Below are positions 1-64,000 of a stretch of 64,000 nt of DNA, piece by piece. A model generated the notes under the pieces. The model made no database searches. It was given only the letters and a program-made list of their open reading frames with translations, and was not told where the DNA came from. This DNA comes from Sialis fuliginosa (lineage: Eukaryota; Arthropoda; Insecta; Megaloptera; Sialidae), in NCBI GenBank assembly GCA_961205875.1, contig OY540821.1, forward strand, positions 6,820,001 through 6,884,000, read 5' to 3'. Each line of letters starts with the position of its first letter. The first letter of the stretch is position 1. Position numbers and translations under genes: made by a program.

Positions 1-2389
1 CCCCGTTCCCCTTCAATACAAATAAATAATTCACCTTTTTACGTGAAGCGTAATTTCAAGTGATAGGTGATTTGCATTTAATTCGTATTATTACGATTTT
101 TTAATGTCTTTAAGGTGTATTTTATTATCAGTGTTAATTTTGAAAAAAATATTATACGCGTATGAATTAAACGTAATTTCTAGGAATATATAATTTTACA
201 AAGTATCCCCCCCCTTTCTTAAGAATATAATAACAGTTATTCTGGAAGCTTTTATGCAGTGGAAGTCATAATGCCATAGGCTAGAAAAATGTCAAATAAA
301 GTAATAACTTAAAATAAAACTTATTTATTACCTTATATGTAAAACAGATATTTCTTAATTCGAATTTTTACCTAACTAAAATATCCGATAATACTTGTTT
401 ATTTACAAAGCAATAGCAGATTTAACAAATAATTATACTTTCTATTAAAAAAATCAGAATGATATCTATTGAAAAACTGATGTTGACCTTCAAATAACCT
501 TCACGAAAAGATTTTTCTCTCAAAACCCGAAACATTTTTTTTCGAATGCTTCTAAAATAAAATTTTGTAATAGTTAATTTTTTTGTTGAATCCGCCATTG
601 GAATTTCTTATGGATATTTTTTTTTAATATATTCTGCCACATTTTAACTGATGTATATGAATGTACACTTACATATATATTATTACCTACATAATTTCTT
701 ATTTAGTTAACGTTGAAATTAGTTTGTTTATTTAATATAAATATAAACAAGTAAAGCGTATGAAAATTGCACATTTAAATTAATAAATAATCACATTGAA
801 TAAATAAATACATAATAATAAAATGAATTTGTTTTTTTAAAGAGCCACTGTAATGTGTGATGAAACATTGATCTAATAATTATCGTCAATGTACTTTTAA
901 TTTTAATTAATTTTTTACAGCAACAATAAATTCATTATATTATGCTTTATTTTAAGTATATGCATTAAAATAGTATGAGATCAAAGGAAAGCTATTAGTA
1001 ATAATAAATATTTTATATCACAATACAAAAATACATTAAATACTATATACTTATAATTATAACCTATATTGCACTCATAGACGTATATTCATATATAAAA
1101 ACCGAGCCATTAAAATAATTTGTAAATTAAAATCAATTTTCTAATACTTCTAACAGGTTTAATATATATTTTTTAGAAAAATTTAGTTAAACTCATAGAC
1201 ATAGAGCATGGACCGTGCATTCTGTGTTAACATAATGGTGTAACGTTTCTTCAAAACAGTGAGTGAGATGCGATGGCGTTTGGGATATATCTATCTCTTT
1301 TGCTAAGAAGAATGAAATAGTTAATCCCTCTCAACAAGTATTTCGACGTAGCAGAAAGCTAATAAATCTTAAGATAATAATAATAAGACCTATCCCAGCT
1401 TCAGTCCTTCTAGATCGTGTAGCTCTGAATCATAGAAGCGAAATAAGCCTTTTTTATTTATTATATACTTAAGTTTTGACAAAGGTTGTATCAATCTAGT
1501 ATTATTAAGCTCCTGATGAAGAGTTTGTGCGAAGTCGAAGCACGTATCGATTGTTTTATTGTGGTTAAAATATATATAAATAATCAATTTAACTTTTTAT
1601 TCAAGTAATAGAAGTTGATGTGAAACAAGTTGTCCACGTTGTATTTTCTTATTTAAGGTTTTTGACTCTTCTTCAGAAATGTTTCAAGTCTTTCAAGACT
1701 CCGATATGAGAGTCGAAACGTCAAGTAAAAAAATACGATATCATGGGCAACAGCTCCGAAACTTAAGTTGTATAGAAAACGATAACCAGAATGCTATTTT
1801 AAATACTCGGTTTTATGCACGATTTTTTCGTCTAATGAGATTTTTGATATCTTTGAAGATATCTTCTTATAATTATATAAAACTACATACTAGTGTGGAA
1901 GATCGGAGAAATGGGAAGATCATGTAGAAATACAAACCCAAATCTCTTCAACTTCGTAGTTATGATAGCTCCAATCGATCCTCAATATATGAGGAATAAT
2001 GTTTGAGTTGTTCAAAAGCCAAAACGATTGATTCCACTTTTATTCAGACAGCAAAAAATTGTAAACATAAAGGAGTTAATCGTTTTGACTTTTGAACATT
2101 ATAAATAAAGTAAATAAAATAAAATGCAACTTACATCTTCTGAACGTAAGTCACGTCTTCTTATTATCTAGTTTAATTAGTATGATTTGGTTATATTTAT
2201 AAAAAATATTAAGATCGTCAGAGATACAAATCAGTTACGACGAAATAGGGGAGGGATAGGGGATAGTAGAAATAAGTAAATAAATAAGAAAATACCGAAA
2301 TATTTATAACTGTTAATTTTCCCAGCCTCCTTTTAAAAACCCTTTTTTGAGCGAAGATTGATAAATATTCTTAATATAAATAAGGGAAC
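1..2389. other. Intergenic AT-rich DNA, no gene seen
   Basis: No open frame here resembles a known protein and none has convincing splice sites. The stretch is very AT-rich. The only structured part is about 1505-1765, where a CTGATGA..GTCGAAG motif and a GAGAGTCGAAACGTC motif occur; these are annotated separately as Penelope-like remnants. The short open frames at 1263-1472 and 1679-1927 overlap those motifs and look incidental. Confidence 0.6.
1505..1765 (+). mobile_element. Penelope-like element remnant with hammerhead-like motifs
   Basis: At 1516 there is CTGATGA followed by a short stretch and GTCGAAG. At about 1695-1725 a short stem (GACTC..GAGTC) is followed by GAAACGTC and then AAGTAAAAAAATACGAT. 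The second module recurs on the minus strand near 27255-27335 and 36497-36560. The order CTGANGA, stem, GAAAC is the conserved core of hammerhead ribozymes known from terminal repeats of Penelope-like retroelements. The copies are degenerate and no reverse transcriptase frame is seen here, so the family call is inferred. Confidence 0.4.
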
Positions 2390-2505
2390 GTCCACTAACC
2401 ACGTAACGCTTTTTTCTGGACCTGCATGCAACTCCATGTAGATAATAGCTTTTGCTATGTAGCTGTACCCTTCTCTACTCTAAAAGAGTTACGTGATTTA
2501 TGGAC
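2390..2505. repeat. Short MITE-like element with imperfect inverted ends
   Basis: The left end reads GTCCACTAACCACGTAAC and the complement of the right end reads GTCCATAAATCACGTAAC, so the 116-bp segment can fold on itself. It is non-coding. It lies just downstream of the 3' end of the minus-strand membrane protein gene. No target duplication is clear. Confidence 0.5.
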
Positions 2506-2594
2506 TAAAAACTAAAAAAAAACTCCTTTAATATTAAATTACTGAGCCCAATTTCGTCAGTATAAAATATATCCCAAAACCATGAACCCTTTGC

Positions 2595-5500
2595 TTACTT
2601 AAAAGAATTTGACTCACTATTTTTCCTGGATAACGTACTCCTCCTTAAAGTTCCCCCCATACTGGGGGACCTAGTCGAGCAGCTCGATCCAACCCTTAAC
2701 TGTGGATGCAAATTCAGTGGGGGTAAATTAGGATGCTCAATTCTTGTAGGCGAACTCACAATCGGCCTCTCTTGGGTCAGATACCCCCTCCTCAAAGTAC
2801 TCCCAGTTATAACTGGATTAATAACTTCAGCGTATGCATGATTATATTCATTTTCAATATTCTCAAGTTGGTAACTCTCGATCAACGGAGTAGGATCTTC
2901 ATAATCATAATCTATGAATCCAGTATTATCAAAACTTGCCTTTTCATTTGCCAGATTCAGTTCCATAGTTTTTAAATTCGATTGGTAGTGAGCAATAGGG
3001 GAAGGTATTTCACATTGGGGTCCGTAAGCATCTATAGTTTCGTAGGTGTTGTCGTTTTCTAGGAAGTCTTGAGGGTATGTTTCCGATATGTAGTGTTGGG
3101 TGTTGCCACTTGGGGTCAGAGCTGCCCAGAGAAGTCTGTTGTCTGTGGTACCGTTTGGAAATAGAACAGCATCGCTTGATAAAGGGGGGATTTTAATTTG
3201 TGGTGAGTCGGCGTTGGAGGTGAATTGGTGGTGGCCAGGGAGGACTATTTTTGTCTGGGTTTGACGGTGTCTGTAGGAGAGTGACATTGCTCTGAAGATT
3301 TAAAAGTATTTTATTAGGTGTGTACATATTTTAAACCTAGTTTGTATTCAAAAGTCATTTTAGAAGAAAAATGGGCCTAATTATTGATTTTAATGCTTTC
3401 TTAACCCTTTGGATGTGAAAATCGATAAAAGTCGTTTGTATTTTTTACCCTTACGCGCGACTATAGTTGACTCGAAAAAACACCGTTGCACGCAAAAATC
3501 GAATTTTATTTTAGAAAAAAACTGTAAATGTCAGTGAAATATTCAGTAAAATTATTCACCCCACCCGTTATTTATTCATTTTCTTATGTTAATTTTATAT
3601 TTATGTAAAATAAAAATTAGATAAAAAAATTTTAACCTTCAATATGTAATTCATATATTACAAAAAAATAAATCTGTGTCAACTAAATAGAAAACTGAAA
3701 TATATCTTTACACATATAATGCGTATAAAAATACAGTAAAACCTCGATATATCGAACTAATTCGGACGACGGAATAAAAAAAAGTCCGTTATAATATAAT
3801 AATGTAGTTACCAATATAGTGTAGAAATTATAATATTTGATTTCACAAAAATACTTTTGAATTTCAAATAAATAACTAGAGATTGGAAAAATAGTTTTTC
3901 TACTATTGCCTAAAAATGCATTTATTATAATTTTTATTACATATCTCCACCGTTTTCAAAAAACTGGTTTGATTGAACACGATTTGAAATCAACTATTTA
4001 CAACTACCTTTCCAACAATTTAAAACTATTTACGACGCTTTTTACTGCGTAGTTTGCACTAATTATTATCAAATCGTAAAAAAAACTATTTTCCGACAAA
4101 AAATTCAACTAGTAACTATTTAATTGAAAATAACAACTATTTTTCCAATCTCTATTAATAATACAAGTGGTATTCCCCCCACCACCTTTTTTACAATTTT
4201 TGAGAGTTGACACAAATACTAACTACCTTTACAACTATTTTTAAACTATTTGCGACGCTTTTTACTGCGTCGTTTGCACTAATTATTATCAAATCGTAAA
4301 AAAAACTATTTTCCGAAAAAAAATTCAACTAGTAACTATTTAATTGAAAATAACAACTATTTTTCCAAAATCTATTAATAACCTACATAATACAAGTGGT
4401 ATTCCCCCCACCACCTTTTTTTATAATTTTTGAGAGTTGACACAAACACTAATATTTGACATCTATATCAGCTATTAAAATAAATGAACTTACTCTCTAC
4501 ATCTGAGCAAGAATAGTGCCAAAAGTGCACCGAGTAGAAGCACTCCGATGCTGCAACTAATCAACACAAGAAGCCATGTATCTGCGTCTGCCGAAGCGTT
4601 CTCTGGGATGATGATGGTGTTGGAACCTCCCCATTCTGTAATCAATAAACGTATCTAAATATAAATTACATTGCAAGAGCTGTACAGGGGTGGAAAAAAT
4701 AATAATTAACACACTTGTTCGTTCAAATATAAACATACCAAGTTATAAGATTTTTATCAGGGCTTCGAACCGGAACTGAACCGAAAATCGGAAAAATCGT
4801 TATTTTTTGCCGGAACGAAAACCGGAACTGAACCGAAAATCGGAAAAACCGTTATTTTTTGCCGGAATGAAAATCGGAACAGAACCGAAATAAAAATATC
4901 GGTTTTTACGGTTCAGTGCATGTTAAAATACGCGCGTTAACATGATCTTATTTCCCACTTCAATTGTCGTTCGGACTATCATACAAGTACCATAAAATAT
5001 TCTAAATTATGGTAGAACATTTTTTTTTAATTAATCACTCGTAGCTGAACCGAAAACCGGAAAACCCGTTATTTTTTGCGGAACGAAAACCGGAACCGAA
5101 CCGAAATATATTTTTTTACTCGAACCGAAACGAAAAAAATAACGGTTCGAAGCCCTGATTTTTATATATATATTTATTATTATTTAAATGTTCTCGTGTA
5201 TTTGAGGGCTATTTTAACAAAATTATAGAACTGCGCAATTAATGTGTGCATCATTTTATTAAAGTTCGAATATGGTGATGATGAAAAAAAAGGTCGAAAA
5301 TCTGTTTTATTAGAAACTAGCTGGGCCCGCGCGGCTTCGCTCGCGTGGACTACGGAATTATTGTTTAGGATTTAAAAAATATATAGTTGAATTAAGTACA
5401 AACACGATTAGTTATTATTGTAATAAAAACCAAACAACACTTAAATTACGTACGTAACAAAAACGAATCAGAACAAAAAGTAAAAATCATTTTTGTTCTG

Positions 5501-8131
5501 TTTAAAAGTTAATTATTGAAAACAAAATAAACAGTTGACAATCAAAAGAATACCGGCCTGTGATCAATCACTCTGCGTCTACTCGGAACGCCCCCTCTCT
5601 CCCGCACGCCGCGACACGGGTCGCCATCGCTCGAATAATATGTTCCCGTATGTATATTTCAAGATATGTATTTTCTAAACTATACGACCAAATTGGATAC
5701 TGTAATGGGCAAATTATATCTACATTAAGTACTTATGACGATGAAATCATTTATTTCGATAATAATTAATATTTTACAGGTCATAATTCCACGTAAACAA
5801 AACCCAAATACGTAAACAAACCCAAATATTTTAAATTTTCTTTGTAACATAAAAGCAGTCATTGTGGCTAAAATATAAAAGTTAGACATATGGTGTCGCG
5901 GACTTTATTGTAGAACTTTTGATTTTACACAATTCTTTAATACATTATTTATTTCAATATTGAACGGTTTAGGCAGCGTATTATAAAATAGCGCGCCGAC
6001 GGCAAAATATTTTTCGACTTCATTTGCTATTATCGTCACTGCTTAGTCGTTATGTTACCTAACGTAACAAAAAACATCGTAACATCGGATAAGTGGTTCT
6101 CGAGTGATAAGCGTATTAACGGACAGACAGACACACAGACAGACTGAAACACATTGAGCTTTATATATACAGATTTATTATTATTTAAATGTTCTCATGT
6201 ATTTAAGAGCTATTTTAACAAAATTATAGAACTGCGCAATTAATGTGTGCATAATTTTATTAAAGTTTGAATATGGTGATGATGAAAAAAAGGTCGAAAA
6301 TCTGTTTTATTAGAAATGGAATATGTATGATAAGTTATAACAAAATACAAATCTTTCATGTTTTTTGACAGTTAACGATAGAAATTCATACTTTAATTTT
6401 TTCTACTAGATGCGCTTATGAATAACCATTTTAAATACTTACGTCATTTGAACTGGACGATACAACACGGACTTTAAAAATTAAAAAAGTGTGCTTCATT
6501 TTTAACCTCTAATTTGGGAAAAAGTAAAACAGGTAAGGGAAAAAATGAAACAGGCCTCTAATGGAAAATATTTCTCGAAAAATCAAAAGAAAAGCTACAA
6601 AGACAACTTTGATTTATCTTCTTTGTGGCATATCAATGTGAAATTGTAACTGTAATTAATATCTGAGCTATACAGAGAGTTATGTGCAAAGAATTAAAAT
6701 TTAATTCACACATTTTGACATCGACTAACAGACATTGACAAAGGGAGGGGTGACACATCACTTATTAGGCGATTCATATTTTCAGGTCGCTTTAACAAAC
6801 CTTTAATGATGATGTCAGTTTTTATAATTCTCCTATAAACAAATTAGTTTTTTAGTTGCAAGCTTGTTTCACTTTTACCTCATTTTTTCATGTTTCATAT
6901 TTACCCCACTCGACCCTACTTATTTAGATTCCTGGAATTACCACAATTCATTTAATACCCCACTCACCGAATAACTCATTTGAATAAATAAAAACTGGTA
7001 ACCCATTTGTCCCCCTCAAAAAGCGCCAAAAATATAAATTTTTATTTTTACAACTCAGGTCTTTTATTGGTCCACCATTTACTAAAATTATGCAAAATCT
7101 AAACTTTCTAGACAGACAGACCCAGTATTAACTTGTGTCCCATTTTTAGGTTTCCGTAGAAAACTAGGAAACCTTATAGTTTCGCCATGTCCGCCCGTCC
7201 GTCCTCAAAAATTTTAAGCCGATTAAGATGAAATTTGGTATACGGGCGAAGACTCATAACCCAAAAACAGAAATGATAATATTTTTGAAAAAAAAATTTT
7301 TTTGGACCCTCTTTCCATAGACTGAAAAGTATTTTCAAAAAAAAATTTCACTTAATCCATTAAGTGGGGTGTCTTTAGATAGGTATCTTAAAATGCAATA
7401 AAAAATGCAATATGACATTTTTTTTAATCCTTCAGTCACGATATATTTGAGTTCAAAGTCGTGATAAAAGCGTCCCCCCACCCTAATTTCTAAACTATCA
7501 ATTTAAAAAATCTGAAAAAATTCATGAATGTAGCCTTTAATTAGTACTTTCACTGAAAATTAAAACGAACACTGTCAAAATTATTTTGGATCCCCCTCCC
7601 ATAGACTGAAAAATGAACTCACGATTTTTTTCACATATCCCATTGAGTGGGATGTCATTAGAGAGGTCTCCTAAAATGCAACAAAAATTGTTAAATGATC
7701 TTTTGATTTTAACCCTTCAGTCACGATATATTTGCATTTAAATGTCGTTATCAGAACTCTTGTTTATAAATCGTAATGACTACGGAAACCTATCATGTGC
7801 GTGCCCAACACGTACTTGGCCATTTTATTTTGATTTCGCTTCGCAATTTTAAAAAACAGTTAAATCTTACCTTGCCTCGGCAGGTCAATATAACCAGCCC
7901 CTCCAGAAATATCTAACGATGATCCACTGCCTCCACCACTGCTGGACGCTATATTTCCAGTGGTGTGCGACACCCATTTGTCACAGAGGCTTCTGCGGTG
8001 GCCGAGTAGACATGGTACGGTAGCATTGTGCTGCAGTCCAGTAGGTAAAGGAGGGGGTGGTGGTAATGCGAGTATCAGGTCAGGTGGGGGGCCAAGCTCC
8101 CAGCAATCGGTTAAGCAGGACATTGTTAATT
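2595..8131 (-). CDS. Single-pass membrane protein, unknown identity (3 coding exons)
   Basis: Three minus-strand exons splice in frame: 8131-7871, 4635-4494 and 3291-2595 (stop at 2595-2597). Junctions are AG/GT and phases match (1, then 2). If translation begins at the ATG at 8123 the product is 363 aa. Residues 1-104 include a proline-rich run (LPPPPPLP), four cysteines, an N-glycosylation site and a Gly/Ser-rich stretch. Residues 105-128 (WLLVLISCSIG..LLALFLL) are a clear transmembrane helix followed by RCR. The tail of about 230 residues is rich in Tyr, Asp, Asn and Pro and has two similar LRR-containing motifs (GSTLRRG, GGTLRRS) near its end. Exon 8131-7871 begins in phase 1 and no signal peptide is seen, so upstream coding exons may exist. 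The tail looks like that of a cell-surface adhesion or guidance receptor, but I do not recognise the family and assign no function. Confidence 0.75.
3733..3800. repeat. Pogo/Tigger-like transposon end (fragment)
   Basis: The sequence begins CAGTAAAACCTCGATATATC and continues CGAACTAATTCGGAC. This resembles the terminal inverted repeats of pogo/Tigger elements (CAGT-AACCTCGAT-T-CGAAC pattern). Only one end is recognised. It lies in an intron of the membrane protein gene. Confidence 0.4.
3999..4452. repeat. Tandem duplication, two copies with a 220-bp period
   Basis: Two consecutive copies share long identical stretches. One is the block around CGACGCTTTTTACTGCGT at 4033 and 4253; another is the block around TTCAACTAGTAACTATT at 4104 and 4324. 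The offset is 220 bp. The second copy has a small insertion near 4381. The duplication ends about 40 bp from the exon at 4494-4635. Confidence 0.8.
4756..5159. mobile_element. MITE with ATCAGGGCTTCGAACCG ends, copy 1
   Basis: The element starts ATCAGGGCTTCGAACCG and ends CGGTTCGAAGCCCTGAT, an inverted repeat of about 17 bp. Inside are short degenerate tandem blocks built on AACCGAAAATCGGAAAAA and a 100-bp AT-rich core. A second copy in the same orientation lies at 22987-23370. No coding capacity. The superfamily is not assigned. Confidence 0.75.
5172..6316. mobile_element. Interspersed retroelement-like repeat between 145-bp direct duplications
   Basis: An 856-bp insert (5317-6172) begins CTAGCTGGGCCCGCGCGGCT and ends with an (ACAG)-rich stretch (GGACAGACAGACACACAGAC) and a TATATATACAG tail. 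It is flanked by two direct copies of a 145-bp sequence (5172-5316 and 6173-6316) that differ at about five substitutions and one indel. A decayed relative of the insert start lies near 24324-24420. No protein is recognised inside. The style resembles 3' ends of RTE-type LINEs or derived SINEs, which is inference. Confidence 0.6.
7143..7832 (+). repeat. Dispersed repeat starting TTTTTAGG..TCCGTAG, copy 1
   Basis: Starts TTTTTAGGTTTCCGTAGAAA and closes with GACTACGGAAACCTATCATG and then TTGGCCATTTTATTTT, so the subterminal CCGTAG/CTACGG blocks are inverted. A shorter copy lies at 18967-19304. An internal block (CAGTCACGATATATTTG) occurs twice, near 7431 and 7720. No open frame of note. Confidence 0.6.
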
Positions 8132-8426
8132 CTGGAAATAATAAAATAAATGTATATATAAATATATACATAAATGTATAATAAAATAATAGTATAATTT
8201 CAGTGTTCTCCCCCTCTTAAAAAATACCTAACTACTAAAATATAAGTAGACTATTATTAAAACTCTGTTTTAAACCGCGGGTCCATTATGTCCCTTTTTC
8301 CCCTACTGTAAAAATGATTTATTATAGTGCAAAATAAATTTAACTTTCCTGCAAATTCATTGAATAAAATCCAATTTTTATAATAATATTTAAACAAACA
8401 TATCATTAAAAAATATTAGATCTATG

Positions 8427-8972
8427 AATAGGCTTGATTCCAGTAACAAAGGATCACTGAAATTATGATTTTAAATAATGAAATAAGTTAAAAAGATTCT
8501 AAAAAATGTATTTATTTTTATATTAAAAGCGAGATTAATATAATTTTTGTTAAAATAAAAACGCAAAATACAGCAATCCGCCATGTTTGATAAAACACCA
8601 GTCAGAGTGGATGACGTCACGGCTACGTAAACGTCATTTTTGTTTCATTAATATCTACACTGTTTATACAATATTTTGTGGTTTTAAATTATCAATTTGC
8701 TCAATTTTGTATTACCAAAAGTAAAACCGAGAAACGTTAGCGATGGAACAAGGATTTATTATAGTTGACAAGGTGTGTTTACATAGGCATGACGTCAAAA
8801 ATGCGCCATGACACCTGCGAGCATTTTGGCGTCAAATTCAAAATTAGTTTTAAAAGCGTCAATTTTTGTGATTAAACCTTTATTTTCTGCAGAAATAAGC
8901 ATTTTTTTTGGAAATAAGAGACACGTAAGATCATCATAAAATAGTTTTTAAAAATTAGGCATCATGCCTATT
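8427..8972 (+). mobile_element. 546-bp MITE with AATAGGC..GAT ends, copy 1
   Basis: The left end is AATAGGCTTGAT and the right end ATCATGCCTATT, an imperfect 12-bp inverted repeat. The same sequence occurs in reverse orientation at 19318-19862 with high similarity over its full length. Two TGACGTCA-type sites (near 8612 and 8790) are kept in both copies. No coding capacity is seen. Confidence 0.8.
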
Positions 8973-9309
8973 GAGCACTCAGGATCTTTTTTATAGGAAA
9001 TTCAATTCTTTACAAAATGTTGCTGTGAGAAATTAAAAAAATATTCAATGAGCTATTTACGCGTAAGTGGAAAAGTATTTTTTTTCATTTAAATTAAATG
9101 AATGGCCCAAGGCCACATATGAACAAATTATGTTTGTAAAAAAAAGAAATTGATTAGAAAAAAATTTGAATTTTTTTACAAAATTTCTTATTTATGTGCG
9201 GCTCTGGGAAAATTTTAGCTCTTCAATGCGACCCGCGGTGCAATTTGGGTTGGCCAGGCCTGCTCTAAATTGTTGCGTCCTATATATAGGCCAATAAGCC
9301 GTTGGACAA

Positions 9310-9625
9310 ATAAGGTACTGGCACCAGTCGTTGGACACTTGTTTCATTAAATGCACTGAATTAAAAATATTTGTTGATATTTGATTACTGCCATTACTGA
9401 ATCAAAATCTATAGACACTAAACTGTAAAACAGTTTAATTTGATGACAATCGGCCAATGGGTTTCAAAATGGTGGACATTTAAACTAATTATCAGTGTAA
9501 TCTATTTATTAATTATATTATATTATCATAGCATCTGCTTTACACTGTTTTAAATTTTGCGATTTTTTCTTTTATAACTTTTGTGTCGTAGTACCTTCTT
9601 ATCATTTTGTAATCAATAACTAGTG
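9310..9625 (+). repeat. Dispersed repeat, inverted partner at 30270-30600
   Basis: Contains AAGGTACTGGCACCAG, GATTACTGCCATTACTGAAT and TTGTGTCGTAGTACC..ATCATTTTGTAATC. The complement of the same series lies in order at 30270-30600, inside intron 1 of the transporter gene. Sequence drift is moderate. No ends or coding capacity are identified. Confidence 0.65.
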
Positions 9626-10304
9626 TCCATCAGTGGGTTTTACTTTATTACTGGAGAAAAAACATAAACAAAATAAAAGGCTATAATTAAAAAAAAAATA
9701 CATATGACTACAATAATATGAAATAAAATTGTTTAAATTTTTAATGTAATATTGCAATACTATCTTCAAAAAAAAACAGCCTAGTTACAATAAAAAAAAC
9801 ACGTATTCGATATTACGGTCAATATTGGTTATTTTTTTTTAAAACCGAAGAAAATATTTCATATGGACACTACCTACAGATAGGTGTATTAAAAATGTTT
9901 TTTTGTAAGTATATATCAATACCTAATACCTATTATATGTACATTTACACAAAATGTTGGATATGATATGCCCAAAGTTCTATATAAAGGTGGGTCCTCA
10001 GGGCCCAACCAAGATAAAAAAATTCATATTTTGTTAACATAATGTTGTTAATAGACCTATAGATAGATTCAAGACAAAAAATATTTTTTTATAAATTTAA
10101 ATGGGAAAAATTGTTAAAAATTAATAGTAAAATTAATAATCGAAACAGTAAAATATGTAATCTACCTATGATAAACAATAAAATACAATAAATCAAAATA
10201 ATTTCAACACATAAATGTATACATATAAATAGTAGATATGTATGTATTGTTACCTATCAAAAAATCAATAACTCTTAACATATTACAATAAAGCTATACA
10301 TTAC

Positions 10305-10600
10305 CTTATTTATCTCCAAAAATGCAAATCAAAATAAATTTATTTCTTCACCCATAACAATAACTGAATAACATCTCCATTTTGTCACATTCTTGTAACA
10401 ATCCGTTTTAAATTTTAGGATATACGTAGTAAACAATTGAATATAGGAATAAAATGGACGAAAATATTAAGGATACTGTTCGGTTGTATTTGTAATATAT
10501 CGTAGGAGTTCGTATTTATAGGGGTGGATATGTTCGGCTGTCTCCGTGACTGTTCGGATCCGCTCGGGTTCGATTGTTCGTCCCCAAAGATGACTTGATA
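10305..10600 (-). promoter_or_regulatory. Possible promoter and 5' untranslated exon of the minus-strand membrane gene
   Basis: This block is unusually GC- and CpG-rich for the region (about 10490-10590). On the minus strand it reads through a TATAAATA box near 10521. About 210 bases further on lies a good splice donor (ATAAG then GTAATG) at 10304. The next minus-strand acceptor with coding sequence is the exon ending at 8131. The link is positional only; a short ATG frame here ends quickly, so the exon would be non-coding. Confidence 0.2.
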
Positions 10601-10724
10601 TTACTCTGTTACTAAGGAGTTTAAATAAATTATACGAATTTGTATTTTGTTTCTAAGTTCGTACTTGATTTTTATTGTATTTTTAGCCATACAGTCGAAC
10701 TTCGGGAATTCTGTATTTTTATTG

Positions 10725-11087
10725 CTTCCTCGCCATATCGACGATAGGAGAAGCTTTGTGGTTGTTTTAAAATAAGAAAAAAATTGTTCTCCGATTTCAA
10801 AATTTTAACTTGATGTTTCTGTTTTAGGTCAAGACAAACACTTTTCATTCAGTGTCTGTCTGTCTGTTCTCTGAATTCTAGTCACACGCATAACTCATGA
10901 ACCACTGAACCGATATTAATGAAACTTGGTTGAATGGTTGGGTTTGGTCTGTGGACGGTCTCATTTAAAAATCATCAAAATCGTGTGAAAGGGGATGTGT
11001 GACATTCCAAAATATTTTTCAAGATATCTCAAGAACGACACATGTTACGTCAAAATTTTATAGAATCTTTTTTGTAGAGCATTTTCC
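10725..11087 (+). repeat. Dispersed repeat with inverted partner at 28910-29222
   Basis: Blocks such as CTCATGAACCACTGAACCGA, GGTTGGGTTTGGTCTG and TTTTTTGTAGAGCATT are found in complementary order at 28910-29222. A related, more diverged copy follows at 11411-11800. The CTGAACCGATNTTNATGAAA core is typical of 3' regions of RTE-like retroelement repeats in insects. No protein is found. Confidence 0.6.
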
Positions 11088-11329
11088 TATAAAATAGGTC
11101 ACCACAAAGTTTGTTGTAAAATATTCCCTTACAAAGATTAATTTTAATTTGCTTTAAAAAATCGTCATTTGTTTTTTTAAATTGATATATTCTGACAAAA
11201 AATTAAAAATATGCGAAAAAATAATTAGGTGCATCTTAAAAAAATCGAACTAATTTTTTTAGTAAGATTGTATAAAAATTAAATGGTTAACCAATGCCAG
11301 GTAATTTATCTGAATACTTTATCGGTTTT

Positions 11330-11800
11330 TATTTAAATTGTTCAACAATTAACTACCTTTGATGAAATTACCACGAGGAAGCACTGCACATTTACTTGGC
11401 AGATGTTTTTATTGTATTTTTAGGCATACAGTCGCGCTTCGGGAATTCGAAGTTCTACATTTTTTATATATGTATTATAATACTAATAGGATCTGTCTTT
11501 TTTACTTATTTTTTTACTTTATTTTTGCTTCCTCTCCAGAGAAGAATAGAGGAAGCTATTTGATCTTATCTCAAATCAAAAAAAAATGTCCTTCAATTTC
11601 GAAATTTCTACTTGATCTTTCCATTTCAGGTCAAGATAAACACTTTTTGTTACGTACCTACTTGTCTGTCTGTTCCCTATTCCCTAAATCATTTTTCTGT
11701 TGTGATAGCTTTAAGTATTTTTATCTTTCTGTTTGTGTCAACTTAACTCAAAAACTACTAAACCGATTTTCATGTGACTTTCACTGTTCGGAAACCTATG
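11330..11800 (+). repeat. Dispersed repeat blocks related to 35690-35772 and 10725-11087
   Basis: The first 80 bp (TTAACTACCTTTGATGAA..GAGGAAGCACTG..CTTGGCAGATGTTTTTAT) recur at 35690-35772. The rest, from GGCATACAGTCGCGCTTCGG, is a diverged copy of the repeat at 10677-11087, including the CTTCCTC..GAGGAAGCT stem and the AAACTACTAAACCGATTTTC block. The 176-codon open frame across it is a by-product of repeat sequence. Confidence 0.55.
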
Positions 11801-12868
11801 ACCCTAGAATTAATTTAGGCTATATATCACCACACTATTCTACAAAAGAGCTGAGCAGTGATACGAAACATGACCGTAAAACAAAATAAAGCGGTAAATA
11901 GTGGTGGGGATATGATGCCTTCATATTTAGTGCAACCGGTTGCGTGGGCATTCAACGATTTCGAAATATACGCGGAGGAAGCCTAGTGTTCTGTTTTAAG
12001 AAATGAGGTATACTCCTTTCACTAAAATTAATTTGGGTTTTTTTTATGTAAACTACTGCACTTTCTAATTTGCACTTTGTATATGCAGCATTGTGCATGT
12101 GCTATATAAATTAAACTACCAGGACCGTATTAAGTCTATTTGTGAAGTGAAACTTCTTTAGCGAGACTATATAGTGAATTGGAATCATTTTTTTTTTACT
12201 TATCCAAGTATTAAACCAATCTATAGATTCTAATAAATTGAAAATTTATCAATAATGATGAACGGATGGCATATTAAAAAAAATATATTGTTACATTCAT
12301 CAGAGTAACCGTTTTTTTAAATTAGAGCGAATTGTCGCTGAAGAAGTATCGACTATCGTCTAATTTTTATAATACGCGTGATTTTGCTAATTAACTTTTT
12401 GTATAGTGTTTACCAGGTATGTACATTGTGATTCATATTATTTATTTGATTTTTTTGTTTCGGTTCTGATATTTATGTAATGGTTTTTATTTGTTAACGT
12501 ATGTTTACATCATGCACTTGTCGAAAGAGCAATAAAACTAAGTTTTGTTAACGAATGTACATATCCTCATTGTTTATAGTTAATAATAATTATATAATTT
12601 ATAAAAATATAATTTTAATAATAAAAAAAAGGTAATATTATTCTCTCCATTATATAACAACGTAATAACTGAAATCAGATGTTTACTCTTGTAAATTTTT
12701 GAATTAACGAATTATTTTTGAATTAAGAAAAAATGTTTTAGATAAAAAATGTCGAGTATGTTATTATCTATAATTTATTCCCTATACATTTTTTTCCAAC
12801 ATTTATAATTTAGCCAGAAAGAAATTTTTTATGTAATTATTTAGATTCACCTACACTGTTCACTATCA

Positions 12869-12970
12869 GTATTACGTATAAGAAAGTCCCATGGTACCTA
12901 TGGCAAACAAGCACACTGTTTAATCTCTGTACTACGTATAAGAAAGTCCCATGACTCTCATGGCAGATAT
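12869..12970 (+). repeat. Two copies of a 40-bp repeat; third at 20840-20890
   Basis: The block GTATAAGAAAGTCCCATG followed by a short CTCATGGCA-type stretch occurs twice here, about 56 bp apart, and once more near 20840-20890 with small changes. Nothing identifies the source. Confidence 0.6.
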
Positions 12971-13152
12971 TTCTCCTCTGTTATGAACCATTTGAATTAT
13001 AATAAAATTGCATGACGATAACATTTGTTTACAAAGTCAAAAAAATGAAATAAACTTTTATTTTCAAAAAAAGATTTTTTTTACTATTTTTCCCTTAAAT
13101 CTAGCCTACTTCTGCTTCAAAAAATTAATATTTCGTTAAAATAAAAAAAATC

Positions 13153-16100
13153 ATGCAATTAAGGGTTAAAGATAATAGTGTAAGCTACATTTAAAAAAAA
13201 AACTGGAGTCTCCTCGATCGCGCCAAGTTGAGATATTAACTATTCAATTTACTTCTTTGTTAGCGTATGAGTTTTAATTTGTTTTTTAGTTTTAACTTGT
13301 TTTTAAAAAGGGAAGGAGCACGCGAAGGTCTTTAAGTGCGTGATGCTCTTAAAGATAATAGTGTAAGCTACATTTTAAAAAAAAACTGGAGTCTCCTCGA
13401 TCGCACCAAGCTGAGATATTAACTATTCAATTTACTTCTTTGTTACCGTATGAGTTTTAATTTGTTTTTTTAGTTTTAACTTGTTTTTAAAAAGGGAAGG
13501 AGCACGCGAAGGTCTTTAAGTGCGTGATGCTCTTAAAGATAATAGTGTAAGCTACATTTTAAAAAAAAACTGGAGTCTCTTCGATCGCGCAAAGCTGAGA
13601 TATTAACTATTCAATTTACTTCTTTGTTAGCGTATGAGTTTTAATTTGTTTTTTTAGTTTTAACTTGTTTTTAAAAAGGGAAGGAGCACGCGAAGGTCTT
13701 TAAGTGCGTGATGCTCTTAAAGATAATAGTGTAAGCTACATTTTAAAAAAAACTGGAGTCTCTTCGATCGCGCAAAGCTGAGATATTAACTATTCAATTT
13801 ACTTCTTTGTTAGCGTATGAGTTTTAATTTGTTTTTTTAGTTTTAACTTGTTTTTAAAAAGGGAAGGAGCACGCGAAGGTCTTTAAGTGCGTGATGCTCT
13901 TAAAGATAATAGTGTAAGCTACATTTTAAAAAAAAACTGGAGTCTCTTCGATCGCGCCAAGCTGAGATATTAACTATTCAATTTACTTCTTTGTTAGCGT
14001 ATGAGTTTTAATTTGTTTTTTTAGTTTTAACTTGTTTTTAAAAAGGGAAGGAGCACGCAAAGGTCTTTATGTGCGTGATGTTCTTAAAGATAATAGTGTA
14101 AGCTACATTTAAAAAAAAAACTGGAGTCTCTTCGATCGCGCCAAGCTGAGATATTAACTATTCAATTTACTTCTTTGTTAGCGTATGAGTTTTAATTTGT
14201 TTTTTTAGTTTTAACTTGTTTTTAAAAAGGGAAGGAGCACGCGAAGGTCTTTAAGTGCGTGATGCTCTTAAAGATAATAGTGTAAGCTACATTTTAAAAA
14301 AAAACTGGAGTCTCCTCGATCGCACCAAGCTGAGATATTAACTATTCAATTTACTTCTTTGTTACCGTATGAGTTTTAATTTGTTTTTTTAGTTTTAACT
14401 TGTTTTTAAAAAGGGAAGGAGCACGCGAAGGTCTTTAAGTGCGTGATGCTCTTAAAGATAATAGTGTAAGCTACATTTTAAAAAAAAACTGGAGTCTCCT
14501 CGATCGCACCAAGCTGAGATATTAACTATTCAATTTACTTCTTTGTTACCGTATGAGTTTTAATTTGTTTTTTTAGTTTTAACTTGTTTTTAAAAAGGGA
14601 AGGAGCACGCGAAGGTCTTTAAGTGCGTGATGCTCTTAAAGATAATAGTGTAAGCTACATTTTAAAAAAAAACTGGAGTCTCTTCGATCGCGCCAAGCTG
14701 AGATATTAACTATTCAATTTACTTCTTTGTTAGCGTATGAGTTTTAATTTGTTTTTTTAGTTTTAACTTGTTTTTAAAAAGGGAAGGAGCACGCGAAGGT
14801 CTTTAAGTGCGTGATGCTCTTAAAGATAATAGTGTAAGCTACATTTAAAAAAAAAACTGGAGTCTCCTCGATCGCACCAAGCTGAGATATTAACTATTCA
14901 ATTTACTTCTTTGTTAGCGTATGAGTTTTTATTTGTTTTTTTAGTTTTAACTTGTTTTTAAAAAGGGAAGTAGCACGCGAAGGTCTTTATGTGCGTGATG
15001 CTCTTAAAGATAATAGTGTAAGCTACATTTTAAAAAAAAACTGGAGTCTCTTCGATCGCGCCAAGCTGAGATATTAACTATTCAATTTACTTCTTTGTTA
15101 GCGTATGAGTTTTAATTTGTTTTTTTAGTTTTAACTTGTTTTTAAAAAGGGAAGGAGCACGCGAAGGTCTTTAAGTGCGTGATGCTCTTAAAGATAATAG
15201 TGTAAACTACATTTTAAAAAAAAAATGGAGTCTCTTCGATCGCGCCAAGCTGAGATATTAACTATTCAATTTACTTCTTTGTTAGCGTATGAGTTTTAAT
15301 TTGTTTTTTTTAGTTTTAACTTGTTTTTAAAAAGGGAAGGAGCACGCGAAGGTCTTTAAGTGCGTGATGCTCTTAAAGATAATAGTGTAAGCTACATTTA
15401 AAAAAAAAACTGGAGTCTCTTCGATCGCGCCAAGCTGAGATATTAACTATTCAATTTACTTCTTTGTTAGCGTATGAGTTTTAATTTGTTTTTTTTTAGT
15501 TTTAACTTGTTTTTAAAAAGGGAAGGAGCACGCGAAGGTCTTTAAGTGCGTGATGTTCTTAAAGATAATAGTGTAAGCTACATTTAAAAAAAAAAACTGG
15601 AGTCTCTTCGATCGCGCCAAGCTGAGATATTAACTATTCAATTTACTTCTTTGTTAGCGTATGAGTTTTAATTTGTTTTTTTAGTTTTAACTTGTTTTTA
15701 AAAAGGGAAGGAGCACGCGAAGGTCTTTAAGTGCGTGATGCTCTTAAAGATAATAGTGTAAGCTACATTTTAAAAAAAAACTGGAGTCTCCTCGATCGCA
15801 CCAAGCTGAGATATTAACTATTCAATTTACTTCTTTGTTACCGTATGAGTTTTAATTTGTTTTTTTAGTTTTAACTTGTTTTTAAAAAGGGAAGGAGCAC
15901 GCGAAGGTCTTTAAGTGCGTGATGCTCTTAAAGATAATAGTGTAAGCTACATTTTAAAAAAAAACTGGAGTCTCCTCGATCGCACCAAGCTGAGATATTA
16001 ACTATTCAATTTACTTCTTTGTTACCGTATGAGTTTTAATTTGTTTTTTTAGTTTTAACTTGTTTTTAAAAAGGGAAGGAGCACGCGAAGGTCTTTAAGT

Positions 16101-17793
16101 GCGTGATGCTTTTAAAGATAATAGTGTAAGCTACATTTTAAAAAAAAACTGGAGTCTCTTCGATCGCGCCAAGCTGAGATATTAACTATTCAATTTACTT
16201 CTTTGTTAGCGTATGAGTTTTAATTTGTTTTTTTTTAGTTTTAACTTGTTTTTAAAAAGGGAAGGAGCACGCGAAGGTCTTTAAGTGCGTGTTGCTCTTA
16301 AAGATAATAGTGTAAGCTACATTTTAAAAAAAAACTGGAGTCTCTTCGATCGCGCCAAGCTGAGATATTAACTATTCAATTTACTTCTTTGTTAGCGTAT
16401 GAGTTTTAATTTGTTTTTTTAGTTTTAACTTGTTTTTAAAAAGGGAAGGAGCACGCGAAGGTCTTTAAGTGCGTGATGCTCTTAAAGATAATAGTGTAAG
16501 CTACATTTAAAAAAAAAACTGGAGTCTCCTCGATCGCACCAAGCTGAGATATTAACTATTCAATTTACTTCTTTGTTAGCGTATGAGTTTTTATTTGTTT
16601 TTTTAGTTTTAACTTGTTTTTAAAAAGGGAAGTAGCACGCGAAGGTCTTTATGTGCGTGATGCTCTTAAAGATAATAGTGTAAGCTACATTTTAAAAAAA
16701 AACTGGAGTCTCTTCGATCGCGCCAAGCTGAGATATTAACTATTCAATTTACTTCTTTGTTAGCGTATGAGTTTTAATTTGTTTTTTTAGTTTTAACTTG
16801 TTTTTAAAAAGGGAAGGAGCACGCGAAGGTCTTTAAGTGCGTGATGCTCTTAAAGATAATAGTGTAAACTACATTTTAAAAAAAAAATGGAGTCTCTTCG
16901 ATCGCGCCAAGCTGAGATATTAACTATTCAATTTACTTCTTTGTTAGCGTATGAGTTTTAATTTGTTTTTTTTAGTTTTAACTTGTTTTTAAAAAGGGAA
17001 GGAGCACGCGAAGGTCTTTAAGTGCGTGATGCTCTTAAAGATAATAGTGTAAGCTACATTTAAAAAAAAAACTGGAGTCTCTTCGATCGCGCCAAGCTGA
17101 GATATTAACTATTCAATTTACTTCTTTGTTAGCGTATGAGTTTTAATTTGTTTTTTTTTTAGTTTTAACTTGTTTTTAAAAAGGGAAGGAGCACGCGAAG
17201 GTCTTTAAGTGCGTGATGCTCTTAAAGATAATAGTGTAAGCTACATTTTAAAAAAAAACTGGAGTCTCTTCGATCGCGCCAAGCTGAGATATTAACTATT
17301 CAATTTACTTCTTTGTTAGCGTATGAGTTTTAATTTGTTTTTTTTAGTTTTAACTTGTTTTTAAAAAGGGAAGGAGCACGCGAAGGTCTTTAAGTGCGTG
17401 ATGCTCTTAAAGATAATAGTGTAAGCTACATTTTAAAAAAAAACTGGAGTCTCTTCGATCGCGCCAAGCTGAGATATTAACTATTCAATTTACTTCTTTG
17501 TTAGCGTATGAGTTTTAATTTGTTTTTTTTTAGTTTTAACTTGTTTTTAAAAAGGGAAGGAGCACGCGAAGGTCTTTAAGTGCGTGATGCTCTTAAAGAT
17601 AATAGTGTAAGCTACATTTAAAAAAAAAACTGGAGTCTCCTCGATCGCACCAAGCTGAGATATTAACTATTCAATTTACTTCTTTGTTAGCGTATGAGTT
17701 TTTATTTGTTTTTTTAGTTTTAACTTGTTTTTAAAAAGGGAAGTAGCACGCGAAGGTCTTTAAGTGCGTGATGCTCTTAACCCTTAATTGCAT
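13153..17793 (+). repeat. Satellite array, 25 copies of a 184-bp monomer, bounded by 17-bp inverted repeats
   Basis: The landmark GATAATAGTG recurs at 13171, 13354, 13538, 13722, 13905, 14089 and on at 183-187-bp steps to 17598, giving 25 monomers that end near 17776. Length changes come mostly from A and T runs. Each monomer carries a dyad (GAGCACGC..GCGTGATGCTC). The array is closed by ATGCAATTAAGGGTTAA at 13153-13169 and its exact complement at 17777-17793. No coding capacity. Monomer variants recur in the same order in two blocks, showing higher-order structure. Confidence 0.95.
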
Positions 17794-17859
17794 CTTGTTA
17801 ACATTCGTGAACAATGTTTTCAGAGGTATCTATTAGCAAAAATGTACAATATTTTTTAG

Positions 17860-18545
17860 CCTTTGCGATTCTGGCGCCCCAGGCGAGATTTCTTTTGACG
17901 CCCCCCCCCCCTTTCCACCGCCACAGTGACGATCATTAAAAATTATCCGCACAAAAAAAAAAAAGCGTGAGAAAATTATCTTGTTATTAATTCATTAGTG
18001 TAATATAATAATATAATATAACATATAATTGATAAATAATATATAATATAACTAAAATTATATAAAAGATTTCTTCCTGGCTTTCATATCTGCAAAATTA
18101 TCGATTGCTGTCTCAAAATTGAGGTTTGCTACAACCTTATTTTCAATTGAAAGAATAGCCAAATTATTCAACCTATCTTCTATCATAGCCGATTGCAAAT
18201 AAGTTTTTATGAATTATTTTAATTTACTAAAACTTCTTTCACCACTAGCTACACTAACCGGAATTGTTACAAGAATTAGCAAAGCCACCCACAGATTTGG
18301 CACTGTGCTTTTCAAGTTTTGTAAAAAAATGTTTAATAAATAATTTATTTTTGATATTAAGCATTTTATTAAGTAAAATGAATTATTTTGCAGAAAAAAT
18401 CAAAACTATTATTCAAAAAATATATATAGCTTAAATTTGGCGCCCTAGAACAGAACATAGAAAAAAAGTTTAAAATAATTGGCGCCCCCACGAAATTAGC
18501 GCCCCAGGCTATCGCCTGGGTCGCCTGGCCGTTCGGCCGGCCCTG
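17860..18545 (-). pseudogene. hAT transposon fragment with transposase C-terminal (dimerisation) domain
   Basis: On the minus strand, about 18320-18062 reads LWVALLILVTIPVSVASGER, then SFSKLK, a stop, then TYLQSAMIEDRLNNLAILSI and about 30 further residues. This is the C-terminal dimerisation region of hAT transposases of the ZMYM/TTF-type group, where SVASGERSFSKLK is the hallmark. One in-frame stop breaks it and the N-terminal and catalytic parts are absent. GCGCCCCAGGC blocks flank it, and the right terminus at 18545 is the complement of CAGGGCCGGCC, a common hAT end. The left end is not found, so this is a truncated dead copy. Confidence 0.8.
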
Positions 18546-18966
18546 TTGGAATGACCTCGACAGATTTTAAAATTTGACACGTTGAAACGCTAAGGAAAGT
18601 GTTGGAATATGTATAAATTGTTAGTTCACTTTCTGAAAAGTCAGGGAATTTATAAAAAAAAATTAAAAAGTCAGGTATTTTTTGCTTCTCAACTTCAATT
18701 TTATACTTATTATTCATGTAAAGAAGAAAAAAGTGTGTAAATTTAAGTTGACGAGCAAAAAAAAACAAATTTTATTTTTGCCTCTCAATCACTTCTTACC
18801 CCGGAACTCCTGAGCCTCTAGTGATCAGGGAATTTTGAATCTGTGGTCAGAGAAAATCAGGGAAAAGTCAGGGAATTTTATTTTCAAAAACCAGTGGACA
18901 CTGTAGTGAAAACACGAGAAGTTTCACTTCAACTGTGTGCTTATGTGGGTGAGACATTGCACGACG

Positions 18967-19304
18967 TTTTTAGGGCTCCGTAGAAAACTAGGAACCCCTA
19001 TAGTTTCGCTCTGTCCGTCCGTCTATATACATTTTATATCTATTAAAAAATTTGGTACACGGACGTATAACTCAAAAACATAAATGATAAGTTTTTTGAA
19101 AAAAAAATTATTTTTTTGGCCACCAATTTTGAAATATTGTTTTATTTATAAACCGTTACACGTACACTTTTATGGAGATTACATCTTTCATCTACATGAA
19201 AAACCTTTTGATACGTATTATCAAGTGAAGAGAATTCTAGTGAGAACGACTACGGAACCCTATCAAGTGCGTTCCCAACACGTTCCTGGCCGTTTTATTT
19301 TTAA
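18967..19304 (+). repeat. Dispersed repeat starting TTTTTAGGGCTCCGTAG, copy 2
   Basis: A shorter copy of the repeat at 7143-7832, sharing TCCGTAGAAAACTAGGAA, the AAATTTGGTA block and the closing ACTACGGAACCCTATCAAGT with CCAACACGTTCCTGGCCG. Next to it lies the inverted copy of the same MITE that follows copy 1. Confidence 0.6.
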
Positions 19305-19317
19305 GACAGCGCCCGAT

Positions 19318-19862
19318 AATATGCATGATGCCTAATTTTTAAAAACTATTTTATAATGATCTTACGTGTCTCTTATTTCCAAAAAAATGCATATTTCTGC
19401 AGAAAATAAAGGTTTAATCACAAAAATTGACCCTTTTAAAACTAATTTTGAAATTGACGCCAAAACGCTCGCAGGTGTCATGGCGCATTTTTGACGTCAC
19501 GCCTATGTAAACACTCCTTATCAACTATAATAAATCCTTGTTACATCGCTAATGTTTCTCGGTTTTACTTTTGATAACACAAAACTGAGCAAATTGATAA
19601 TTTAAAACTACAAAATAATTTATAAACAGTGCAGATATTAATGAAACAAAAATGACGTTTACGTAGCCGTGACGTCATCCACTCTGACTGGTGTTTTATC
19701 AAACATGGCGGATTTCTGTATTTTGCGTTTTTATTTTAACAAAAATCATATTAATCTCGCTTTTAATATAAAAATAAATACATGTTGTAGAATCTTTTTA
19801 ACTTATTTCATTATTTAAAATCATAATTTCAGTGATACTTTGTTACTGGTATCATGCCTATT
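19318..19862 (-). mobile_element. 545-bp MITE, copy 2, inverted relative to 8427-8972
   Basis: The full-length complement of the element at 8427-8972, ending ATCATGCCTATT at 19862. The TGACGTCA sites and the CCATGTTTGATAAAACAC block are kept. It is about 10 kb from its partner and in opposite orientation, so the two could pair. Confidence 0.8.
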
Positions 19863-20539
19863 ATCTGGTAACAGAAACTCATATATTATTATAATCTTCT
19901 CATTCATACGCAAATAAATACAAAGGTGTTATTTGAGTTTTTTTGCCATGTTTACAAACTGATAATATGTAGTAGGTATGTATATTTTAGATTTCACTTA
20001 AAATATTATTATTACAAATTTTATTTTCTCATGTGCAATTTTACATGATATATAAATTAAATATAAAATTTGAGTTATGTGTTATTTTTACGCATTGTCT
20101 ACGTATTGTTTACGTGCTCATTTTTCAATTAAAAAGACGATATAATTTTTTTTTTTTTTAATTTTTTTTTCAATAACAATTAATAAATAATATAATTATT
20201 TACGCGTTATCTACATAGATTACAAGATTCTATCCTAAAATATATTTTTGAACTGAAAAATTTCATCTGAAGATACATTTAAAGTGTAGTATTGATTTTT
20301 ATGTAGCTAGGTGCCAAGTTTAGTCAATATTTTAACACAAAAATGTAGCTATCACTGTTTTTCATTTAATTTTATATCTTGTACATTATCTTATCCAGCG
20401 GTCACCAAACTGTCGATCGCGAGCTACCAGTAGCTCGTGTGAATTTTTTACTTTCTTATACCCATCTATGTATATAACAATTCCGTTTCCTGTTTTGTAA
20501 TTTCGTTTAAAAAAAAAACATTTAATACATGTTCTAGAG

Positions 20540-20743
20540 CAGCGGTTCTTAAACTTATGTGGTCTAGGGACTCTCATTTGAACAATTATTTTTCAGGGAC
20601 CTCTCCTGACAGAAAAACAAAGAAGGTCGTTAAATACTAATTAATTATTGGTAAATAAAAATGTAAAACTACTATAATTTATGCTAAATATGTTTCACGG
20701 ACCCCTGCCAAAAGTTTAGCGGACCCTAGTTTAAGAATCGCTG
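20540..20743. mobile_element. 204-bp hAT-type MITE with 8-bp target duplication
   Basis: Ends are CAGCGGTTCTTAAACT and its near-complement AGTTTAAGAATCGCTG. Flanks are TTCTAGAG and TTGTAGAG, an 8-bp duplication with one mismatch, as expected of hAT insertions. Just upstream, at about 20397, is a lone hAT-like end (CAGCGGTCACCAAACT) from another family. Confidence 0.75.
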
Positions 20744-21813
20744 TTGTAGAGAATAATATTATCTATAATTTATGTCCCATAAGTTTTATTCTATCTTTTA
20801 TTAGTTTGTCAGGAATATTTTTTAATAATACATATTAGAATCACGTATCAATGTCTGTATTATGTATAAGAAAGTCCTATGGCTCCCATAGCAGATATTT
20901 TTTACTAGAAATCTAATATTCTAGTTTCTTTTCTAATACTAGTGAATAAGTGCAAGTTCGTATTTTGAGGACCTCTGAGTTAATTAATTCACATGTCATT
21001 AATATTGTATTAAATTTTAACTAAACAATGGAGAAATTGCTAAAATACTTTGCTAAAAGAAAGACCATTCTAAGGGGGTATGTATATTGTATATATGCTA
21101 AACATATTACCGCGTCCTCTGGAGATTTTCCCGCATATCTCTCTGAATAATAGAGCAAAAAAGGAACAACAATAACAGAGTCAAGCAAATCTGTTGGGAC
21201 AAAAAAGGGACGTAGAATTTTTAGATTACGAATTTTCAAATAAACCGAGACAAGGGTTGCACTCAGGAAAGTATCGATTTATCTCGGGCTTATTAGTAAC
21301 AGTCTCGTCTCGCAAATGGCGTAACAAGGATTTTTATTGGAGGGAAAAGGAATTTTTATTGCGGGAGGGGGGGGGGGGGCAGGCAGGCTTCTCTGCCCCT
21401 CCCATCTGGTCACGCCACTGCGTAAAAACTAAGCCGATCTCGTCTTTTACACGAGACTTAGAAAAATCTCGCTCGTTTAAATTTAAAAAAAACATTTTTT
21501 CATTTATTCTTACGTAGTAAATAAAGTAATTTTAATTATTAATACTCAATCAATAATGAATAATACAGGCCGTAACGTAAAGAAGGGGGGATCAGGAAAA
21601 AAATGCTTTTAAAATTTTCGATGCCATTCTTGAATTTTGAGTTCATTTGAAAATTTTACCCATTCCTTTACCTTAAAATTGATATAATATTTATTTAGAA
21701 AAATATATCTTACACCATTAACTTTAAGACTATCAAATTCCCTAAGACCGTCAAGACCTCCTTCCCCTATTATTAACAAATAAAAATTGATAAATTAACA
21801 AATAAGTTGATTT

Positions 21814-21990
21814 GTTAATATCTCAGCTTGGCGCGATCTTACTCCAAAAAAATTAACTCAAAAATTATAGCCTGTATACGGATTTGAACCAAAAAAGCAC
21901 TTATGCCCCATTGTGCGCCGCCCCATCTGGCCTTGCGCCCCGGGCGGTCGCCCTGGTTTGCCCCCTCCCCCTAAACCCGGCGCTGATAAT
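21814..21990. repeat. Lone satellite-monomer relic followed by a hAT-type end
   Basis: 21814-21846 is the complement of part of the 184-bp satellite monomer, with a 25-bp exact block (GCGCCAAGCTGAGATATTAA and flanks). From about 21896 to 21990 there is a GC-rich stretch with GCGCCCCGGGCGGTCGCCCTG that resembles the GCGCCCCAGGC ends of the hAT element at 17860-18545. No open frame. Confidence 0.6.
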
Positions 21991-22762
21991 ATAAATGCCT
22001 GCCTTGGTCGTCCAAAGACAATCCCCATTACCATTAAATAATCCTAGTATTGAATAGAATAAGACAATTAATTATATCTTACTAACTGTAAAAAAAAGGT
22101 CTGAAAAATCGAAATATTTTCGTTTTATAAATTAAAATTGTAAACTAAAAAAAATTATCAATGAGTTGCTCACAAATATAGATGTACAATTTCTGTATTG
22201 ATATATTTACACTATAAATCGTAAATTGTGACGTATAGAGTACAAGTAATGTACGCTTCTGTAGTAAGTCATTTTTACTTAATCAGTACGGTAGCTACTT
22301 TGGATAGCTCAACACGCTTAACCGCAAAATATAAGTAACTAAAAAATTATAAAATAATACACCGTTAAATAAATATGTGAAATTATTGTTTTTAAATAAT
22401 TGTGTTATTTATTATTTTTTTAATTTAAGTTTGTTACTGTAATATTACTTTCGTGTGATTTATTTCAACTGGTTTGTTTGATATAATATTGTTATCTTGA
22501 ATTGTGTTTACTTTTGGATAGAAATCAATACATTTGTTGTTTAAAATTTGCTAGAATATTAATATATTTTTATAAAATTGTTTTATTTAAAAAAATTTTT
22601 TTTTTTTTTTAATTGAGAGCATCCATAAAATTATTACATATTCAAATTAAAATTTAATTAATTTTCACTTCAAAAGTTATAAAAACTTTTTTTTTTAATA
22701 TTAAAAAATAAAAAAATATTATCTCAATTGGGGAAGATATGATCGGGATGACAAGTAGTTTC

Positions 22763-22920
22763 TAGGCTCCTAATTAAAACCTCAAAACAGTGCTTTTTTA
22801 ATGCGGCTTCGTTTTAAAAATAATAATTGGTTTTAACTGTATTGTCTACTTTTTAATGTTTTTATTTATTTTTTCTTGAAAGTACTACATTAGAACTTCA
22901 GGGGTTTAATTAGGAGCCTA
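22763..22920. mobile_element. 158-bp MITE
   Basis: Starts TAGGCTCCTAATTAAAAC and ends GGTTTAATTAGGAGCCTA, an inverted repeat of about 18 bp with one mismatch. It is non-coding, and the superfamily is unassigned. Confidence 0.7.
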
Positions 22921-22986
22921 ATGACGGTTTTACACCAAAAATATAAAACATAAACACGGTGTTTTTAAAACAATATATTTATAAAA

Positions 22987-23370
22987 ATCAGGGCTTCGAA
23001 CCGGAACTGAACCGAAAACCGTAAAAACCGTTATTGTTTGCCGGAACGAAAACCGGAACAGAACCGAAATAAAAATATCGGTTTTTACGGTTCAGTACAT
23101 GTTAAAATACGCACGTTAATATGATCTTATTTGCCACTTCAATTGTCGTTCGGACTATCATACAAGTACCAAAAAAAGTTCTAAATTATGGTAAAAAAAA
23201 TTTTTTTAATACAAATAATTTTTTTTTAATCAATCACTCGGAGCTGAACCGAAAACCGAAAAAACCGTTATTTTTTGCGGATCAATAACCGGAACAGAAC
23301 CGAAATATATTTTATTACTCGAACCGGAACGAAAACCGAAACGAAAAAAATAACGGTCCGAAGCCCTGAT
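22987..23370. mobile_element. MITE with ATCAGGGCTTCGAACCG ends, copy 2
   Basis: A 384-bp relative of the element at 4756-5159 in the same orientation, ending GGTCCGAAGCCCTGAT. It shares the core CCACTTCAATTGTCGTTCGG and the subterminal AACCGAAA blocks. Confidence 0.75.
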
Positions 23371-23405
23371 AAAAATGTCAATATGTCAAAAAAATTAATA
23401 GTGTT

Positions 23406-23633
23406 ACCTTGGGTTGGATAAAGCAAAATTAATCACGGTTAGTTAATCAGTTGTTTTAAAACCATTATTACTTAAATTCTACGGTTATGATAAATTTTAT
23501 GAGGTAAAATTTTTTCATATTTAGTGAATTGTTCGTTTGCAAATTGAGATTAAGTTTAGAATTAACGTTAATCATTGTTTGAAAACAGCTGATTAACTAA
23601 TCGTGGTTAATTTTGCTTTATGCAACCCAGGGT
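23406..23633. mobile_element. 228-bp MITE with inverted ends of about 60 bp
   Basis: The left side begins ACCTTGGGTTGGATAAAGCA and the complement of the right side begins ACCCTGGGTTGCATAAAGCA. Similarity continues through AAAATTAATCACGGTTAGTT and beyond. Nearly the whole element can fold into a hairpin. It is non-coding. Confidence 0.75.
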
Positions 23634-23725
23634 TGGTGTTTTATCTTTTTCGTGTAAAAAAACCATAAGATTTACTTCGTTACTCGTTAGCCCTTTCCCC
23701 CACACATACAAATTGTTTATCTATG

Positions 23726-23885
23726 ACAGTGATCTTAAAACTTTTTTGATCGTGTACCCCTTAAGACGAAAATAATTTTAAGTTGTACCCTCTTATAATA
23801 TAATATTACACACATACAGTATTTTAAAGTGAAACTTGGCGTACCCCCTGGGGTACACGTACCCCATTTCGAAGACCACTTGTCT
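23726..23885. mobile_element. hAT-type MITE
   Basis: The left side begins CAGTGATCTTAAAACTTTTT and GTGTACCCC. The right side closes GGTACACGTACCCC and GAAGACCACTTG. These inverted subterminal blocks and the CAGTG-TCTT start fit short hAT elements. The flanking duplication is imperfect. Confidence 0.55.
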
Positions 23886-24107
23886 GTGATATATGTTTTA
23901 TTGTAACCATGCAAGAATATGTTAAAAAAATAAATAAATAATATTATTTTTATAGGTTTTAAAAATAAATACAAGAATGCAACTAAAAATTAGCTAATAG
24001 GTATATGTTTATATTTCGTAAATATAACTATTTCAAAGAGTCAAATTAAACAATAATAATAATTTGTTATTAAAAGTAAAAAAAAAAAACATAAAAAATA
24101 AACAAAA

Positions 24108-27100
24108 ATGGCTTCAATGCCAGATGACCTGGATAATTTGATGGGATTGTTAGGTAAGATTGTTTTTTGTTTTTTATTCTATTTTATTTACTAAAACATA
24201 TGAAAAAACAACTGATCAAATAATTAAATTTAAACTTATAAGTATATGAACAACTCAGTTGTCATTAAAACTAGGTCCACTTTGGTACCAAATTTCTTGA
24301 GTAGATACTTGTTTTATACATCACTAGCGTGCTTCGCAGAATTATTGTTGATTTTCGAAAAATATAGTTGAAAAAATATAGATTTTTTTACTCTACACAA
24401 TTCTTTACAACATTATTTTGTTCAATGTTTAACGAAATAAATACATAAAATATGTTTATGTTTACATGTAAATACACATATACATATAAATGGCCCAAAA
24501 ATAAATTGAACGCAATCGTTGCAATAATAACTTAACCTGATTAATATTTTTTAACCTGTTTTATATTTTACGACTTACTACAACACAGTGGAATTTCGCG
24601 TACCTACATTTAACTATACCAAGGGCAGTCAACTCAATTTGTAATGTCATCTACTTTTTTCTCCAAAATGTAGTCGCCACCTACCATATATGTATATAGG
24701 TACTTGAATTTCGTTGCACATTATTAAAATTACAGAAAAAAACAAAATTAAAATTTAAAACTAGCGCATTGGACCCTTGTAATTTTCCTCGTGAAATACT
24801 CTATCCATTAGTGAAAACCGGAATAAAATCCGTTCAGTAGTTACTGAATCTATAAGCCTCATACATATGGAACAGTTATTTATATGGGGAAATCCACAGA
24901 ACGTGGCCGCATTAGCTTTAAATTAAAATACTCAAATGCTTCTTCAAAATGGAACATTGAACGCACACTCTTCTATGTCGTCTCAAAATCTTCGTAACAA
25001 AGAGAAGAATAATTGGTCTCAATTTCAGGAGTGTGCTTCGGATGTTCCAAAAGTTACAGCAAATAAACCAAATAAAAAACGCTGAAATTGCCGTTCGCTG
25101 GATAAAACAATCGCGCATATGAAATGTAAGAGGTGTGCGCCTTTGAAACTCCGGGAAAAGGTTCATTGTACCAAAAAACATGTCCAGTAAAAATTTCAGA
25201 TTCATTGGGTTGAATCTGAGAAAATTGCGGTGGTATGAATTTTTCTTTTTTTAAAAGTTTCATTCTGAAAACGTGAAAATAACCGATTTTTCAATGCAAA
25301 TTGTGCTGCAGTTTTTATATGAATCAAGCAATCGACTTGTAACTCCATGTTTACATCCACAATAAAGTATACTTTGAGTTCGTGTACTAATGGGTGAGTA
25401 ATATACATTCCCACACGCGCACTATTGCCGTTCCCCAAAGCGGCCACGTTCTGTGGATTTGCCCATATATGTATACCATATAATAGGTATAATAGTATAC
25501 ACTGCTTGTCACAATTAGTGGGGCACTTTTTCAATGTAACACAGTTTTGTTAAAAATTGTCATATTAATATGAAAATTCAGAAAAATCATTATTGTGGTA
25601 TTGTTTCAAAGCCCAAAGAGTAACAACTTTTTGCGTGCTTCGATATCAGGTGTACAACCCTTGGAGGGGTGAAAAATGGAAAATGGCAATTTCAAGTATT
25701 GAAAAAAAAGTTTAAAAACTGTTAATTCCAAGATAACGATAAAATTCACATTAATTTTTATATGTAGAACTTATTTGAACCCTTAAGGTATAAAGTATTT
25801 TTTTTAATTAAAATTTAATTCTATTTACCACCTGTTATCATCCCCCAAGTTTAGGAAAATATGAAAGAATTTTTAAAAATCTTCATGGGTTGTTTTAACG
25901 ATATAGGGGAAAGTATGGTATATTGGACCACCCTTATATCTCGAAAAGTAGTTTTCTGATTTCTTAAATGGCAACACCGTGCGATAGGCGCTTAACTTTA
26001 TTGCATATCGGCTATATTGTTTTCCTTGGCATGTTGAATGTTAGTGTTTTGTTTCCGCAAATGTAAATAAATGATTTTTGATGTAATTTTGAGTGATTCG
26101 TGCTAAGGGTGTAGTTAATACAAAGGTTAATACAGCGTTTTTAATTTATAGTTTGCAGCAGTAATTTATCAACAATTAACTGGCATGGATTGATTGGCGG
26201 TTTTGATAGGTTATATTTTAGTTCGATTTTTTTTCTCACTTTTCGCACTGTTGGTTGAAATGGACCGCACGTGGAATCATGAAACTTATACCAATAATCC
26301 TGACATATATGATGATTGTCTTTCTTGAATAATTTAAATGAAATAATGTAACGAGGCTGATTTTTTACAGTTTTTTGTTTTAATACTTATGATAAATAAT
26401 TGTTTGATAGTCTGTAATTCATAAATATATATATATTATATTTTGTTTACAGGTATATTTTAGTTAAGCAACCCCGTGGTCCAATTTACAGTACCGGTTG
26501 GTTAAATTAAAAAAGCTCCGATCTCACATTTTGTTGATTTCTGTCGAGTTTATAGTAATTATGTTGATTAATACTTAATAAAAATAAAATCTATAAACTG
26601 CTGTTTCATTTCATAAAAAAATAATTTGTCTAAACCTGAAACTAGTATACCAAATAAAGTGGTCCAAATTAACCGACTTTCCCCTATATTATTGTTATAT
26701 ATATATATTAAGTTGTATGCATTCGTTAAAAAATGTGATACTATAAATAATAAATAATGAATATTGATTGAAGATTGAAAAAATGTACATACTTACATTA
26801 GAAATAGGTAACCTATATTCTTCAAAAGATACTAGTTATTTCTTGTTTGTTTACTGATTCTGAAACAAATCAGTTTAAGTGCTTTAGATATGTAACTTAC
26901 AGTTAGACCAGTGTTTCATCTAACATTTTTATATACATAGTACAGTATGAAAAACATATTTTTAATTATTAAACAGGGTACCGAATTATGTTATGTTGTC
27001 TATAGATTTTATCTGTGTAGCATGGCCCCCATATATTGTGGGGCATTGGGCTATGATTTTCGATGTGCTAAGAAAATTCAAAAATGTTTGACGACCAAAA

Positions 27101-30100
27101 AAATCTCGATAACTTGCCGCGCCAGGTCCTCTTAGCCCAGAACCTTGTCAGCCCCTTTTTGTAGGGGCCATATTGTGTAGATACTATATTGCTAGAATCC
27201 ATAGAAAACATAATACAGTTGTCACCTATATACTAGAAATACTTTCAGTAAATTTTCGGACTTTTGTTCACGTTGTCGTATTTTCTTACTTAATACTTAA
27301 CGTTTCGACTATCATATCTTCTTCAGAAGTGTTTATGAAACACTTCTGACATGGTGGACAAGCCATGAAAGCCTACAGAAGAAGAAGATTTTGGTTTGCT
27401 TTTGTACGACTAATAGGTAACCAAAATATAAAGATTCTGCAACCCACTAAAATGATAAAAAAAATAGATAAATATGATCCAAGGTAGTGGAATAAGTGTA
27501 AGGCGCTAGGAGTAACCTCCCCCCTGCATCTTAAAGTGTCAAATAGTAAATTTTATATTTTTTATCAACAAAAATTGAATAATAGTATTTAAATTATCAA
27601 ATCTCCCCTTCCCCATCTGAAGTAAAAATGTTCCCCAGAAATGACGATTCTCAGATTGAAAAATGCCGGGTTTATATTTATTTTTAGGACCTTATGATAC
27701 AAGATATATACTTTTTATACATAGAGTTTAATCTTATCGAAAAAAATATTAATAACCACTTTCGACAATTTCTGAGTTATCTTTTTTAACACAAGTATAG
27801 TTAAGTGGTATTCAGATATTCAAATGAGAGTTGTTGAGAAATTATCAATTTTAATACTTTTACAAATTAATTTAAGTTGAATTTAAAAATATATGTCTTT
27901 GATAAAGATCTTTTTATTTTTATAAGAAAAATATAATCTTAACTCTCAGAATTCAAGATATACAATAATATCTCACAATAACGACGCTCTTGAATCTCTA
28001 AATTGTACTCCCTCTGTTCCGAAATACTGTTTCGATTTGCATTCAACATAAAGAATTATTGAAAATAAATTATGTATTTCGGAACAAAGGGAGTATTTAA
28101 AATTGTCAATTTCTATTTTTCAGTTGTATATCATATACTGTACCTACTAAATATATATTTAAAGATAAACATTGTGTACATTTCTCTTTCTATCAGTGTT
28201 TTATAGTTAGTGTTATTGCACACTTAATACTTATAGTACATAGTACGTAGTTTCGCTTGCAGAAAGGCATAAAAAAGCCTTAATTCACTTACCGACGTTT
28301 TTCACTAAACGGCGAGGGTCCGGTCTCAACTACGCCATTATTGCGAGGTGCTACTATAAATGTTTATTTGGAAATAATTGAAATTTGATTATATTCATAT
28401 TTATATAATAAAATTTTTATTAACATATTTTTTAACTGATATGTAGTAATAATTAAAAAATACCCAATAACATTTTATTATTGTTATGTAATGTATTTTA
28501 TTACAAGACATCGCAGTTCAAAGGTTAAAACATAAAATTTTACCTAAAAAGATAATTATATTCAAAATTTCTCTATTTAATAAATAAAAATATACTATAT
28601 ACACAGTATTTTTTGATAGTTAATATATTTATCACATTATAATTGTAAGTATGTTAGGGTTCTTATATAAGTATATACTAAAAACGCAATTTTTGCGTTA
28701 CTCCTCCCTCATCTCATCTCGAAAAAAAATCGGATACTTCCTTATGAAGATATCTTCAATCACAGATCTATACAGAGTACATATATATGAGCTCATTCTA
28801 TGCATTTAACGACCATAACACGACAGTGTGTTTTTTTTTATTCGGGTTTTTGTAAGGGAATATTTTACAACTAACATTGTGTTATGGTGACTTATATTAT
28901 AAGTAATTGAATGCTCTACAAAAAAGATTCTATAAAATTTTCACATTTTTGAAATGTCACCCCTCCCCCTTACTAACGATTTTGATGATTTTGAAGTGGG
29001 ACCGTCCCCAAGCCAGACCCAACCAACCAACCAAGTTTAATATATATCGGTACAGTAGTTCATGAGTTATGCGTGTGACAAGGAATCAGGGAACAAACAC
29101 TGCCTTGACCTTAAACGGAAAGATCAAGTTAAAGTTTTGAAATTGGAGAACAATTTTTTTCTCATTTTAAAACGATCACAAAGCTTCTCGTATCTTCGAT
29201 ATGGCGAGGAAGCAATACAAATACCACACGGACGAAGTCGCGGGTAACAACTATTTTTTACATATTATGTTAATACAGAATGCGCAATATATTTATTTAT
29301 AAGAAAGAAGAGCTGATTTTTCCTTATTAAAAATATGCATATAAATTATGATTAAGTTTTAACTGGTTTTGAAATAAATATGTCTACAAATATGTTTTAT
29401 TTGATTATAATTAAGTACATAGACTTTATTCAATTGATTTGTATTTGGATCAACAATTTAAAATGGAATGGCGTAATAGTAATAATAACGTTGATTTATT
29501 ATAAACAGTGGCGGGCTACGAAAGTTTACATTACATTAAAATAAATAAGTACTACCTACATCTGCTGGCAAGTATCGTTAGTGAATTTTTCAAAGAAAAA
29601 TTAGCTTTTGCTATTTTATAAAGAAAAATCTTAATATGAAATATTTTTAATTTCAATATTTAAGTTTTATAGAAAAAATATAAGTTTTGAAGAAAAAATA
29701 TTTTCTCGGAATGTTAAATTGAAATTTGGGAAAATTTTTACTTCTGTGAAAATATGCGATATTTAATTTAAAATAACAATATTACGAAAACTATATTTAA
29801 TTATTTTTTTAAATATTTACTAACATGATTTTATTAGTCCGGTATTAAAAAGGAGTTAGCAAAATTTGCTAGCTAGCAATTACTTTCAAATGAAGTATTA
29901 ATTCTGTACTAGTATCTATGGATTAACTATGGAATTTAGAGCAGTGACACTTCAACTAATTGTAACACAGTTGACATTTTTCACCGTACAAAATAATTTT
30001 CATAACATCACCACTGTTTTAATACCGTTGGTATTTACCTACAACGCGTGCGCGAAACTTGTCAAAGTCATCAACAAACTCCAAAAGAACTGTCATATAA

Positions 30101-33100
30101 GTTTGATATCTCATTTGAAAGTGCTTGCTAGCTAGCAAATTTGCTAGCTCCTTTATAATACCGCACATAAGAATTAAAAATAGTTTATACTTATTAATTA
30201 TAGGGTCATTCGCTTTTTAATTTTATCCCGTCTTTAAAAAGTGAAAACAGCAACTGTTTTGTCTTTTTGAGCACTTGTTAATGATTACAAAATGATAAGT
30301 ACTACGACACAAAAGATATAAAAGAAAGAATCGTCAAATTTGAAACAATGTAAAGCAGTTGCTATGATAATATAATTATTAATAAATAAATTATACTAAT
30401 AATTAGTACAAATGTCCACCATTTTAACACCTATTGACCGATTGCCATCAAATCACACTGTAAGACAGTTAAATTTATATAGATTAATATTCAGAAACGG
30501 TAATTATCAAATATCAACACATATTTCTAATTCAGTACATTTAATTAAAAATTTGCCATTACTGGGGTCTTAGCCAAAACTGGTGCCACTACCTTACCTA
30601 CCCATTAAATTTATAAAATATCTTATCCCACGTTTAACTATGATGTTTGGCTTCTAGAGGACATAAATATTTCTTCTTCTGATTATAATTTATGTATTTT
30701 TTAAACAATCTATCAAGTTAATAGGTATTGATGGTATTGTACATAAAATTACTTGACTTTAGTTCACCCCCTTTGTTTATATGCATAAGCCACCATTGTA
30801 TACAGTAACATATTGAACAATATTGATAGATTATTAATTCGTACTGTCAAGTATTTACATCAGTGAAGGTTCTATTAATATAAACCAATAAATTTGTCCT
30901 CATTAATGATTTGTTTTCATTCATGTTTTTGTATATCTATATTTCTTTATTTACGCACAAGACTCAAGTCTTCTGCGGTCTATGAATTTCTGAATTTAAA
31001 AGTATAATATTTTATTATAAAATAAGATCAGCAAATGAAATATCGGTATGGAGAACCATACATGACTTCCATGTTCTTTCTATCTTTTCAAATAATTTTT
31101 AAATATAAATTAAAAAGAATATATTTTATTAATATAAATTTCGAATATTTCCAAAACCCCTAATCCGATTAGCACCAAATAGGTCTGGAGACAATCATTT
31201 TCCCCAAAAATAATTCAGATCGGTGCATTTTTACGGTAGTTATCGTGAACGAAAAAAAATCTACATCCTGACACACAGACACACGCACAGCCGCCATGCG
31301 GAAATTAACTTTTCTTTACGTTTTGAAGTTAGTACAATCAGAATTTGTCATTTTCTCGGACACAATTTTTCGATGGTATTACAATACTTCCATTTCTTTC
31401 AGAACATGGAAGTAAAATGTATTTTTTTGTAATTTTCTGAAAAATTAAGTCGAAATTAAAAAAAAATTGACGAATATAAACTTCCGTTTCCGGCTGTAAG
31501 ATCGTTTTAAAAAATCAATTATATAATTTTATATATAAAAAATGTCGCTCTTCGGTGTTTTGTCGTTTTTGAGTTACAGCGTCTACAGATAGACAGACCG
31601 ACATACAGACATCATGGCGAAAATAGTTCATATGAAGTTTTGCTATTGTTAATTTTTTTACATTCGTTGTAATCATCCGGTGTTTAATTGAATGATTGCA
31701 TATTAATTAAAATCAGTCAATAGTAAAGAAAGTAAATTAGAATTGTATCTATTTACTCATATGTGTAATATTTATATGTAACTAACGTAACACCTAATAA
31801 ACTTCATAAGAATTGTGATTAAATGAATTAGAGCGGATCTGAAGTTTTTATATGTACTTCAAGGACATATACGAGTATACCTAATATTTGCAACGGTTTT
31901 CTTACGGAAATATAAAAAAATAATTATTTTATTGAATTTAAACTTTCTATGTATGTACTAATTTTATCGAATTGCGAATGTCGACATCGAATATTATTGA
32001 TCTAATGTCGCGACTCGCGTCGTTCAGATGACGAATCGATTAAATTATTAAATGCACACAAAACTAGTGCAAAAAAATCAATGTTTTGTTATTATATTAT
32101 TTTTAATAATAAATTTATTTATTTATAATTATTATGAATAATTTTAAATTCAAATCTAAGTAGGTACATTAATTTGTATAAACTCACAAGGATGATTCAA
32201 ATTCTTTTCAATCGGCGACTCAACCCTCGTGTTAATAATTGCAACTTAATTTGTTACAATTATTGTACATCAAAATAAAATAACAATAAGTACTACATTG
32301 TTTGAAAAGTCTTTGGTCTGACATACAAATGGCGACATAAACAACTAGAATACTGTCAAAATTTCATTTAATTTCATGTACTCTTATTCAAGTTACAGCC
32401 TTCGAAGTGATATTACTTTTGTTATTTTTTTAATCATGGAAAAAAGTGAATTTCGTGTTTTGATTAAACATTGTTTTTTGTTGGGAAAAAATACCTTCCA
32501 AACAAAGGAATAGCTTGATAAGTGTTACGGCACATCTGCCCCAGCTAATTCAACCGTAAAATATTGGTTTGCTGAGTTTCATCATCACCGTATGAGCACA
32601 AATAATGCACCACGTTCAGGAAGGCCAAATGAGGCAGTTACTCCAGAAAACATTTGAAAAATTCGTGAAATTGTGTTGAATGATCGCAAAGTGAAAGTGA
32701 GTGAACTAGTTAACACCATAGGCATCTCAAAGAAACGTGTTGGTACCGCTTTTTTTAACAATTGACCAAAAAGATGAACGTATTCGACTTTCGAAACAAA
32801 ATTTGGCACTCTTTCACCGCAATAAGAAGGATTTTTTCATGCGATTTGTGACAATGGATGAAAAATGGATCTATTACTACACACCGAAGTCCAATCGGCA
32901 GTCAGCAGAATGGTTATTGTCTGTTGAAAGCCGTCCGAAACGCCCAAAAACACAACAGTCGGCCGGTAAAGTTCTTGCTAGTATTTTTTTGGATGCACAT
33001 GATATAATATTCATTGACTACCTTTAACATGGTAGAACAATCAACAAAGAATATTACTGTGCGTTATTGGATCGATTGGACGATTAAGTCAAGACAAAAC

Positions 33101-36100
33101 GGCGGTAAATGGTGAAAAAAAAGCTGTTTCTCCAAGACATTGCACCATCTCACAAGGCTCACGTTACGACCGATAAATTGAAGGAATTGCGCTATGAATT
33201 GGTTCCACATCCACCGTATTCTCCTGATCTGACCCCCAGCAACTACTACCTTTTTCCTAAATTTAAAATGTGACTCTGTGGCAAAATATTTTACTCTAAT
33301 GAAGAGGTCGAGTTGGAAACAAACGCCTATTTTGAGGGACTTGACGCGAACCACTATAAGACCAGTATGGAAATGCTAGAAGACCGTTGGAACAAGTGCA
33401 TTACTCTAGATTCTAGATGGAGATTATGTCGAAGAATAAAAGAGTTTTTTCATTGCTAGGCCAAAGACTTTTCAGCCCATTAGTAGTATGTCCGATCCTC
33501 AGATAATTTTTTTGTTGATTATAAATTAACTCCCAGCATTATGAAAATTATTTCAAGAGCTGCGATACATAGTTGTAGAATAGAAATGAATTGTTATGCA
33601 CTGTTGCGGTTTTTAAATTCACTAAATACATATCTTATGTAAATGTTGTATGAATATGCAATTGTTATAGAGGAACAGATACAAAAGTGTCAAAGTTCAG
33701 ATTTGTGAGAAAATGTTTATAATTATTTTATATTGAATAAAAACCATGAATAATTATATTAAGATTTTTTTATTAAACTTATGGAGGATATTTCAAATGC
33801 ATAACTATTCGGAAGTAATAAATTCTGTGGTAGTTATAGTAATATAGCCCTCAGTTCTCACCTCGAACTCTAAAGATATCATTTGAAAGGTATTGACTTA
33901 AAGTTGTTTTTTTTTTCTTCACAAATTTGCTGTCGGCAGGCTTGATCCCAGTCAGTAGAATCGTAGTGTGTTGTGGTTGTTGGTGTTTGTGGGTGTTTTG
34001 GGTGTATGACTGGGACACAAGAAAGATGGGAAGTTTGCTGATGGGCCGATCATCGCAGGTTTAGACGAACTGAGAGGCTTGGAGTTCCGGAAATGGGTTG
34101 TGGGTCTGGTTCTGTAGTTACCATTTTTTTATCTTTTATAAATTTTAGCCACTACAATATTAATTTTAATATACTTTTGCATTTAGTTTTTTATTTATAT
34201 TTATTTGCATTTGGATACTAAAGTGCATATACATTAATTTTAAATTACTTTCTAGAAAACCAAAAAACCAGCTTCATTTATATTTTTATAAGCATCAACC
34301 TCGAGTTAAACACTTTTGCTTCTGGATCTATCAACAAATAAATATTAGTATTGAAATTAATAAAAATACTACGCACTTTATGTTTACTAAAATGATTTAA
34401 TTAAATATGTCTAAAAATAAAGATAAACATATTTCAAAATTCAGACGTGTTGTATTTTTAAATAAACATAATTTTTCACACTTACAATTTTCTGAGACAT
34501 GCTAATGCTTTTTCTATATTTATTATTTTATCGATGCATTTTCATGTGTATAGAAAACACAAATAAAAATATGAATATCGATTAGCTAGTTAAACTATAG
34601 GCTTTGCCTATTTGTTTGTCTATCCTTTTTTCATAGGTAAGTAATATAATCCATTTTGATAGTTTTTAGACTTTTGCCTGTTTATTCAACTTAAAACACA
34701 AAAACTACTGAACTGATTTCGATGAAATTTCCACTAGAAACCTCAACAGTTTATATTGAATTTTGAATAATTTGGTCAAGCGCGTATCAAGAAAATTTTA
34801 CAATTGATATTTCCTAATAAAAATGTTAAAAAAAGGATATTAACCCTGGTAGGATTGTGGTAGTAAAATTTTTAGAGGAGTCAGTTGCATGGGAATTTAT
34901 CGATTTTTAAAAACACGCAGGCAAAGGCGCGGAGTTATTCTAGTTATTTTATAATAACCAATTTTTCGGTATACAAAGTAGCCTATGTCCTTTCTCATGA
35001 TGCACGTTATCTCTCTGCCAAATTTCACCAAGATCGGTTCAGTGGTTGAGTCGTAAAAAGGTAACAAACACTTTCGCATTTATATAATATTAGAATGGAT
35101 AACTGGAACTTTTATTAACCAAGAAGCCCTTAGGAATATATACATAACATTATCAAATAATTACATAAAGATATGCCCATATCATATTTTTGTTTAATTA
35201 TATTTTGACAGTAGGTTATCAATTTCATAAACAAAGTGGGTGACATTTGATCTTACGCTAATGGACGGTTACTAATTTAATAGTTTTTTTCATTACTTGA
35301 ATAATACTAGTATTGCAGGCAATTAATTCATTGACATCAATAGCGCAAATTAAGCTAATAAAGAGAATACATTCTTGTTAAGGTTACACTTTTTTAAACT
35401 CTTTACTGATAGCAATTAAGACTAGGGAAATTTTTCAAGTGATAGCTAGAGGGGGTCAAGGGTAGTAAGAAAAAAATTACTTTAGCTGCGGTAAAAAGGT
35501 TTAAGGGGGTGAAATACCCCAATGAAAATGTGCAAAATAGTCGTATTTCAAATAACTCAGAAACTAATGAAGATAAAAATAAATCTGTAGTACAAAATTT
35601 TCATGATTATAAAATAACCAGGCGCGTACTGATAAAAATGTCGAATTAATATTTTTAAATAAAATTGTATGATAATTACATCGTTTTTATTTAATTTGTT
35701 CAATAATTAACTACCTTTGATGAATTTAGCAAGAGGAAGCACTGTGCATTTAATTGGCAGATGTTTTTATACAGTTTTCTATTTCTCCATTTACGCGTTT
35801 TGTTACAATTAACCGCTTAAATGGATGGATTACTGTAATTAAAAAAATGTTAACAATATAATACCTTGAATTGTTTTACAACTTTATTAATTTTATAATA
35901 TTTTTTAACATAGAATTTTTTAAATATTTTTTAAGTAAACCTAAAAATCATACAGACCTCAGGTGTATGATAGGTACCTGGTGGTATGTATATACCATTT
36001 AACTTTCATGACTTACCTATATGATATATGTGCTAAAAATGATTTTGGTATACTTTGTATACTTATTTTTGAAGTCAAAGTAAACGTACGACCTAAATTT

Positions 36101-39100
36101 TTTTGTTTGTGAAATTTCAGGAGACTTTGGCAAGTATCAACTATGGCAATTCATCCTACACATACTAGCTGCAGTGACCGCTGGAATGCATATGTTATCT
36201 CTAGTCACCGTAGCTGCAATACCAGAACACAGGTGAGTCCATAGGTGCACTAAGAGAAGGGTAGTATATCGTTACTATAGTTAAAATAATGAATAGAGTC
36301 CTATAACGAATTAAGGGACCACATATATTTGATGTAATGTATTTATTGATTTAAATAAAAATACCGCCCTCTTAATAGAGTTGTTTAGAAAGGTAAGATC
36401 AAATCAAAATCTATGTATTACTGTAAAAACTAAACAAAAAGATTTTAACTTTTAATTTACTAAAGCAATTATTAAATATAATATAATAACTACTAAATTT
36501 TCGAGTTGTTTTCCACGTTGTCGTATTTTCTTACTTGACGTTCCGACTCTTATGTCGTTATTTAATTCATACGAGGGAGGGTTGCTCTTTATATTTCTGA
36601 CCTAAAAAACGAATATTGATGATCGAAATTGGTTTTATTGTTTTTCAAAATATTCTCCATGAAGATCAATACACTTTTGCATGCGTTTAAACCAATTTTC
36701 GAAGCACTTTTTCCACTCCGATTGAGGTAAACCTTCTTATGAGCGTTACTAATGCCCAAAAATGACTCAATCTTGATTTATCAGTTCACGCACAGCATCG
36801 ATGTTTTTTAGTACAACCGATTTTGGACGACCTTCACGGAATTCGTCTTGGAGCGAACATCGGCCACGATTGAATTCGTTATACCAGTTTTTTACAATGC
36901 TGTAGGATGGTGCTTCATCACCGTATAAAGAATTTAGTTCATCAATACACTCTTGTCTTGATAATCCACGTCGAAAGTTATAAAAAATAATCGCACGAAA
37001 ATGTTCACGAGTTAATTCCATTCTTTGCCCGAGATGACTTTTTCAAGTAACTGTAAACAATACAAATCGCGCTCAATTTACAAAATGTTCTGAAGAAAGT
37101 TATATTCAATAATGTCTAGTTTCCAATGGAAACGACAGATAGCACCTGGCAACACTCAATGTTGCCAAGGCCAGAAATATAAATAGCAACCCTCGTACAT
37201 CGGCAACTTTGCATTTGGTCTACACAATTTTTATGGCTATACCACTGTTCAGATAAGAAATATATCCCAAGCATTATTTGATTTAACATGTTATCTGGTT
37301 CTGGTCAATACCTACACTGATTTCACTAATTTATTGTGACTTTTTATTTCTTACAATTATAATGGAATTATGAAATACTGGCTATCTCATAAAAAACATA
37401 TGATAATAAAAAATTTATCGACTTTCTTAATCTGAATAATAAAATATAAATATTATTATTTAATACGGTTTATTTTACGTATAGTTAGATGGGTTCATCG
37501 ATATTATTGATTCTTATTGTACAAATAATTTTACGAATATAAAAATTAATACGTATTATGGCTACAATAACTCATACTAAGAGTTCGAACAACCCGATAC
37601 ATAATTGAATTTTTGAATAAATCGCCTCACCGCCGATTTGGCTAAAAACGCTGTCATAACTTTAACTGGAGTAAGTACTTCTGTAATAACCTAAAATGGC
37701 TTTCTATAAAAATTATCTATAATGTGAGGCAGAGGTCACTAACCTTTTTTGGTACATGCACAAGATAAGGTCAAAAATAATCAAAGGGTAGATATAATCT
37801 TCTTGGGGGCAGGATTCGTAATTATCAAAATTAGAAATCTGTGAATCTTAACGTGACTTCCAGTACCATAGAAAAGCCCCCCCCCCCCCCCCCGCCCCCG
37901 TTACTTCTCTAGTTGCCAGAGTTTTTCCCGATATTATAAATTTGCTTGAGTGCAAAAGCAAATTAGCTTCCAGCTAACGCTATCTGCTAGGTATTAAATA
38001 TTAATGACAACACACAGATGTAGCGAATGAAATCGTACATATGATAACCTTGACGGATGCGCGATAAGTATAATCAGTGACTTAAAATAAGTGCTGCCAA
38101 GTGTACCTCATAAATTTACATTTTTATACATTTATTACCACTGCTTTAAAATATCTATCAATATCATTACAATTTGACACCTAGCAGATAGCGTTCGCTG
38201 GAAGCTAATTTGCATTTGCACTCAAGCAAAATCTTTACAATACCGTGTATTTATTAAAGATGAAACGGATAGTTTTTTGGCCGGATACCGAATACTGAAT
38301 ACCCGACGATCTGTAAGGCCGGATATCCGCCATCCGAATATACGCTTGTTACCGACAAATGCCGAAAATTTAGTCTTTATTCACCACAATTTATCACTCA
38401 TTCATTTTGAGTATTAATTTAATGCTCAAAATTAACTAGTAGAAAAATTGTGTTGTGGAGTATTAATTAATAAGCAAAATTAATTAGTCGTTAATTATTA
38501 CCCTTGTTCTTCTTCTATCAAGTGAAGAAAATTGAAAATTAATTGTGATTAAATTTCTTATTTTAATAAAATTCGTTATTTTACAAGTCAATTTTGTATT
38601 ATTTACCTCACAAATATTTTTTTCTTGGTTTTCAAATAAAAAATTGTAGTTTTTAAATATCCGGTATTCGGCCCGATAATGCGTTACTATCCGATATTCA
38701 ACCGGATAACAAAATAAGGCCGGATACCGAATAGTTACCGGATATCCGTTTCATCTCTAGTATTTATGTAATTTTTTTGATTTTCACAGATGTTTCATCC
38801 CCGAAATCGACAACTCAACAACAGCCAATGTTATCCAAAACCCTTACATCAACAATGAAATAAAAGATACCATTTACTCCCTCATCCCCCAAACTCCCTC
38901 TGGGTCTCTATCATCATGTTACCGATACTCCTCACCGGTTTATTCAGATTTAATGAACTACACAGCATCCAACTGGAGCTCATTGGAATTCAACGCCAGC
39001 TCTTTGGAGCTGGACCAAAACCTGACCGAATGCTCATCTTGGGTATACGATACCACATATCACGTGTCTTCCAGAGCGATAGAATGGGACTTTGTCTGTG

Positions 39101-41476
39101 ATAGGAGGTGGATGGCAGCTATTGCGCAGTCCACGTATATGTTTGGAGTGTTTGTAGGGGCTGTTACTTTAGGAGGGTTGGCTGATAAGGTCGGGAGAAA
39201 GAAGGTGTTCTGTTGGTCGGCATTGTTGCAGTTGATTTTAGGTATGTATGTTACCTAAGTATTATATATATTTTTCATTTCCATATATAAAAATGAATGT
39301 TCGTTTATATGAGGCTTATAGACTTGGGAATTACTGAACCGATTTCAATGCGGGTTTCGCCAATAGTTAGATAAATTTTCTAAGCATGTTCGTGGCTATT
39401 AATATTTTATAAAAACCTAAGATTAAAAAAATCTTTATCAAGTTGTGTTTTGTTTCCATGATGTTATAGCATACAACTGTCATTTATATAATAATATTAT
39501 TATATATGGTACCTAGCCATGGAATAAAGAATTCTGTAATCCACGATTTCAATATTTTATTAATTTAGGTCACTATGATCACGTTTCTTTCAAATATTTT
39601 GTCGAACAATTGGATGATTTTTGACACGTTAACAATTAAGTATTTTGAAATATACCGAAAGGTAAAATATCGAAATTGATTATGATTGTTGCTAATCTAT
39701 TTATTTATTTTTTGATTTTCATTCAAATTATAAGACGGTATCAAGGTTATTAAACTATACAGATTGTCTCATAACTAAGCATTTGGACGAGGGGAATAAA
39801 TTATCCCATACATTTACCAATCTATCTCTCACACATAACCGAAGTAAAATGACTTTTACGCATGTGCTATTCATCCATATTTATCTTATACATGTGTGTA
39901 TTATTGTTTATATGCACTCTCTCCTTAGCGTTTCATCTTTAAATTCTGTCGAGGTCATTTCAATCACTAGTCTCGCTAAAGAAGTTTCACTTCAAAACTA
40001 ACTTTAACAAAGCCTTTAAAAGTCATCCCAAGGTCAAGTAAATATTACCATCTAATAGAGTTTCTTATGTCGGGTCTTATAAAGAAATTGCTCTTGTGCA
40101 GAAGTAAAAAGCTAAGGAGGTGTCAAATCTTTGTAAATTTATAAATGTTTAATATTGTAAATGGTGTACACTGTACACTTATAACATTGCTTTTAGATCG
40201 CTGATTTCTACTTAACACGCATGCAGCAAGGTCATTCATGTATAACATACTAACATACTTTTGATTACTACTGTCGATGGACTGTCATTTATACTTAATA
40301 AAAGATTTGATCTTTTTCCTTCACTCTATATATTTATTTTGATTAATTTTAGGAGTCTTAGTCGCATTTATACCAGAATACTTTACATTCCTTGTTGTTC
40401 GATTTTTCTACGGAGTTTTTGGATCAGCTGGGAGCTACATCACTGGATTTGTACTCACCATGGAAATAGTAGGTCCTTCTAAAAGAACCATTTGCGGAGT
40501 CATGTTCCAGGTCGCTTTCGCAGTCGGTATCATGCTAGACGCGATGTGGGCTACCTTCATTACCGATCGAACAATACTACAAGCAGTTTACGGTCTACAT
40601 GGTCTCCTACTAGTCGCCCATTGGTGGATAATGGACGAATCACCACGTTGGCTTTGGTCTCAGGGAAGAATCAAAGAATCAGTCGATATCATTGCAAAAG
40701 GGGTCGAAATGAACGGTCGGGGAATTCCTGTAGATAAAGAGCATTTCATTTCAAGTGGTAATTCGACCAAGATCAAAAAAGAAGATGAAGTTAAGGTGAA
40801 TGCAAGTGATTTATTCAAAACACCGAACTTGAGGAAAAAGACTTTAAATGTTGGGCTGTGCTGGTTTGCAAATTCTATTGTTTATTACGGACTTTCTTTG
40901 AGTACAGGAAAGTTGCAAGGGAATCCGTTCTTACTTATGTTCCTAATGGCTTTGGTTGAGATGCCAAGCTATGTGATAACTGTTTTGCTTTTGGATAAAC
41001 TTGGAAGGAGATCTTTAATCAGTACAATGATGCTAGCAGGTGGCATTTGCTGTATTACTGGTGCCCATATGGTCCAAGGAGCGATTGCTACAACCGGTGT
41101 GGTTCTTTTAGGCAAATTCTTTATCGCCGGTTCATTCGCAATCATTTACAACTACTCAGCAGAACTGTTTCCAACTGTATTAAGAAATACAGCTCTCGGA
41201 ATTGGTGCTATGTGCGCTAGATTAGCCGGTACTGTGACTCCGTTGATCACTTTACTGGATTCGTTCGATGCAACTTTACCGGCTGTTATATTTGGAGTAA
41301 TTTCACTGGTGTCTGGTTTCCTGACGTTGTTCCTACCGGAAACGATGGGCCAGCCAATGCCCCAGTCTATTGAAGATGGAGAAAACTTTGGTGATGGAGA
41401 TACGTGTTTTTCTACAGGGTTTAAAAAGAGGGAAAAACAAAATGATGTAGCGTTGGATGGTATAAATAATAAATAG
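24108..41476 (+). CDS. SLC22-family organic cation transporter (Orct-like), 4 exons, 577 aa
   Basis: Exons 24108-24153, 36121-36232, 38790-39241 and 40353-41476 join in phase (1, 2, 1) with GT-AG introns. They give 577 aa, the usual size for SLC22. The start AAAAATGG has good context; exon 1 codes only 15 residues. Membrane segment 1 follows at about 22-45. A large extracellular loop has several N-glycosylation sites (NST, NYT, NWS, NAS, NLT) and cysteines. The major-facilitator signature GGLADKVGRKKVF is at 181-193. GPSKRTICG (244-252), DESPRW (298-303), DKLGRR (418-423), SAELFPTVLRN and LPETMGQPMPQSIED are SLC22 hallmarks. The family moves organic cations, carnitine-like or carcinine-like solutes across the plasma membrane; the substrate cannot be read from sequence. 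Introns are 12.0, 2.6 and 1.1 kb and full of transposons. AATAAA signals follow, for example at 41806. The frame is intact throughout. Confidence 0.95.
24885..25465. mobile_element. 581-bp MITE-like element with TATA target duplication
   Basis: Inverted ends of about 27 bp start TGGGGAAATCCACAGAACGT and end ACGTTCTGTGGATTTGCCCA, each next to GGCCGC/GCGGCC. TATA lies on both sides (24881-24884 and 25466-25469). Minus-strand frames of 95, 69 and 110 codons overlap across it, but none resembles a known transposase. They may be the rubble of a longer gene. It lies in intron 1 of the transporter gene. Confidence 0.7.
25903..26688. mobile_element. 786-bp element with TATAGGGGAAAGT..GGACCAC ends
   Basis: The left end reads TATAGGGGAAAGTATGGTAT then TGGACCAC. 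The complement of the right end reads TATAGGGGAAAGTCGGTTAA then TGGACCAC. The inverted ends therefore span about 35 bp with mismatches. The interior is AT-rich with no protein recognised. It lies in intron 1 of the transporter gene. Confidence 0.65.
26690..28010. other. Intron DNA, mostly featureless
   Basis: Part of transporter intron 1. It holds one Penelope-like motif (annotated at 27255-27335) and a perfect hairpin, AGAAGTGTTTATGAAACACTTCT-like, at about 27325-27350. No other repeat ends, exons or RNA genes are recognised. The 62-codon frame at 26947-27135 has no family features. Confidence 0.5.
27255..27335 (-). mobile_element. Penelope-like remnant with hammerhead-like core
   Basis: The minus strand reads TTCTGAAGAAGATATGATAG and then TCGAAACGTTAAG, followed by TAAGAAAATACGACAACGTG. 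CTGAAGA plus GAAACG in this spacing matches the hammerhead core, though stem II is weak. The TAAGAAAATACGACAACGTG block is shared with 36497-36560 and, degenerate, with 1726-1750. Confidence 0.4.
28018..28093. mobile_element. 76-bp Stowaway-like MITE
   Basis: Starts CTCCCTCTGTTCCGAAATA and ends with the complement of CTCCCTTTGTTCCGAAATA. The 19-bp inverted ends have one mismatch, and a TA lies on each side (28016-28017, 28094-28095). TA target, small size and CTCCCTCYGTTCC ends are the diagnostic features of Stowaway elements, best known from grasses and mobilised by Tc1/mariner transposases. It sits in intron 1 of the transporter gene. Confidence 0.85.
28910..29222 (-). repeat. Dispersed repeat, inverted partner of 10725-11087
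   Basis: Carries the complements of TTTTTTGTAGAGCATT, GGTTGGGTTTGGTCTG and CTCATGAACCACTGAACCGA in order. It lies in intron 1 of the transporter gene. Confidence 0.6.
29840..30163. mobile_element. 324-bp MITE with GCTAGCTAGC in both ends
   Basis: The left end starts CGGTATTAAAAAGGAGTTAG and the complement of the right end starts CGGTATTATAAAGGAGCTAG. Both run on through AATTTGCTAGCTAGCAA to ACTTTCAAATGA, giving inverted ends of about 55 bp. The 68-codon frame inside has no family features. Confidence 0.75.
30270..30600 (-). repeat. Dispersed repeat, inverted partner of 9310-9625
   Basis: Complement of the repeat at 9310-9625, from GATTACAAAATGATAAGTAC to CTGGTGCCACTACCTTACC. It lies in intron 1 of the transporter gene. 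Confidence 0.65.
31140..31640 (+). repeat. Retroelement-like dispersed repeat
   Basis: Contains CCTAATCCGATTAGCACCAA, a CACACAGACACACGCACAG run and a second AGACAGACCGACATACAGAC run 340 bp later. This is the layout of two partial copies of a (GACA)-tailed insect repeat. Part of it (GGCTGTAAGATCGTTTTAAA) recurs weakly near 42655. No protein is recognised; ends are unclear. Confidence 0.4.
32296..33480 (+). mobile_element. Mariner transposon, full length, dead
   Basis: Bounded by imperfect inverted ends (TTTGAAAAGTCTTTGGTCTG on the left; the right complement reads GCTGAAAAGTCTTTGGCCTA) and by TA on both sides (32294-32295, 33481-33482). The length of 1,185 bp fits mariner. It carries the decayed transposase gene annotated next and sits in intron 1 of the transporter gene on the same strand. 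Confidence 0.85.
32436..33456 (+). pseudogene. Mariner transposase, broken (stops, frameshift, mutated catalytic Asp)
   Basis: The remnant starts MEKSEFRVLIKHCF and keeps the helix-turn-helix part (VKYWFAEFHHHR, SGRPNEAVTPEN). A frameshift near 32750 removes part of the linker. The core reads VTMDEKWIYYYTP, then SNRQSAEWLLS, DAHDIIFIDYL, LQDIAPSHKAH and HPPYSPDLTPSNYYLFP. In the D,D34D triad the first two Asp are present (VTMDE and LQD). The third, normally in the PSD motif, is Asn (PSN). At least five in-frame stops are visible. A cut-and-paste transposase by family, it is inactive here. Confidence 0.9.
33930..34130. other. GC-richer island in transporter intron 1, unidentified
   Basis: This 200-bp block is clearly richer in G and C than its surroundings. 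A pair of near-inverted blocks (CTTGATCCCAGTCA and TGACTGGGACACAAG) lies inside. One plus-strand frame reads ADGPIIAGLDELRGLEFRKW before a stop at 34114. No splice sites or family could be supported. Confidence 0.3.
34660..35095 (+). repeat. RTE/SINE-like dispersed repeat, two blocks
   Basis: Block 1 (about 34690-34760) has AAAACTACTGAACTGATTTC. Block 2 (34905-35095) reads AAGTAGCCTATGTCC, CTCTGCCAAATTTCACCAAG, ATCGGTTCAGTGGTTGAG and ends TTCGCATTTATAATATTAGAATGGAT-like. This is a very common 3' module of RTE-type LINEs and derived SINEs in insects. No reverse transcriptase frame is seen. Confidence 0.6.
35690..35772 (+). repeat. Copy of the 80-bp block at 11330-11412
   Basis: Shares TTAACTACCTTTGATGAA, GAGGAAGCACTG and TTGGCAGATGTTTTTAT with 11330-11412 in the same orientation. 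It lies in intron 1, about 350 bp before exon 2 of the transporter gene. Confidence 0.7.
36497..36560 (-). mobile_element. Penelope-like remnant block
   Basis: The minus strand reads GACATAAGAGTCGGAACGTC, then AAGTAAGAAAATACGACAAC. It is the third copy of the block at 1695-1760 and 27255-27335. The hammerhead core is damaged (GGAAC for GAAAC). It abuts the deleted mariner. Confidence 0.4.
36572..37195 (-). mobile_element. Internally deleted mariner keeping both ends of the transposase
   Basis: Inverted ends of about 30 bp (CGAGGGNGGGTTGCTNTTTA, then TATTTCTG) are flanked by TA. The minus strand at 37021-36770 codes an intact N-terminal DNA-binding part (MELTREHFRAIIFYNFRRGL, then SRQECIDELNSLYGDEAPSY, NEFNRGRCS, FREGRPKS) of a mariner transposase. 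After about 84 codons it jumps to a C-terminal piece near 36725-36640 (SEWKKCFENWFKRMQKCIDL, HGEYFEKQ, stop). The catalytic core is missing. It lies in intron 2 of the transporter gene, antisense. Confidence 0.85.
37941..38230. mobile_element. 290-bp MITE with inverted ends of about 50 bp
   Basis: The left side reads TTTGCTTGAGTGCAAAAGCA, then AATTAGCTTCCAGC and AACGCTATCTGCTAGGT. The right side is its near-complement, ending GCACTCAAGCAAA. It is non-coding and lies in transporter intron 2. Confidence 0.8.
38255..38759. mobile_element. 505-bp hAT-type MITE with perfect 8-bp target duplication
   Basis: Ends are TAAAGATGAAACGGATA and the complement of TAGAGATGAAACGGATA. GTATTTAT lies on both sides (38247-38254 and 38760-38767), a perfect 8-bp duplication diagnostic of hAT. 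Subterminal GCCGGATACCGAATA blocks are inverted too. Its right duplication ends 22 bp before exon 3 of the transporter gene. Confidence 0.85.
39290..40352 (+). other. Transporter intron 3, one diverged repeat, otherwise plain
   Basis: At about 39295-39430 there is a diverged repeat with GAGGCTTATAGACTTGGG and TACTGAACCGATTTCAATG, like the retroelement 3' modules elsewhere in the window. The remainder is AT-rich intron with no recognised element and a normal polypyrimidine tract and AG at 40352. Confidence 0.5.
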
Positions 41477-43078
41477 TGAATTTAAATTGAAAAGCAGGGT
41501 ACAAAAAGATTATCGATATTTATTGTCAAATTTAATGGCGAAATAATTATTTTGGTAATTTTTTATTTGATAGATATCTCAATTATTTGTAGTACAAAAC
41601 AATTATAATTTCAGAGAATTTTGTAGATTTTGACATTTTTGGCTTTGTGGTAAAATATTGATTAATTTAGAATTATTGACAAAATTAATATTGATTAGAA
41701 TATAAAGCTTATGCGGTGATCTTGAAGTGATTCTTGGTCTTTGGGTGTAAGTCATATTATTTTGACCAATGTTTCGTCATTCATTACAGTTCTTTAAAAA
41801 TTCCAAATAAAATGTGGACTGAATTAATGACTATTATGACTTATCTTACACCCAGAATTCGAGAATTAATTTAGTTATAATTGGTAGAAAAATTGTAGAA
41901 AATTATTTTTGATAGATTTCATTTTTTATTTAGGCGTAGAAGAATTCAGAGTAAAAATATTTTTCTGAGATACCTAGTTATTAATTTAACAATAATATTT
42001 TCAAAGGGGAGTCACCGGAATATTTTCCAGAGAGGGGCTTTTATTAACATTTAGTCTTGACTGTATTGTAAAAATATTTTCGATGTATAATTAAATTATT
42101 ATTTATATATTAACAATCTGAACAAAATAGTGCCAAATTTCACTTATATTAAGTACTTATAACAAATTTATAAGTTTTAACAATAGAAATATAATTTTTA
42201 ACAGATACATATATACACATTTTAATAAAAATAAAAATCATTTAAATGCATTTATTATTTATTAAGATAATAATAAATATTTTTATATAGGTACCTATAT
42301 AATTATATTTATATGTAAAAATATATTTTTAATATTATTCAACTGCATTTTTATTCAGGTGTACCCTTCTTAATAGCAACCCACAGTAAATAATTACATT
42401 TTTTAGGTTAAGAAATATTTTTAAAGCATTTTTCAGTAAGGGGCCCCAAATTATTTATAATGTCAAAAAAAATATATATTATGGGTGCAGTAGGACTTTG
42501 TTATAAACAATAAATATTTCTGGCTAACTGATGAAAGATATAAAAAAATAATAGAATGTAAAATAAAGATTACAATTTTTACATGAAATATATTTTTCTA
42601 ATACTTACCGTATCAAAAATAATTCGAAAAATTCAAAAATTGACATCGTTCCCGGTTATAAGATCGTTTTTTTAATATTCTACTGAGAGTTAGCCTCTTT
42701 ATACTGAAAGAAGGACTCCATCGATATTTTCTTATGAACCAAAAAATTTAGCTACGCCACTGGTAAGTTGCGATTCGATTACATACATATATTGAAATAA
42801 CTATTCATTCAATCGCATTTCCGTATTATTGTATTATTCATACATTGTTATTTAAAGTGACATACACGTATCATATAAATAGGTTATTAAGTACAGACAT
42901 TATTATAATAATTAGATTTCGTACAATAAAAATTTATATTCATTTTAAAATTTCGCGCCCAATATTTGTGTATAGTACGCATGATCAAGAAGGAAGTTCT
43001 ATTACGTCAAATTCAGGGCGATCGACGTCTAGGAAGACTGTCATAAAATTTTATTATTTAAAATACACATATAACAAA
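41477..43078. other. Intergenic, transporter 3' flank to small gene
   Basis: Contains candidate polyadenylation signals of the transporter (41806-41811) and a 112-bp hairpin-forming element (41742-41853). A weak copy of the GGTTATAAGATCGTTTTTT repeat lies near 42655. Nothing else is recognised. Confidence 0.5.
41742..41853. repeat. Small inverted-repeat element
   Basis: TGGGTGTAAGTCATATTAT on the left pairs with ATTATGACTTATCTTACACC on the right. It lies in or just after the 3' untranslated region of the transporter gene, and one AATAAA signal falls inside it. Confidence 0.55.
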
Positions 43079-43559
43079 ATGCAAGCAGCTCAATCAACGA
43101 TTAGAAATATTGTAAGACGAAAAGGTAAGCTAAATAATACATTTAATACATTAACCATTGAATTTTTTTATTAAATAATATCGACCTTGTTTTGGGGTTA
43201 TTTTACATAACAAGGTAGTAAAATTGGTAATAAAAATAAGATCCTTATCACGTAAAATGCGTTTTTCATATATATGTATCGATTTAAATTGTCATTTAGA
43301 ACATATATAGGTAAACAAATTAAATTTTTTTACATGTAAAGTCTTAAGAAGAAGTTATCATGACGATCTCAAAAAGTTTACGATGAACGATTTACCAGTG
43401 CCACAAGGTTGTTGGGAAGATGTATATAATGCAAAACAGAGGAAGTATAACATGCATTTGGTGGTTGGCGTTTCTACGTTAGTTGCGACATTAGCCTTCT
43501 TAAAATCGGTTGTGTACTTTAACTACAATGTTCCGGAGTTACCACCTAAAGATAATTGA
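43079..43559 (+). CDS. Small single-pass, probably mitochondrial membrane protein (prag01-like), 87 aa
   Basis: Exons 43079-43124 and 43342-43559 join in phase 1 through a 217-bp GT-AG intron to give 87 aa. Residues 1-22 are basic and lack acidic residues (IRNIVRRKVLRRSY), fitting a mitochondrial import signal. Residues 31-52 read NDLPVPQGCWEDVYNAKQRK then YN, and 54-70 form a membrane helix (HLVVGVSTLVATLAFLK). The tail is YFNYNVPELPPKDN. The layout (short presequence, PVPxGxW motif, YNxKQxKYN, one helix) recalls the deltamethrin-resistance protein prag01 family of insects, probably a small inner-membrane subunit. I am sure of the gene and only moderately sure of the family. AATAAA signals follow at 43604 and 43653. 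Confidence 0.8.
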
Positions 43560-44862
43560 TTACTAAGTAATCTAGAACTGTTTGCAAAACAAAATGTAAC
43601 AATTAATAAAATGTTATTGTAGTAATATTTAATGTGTATATTATGCTAATTGAATAAATGATTAAATTAAGTACTGTATTAATGAAATTGTAATGTAATC
43701 CTATTAGAAATAAATCAATTTACTAACAAATTGTAATTTTTAAGATTAGTATATGGAACCTATAGGCTTAAATTTGAGTTTTTAAATAGTTATATAGATA
43801 CATTTTGGTTCAAATAGTGTAAATTATAGTTAAAATTATTTTTTATAAAATATAGGACTATTTATTTATTTATTTACAATATAATATTTCTACTTTTCTT
43901 TATCAGTTAACTGATAAAAAATACTCAATCAATCGTGAAAGATATCTTCACAAAAGGTTAATATTCAATGCTATGTATGGTGAAAAATGAAGTAAAGAAA
44001 TAAATTAAAAACCATTTAATTTCAGCTTCAAAATGTTTTAAAAAAATTTGATTTACATTTTTTTTCAGAGAGGTATTTAACATTTAAGCAGAATTGTCAT
44101 TTTGACTTGTAAGCTTGTAAAGGGTTAACAAATCATTGAATGACATTTGTTCAGAAATGTGTGGAGAGCTTGAAATTTTCTCTTTAAATTGCATTTATTG
44201 ATTTTTTGTATACATTTTTCTACTTGCAATAAATGCAAAGGGTTTTTACTTTGTGAATCGAATTAAAAAATCAATAAATGCAATTTTAATGAAAAAAGTT
44301 CAAACTTTCCACACATTTCTCAAAAAAATGTTATACGATGATTTATTAACCCTTTGCAAGCACACAAAGTAAAATAAACAATTTTGACTTAATGTTAAAT
44401 AACTTCATAAAAAAAATTTGTAAATCAAATTTAAAAACAGCAATTTGAAGCTAAATTTCTACGCTTTCAAGTAACATCAACAGATCTTGCCTGAAAAAAT
44501 TATTTAACCTCATGCACCTTTTTCAAAATTTGCAAAAAAATATGCAATTTTTTTTCTGTGTTGACTCTATAACATCGCTAAAAATAAATTAAATTTCAAT
44601 CTGTAAAAAGCATTGAAAAGTAGAGATTTCAAGCTTTAAAATGTATTTTTATTTATTACTGTACCTCAATTTTTATCACAATTACAGACTTTTGAATATC
44701 ACCTTTTTTCTATGAATATTTTGAACCCTTAATAAATTTGACGAGTGTATAATATTAATAATTCTTTATTTAATTATTTGTTATAATATTTAACAAAGCA
44801 TATAATAATATGTATTTATATATATAAAATAATTATTAAAGATTAATAACAGAATAAACATA
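43560..44862. other. Convergent intergenic region
   Basis: Lies between the plus-strand small gene and the minus-strand Sec3 3' end. It holds polyadenylation signals for both (43604, 43653 plus; complement at 44765-44770 minus) and the foldback repeat at 44019-44460. No gene. Confidence 0.6.
44019..44460. repeat. Foldback repeat, two arms of about 200 bp
   Basis: The left arm (from TTTCAGCTTCAAAATG) and the complement of the right arm (TTTAGCTTCAAATTGCTG) stay alignable through TTGATTTACA, TATTTAACATT, GGGTTAA and GAAATGTGTGGA. They meet at GCATTTATTGATTTTTT and its complement near 44195-44285. The whole segment could form one long hairpin RNA. There are no target duplications or coding capacity. 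Confidence 0.75.
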
Positions 44863-47800
44863 TTAATGTGATCTTGCAATTTCCGAAAAGAATTCTAAAA
44901 TCTCTTCTATCGTAAAATCAAGTGCAATCATTGACCCCGGATAGCAATGTTGTATTAACTCTTCTAAATTCTTATACTGCGTTATAAATTCTTCTTGCAT
45001 TGCTCTCCATACAACCTAAACAAATATAATTGATTAAACCGCAAATCTAAATATAATATATATTTACTTGTAATAAATTCTCTTCTTCGCTGAGATGTTT
45101 TTCAACTTTCTTGTACAGATTTTCAAGCCCTTTTTTAACTTCCCTTGATGGATACTGTTGAATAACTTTACGTAGTTCTTGCTTCGAGAACGCAAGTTGG
45201 TATCCTATTTCCGATTCTTTAACACCTTGAGAAACTTTAGTCTGAACTCCTTCAAAGAACAGCTGTAAAATAATATTTAAATGTATAAAAACAATACAAA
45301 ACAGACCTGCTTTACTTACATTTAATTTTTCTAACGGACGTCCAAAGTATCTTGTAACATACGCCCTCAAAGCTTCACTGTACTTTTGTTTTGCTTCTTT
45401 TCTCAAACCATCCAAAACGGGTATTTTTAATTGAGATAGAAGGGCATATAAATGATGAAAGTTTTCTGAAAAATTATTAATTATTGTACACGAACTGACA
45501 CAAGTAAAAATCATTCAACAGTGGAAAGTTGAAACCAAATAATTTTTCTAAAAATTCATTGTAATGCATCTAATTTAAGATACAAAAATATAGGATGTTC
45601 CATTTAAAATAATTAACTTAATAAGTTTGCAGTTTTTTAACGGACAGCCTGTATAAAATAATTAAATTCTGTATAGACTAGGTAGTGCATAGTTTAAGCT
45701 ACTGCCACACCAAAACACAAGAATAAATTTCCAAAATTAAGCCTAAAATGATTTTTCAAAATGCAATGTCTAAAAAGTCAATATTTTAAAAAAGTGTTTA
45801 TTTTCTAACCCCTCTACAACTATGACTAATTTTAGTAAATATAAGAAAAATTAATACAACTGCTGAAAAAAAAAACTGAAAGAAATATCAAATCCAATTA
45901 ATTTTAGTAGATATAAGATAAATGAAAAAATTGCTGAAAAAATATTGTTTTTTTCTCCTACTGTAAAATTTGATATGTCGCTTATTTAGTTTCAGCTTTC
46001 TACCATTGATATTATGTACGTATTCTAAACTTACCCATTTTAACGACTTCTGCAGGTGTTTTATTATGTTCTGAAGCATGTATCTGAATCATTTCGAATA
46101 TTTTTGACACCAGCTGGATATACCATTTATCGATGTCAGGCCTTCGATCAGCTTTGAAGATACTCTCAGATGTTTTAGCAAACTCTTCAAAGTTTTGAAC
46201 ATATGGTAATATACCGCACTTTGTCTTTCTGTTGACTTTTGTATTTTCAATCGAAAGTTTTTGCGATTTCATGAAATCGTCAAAGTTGCGTTTAACTTGA
46301 ACTAACACCGAACCAAAAGTCATGCTCAGAAATGAACCTGTATCTTGAGCAGACATCACGTGCTGGCTTAATCTTACAAAAACGTTCATGCAATAGCTAA
46401 AAATACAAACAAGTATGACTGTTATTAATTATTTTGTGAGGCATGATTAAATTAGAAGACAAAGGTATATTTTTAAAATACAATTTCATTTAACAAAATA
46501 CAAATATGAGATTAATATATGTGGGTGTATTTCCTTTATTTTGTAATATGTTTTATCAAAAAAATTTGTGTACGTTTGTAAAGACTTATATAACAAGTAC
46601 ATGTGGTTGGTTTTCTATTAAAACTTTGTCGATATTAAAAAAAATTCTGAAATTGTTTTTTTTTGGGATGTCAATGATATACTTACAAGCTGTCTAGTTT
46701 CTCGTAATGACTAATAAAATCAATCAATTCTGATTCTAATCGGACAAACAATTCACTCATCATATGTCTAACATCTTCATTTATTTGTTTGTTGATACGT
46801 TTCTGTGGAATCACTATAGAGGTCACCACTGAATCAGTTTCATTCCTTGAGGCTATCGGTTCGTATAATGTTGTTTCAGTATTCTAGAGAATATAAAAAA
46901 GGAATAAAAATTAGCAAATAGAGGAAAGGTAATGTTTATAATAATCATATATTACTTTAGTTGTAGGGCTAGGGACATCTAACTGGAAGAACAAGACGCA
47001 AAACTGCTGTTCTTTCAAACAAACAGGCTCCAACTCGGCTAACGCTTTCTCTAGAATAGCATCGCACCTCTGCCTTTCTGCTGGGTCGATTTCAGTACTT
47101 TGCGGAGGCCATTGGTCCCTCTCTACACCTAAAAGGGGCCCTTCGAAAACAGGTTTATTTCCTGTTGGTAAACGTAATCTTGCAACTGAAGTGGACAATG
47201 TAGAAATATCCTCTCTCGATGATGATTTAAATCTTTTAACATCAAGTACACGTTGCTTTGCTTCTTCGAAGAATTTTTTTATATCACGTTCGTAAAGTTT
47301 TCCGAGAGATGTTTCGTAGACTTTACGGAGGGCAGTGTATGCTTTATTGTCCATTACTTTCATCCAGTGCATTAGTTCCATGTAGGGCATCAGTTCTTTG
47401 TGCACAGACATGCGTTGGGGTAGAGTTAATTCGTTTGAATGGAAGTTGGTCGTTTCTCTCATATCGTTGCCTAAATGTATAAACAAATTGTTCAAATGTC
47501 TTGATATCGTTTTGGAGAATTTAGCGTGCCATCGTTCGAACCGTTTTCTTTGCTCTCTAACTGCGGCTAACTTTAATAATGGTGGTTGAAGGGAACAATT
47601 CATAGCGGATCGTAAAGCTTTCCCGGCTGCAATAGCAGCATTTAAGCCTTTCTGACTTGTTAGCTCTGGATCTTCTAGAGCAGTTTGATAGTGCATTGGG
47701 ATATCAAGCTGCGACTGAAATCGTAAAATAAAATATACCTACTATAATTTATATGATTAAAATGTAACTTACGATTAAATTTTCCAAAGAAACTAAAAGC

Positions 47801-48669
47801 TTTTTATTGTTTTCATGTGCTATCGCTATCAGTGAGTTTTTATTTTCAACAGACTGCATTGTCTCTCTAACTAGGCATAATACTTCATCGTAAGCTTCTA
47901 AACGAGTTTCTATGATACTTGCTTCTTTTTCAGCTTCTTCTATTTGTTTCATCAATGCTTCGACCTGTAAATTTGTTTATTATCAAAAATATGAACAATT
48001 TGGCATTGTATTAATTACCTTTTGTTCAGACGCTAGAATAATCTGTACATTCTGTCCATCAAGTACAGACAAATCCTTTGATAACATTTCCATAAATCTT
48101 CCTGCATCGCTGATTGCAAATTCACAGTTTGCAATAAGTTTACTCAATTCGGCTTGTTCTTTTTCAGTAATCGCTTGAAACTCTTCATTTGCTTCTATAT
48201 TTTCAATATTAATGTCTGTAGGTGTTTCGATTATACTTTCTGGAGATAAAGTTTCACTTATCCAATTTTCAGGAACATTTTTAAATATCGGTTTCTGTTT
48301 GGGTAAATGTCGACAGCATTGTTTCCATAAGATGATAAAAAAGTTTTGACGTTCTTGCGGACTCGAAGCTAGCCATTTGTATACTTTGTCAAAATGTAAG
48401 TCAAACTCATGTGTATCGCTGCTAGGTTTTATACCATCTGCTACTTTTAAGTTCGACAGGAGCCATGACCGTTTCTTTTTATATAAACCTTTATCGGTGG
48501 TTTTTACTTGCCATATTGAAACAGTAAGTGGTGATTCTGTTGTGGTGACTATACATAAAAATGAAGTTTTCTTCTTTTTTACTAACTTACTTACATGACA
48601 AACTGATAAAAGTCTTTCATTAGACGGTTGAAATACATCTTTTTGCAAAGAATGACGAATTGCAGCCAT
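44863..48669 (-). CDS. Sec3: Exocyst complex component Sec3/EXOC1, complete, 8 coding exons, 884 aa
   Basis: Exons (minus): 48669-48019, 47964-47773, 47714-46956, 46883-46687, 46396-46035, 45465-45320, 45262-45068, 45015-44863. All junctions are GT-AG and in phase, giving 884 aa (human EXOC1 about 894). The start [20 protein letters not shown] matches the family start. Residues about 1-130 are the PH-like phosphoinositide-binding domain ([16 protein letters not shown]). A coiled coil follows (about 175-290), then the long Sec3 C-terminal helical domain ending [13 protein letters not shown] and [13 protein letters not shown], nearly invariant in animals. Sec3 helps mark sites on the plasma membrane where the octameric exocyst tethers secretory vesicles. 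Introns are short (46-360 bp), unlike neighbouring genes. A polyadenylation signal lies about 95 bp past the stop. An 11-kb foldback element begins 172 bp upstream of the ATG. Confidence 0.97.
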
Positions 48670-49182
48670 TTTTTATGTGTATTCTCAACTATACATAATA
48701 GTTAATATATTTTTTATGTTAGATTTAATATAATAAATAATATAGTATAATATTTCGTTTATTTTATAAATGCATTTTACTTTAAGATAAGGTTAAGGTA
48801 TTTTGACATTGACATATTTTTTTTGATTTTTTTGACTGTCATTAGGGTGCTTTTTCATGAACGCTAGACGCTAGCGTCGAATACTGTCACGTGACCTATT
48901 TTGATGCTGGCTGTCAAAATCCTGTTTGACGTTTAAGTGTAAAGCAAACAATATTCATTCATTTATTAAAAATTGATTTCATTTGAGTAATTTTGAGCAC
49001 AGTAAGAGATATAGACATGATGTCTAGTGTGTACAAGTATCAGGCGTAGATTACTCAATGTCAACAAACTATTGATACCAGATACACTCAAAAGAAAGAG
49101 AACATTGCGAAAAAGATTTCTGGCGGCTCTTGAAACCAGTAAAATATTGAATCAGAAGAAGAGACCTTATTAAAAAGAATTT

Positions 49183-50030
49183 TTGTGGGTTCATCCATTA
49201 TACCAGTTTCGACATAATCATGGATTTTATGAAGCCATATTTCCTACCCTTTCCATGCATGGAGACAAATTCAAAAATTATTTGCATATGACAATTGATT
49301 TTGAAGAACTGCTGTATTTAGTAGGCTCTCTTATTTCCAAACTGAATACAGTAAGAAATCCTATACCTGCTGCAGCACGACTATGATGTTGAGGTTAGTT
49401 TTTCATAGTAATTTTAATTAATCACTTAAATGCCTGAATCGTAAAAAATAAATGACCTCTCTGCAGATATTCAGCTACCGGAGACTGTATGATTTCTACT
49501 TCCTATCAATATCTTGTTGGTGTCACAATTTGGAGTTGTCTCAATAAGAACATGTTGCTAGCGAGTTTGAAAACTAGTGGTGTTTCAGTCATTCCATAGG
49601 CGCTCTTGATGGAAAACATGTAGTCATTCAGGTATGTAGAAATATTAAAAGTTGAGATGAGTTATTATTGAATAATAAAATTTATTACAGTACCCCGATA
49701 ATGCTGGCTCTGCATACTTCAGTTACAAAAATAATCACAGCATCGTATTGCTGGAAATCTGCAATGCCAATTATTTGTTCTCATTTGTTGATATAGATGC
49801 CTATGGCTAATGCAGCGATGGTGGAATTTTTTTTAGAGATGTAGTAGAAGTTTAACAATAGAAAAATGAATTTACCAAAATCTGAATCATTGACTTTTGA
49901 TGAAGTACCTTTAAGATATGTTCTTGTAGGAGATGAAACATTTCAATTTACAGATTTTATACTTCTCCGGTGTTCTGCAAAAGGAGGCAGGAAATAGAGA
50001 ATTCTGCGCTTGATTAAGGAAAAATTTTGT
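49183..50030 (+). pseudogene. PIF/Harbinger (HARBI1-like) transposase remnant, left arm
   Basis: The first open piece (49183-49383) starts WVHPLYQFRHNHGFYEAIFP and continues MTIDFEELLYLVGSLISKL. It matches the N-terminal part of DDE_Tnp_4 nucleases, where W-HP and F---F-MS--TF--LL--V are hallmarks. After an intron-like gap come IGALDGKHVVIQ (normally IGAIDGTH/KHV) and, past a second GT-AG gap, YPDNAGSAYFSYKNNHSIVL and FVDIDAYG with DGGIFF. RYVLVGDETF gives the region of the last catalytic Asp. Several stops (for example after DAYG) and frameshifts make it inactive. No MADF/Myb partner gene is seen. Confidence 0.8.
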
Positions 50031-50459
50031 GATTTTTTTACTAGGGAAGGAGCTATTTTGTGACAGTATAATCGTGACTGATATTTATTTTATGAATAGT
50101 ATGGAAAAGCTTGATGATTTATAAATTAAAATTCAGATAGTAAATTTTTTAATGTAACATAATTGATGATTATAAAAATTGTTAGTTTGATTGTCAAAAA
50201 CAGGATTTCTTAGTAATTAATACTAATTGTAAGTACATGTACCTATTTTATTTTATTAAATATTTTTTGAATAAGGCTAAAATATTATGCGTCTTGTGAT
50301 TTTTCGATATAATGTGTCGTTTGGTTGGAATTTTTAAATTTAGAAAAAATTAGAATATATCTCGCAACCCAAGGGTTCAGTGTTTGAATCCCAAGGTGAT
50401 CTGTTTTATTTTATTTTTTTTATTATATATAATAATACAATAAAAAGTATTTTATCAAT

Positions 50460-52620
50460 AAATAATCAATAGGTGCATCAATAATACATAATATCTACGT
50501 CTCAACAATGACGCCATGTAATAAGTACGTATATAATAAATATTTATAGATAAAAGATAAGTAATTTCAATTGTACAATATTTTATACCTGTGTAGATAA
50601 ACAGGTAACAATGAACTAATTAAGAGCATCTATGTAGATAAATAGATGCTTTAAATTCACTCGGTTTTCAGTTTTAAAAGTATACACGTCATCGTATGTA
50701 CACACTGATAACATACATTACCTCAGATTTTAAATTCATTCATTAATACATACGATAACGTCTCTTCTTTGACAAACAAAAATTTATTTAGTCGGAACGG
50801 CATCTGAAAATAATATTGAAATTTGAAAGGTACATGTGGCGCCATCTAGCAAAAACTACTTGAACTAATAAGTTTTTGATAGTTCAAGTTTGTCCTGCTA
50901 GATGGTGCTACATGTACTTTTTAAATTTCAATGTATTTTTCAGATGCCATTCCGACTAAATCATTTTTTTTTTGCAAGTTAGAGACGCTATCGTATGTTT
51001 TAAAGCATCCTAATTCCAAATATGCCCATAAAAAGTTGCACTCGAAATGATAAAACCGTGTTTTATCCACTTTTGTTTAAAAAAAATGTTAAAATTATAA
51101 ACCAGTGAATGTATTTAAAATCTGATAACATATATGTTATCAGTGAGTCTTCTTACATCCGATAGCGTGTCTATTACTTTCAAATTCAAAATGGGTGTAT
51201 CAATTAAAGTACTGAAAAACACATCCTTATTGAATTTGAAAATAATTAACACGCCATCGTATGTATTATGACACGCTGATAACATAAATGATAATAGATT
51301 TTAAATAAATTCACTGGTTCAAAATTTGATGAAATTATTTAAGACTAAACTTGATAAAAAACCATGTTATCGATCCGAGCGCAACTTTTTATGGGCATAT
51401 TTGGAATCAGGGTGCCCTAATACATACGATAGCGTCTCTAACTCGCCAAAAAAAATTTTTTCCAAAAAAGAAGCAAGGCTATAGTATGGCTTAAAAAACA
51501 GTCGAAAAACACTTTTTTCGATTTTCAAATAATTAGATACGTTATCGCATGTAAAGGGATACGCTAATTCGACAATTTTTATCTGTTGTGAAATTCATCA
51601 AAGGGTTCAAAAGTTACAGCCATTTTACGACGAAAAATTGATAAAAAACAGTGGTAGCGGTCCGAGCGGAATTTTTTATCAACATTTTTGGAATCACCAT
51701 GCTGTTATACATCCGATAGTATGCCTAACTCGACAAAAACAATTTTAATCTGATGACGGCACCTTCACCATGGTGAAGGTGCCGCCGTGTTACGTCATCA
51801 GATTAAAAAAATTTTTGTCGAGTTAGGCACGCTATCGTATGTATAACAACATGGTGATTCCAAAAATGTTGATAAAAAATTTCGCTCGGACCGCTATCAC
51901 TGTTTTTTTATCAATTTTTCGTCGTAAAATAGCTATAACTTTTGAACCCTTTGATGAATTTCTCAACTGATAAAAATTGTCGAATTAGCGTATCCCTTTA
52001 CATGCGATAACGTATCTAATTATTTGAAAATCGAAAAAAGTGTTTTTCGAGTGTTTTTTAAGCCATACTATAGCCTTGCTTCTTTTTTGGAAAAAAATTT
52101 TTTTGGCGAGTTAGAGACGCTATCGTATGTATTAGGGCACCCTGATTCCAAATATGCCTATAAAAAGTTGCGCTCGGATCGATAACATGGTTTTTTATCA
52201 ACTTTTGTTTTAAAAAATTTCATCAAAATTTGAACCAGTGAATTGATTTAAAATCTATTATCATTTATGTTATCAGCGTGTCATAATACATACGATGGCG
52301 TGTTAATTATTTTCAAATTCAATAAGGATGTGTTTTTCAGTACTTTAATTGATACATCCATTTTGAATTTGAAAACATTATGCACGCCATCATATGTAAA
52401 AGGACACGCTGATATCATATTTTACACCAGATTAAAATACCTTTGTTTGTTAAAAATTTCAAGCAAATTTTTTAGACAAATGTTGATAAAAAACAGTTTC
52501 ATCGATCCGAGCGAAACTTTTTATATACATTTTTGGACTCAGGATTCCCTAATACATACGATAACGTCTCTGACACGTTTAAAAAAAATTGACTTAATCG
52601 GAATGGCTTCTGAAAAATAA
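50460..52620 (-). repeat. Foldback unit, copy 1 (inverted)
   Basis: This is the mirror of the unit at 52630-54795; the two meet at a palindrome centre near 52625 (GGCTTCTGAAAAATAATAAT). Further centres inside lie near 50880 (a 150-bp hairpin around ATGGCGCCATCTAG-like arms) and 51773 (GCACCTTCACCATGGTGAAG). Motif copies of the CATACGATRRCGT type recur every 100-170 bp with alternating strand. The open frame at 52267-52620 is a repeat by-product. Confidence 0.8.
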
Positions 52621-52629
52621 TAATAATTT

Positions 52630-54795
52630 TTTCAGAAGTCATTCCGACTAAGTAAATTTTTTTAAACGTGTTAGAGACGTTATCGTATGTATTAGGACAA
52701 CCTGAGTCCAAAAATGTATATAAAAAGTTTCGCTCGGACCGATGAAACTGTTTTTTATCAACATTTGTCTAAAAAATTTGCTTGAATTTTTTAACAAACA
52801 AAGGAATTTTAATCTGGTGTTATATATGTTACCAGCGTGTCCTTTTGCATATGATGGCGTTTATAATATTTTCAAATTCAAAATGGATGTATCAATTAAA
52901 GTACTGAAAAACACATCCTTATTGAATTTGAAAATAATTAACACGCCATCGTATGTATTATGACACGCTGATAACATAAATGATAATAGATTTTAAATCA
53001 ATTCACTGGTTCAAATTTTGATGAAATTTTTTAAAACAAAAGTTGATAAAAAACCGTGTTATCGATCCGAGCGCAACTTTTTATGGGCATATTTGGAATC
53101 AGGGTGCCCTAATACATACGATAGCGTCTCTAACTCGCCAAAAAAATTTTTTTCCAAAAAAGAAGCAAGGCTATAGTATGGCTTAAAAAACACCCGAAAA
53201 ACACTTTTTTCGATTTTGAAATAATTAGATACGTTATCGCATGTAAAGGGATACGCTAATTCGACAATTTTTATCTGTTGTGAAATTCATCAAAGGGTTC
53301 AAAAGTTACAGCCATTTTACGACGAAAAATTGATAAAAAACAGTGGTAGCGGTCCGAGCGGAATTTTTTATCAATATTTTTGGAATCACCATGCTGTTAT
53401 ACATCCGATAGCGTGCCTAACTCGACAAAAAATTTTTTAATCTGATGACGTAACATGACGGCACCTCTACCATATATACAGAATAAATTTTTTTTTGATA
53501 TTTTTGTATTCCTTATTCAAAAATACCATATATATGTTATTTTTGTACATTTTTATTTATGGTGGAGGTGCTGTCATGTTACGTCATCAGATAAAAAATT
53601 TTTTTGTCGAGTTAGGCACGCTATCGGATGTATAACAGCATGGTGATTCCAAAAAAAATGATAAAAAAATCCGCTCGGACCGCTATCACTGTTTTTTATC
53701 AATTTTTCGTCGTAAAATGGCTGTAACTTTTGAACCCTTTGATGAATTTCACAACAGATAAAAATTGTCGAATTAGCGTATCCCTTTACATGCGATAACG
53801 TATCTAATTATTTCAAAATCGAAAAAAGTGTTTTTCGGGTGTTTTTTAAGCCATACTTATAGCCTTGCTTCTTTTTTGGAAAAAATTTTTTTTGGCGAGT
53901 TAGAGACGCTATCGTATGTATTAGGGCACCCTGATTCCAAATATGCCCATAAAAAGTTGCGCTCGGATCGATAACATGGTTTTTTATCAACTTTTGTTTT
54001 AAAAAATTTCATCAAAATTTGAACCAGTGAATTGATTTAAAATCTATTATCATTTATGTTATCAGCGAGTCTTTTTGCATACCATAGCGTGTTAATTATT
54101 TTCAAATTCAATAGGGATGTGTTTTTCAGAACTTTAATTGATACATCCATTTTGAATTTGAAAATATTAAACACGCCATCATATGCAAAAGGACACGCTG
54201 ATATCATATATTACACAAGATTAAATTTTTTTCATTTGTTAAAAATTTCAAGCAAATTTTTAGACAAATGTTGGTAAAAAACAGTTTTATCGATCCGAAC
54301 GAAACTTTTAATGTGAATTTTTGGAATCAGAGTGGTCTTATACATACGATAGCGGCTCTAACTCGACAAAAAATTTGACTTAGTCGATATGGCATCTGAA
54401 AAAATAATTGATATTTAAAAGGTACATGTAACACCATTTAGCGGGACAGACTTTAACAATCAAAAAGTTTTTCGTTCAAGATGTTTTTGGTAGATGGCAC
54501 CACATGTACCTTCTAATTTTAATATTTGTTTCAGATGCCATTCCGACTAAATCATTTTTTTTTTGTCACACATAGTTGTTTAGTATTTGTTAATATGTAT
54601 ACCTGTTTATTTACACAGGTATAACATACATGTTTGTTAACTGACTGAATTTATAACGTCTATTTATCTACATATATGCTCTTAATTAGTTATTTGTTAC
54701 CTGTTTATCTACACAGGTTATAAAATATTGTATAATTGAAAATTACTTACCTTTTATTTATAAATATTATTATATACTTATTACATGGCGTCATT
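52630..54795 (+). repeat. Foldback unit, copy 2 (direct)
   Basis: Same order as 56320-58545: TCATTCCGACTAAGTAAATT, then ACACATCCTTATTGAATTTG, GCGTCTCTAACTCGCC, a TA-rich hairpin at about 53515, the GGCATCTGAAAAA hairpin at about 54460, and the ACCTGTTTATCTACACAGGT block to GGCGTCATTT near 54795. It therefore ends with the segment that joins the Harbinger arm in the outer copies, but no arm follows here. Confidence 0.8.
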
Positions 54796-54799
54796 TTTA

Positions 54800-56020
54800 G
54801 ACCACTGAATATTTCCTGGGGAGGGGGGGTCGTCATCGTCGTCGTCGTCCCCGTTACTACGCTACTGGGGTCAATACAAAGAAATGTGTTCTATAATGTA
54901 TTTTCTTGCATCGACTTAGTTCACTGAGAAAATAATGCCCTTTAAAATTGAAAGGGCTGTGCCAGTCCGGTTCTGCCTTAAATAAATTAAAAAAAATTTA
55001 TTATCAATAATCCAAATGATTTTTATTTTTTATTTTCATATATTGGATTTTTTCCCACGCTATGGGCCGCCCGGCATTCCTTATGATTTTCCCTGTATAC
55101 ATTCATTGCGGTGCTACGATAGAAGCACCGGTGCTTCCCACGAGGTCGCGTGTCTCCCGGCGCATGCTAGAAACCCTATGTTGTATGTATTGAGGCCAAC
55201 ATAGTGAATTTTCCCACGCTATGGACGCCCGGCATTCCTCATGGTTTTCTCCGTATACGTTCATTGCGATGCTACGATAGAAGCGCCGGTGCTTCTCACG
55301 ATAGGCACGTGTCTCTGGCGCCCCTCCCCCTATTGTGAATTTTTGTGGAATTTTTTACATAATTAGTTTATTATTTAAGCGCCGCGACCTTCACAAATAT
55401 TTCTTCCCACGCCCGCCGCGTCATTCGCAAATATTTAATTCCCACGCCGCGGCGCCAGTACACATTCCTTAATTAAAGTTCGAATCACAAAGTTAAATAA
55501 ATACCTATGCATATTAACGATCTCCCAATAATAATAATAAAATAAATCCAGCCCGGTCACCCATCCAACAGTTGTCTTCGCTTGATACTGCTTAACTTCT
55601 GTGCAAATACAGAACGGGTGTATTCTTTATAAGCTGATCGCTGTATTTGTATGGTATTTCATTTACAGTATAAAATACTTCTCTTGTTTGAAAGTATATA
55701 ATTTTATTATTAAATTTAATCTAGTTTTATGAATTTGAATTTCAAATTAATAGTTTTTTTAATTACAGCCTTTATTAACGTAAATTATGTCAATAATACA
55801 TACATATATATCTGGATTAAGAAATTGGTCCATGTTTGACGATGTGTAACTTTGTAACTAATTATCATATAATTTTCTAAATGGTTTTTAAATGTTCGTT
55901 ATTTAATCTAGTTTTATGCATTCGAAATTCCAATCAATAGTTTTTTAGTTTAGTAGTCTTTAACGTAAAGTAAATCAAAAGAGATTTATTAAATAGGTAT
56001 GAATATTTATTTATCAAAAA
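54800..56020. other. Unique spacer inside the foldback element
   Basis: Starts with a G run and a (GTC)n stretch (54829-54852). At 55046-55200 and 55210-55330 it contains two related GC-richer copies of a block with CCCACGCTATGG, CCCGGCATTCC and TGCTACGATAGAAGC. The 5S-like segment lies at 55546-55625. No gene is recognised; short frames here lack family features. Base composition in 55050-55450 is clearly richer in G and C than the surroundings. Confidence 0.55.
55546..55625 (-). repeat. 5S rRNA-like segment (SINE3-type or 5S pseudogene)
   Basis: The minus strand reads CACCCGTTCTGTATTTGCAC, then AGAAGTTAAGCAGTATCAAG and CG, and later TTGGATGGGTGACCGGGCTG. It follows the order of the middle to 3' part of eukaryotic 5S rRNA, including the GAAGTTAAGC box A region and the TGGATGGGTGACC box C of the internal pol III promoter. 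Next comes a (TTA)n tail (55529-55545). The 5' third of 5S is missing. The simple-repeat tail suggests a 5S-derived SINE rather than a gene. Confidence 0.7.
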
Positions 56021-58545
56021 GAGTGTTTTTTGGTACGATAATTATTACATCTATTTTGAAATTGAAAGTAATAAACACGCTATCGTATGTATTATGACTC
56101 ACTGATAACATAAATGATATCAGATTTTAAATGCTTTCACTGGTTCATAATTTTAACATTTTTTTTTAGACAAAAGTTAATGAAAAACGGTTTTATCGGT
56201 CCGAGCGAAACTTTTTATATGCATTTTTGGACTCAGGATGCCCTAATACATACGATGACGTCTCTAACACGTTTAAAAAAAATTGATTTAATCGGAATGG
56301 CTTCTGAAAAATAATAATAATTTTTTCAGAAGTCATTCCGACTAAGTAAATTTTTTTAAACGTGTTAGAGACGTTATCGTATGTATTAGTGCATCCTGAG
56401 TCCAAAAATGTATATAAAAAGTTTCGCTCGGATCGATGAAACTGTTTTTTATCAACATTTGTCTAAAAAATTTGCTTGAAATTTTTAACAAACAAAGGCA
56501 TTTTAATCTGGTGTAATATATGATACCAGCGTGTCCTTTTACATATGATGGCGTGCATAATATTTTAAAATTCAAAATGGGTGTGTCAAATAAAGTACTG
56601 AAAAACACATCCTTATTGAATTTGAAAATAATTAACACGCCATCGTATGTATTATGACACGCTGATAACATAAATGATAATAGATTTTAAATCAATTCAC
56701 TGGTTCAAATTTTGATGAAATTCTTTAAAACAAAAGTTAATAAAAAACCGTGTTATCGATCCGAGCGCAACTTTTTATGGGCATATTTGGAATCAGGGTG
56801 CCCTAATACATACAATAGCGTCTCTAACTCGCCAAAAAAAATTTTTCCCCAAAAAGAAACAAGGCTATAGTATGGCTTAAAAAACACTCGAAAAACACTT
56901 TTTTCGATTTTCAAATAATTAGATACGTTATCGCATGTAAAGGGATACGCTAATTCGACAATTTATATCTGTTGCGAAATTCATCAAATGGTTCCACAGT
57001 TACAGCCATTTTACGACGAAAAATTGATAAAAAACAGTGGTAGCGGTCCGAGCGGAATTTTTTATCAACATTTTTGGAATCACCATGCTGTTATACATCC
57101 GATAGTGTGACTAACTCGACAAAAATTTTTTTTATCTGATGACGTAACATGACAGCACCTCCACCATATATACAGAATAATTTTTTTTTTGATATTTTTG
57201 TATTCCTTATTCAAAAATACCATATATATGTTATTTTTGTACATTTTTATTTATGGTGGAGGTGCTGTCATGTTACGTCATCAGATAAAATTTTTTTTGT
57301 CGAGTTAGGCACGCTATCGGATGTATAACAGCATGGTGATTCCAAAAATGTTGATAAAAAATTCCGCTCGGACCGCTATCACTGTTTTTTATCAATTTTT
57401 CGTCGTAAAATGGCTGTAACTTTTGAACCCTTTGATGAATTTCACAACAGATAAAAATTGTCGAATTAGTGTATCCCTTTACATGCGATAACGTATCTAA
57501 TTATTTGAAAATCGAAAAAAGTGTTTTTCGACTGTTTTTTAAGCCATACTATAGCCTTGCTTCTTTTTTGGAAAAAAAATTTTTTGGCGAGTTAGAGACG
57601 CTATCGTATGTATTAGGGCACCCTGATTCCAAATATGCCCATAAAAAGTTGCGCTCGGATCGATAACACGGTTTTTTATCAAGTTTAGTCTTAAATAATT
57701 TCATCAAATTTTGAACCAGTGAATTTATTTAAAATCTATTATCATTTATGTTATCAGCGTGTCATAATACATACGATGGCGTGTTAATTATTTTCAAATT
57801 CAATAAGGATGTGTTTTTCAGTACTTTAATTGATACACCCATTTTGAATTTGAAAGTAATAGACACGCTATCGGATGTAAGAAGACTCACTGATAACATA
57901 TATGTTATCAGATTTTAAATACATTCACTGGTTTATAATTTTAACATTTTTTTTAAACAAAAGTGGATAAAACACGGTTTTATCATTTCGAGTGCAACTT
58001 TTTATGGGCATATTTGGAATTAGGATGCTTTAAAACATACGATAGCGTCTCTAACTTGCAAAAAAAAAAATGATTTAGTCGGAATGGCATCTGAAAAATA
58101 CATTGAAATTTAAAAAGTACATGTAGCACCATCTAGCAGGACAAACTTGAACTATCAAAAACTTATTAGTTCAAGTAGTTTTTGCTAGATGGCGCCACAT
58201 GTACCTTTCAAATTTCAATATTATTTTCAGATGCCGTTCCGACTAAATAAATTTTTGTTTGTCAAAGAAGAGACGTTATCGTATGTATTAATGAATGAAT
58301 TTAAAATCTGAGGTAATGTATGTTATCAGTGTGTACATACGATGACGTGTATACTTTTAAAACTGAAAACCGAGTGAATTTAAAGCATCTATTTATCTAC
58401 ATAGATGCTCTTAATTAGTTCATTGTTACCTGTTTATCTACACAGGTATAAAATATTGTACAATTGAAATTACTTATCTTTTATCTATAAATATTTATTA
58501 TATACGTACTTATTACATGGCGTCATTGTTGAGACGTAGATATTA
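56020..58545 (+). repeat. Foldback unit, copy 3 (direct, 56320-58545) with a partial inverted piece (56020-56315)
   Basis: 56020-56315 is an inverted partial unit that meets the full unit at a palindrome centre near 56315, the same junction sequence as at 52625. The full unit then repeats the order of copy 2, with centres near 57215 and 58160, and runs straight into the right Harbinger arm. The identity between 50640-51770 and the complement of 57250-58400 is the inner part of the long inverted repeat. Confidence 0.8.
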
Positions 58546-58749
58546 TGTATTATTGATGCACCTATTGATTATTTATTGATAAAATACTTTTTATTGTATT
58601 ATTATATATAATAAAAAAAATAAAATAAAACAGATCACCTTGGGATTCAAACACTGAACCCTTGGGTTGCGAGATATATTCTAATTTTTTCTAAATTTAA
58701 AAATTCCAACCAAACGACACATTATATCGAAAAATCACAAGACGCATAA

Positions 58750-59520
58750 TATTTTAGCCTTATTCAAAAAATATTTAATAAAATAAAATAGGTACATGTA
58801 CTTACAATTAGTATTAATTCATTATTCTATTGTTAAACTTCTACTACATCTCTAAAAAAATTCCACCATCGCTGCATTAGCCATAGGCATCTATATCAAC
58901 AAATGAGAACAAATAATTGGCATTGCGGATTCCCAGCAATACGATGCTGTGATTATTTTTGTAACTGAAGTATGCAGAACCAGCATTATCAGGATACTGT
59001 AATAAATTGTATTACATTTTATTATTCAATGATAACTCATCTGAACTTTTAATATTTCTACATACCTGAATTACTACATGTTTCCTATCAAGAGCAATGA
59101 CTGAAATACCACTAGTTTTCAAACTCGCTAGCAATATATAGCAACATGTTCTTATTGAGACAACTCCAAATTGTGACACCAACAAGATATTGATGGGAAG
59201 TAGAAGGTAGATGAATATCTGCAGAGAGGTCATTTATTTTTTACGATTCAGGCATTTAAGTGATTAATTAAAATTACTATGAAAACTAACCTCAACATCA
59301 TAGTCGTGCTGCAGAAGGTATAGGATTTCTTACTGTATTCAGTTTGGAAATAAGAGAGCCTACTAAATACAACAGGTCTTCAAAATCAATTGTCATACGC
59401 AAATAATTTTTGAATTTGTCTCCATGCATGGAAAGGGTAGGAAATATGGCTTCATAAAATCCATGATTATGTCGAAACTGGTATAATGGATGAACCCACA
59501 AAAATTCTTTTTAATAAGGT
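58750..59520 (-). pseudogene. PIF/Harbinger transposase remnant, right arm
   Basis: The complement of the left-arm copy. 59501-59298 codes the same WVHPLYQFRHNHGFYEAIFP piece with few changes. 59233-59012 reads KTSGISVIALDRKHVVIQ, and the SYKNNHSIVL and DAYG pieces follow towards 58870. Frame breaks differ in part from the left arm (for example in 59012-59233 the frame stays open where the left copy has a stop), so the copies have drifted independently since duplication. Confidence 0.8.
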
Positions 59521-59851
59521 CTCTTCTTCTGATTCAATATTTTACTGGTTTCAAGAGCCGCCAGAAATCTTTTTCGCAATGTTCTCTTTCTTTTGAGTGT
59601 ATCTGGTATCAATAGTTTGTTGACATTGAGTAATCTACGCCTGATACTTGTACACACTAGACATCATGTCTATATGTCTTACTGTACTCAAAATTACTCA
59701 AATGAAATCAATTTTTAATAAATGAATGAATATTGTTTGCTTTACACTTAAACGTCAAACAGAATTTTGACAGCCAGCATCAAAATAGGTCACGTGACAA
59801 TATTCGACGCTAGCGTCTAGCGTTACATGAAAAGTGAAAAGGTAGCCTAAT

Positions 59852-60602
59852 ACGACGGTATTTCAGTTTACTATCTTATCCGTTTTTATTTGAATCAGGG
59901 GCGGACAGTTATTATCGTTATTATCATTATAGTTTAATTAATTGATATTGTTTATAATTATATTAACTAAGGTTATTGATAATATACTACCATTTAAAAT
60001 TTAAGATACATTGAATAATAGAGCTTTAATACTAGTATTAAGTTATTTATACAATTTTAAAAATGAATTCAAAAAAATAAAAATTATATTTGTAACATAA
60101 TATTTTATATACATTTTACAATCACTTATTTAAATTATAATGGAATGAATACAAGCAAAAAATTGTAAGGTTTTTAATGTATTATTTATATAGCACAGCC
60201 GAATTACAAAATAATATAATTAAAATTAAAAAAGTATTTTTTTACAAACATGACCTAATAATGTATATTATTATTAATATGGGTTTATATAGAAAATACA
60301 TATAAAATATATAATATGTACATCAATTGGATAAGTTTATTAAAAAAATGCATTTACATATATATTTATTTTAAAATGCATTTAGTAAATTAAAAAAAAA
60401 TTAAAATAAAATAAAAATATATGTATTTAGTAACAGTTTATAAAGACTATAATTTCAAAAAATAAATATGATTTGTTTAAATATGGTGCATTAATTATAT
60501 TTTTGTCAGTATCAATCAAAAGAATCATTGTTATTTTACATAAATGTATACACAACATTCAGTCAGATATTGGCAACCTTTTTACATTTAGAAATATGTA
60601 TT
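59852..60602. other. Intergenic DNA 3' of SCYL2
   Basis: AT-rich, no open frame or repeat end recognised. The 3' untranslated region of SCYL2 (minus strand) must lie here. Confidence 0.5.
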
Positions 60603-63600
60603 TTAACTCAAAAGGTCCATAATATCGTCATTTGATAGCTGATTATTTGAATTATTTGGTGCATTTGGTGACTGCAACAATGGCTGTTGGTGGGGCTGCT
60701 TCATTTGATTCATAGGGATTTTAGGTGTTGTCGTTGGCAATAGCGAATCCAATGCGCTCCAAGTTTGACTGTTCGTATTTTGAAATGGCGGTTGCGATTG
60801 TTGAAAGCCACCAAAATTCGGAGTTTTGTTCCATACATTTGGATTACTTCCAGTTTGCCAATTTTGAATCTGATTTGTCGGTGATTGTATGGACCAATTT
60901 GCCGGAGTGTTAGATGAAGGAGAAACTATGTTTTGTTGTGGTTTCCAGTTAGTGTTTTGCGTGACATTACTTTTATTCGTTAATAACATTTGGTTCATGT
61001 TTGATTGCATTAATGTAGAAGTTAAGTCTTTTGTTGGAGGTGGAATTTTTTGCACAGGAACTGGTGAAATAGCTGGCTGACTTCGTAATCTTTGTGTAGA
61101 TTCTTGTTGTTTCACCAACCTAAAAAAATATTACATTTTAAAAGTGTTCATGTTAAAAATTAAAATAAAAGTTAATATACCTTTGTTTTTCTTCTAAACT
61201 AAGAGAATTTCCGGATCCATTTGTAATAACTGGTGTTACGGTTTTATTTTCTACACTTGGAGGAGTGTGTTTCGGGCTATCGCCAACGTATGATTCTAGA
61301 CCGAGTCCTGAGAACATTTGGTCTATCGATGAGTTTGCTTGCGTCTGTTGTGCCGAAGCAGATGAGTGAATGTTCATGTTTAATGTGCTGGAAATGTAAT
61401 TATTTTTCGTAATAATTATGTAATTTTGTTAAGTATATTCATTAATTTCAAAACAACAATTTTTTTATTTTAATTTTAACTTATATTTTTATATTGTAGT
61501 TAAAATAGCTGCATTTGTGGCAATACAGCTTTCTTGGGTGTCACAATGTACTATATACACTATAGTAGATTTAAAAACTAATACATACAGAACAAAAACA
61601 GAAAATTATAAACGATTTAATATTAAGTGTACAAATTTTAAAACATCAATATATTTTTTATATTTATAATCTAAAAGTCGGTTTATTATTTGCGGTTCAG
61701 TTCTTGTACAAGCTCCTGTTAAAAAGATAAATAAAAAAGTGTTAATATAAGTTTAAAGTGATGTTTTAAACACACCTCTGTTCTTTTTGTATCGAATTGA
61801 GCTGTTCTAACTTGTTACGATGTTCATTTTCAACCTGGTTCACCATTTCTTTGACAAGAGAGACGAGCGCATTGAACTGATTCAAAGTAAGTCCATTTTC
61901 AATACATAAAGGCATTAAAAATGGTAAAACTTTTGTAGCTAATACTTCTTTAGTTATTCCTAGTTTTTTATGTGTGAGAGCTAGTTTATAGATTCCTGAA
62001 AATTAACGATTATATAAGTTTTTAATAATTTTATTTTATATAATGTATAAAATTTAACATTATTATGATAAAAAAATATTTAACAAAAATCTAAATTTTG
62101 TTTCACTAATCCAGCATTTCCCAAAGTGGGTTCCATGGAAAAATTCAGGAGTTCTGCATGTTTGTTAATGGTTTAACTTCACTCAGGCATTGCTAATAGA
62201 AATGTGTAATTCGGGATTAATTAGTTCTTTTTGAACTTATCTTTTTAATTGTAATAGTTATTAGAATTTTTGTCTGTCTGTTTTACATTTGTAGCTTTTA
62301 TAACTTTGATTATTACATAGTCATAGGTCACTTACCAAGAATTCCCATAAGTACAGCAGGTTCTCTAGATGGTATTTGTGAAAGAAACGGTAAAACTTCA
62401 TCCAAAACTAACCACTTGTCTAAATGTTCCAACAGTTTTCCAAGACATAATAAACAGTTCACTCTAACCGATATATAATTAGTCGACAGGCACAACTTCT
62501 TAATCCTAGGCAAAAGTGCATTCTTCATGGCTGGATAATCAATCAGCGATGCAAAAGTCGGCAACACCGACAAACACAACTCTTGTATCTGTTGGGCGTC
62601 TGATTCAAGTGCACGATACAACATAGGTAGAACATCTGTTTTAATTTCTTCAGCTGGCGTAAGTTTTAACATCAGTTCCATTTTTTGCATGAAAATCAGC
62701 AAGATCTGAATCGGGTCTTGAATTTTCATCACCGGTTTCAAAATTGGTAATATGTGGTTGATAAATTCATCTTTTGATGCGTTTTCGGATATAAGTAGGA
62801 CGTTAGGTAATACGAAAGGGACCATGGGAGGATTGACGAATTCTTTTGCAAGGCATGGAATGATTCGGTATAAGCAGACTCTATGAGGAAGGGTTGGGAT
62901 TATCTGTGGTAGGCCTTTGTAGAACTGTGATTTTTGTAGGTTATCCCATTGGAATAGGGAATCAAGGTAGTTTAGTGTTTTTACTCCAACATCTTCGAAA
63001 AATGGTACCTGCATTGAAAAATATTCAGTTGTTTATCTACTATTCTATAAGGAATGTTTAGGGGCTGTAAAGTTATTTTATGTACCTTGACAAATTGTTG
63101 AGCATCTGGTCGAAGTTCTGGGGTTATATTTAACATTAACTTCACATATTCCACCAAACCTTCAGCTATACATTGTAATTTTGAGGACGGCAATTGCTTC
63201 AACTAATTCATAAAAAATATTATTATTTTATAATTATAGTTTCAAATAAAATTACTTACATCTTTACAAAATTTCTTGTATTTTCCATAATCCCCTTGGC
63301 ACAGAGGTAAAGTTTTACCTCCCGGAGAATATAAAGTATAGACTAACATTCCTAATGAATAAATATCGCTTGACGTCGAATGGGACTGAGTTAGAGTGTA
63401 CTCAGGCGCTAAATATTCTAGATTTGGTTGTGTCAACGGGTGCAATGCTGGGGTATATTCCGTAAATGGCCAGAATGCCTAGAAGTCAAAGATATTAGAT
63501 TATAAATATTAAATTAAATATCCTAATTTTTACCTGACTTTCATGAGGATTTTGATTCAAGACGCAAAAATCAAACCCGAATATCTTCCACGCTCCTTGC

Positions 63601-64000
63601 TTGTTCATAATAATCGACTCAGGGGAAATATTTCTATGCAGTAACTTAACATCGTTATGTAAGAACATCAGTCCCTCTCCTACTTGTAGAAGGCCGTACT
63701 TTATTTCAACTTCAAACAGTTTATAGTTGGTTATAATCTCAGGTGTAGGTTGTGGCATATTCTCAGTGTTTCCCAAAATGTTTGCCAGGCTTGCGAATAC
63801 TGGTTCTGTTGCAAAAGCTAAGCTTTCTCGGCTTTCCTCGAGGGGGTGTTGGACTGTTAGGATTTGAGGATGCCGTAGCTTTGTTAGCTGGGTTACGCCA
63901 CGTTTTAGAATCTCTAGCATTAGGTCTCTGTCACCTTTTGACCATCTCTCGAGGTTTCGTTTCTCGAAGACGAATATAGAGGCTTCCTGTTTTGTTGATT
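60603..64000 (-). CDS. SCYL2: SCYL2 (SCY1-like 2 pseudokinase), last 7 exons, 5' end beyond window
   Basis: Exons (minus): 64000-63534 (partial), 63478-63260, 63202-63086, 63008-62336, 61995-61776, 61387-61181, 61119-60603. All are GT-AG and in phase, giving about 805 aa with the first 60 or so residues outside. The kinase-like part contains STKQEASIFVFEKR, LRHPQILTVQHPLEESRESL and ATEPVFASLANILGN. The catalytic HRD is HRN (LLHRNISPES) and the DFG is GFD (IFGFDFC), so it is a pseudokinase, as in other animals. HEAT-like repeats follow (VPFVLPNVLLIS, IQILLIFMQKMELML, EPAVLMGILG). A coiled coil comes next, then a Gln/Asn/Pro-rich tail with KDLTSTLM ending DDIMDLLS. Family members bind clathrin and AP2 and act in endosome and trans-Golgi traffic. 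The tail is shorter than in vertebrates. Confidence 0.95.
61686..61715 (-). other. Possible alternative terminal exon within a SCYL2 intron
   Basis: After a good acceptor (TTTTTAACAG) the minus strand reads ELVQELNRK and a stop in one frame, followed at once by AATAAA. The phase that fits the preceding SCYL2 exon gives SLYKN and a stop instead. Either would replace the C-terminal tail. It rests on a splice-like site and a short frame only. Confidence 0.2.
62111..62175. repeat. hAT-like end fragment in a SCYL2 intron
   Basis: CAGCATTTCCCAAAGTGGGT and TCCATGGAAAAATTCAGG resemble the CAGTG-TTCCCAA ends of hAT MITEs. The other end is not found. Confidence 0.35.

Follow-up and report, generated by a model that had tools for sequence, protein, structure and literature searches.

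The 64-kb window (the whole stretch of 64,000 nucleotides of Sialis fuliginosa DNA analysed here) contains a mirror-image repeat of ~11 kb, both ends of which are one dead Harbinger transposase region, facing each other. Its inverted arms (48845-51758 and 57276-59847), each made up of an end of PIF/Harbinger type that includes a disrupted transposase and of ~1.5 kb of lattice, enclose a lattice in which repeats stand in both inverted and direct orientation. The reading we prefer, to which we give about an even chance, is a non-autonomous foldback element in which one and the same end, the 5' end of a PIF/Harbinger-type transposon that was already dead, forms both borders. A preliminary description had proposed head-to-head Harbinger ends with an internal foldback lattice, and this was confirmed by self-BLAST, end comparison, Pfam and the unit profile. 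The inverted arms it reported are real, as seen in self-BLAST and alignment, but they measure ~2.9 kb on the left and ~2.6 kb on the right, not just over 1.3 kb, and its span of 48841..59851 is roughly right, with the borders corrected to 48845 and 59847. The lattice of inverted and direct unit copies is present in the interior of ~8 kb assigned to it, except for ~1.2 kb (54803-56022) that is not lattice. As in foldback elements, the inverted ends are long and internally repetitive, holding repeat units. The features are listed in Table 1.

Table 1. Features of the mirror-image repeat and its immediate flanks, in window coordinates
Feature	Position	Strand	Evidence
TTA flank, left border	48842..48844	+	Border/flank comparison
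Left Harbinger-derived stretch: end with GACGCTAGCGTC palindrome, then decayed PIF/Harbinger-type transposase	48845..50214	+	DDE_Tnp_4 E 6.7e-8, joined pieces
Arm segment P; its right-arm copy is without substitution; a MITE-like inverted-repeat piece begins inside (~50788-50959)	50215..50935	+	Self-BLAST, arm alignment
Half-block A1: three ~184-bp units d, a, b	50936..51758	+	Unit profile
Half-block A2: b', a', c'	51770..52619	-	Self-BLAST, unit profile
Half-block A3: c, a, b	52628..53450	+	Self-BLAST, unit profile
Half-block A4: b', a', c'	53559..54408	-	Self-BLAST, unit profile
Internal truncated copy of segment P	54409..54802	-	Self-BLAST 50499-51758 vs 54802-53582, 84.6%
Non-lattice stretch: tandem duplicate 55050-55340 and weak 5S rRNA-like match 55529-55645 (minus)	54803..56022	.	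Repeat finding, Rfam
Orphan unit (56077-56261) and flanks	56023..56313	-	Self-BLAST, unit profile
Half-block A6: c, a, b	56322..57144	+	Self-BLAST, unit profile
Half-block A7: b', a', d'; mirrors A1	57253..58100	-	Self-BLAST, unit profile
Right-arm segment P	58101..58819	-	Self-BLAST
Right Harbinger-derived stretch, ~346 bases shorter than left, AATT microhomology	58820..59847	-	Alignment, Pfam
TAA flank, right border	59848..59850	+	Border/flank comparison

Self-BLAST of the window retrieved one copy of the element and matched its arms in an outer part (48852-49872 with 59833-58816, 93.6%) and an inner part (50215-51758 with 58819-57276, 99.35%). Aligned as a single piece over 2,540 bases, the arms differ by 29 substitutions (98.86% identity) and 14 gap rows, four of which lie in the ragged outermost ~20 bases, while two represent a single ~346-base loss from the right arm. 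The AATT microhomology at the junction of this loss counts in favour of the preferred reading. The inverted-arm structure is far beyond chance: inverted matches without any mismatch reach 759 nt, compared with a maximum of 22 in 100 dinucleotide shuffles and with 20-25 in all six 11-kb stretches taken elsewhere in the window, of which some overlap.

Substitutions are unevenly distributed along the arms, with 0/786 in 50215-51000, 21/992 in the Harbinger part and 8/758 in the innermost part. The substitution-free tract runs to 51363, spanning 1,149 bases with a single 1-base indel, and the unevenness with the tract at this full length gives p values of 8.6e-8 and 1.7e-5, for a tract picked after looking. 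Homogenisation of the mid-arm region is the simplest account of this clustering, which counts in favour of the preferred reading. Large inverted repeats are usual misassembly sites, and such a clean tract is also what an assembly artefact, either a palindromic chimera or mis-joined haplotypes, might leave. We consider an artefact highly improbable, given the 29 substitutions and several private indels between the arms, and given flanks that are unrelated, whereas a read-through palindrome would mirror them.

The outer borders are flanked by TTA on the left and TAA on the right, both of which we take to be TWA-type. The outermost ~20 bases differ between the ends, which counts against the preferred reading; inward of them homology is near-complete and beyond the borders there is none, so that both outer ends are the same transposon end in inverted orientation. 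Over ~400 bases of host flank beyond the borders, no similarity was detected in either orientation, inverted or direct (score 12 each; mean 12.2 and maximum 21 in 300 shuffles). Since on either side arm similarity goes no further than the TTA-flanked end, and since the host flanks are asymmetric, a plain segmental duplication is disfavoured and it is plausible, as far as sequence can tell, that the whole is one element. A direct 3-bp TWA target duplication is absent at the borders (TTA vs TAA), and next to the ends, within 4 bases, no direct match is longer than 2 bases. This absence counts against the preferred reading, and we therefore call the whole Harbinger-derived and not a member of PIF/Harbinger.

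The missing duplication would also fit an in-place patchwork, in which a Harbinger relic and a separate MITE/satellite-like array underwent a later local inverted duplication and never moved as a whole. Two further observations point the same way. The interior lacks symmetry around the arm centre and includes 1.2 kb of unrelated sequence, which counts against the foldback reading, and the b units toward the centre are no closer arm to arm (97.8%) than either arm is to A3 (98.4%). However, one would expect a local duplication to bring host flank along, whereas the similarity goes no further than the transposon end in either arm, and we regard the patchwork as doubtful, albeit a serious contender. 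Flanks that are both of TWA-type yet non-matching, together with the differing outermost 20 bases, are likewise consistent with a chimera, in which two long-ended Harbinger foldbacks would have recombined ectopically, each end keeping the flank of a different insertion. In the available part of the source, Galileo chimeras are described as having non-matching flanks, resembling copies at inversion breakpoints (PMC3573991). The arms here are 98.9% identical, unlike the divergent ends of those chimeras, and one later change in a single flank would explain the same data, making a recombinant origin quite unlikely.

The joined transposase pieces of the left arm matched Pfam DDE_Tnp_4, a family that we take to mark PIF/Harbinger, at E 6.7e-8 and 32.8 bits (cut-off 24.8). 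Those of the right arm reached E 6.2e-5 and 23.1 bits, 1.7 bits below the cut-off, which counts against the preferred reading. The remaining three of the five submitted pieces, all N-terminal, had no Pfam match, and a PDB search with the joined pieces gave two weak matches to unrelated proteins. These transposase remains and the TWA-type flanks at both borders are the features that the element shares with PIF/Harbinger. In a gall midge, the consulted part of the report describes some PIF/Harbinger copies with 84-bp ends (PMC8504770), whereas here one end and its transposase are doubled.

The transposase is decayed in both arms. Two stop codons, one after 'KKRPY' and one after 'DAYG', are common to both, as the frame break near 49385 also appears to be. 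Because the two stops are shared, the gene was probably dead before the arms formed, unless conversion spread the lesions; the proposed duplication of an ancestral Harbinger is to be refined accordingly, the copy having probably been dead already. In a search for a Myb/MADF partner gene, four of the longer pieces free of stops in 50100-50960 and 54790-56040 matched no Pfam family, and the lattice ORF at 52252-52620 had no Pfam match.

An iterated profile of the ~184-bp unit picked out 19 full and 2 partial copies (21 places in total); these all fall in 50686-58348, and the rest of the window gave no match at E 0.01. Of the 34 occurrences of a 12-base unit-end pattern in the window, against an expectation of 0.55, 33 lie inside the element. 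Scored with gap costs included and against shuffles, the unit ends are inverted repeats of ~35 bases that outscore every one of 500 shuffles in 16 units out of 19; in the other three, the 35-base ends were reached by 8, 3 and 13 of 500 shuffles. The unit cores without their ends are not inverted, being reached by 5 to 172 of 200 shuffles across all 19 units. The units are, as judged from their sequence, MITE-like in form. Whole units as near-palindromes were rejected: with gaps left out, their identity to their own reverse complement (66-83%) is no better than that of controls (on average 74% for shuffled units and 73% for random window stretches), and profile matches on both strands are uninformative for a profile itself built from both strands. 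Gap-free whole-unit identities under ~85% are unusable, and shuffle-controlled values exist for six representatives.

Compared pairwise in the better orientation and with gaps counted, these six type representatives are 64-85% alike, in each case far above 200 shuffles. Units follow the order c-a-b within half-blocks (d-a-b in the outermost), alternating with the mirrored b'-a'-c'. Types a and b are 92-99.5% alike within type across six half-blocks, and half-blocks A2, A3 and A6 are ~96% alike. The outermost half-blocks, A1 and A7, are 99.1% alike and both carry the distinct unit d, which is 73-75% like the c units and nearer to a and the orphan unit. A small inverted-repeat piece lies at five block junctions (each end at 5 places, with at most 4 substitutions). 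The MITE-like inverted-repeat piece at 50788-50959 and 58075-58246 contains GCGCCATCTAGC or its complement, which may resemble an insect CTCF motif.

The 5S rRNA-like match in the non-lattice stretch covers the whole model at 19.4 bits (gathering score 38, E 0.47) and may perhaps be a 5S-derived SINE remnant. In 48000-60500, Rfam microRNA families gave 25 matches, all under gathering scores, which we put down to spurious hairpins from the inverted repeats, and a tRNA gene search returned none. Elsewhere in the window, a tandem satellite (13166-17780) has a period of 184, 25 copies and 97% matches. Despite its equal length, it was rejected as a relative of the lattice unit (score 8, reached by 299 of 300 shuffles). 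This satellite is flanked by an inverted pair (8427-8972 and 19318-19862; 546 bases, 95% identical), and ~440 bases at 44018-44457 align to their own reverse complement at 75%.

The unit end AGACGCTATCGT has 11 of 12 bases in common with the Harbinger end palindrome AGACGCTAGCGT. This likeness was equalled by 38 of 2,000 shuffles and 14 of 2,000 random window stretches, in a comparison picked after looking, and a kinship of unit ends with the Harbinger end is suggestive only. Because of this resemblance, a putative bolder reading can be put forward: a Harbinger-ended foldback moving as an 11-kb unit, whose ~184-bp units would be amplified transposase-binding sites and whose lattice would have grown as an array of the recognition sequence of the parent itself, possibly serving as a hairpin-RNA source against that parent. 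Its model is Galileo, whose long-end repeats hold extra transposase-binding sites according to the part of the report at hand (PMC3688188). We consider this reading unlikely as a whole.

Under the preferred foldback reading, the inverted copy would have arisen by template switching or by gap repair following abortive transposition, and the units may have been amplified by hairpin-prone replication or unequal exchange, processes with precedent in foldback elements. The arms would then have been partially homogenised through gene conversion, and any movement would have depended on a transposase supplied from elsewhere that recognises both ends.

Several known systems resemble this layout in part; what follows reflects the portions of each source that were available. 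Tetris, of Drosophila virilis, is a non-autonomous foldback whose ends consist of ~220-bp repeats, found in satellite-like arrays as well (PMC4079207). It is alike in being a non-autonomous foldback with ends made of repeats, but those repeats are tandem, whereas here ~184-bp inverted-ended units alternate in mirrored order between Harbinger-type ends. In Galileo, of the P superfamily, inverted ends reach up to ~1.2 kb and some have been extended by internal sequence recruited in inverted orientation ('2RT' copies); the longest-ended copies are without a transposase ORF, and chimeras are without matching target duplications (PMC3573991). Such end extension counts in favour of the preferred reading, although Galileo belongs to another superfamily and the sequence recruited there is spacer, not transposase gene. 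Foldback architecture also occurs in a nematode Mutator/foldback family (PMC3169594).

Mu killer of maize has both ends from one parental end, flanking inverted partial transposase copies (PMC3440606), and the element here likewise combines two copies of one end with partial transposase in inverted orientation. However, Mu killer is a plant element of the Mutator family with a proposed ~4-kb hairpin, no repeat lattice is described in the available part of that source, and Mu killer silences its parent, an effect that is hypothetical here. By analogy, the element might act as a hairpin-RNA locus, whose long dsRNA with transposase sequence would give rise to small RNAs silencing live Harbingers. 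The Mu killer-like layout, lying ~170 bases from a host start codon, is consistent with this, as is one Drosophila simulans hairpin-RNA locus with transposon-homologous arms, in the portion of the report at hand (PMC10317233). Nevertheless, the transposase arms lie ~9 kb apart and the Mu killer model of hairpins formed by flanking-gene read-through is itself contradicted (PMC3440606), so we hold such a role to be very unlikely. It would concern function, not origin, and could coexist with the preferred foldback explanation.

These parallels show that the preliminary claim of an architecture without a name was overstated, as parts of it are described in Tetris (PMC4079207), Galileo (PMC3573991) and Mu killer (PMC3440606) as far as these sources were available. 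The parts have precedents, and Harbinger ends around mirrored MITE-like units are an unusual combination. No Harbinger-ended foldback appeared among the matches listed in a literature search covering titles and abstract openings, with subscription journals mostly outside its range, and one may still be in print. Reported foldbacks include members of the P superfamily (Galileo, PMC3573991), a nematode Mutator/foldback family (PMC3169594) and, as with Tetris, unassigned elements. A Harbinger-ended case would suggest that the same route, through a doubled end, a recruited transposase piece and amplified repeats, is taken in another superfamily, and would allow arrays to be tested as binding sites, satellite seeds or hairpin-RNA sources.

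Searches of viral contigs gave 0 and 4 matches for unit-end patterns and 0 and 0 for Harbinger-stretch patterns. A search with a protein piece gave 15 pattern stretches and no relatives. A pattern search of prokaryotic genome contigs returned 4 matches, all in prokaryote records, with ~15 expected by chance, and the unit profile had no match in 8 retrieved loci. As the collections searched hold prokaryotes and viruses, these negative results on relatives weigh little.

To the right of the element lies a minus-strand gene, presumably SCYL2, with an open frame ending at 60603; this frame had no Pfam match, and a nearby open frame gave a HEAT match below the cut-off. The left neighbour, likewise read from the minus strand, is a Sec3/EXOC1 gene (Pfam Sec3-PIP2_bind, E 1.5e-22; Sec3_C-term in two other open frames), with its start codon near 48669. 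The element begins ~170 bases upstream of this start codon and could influence the regulation of the exocyst gene.
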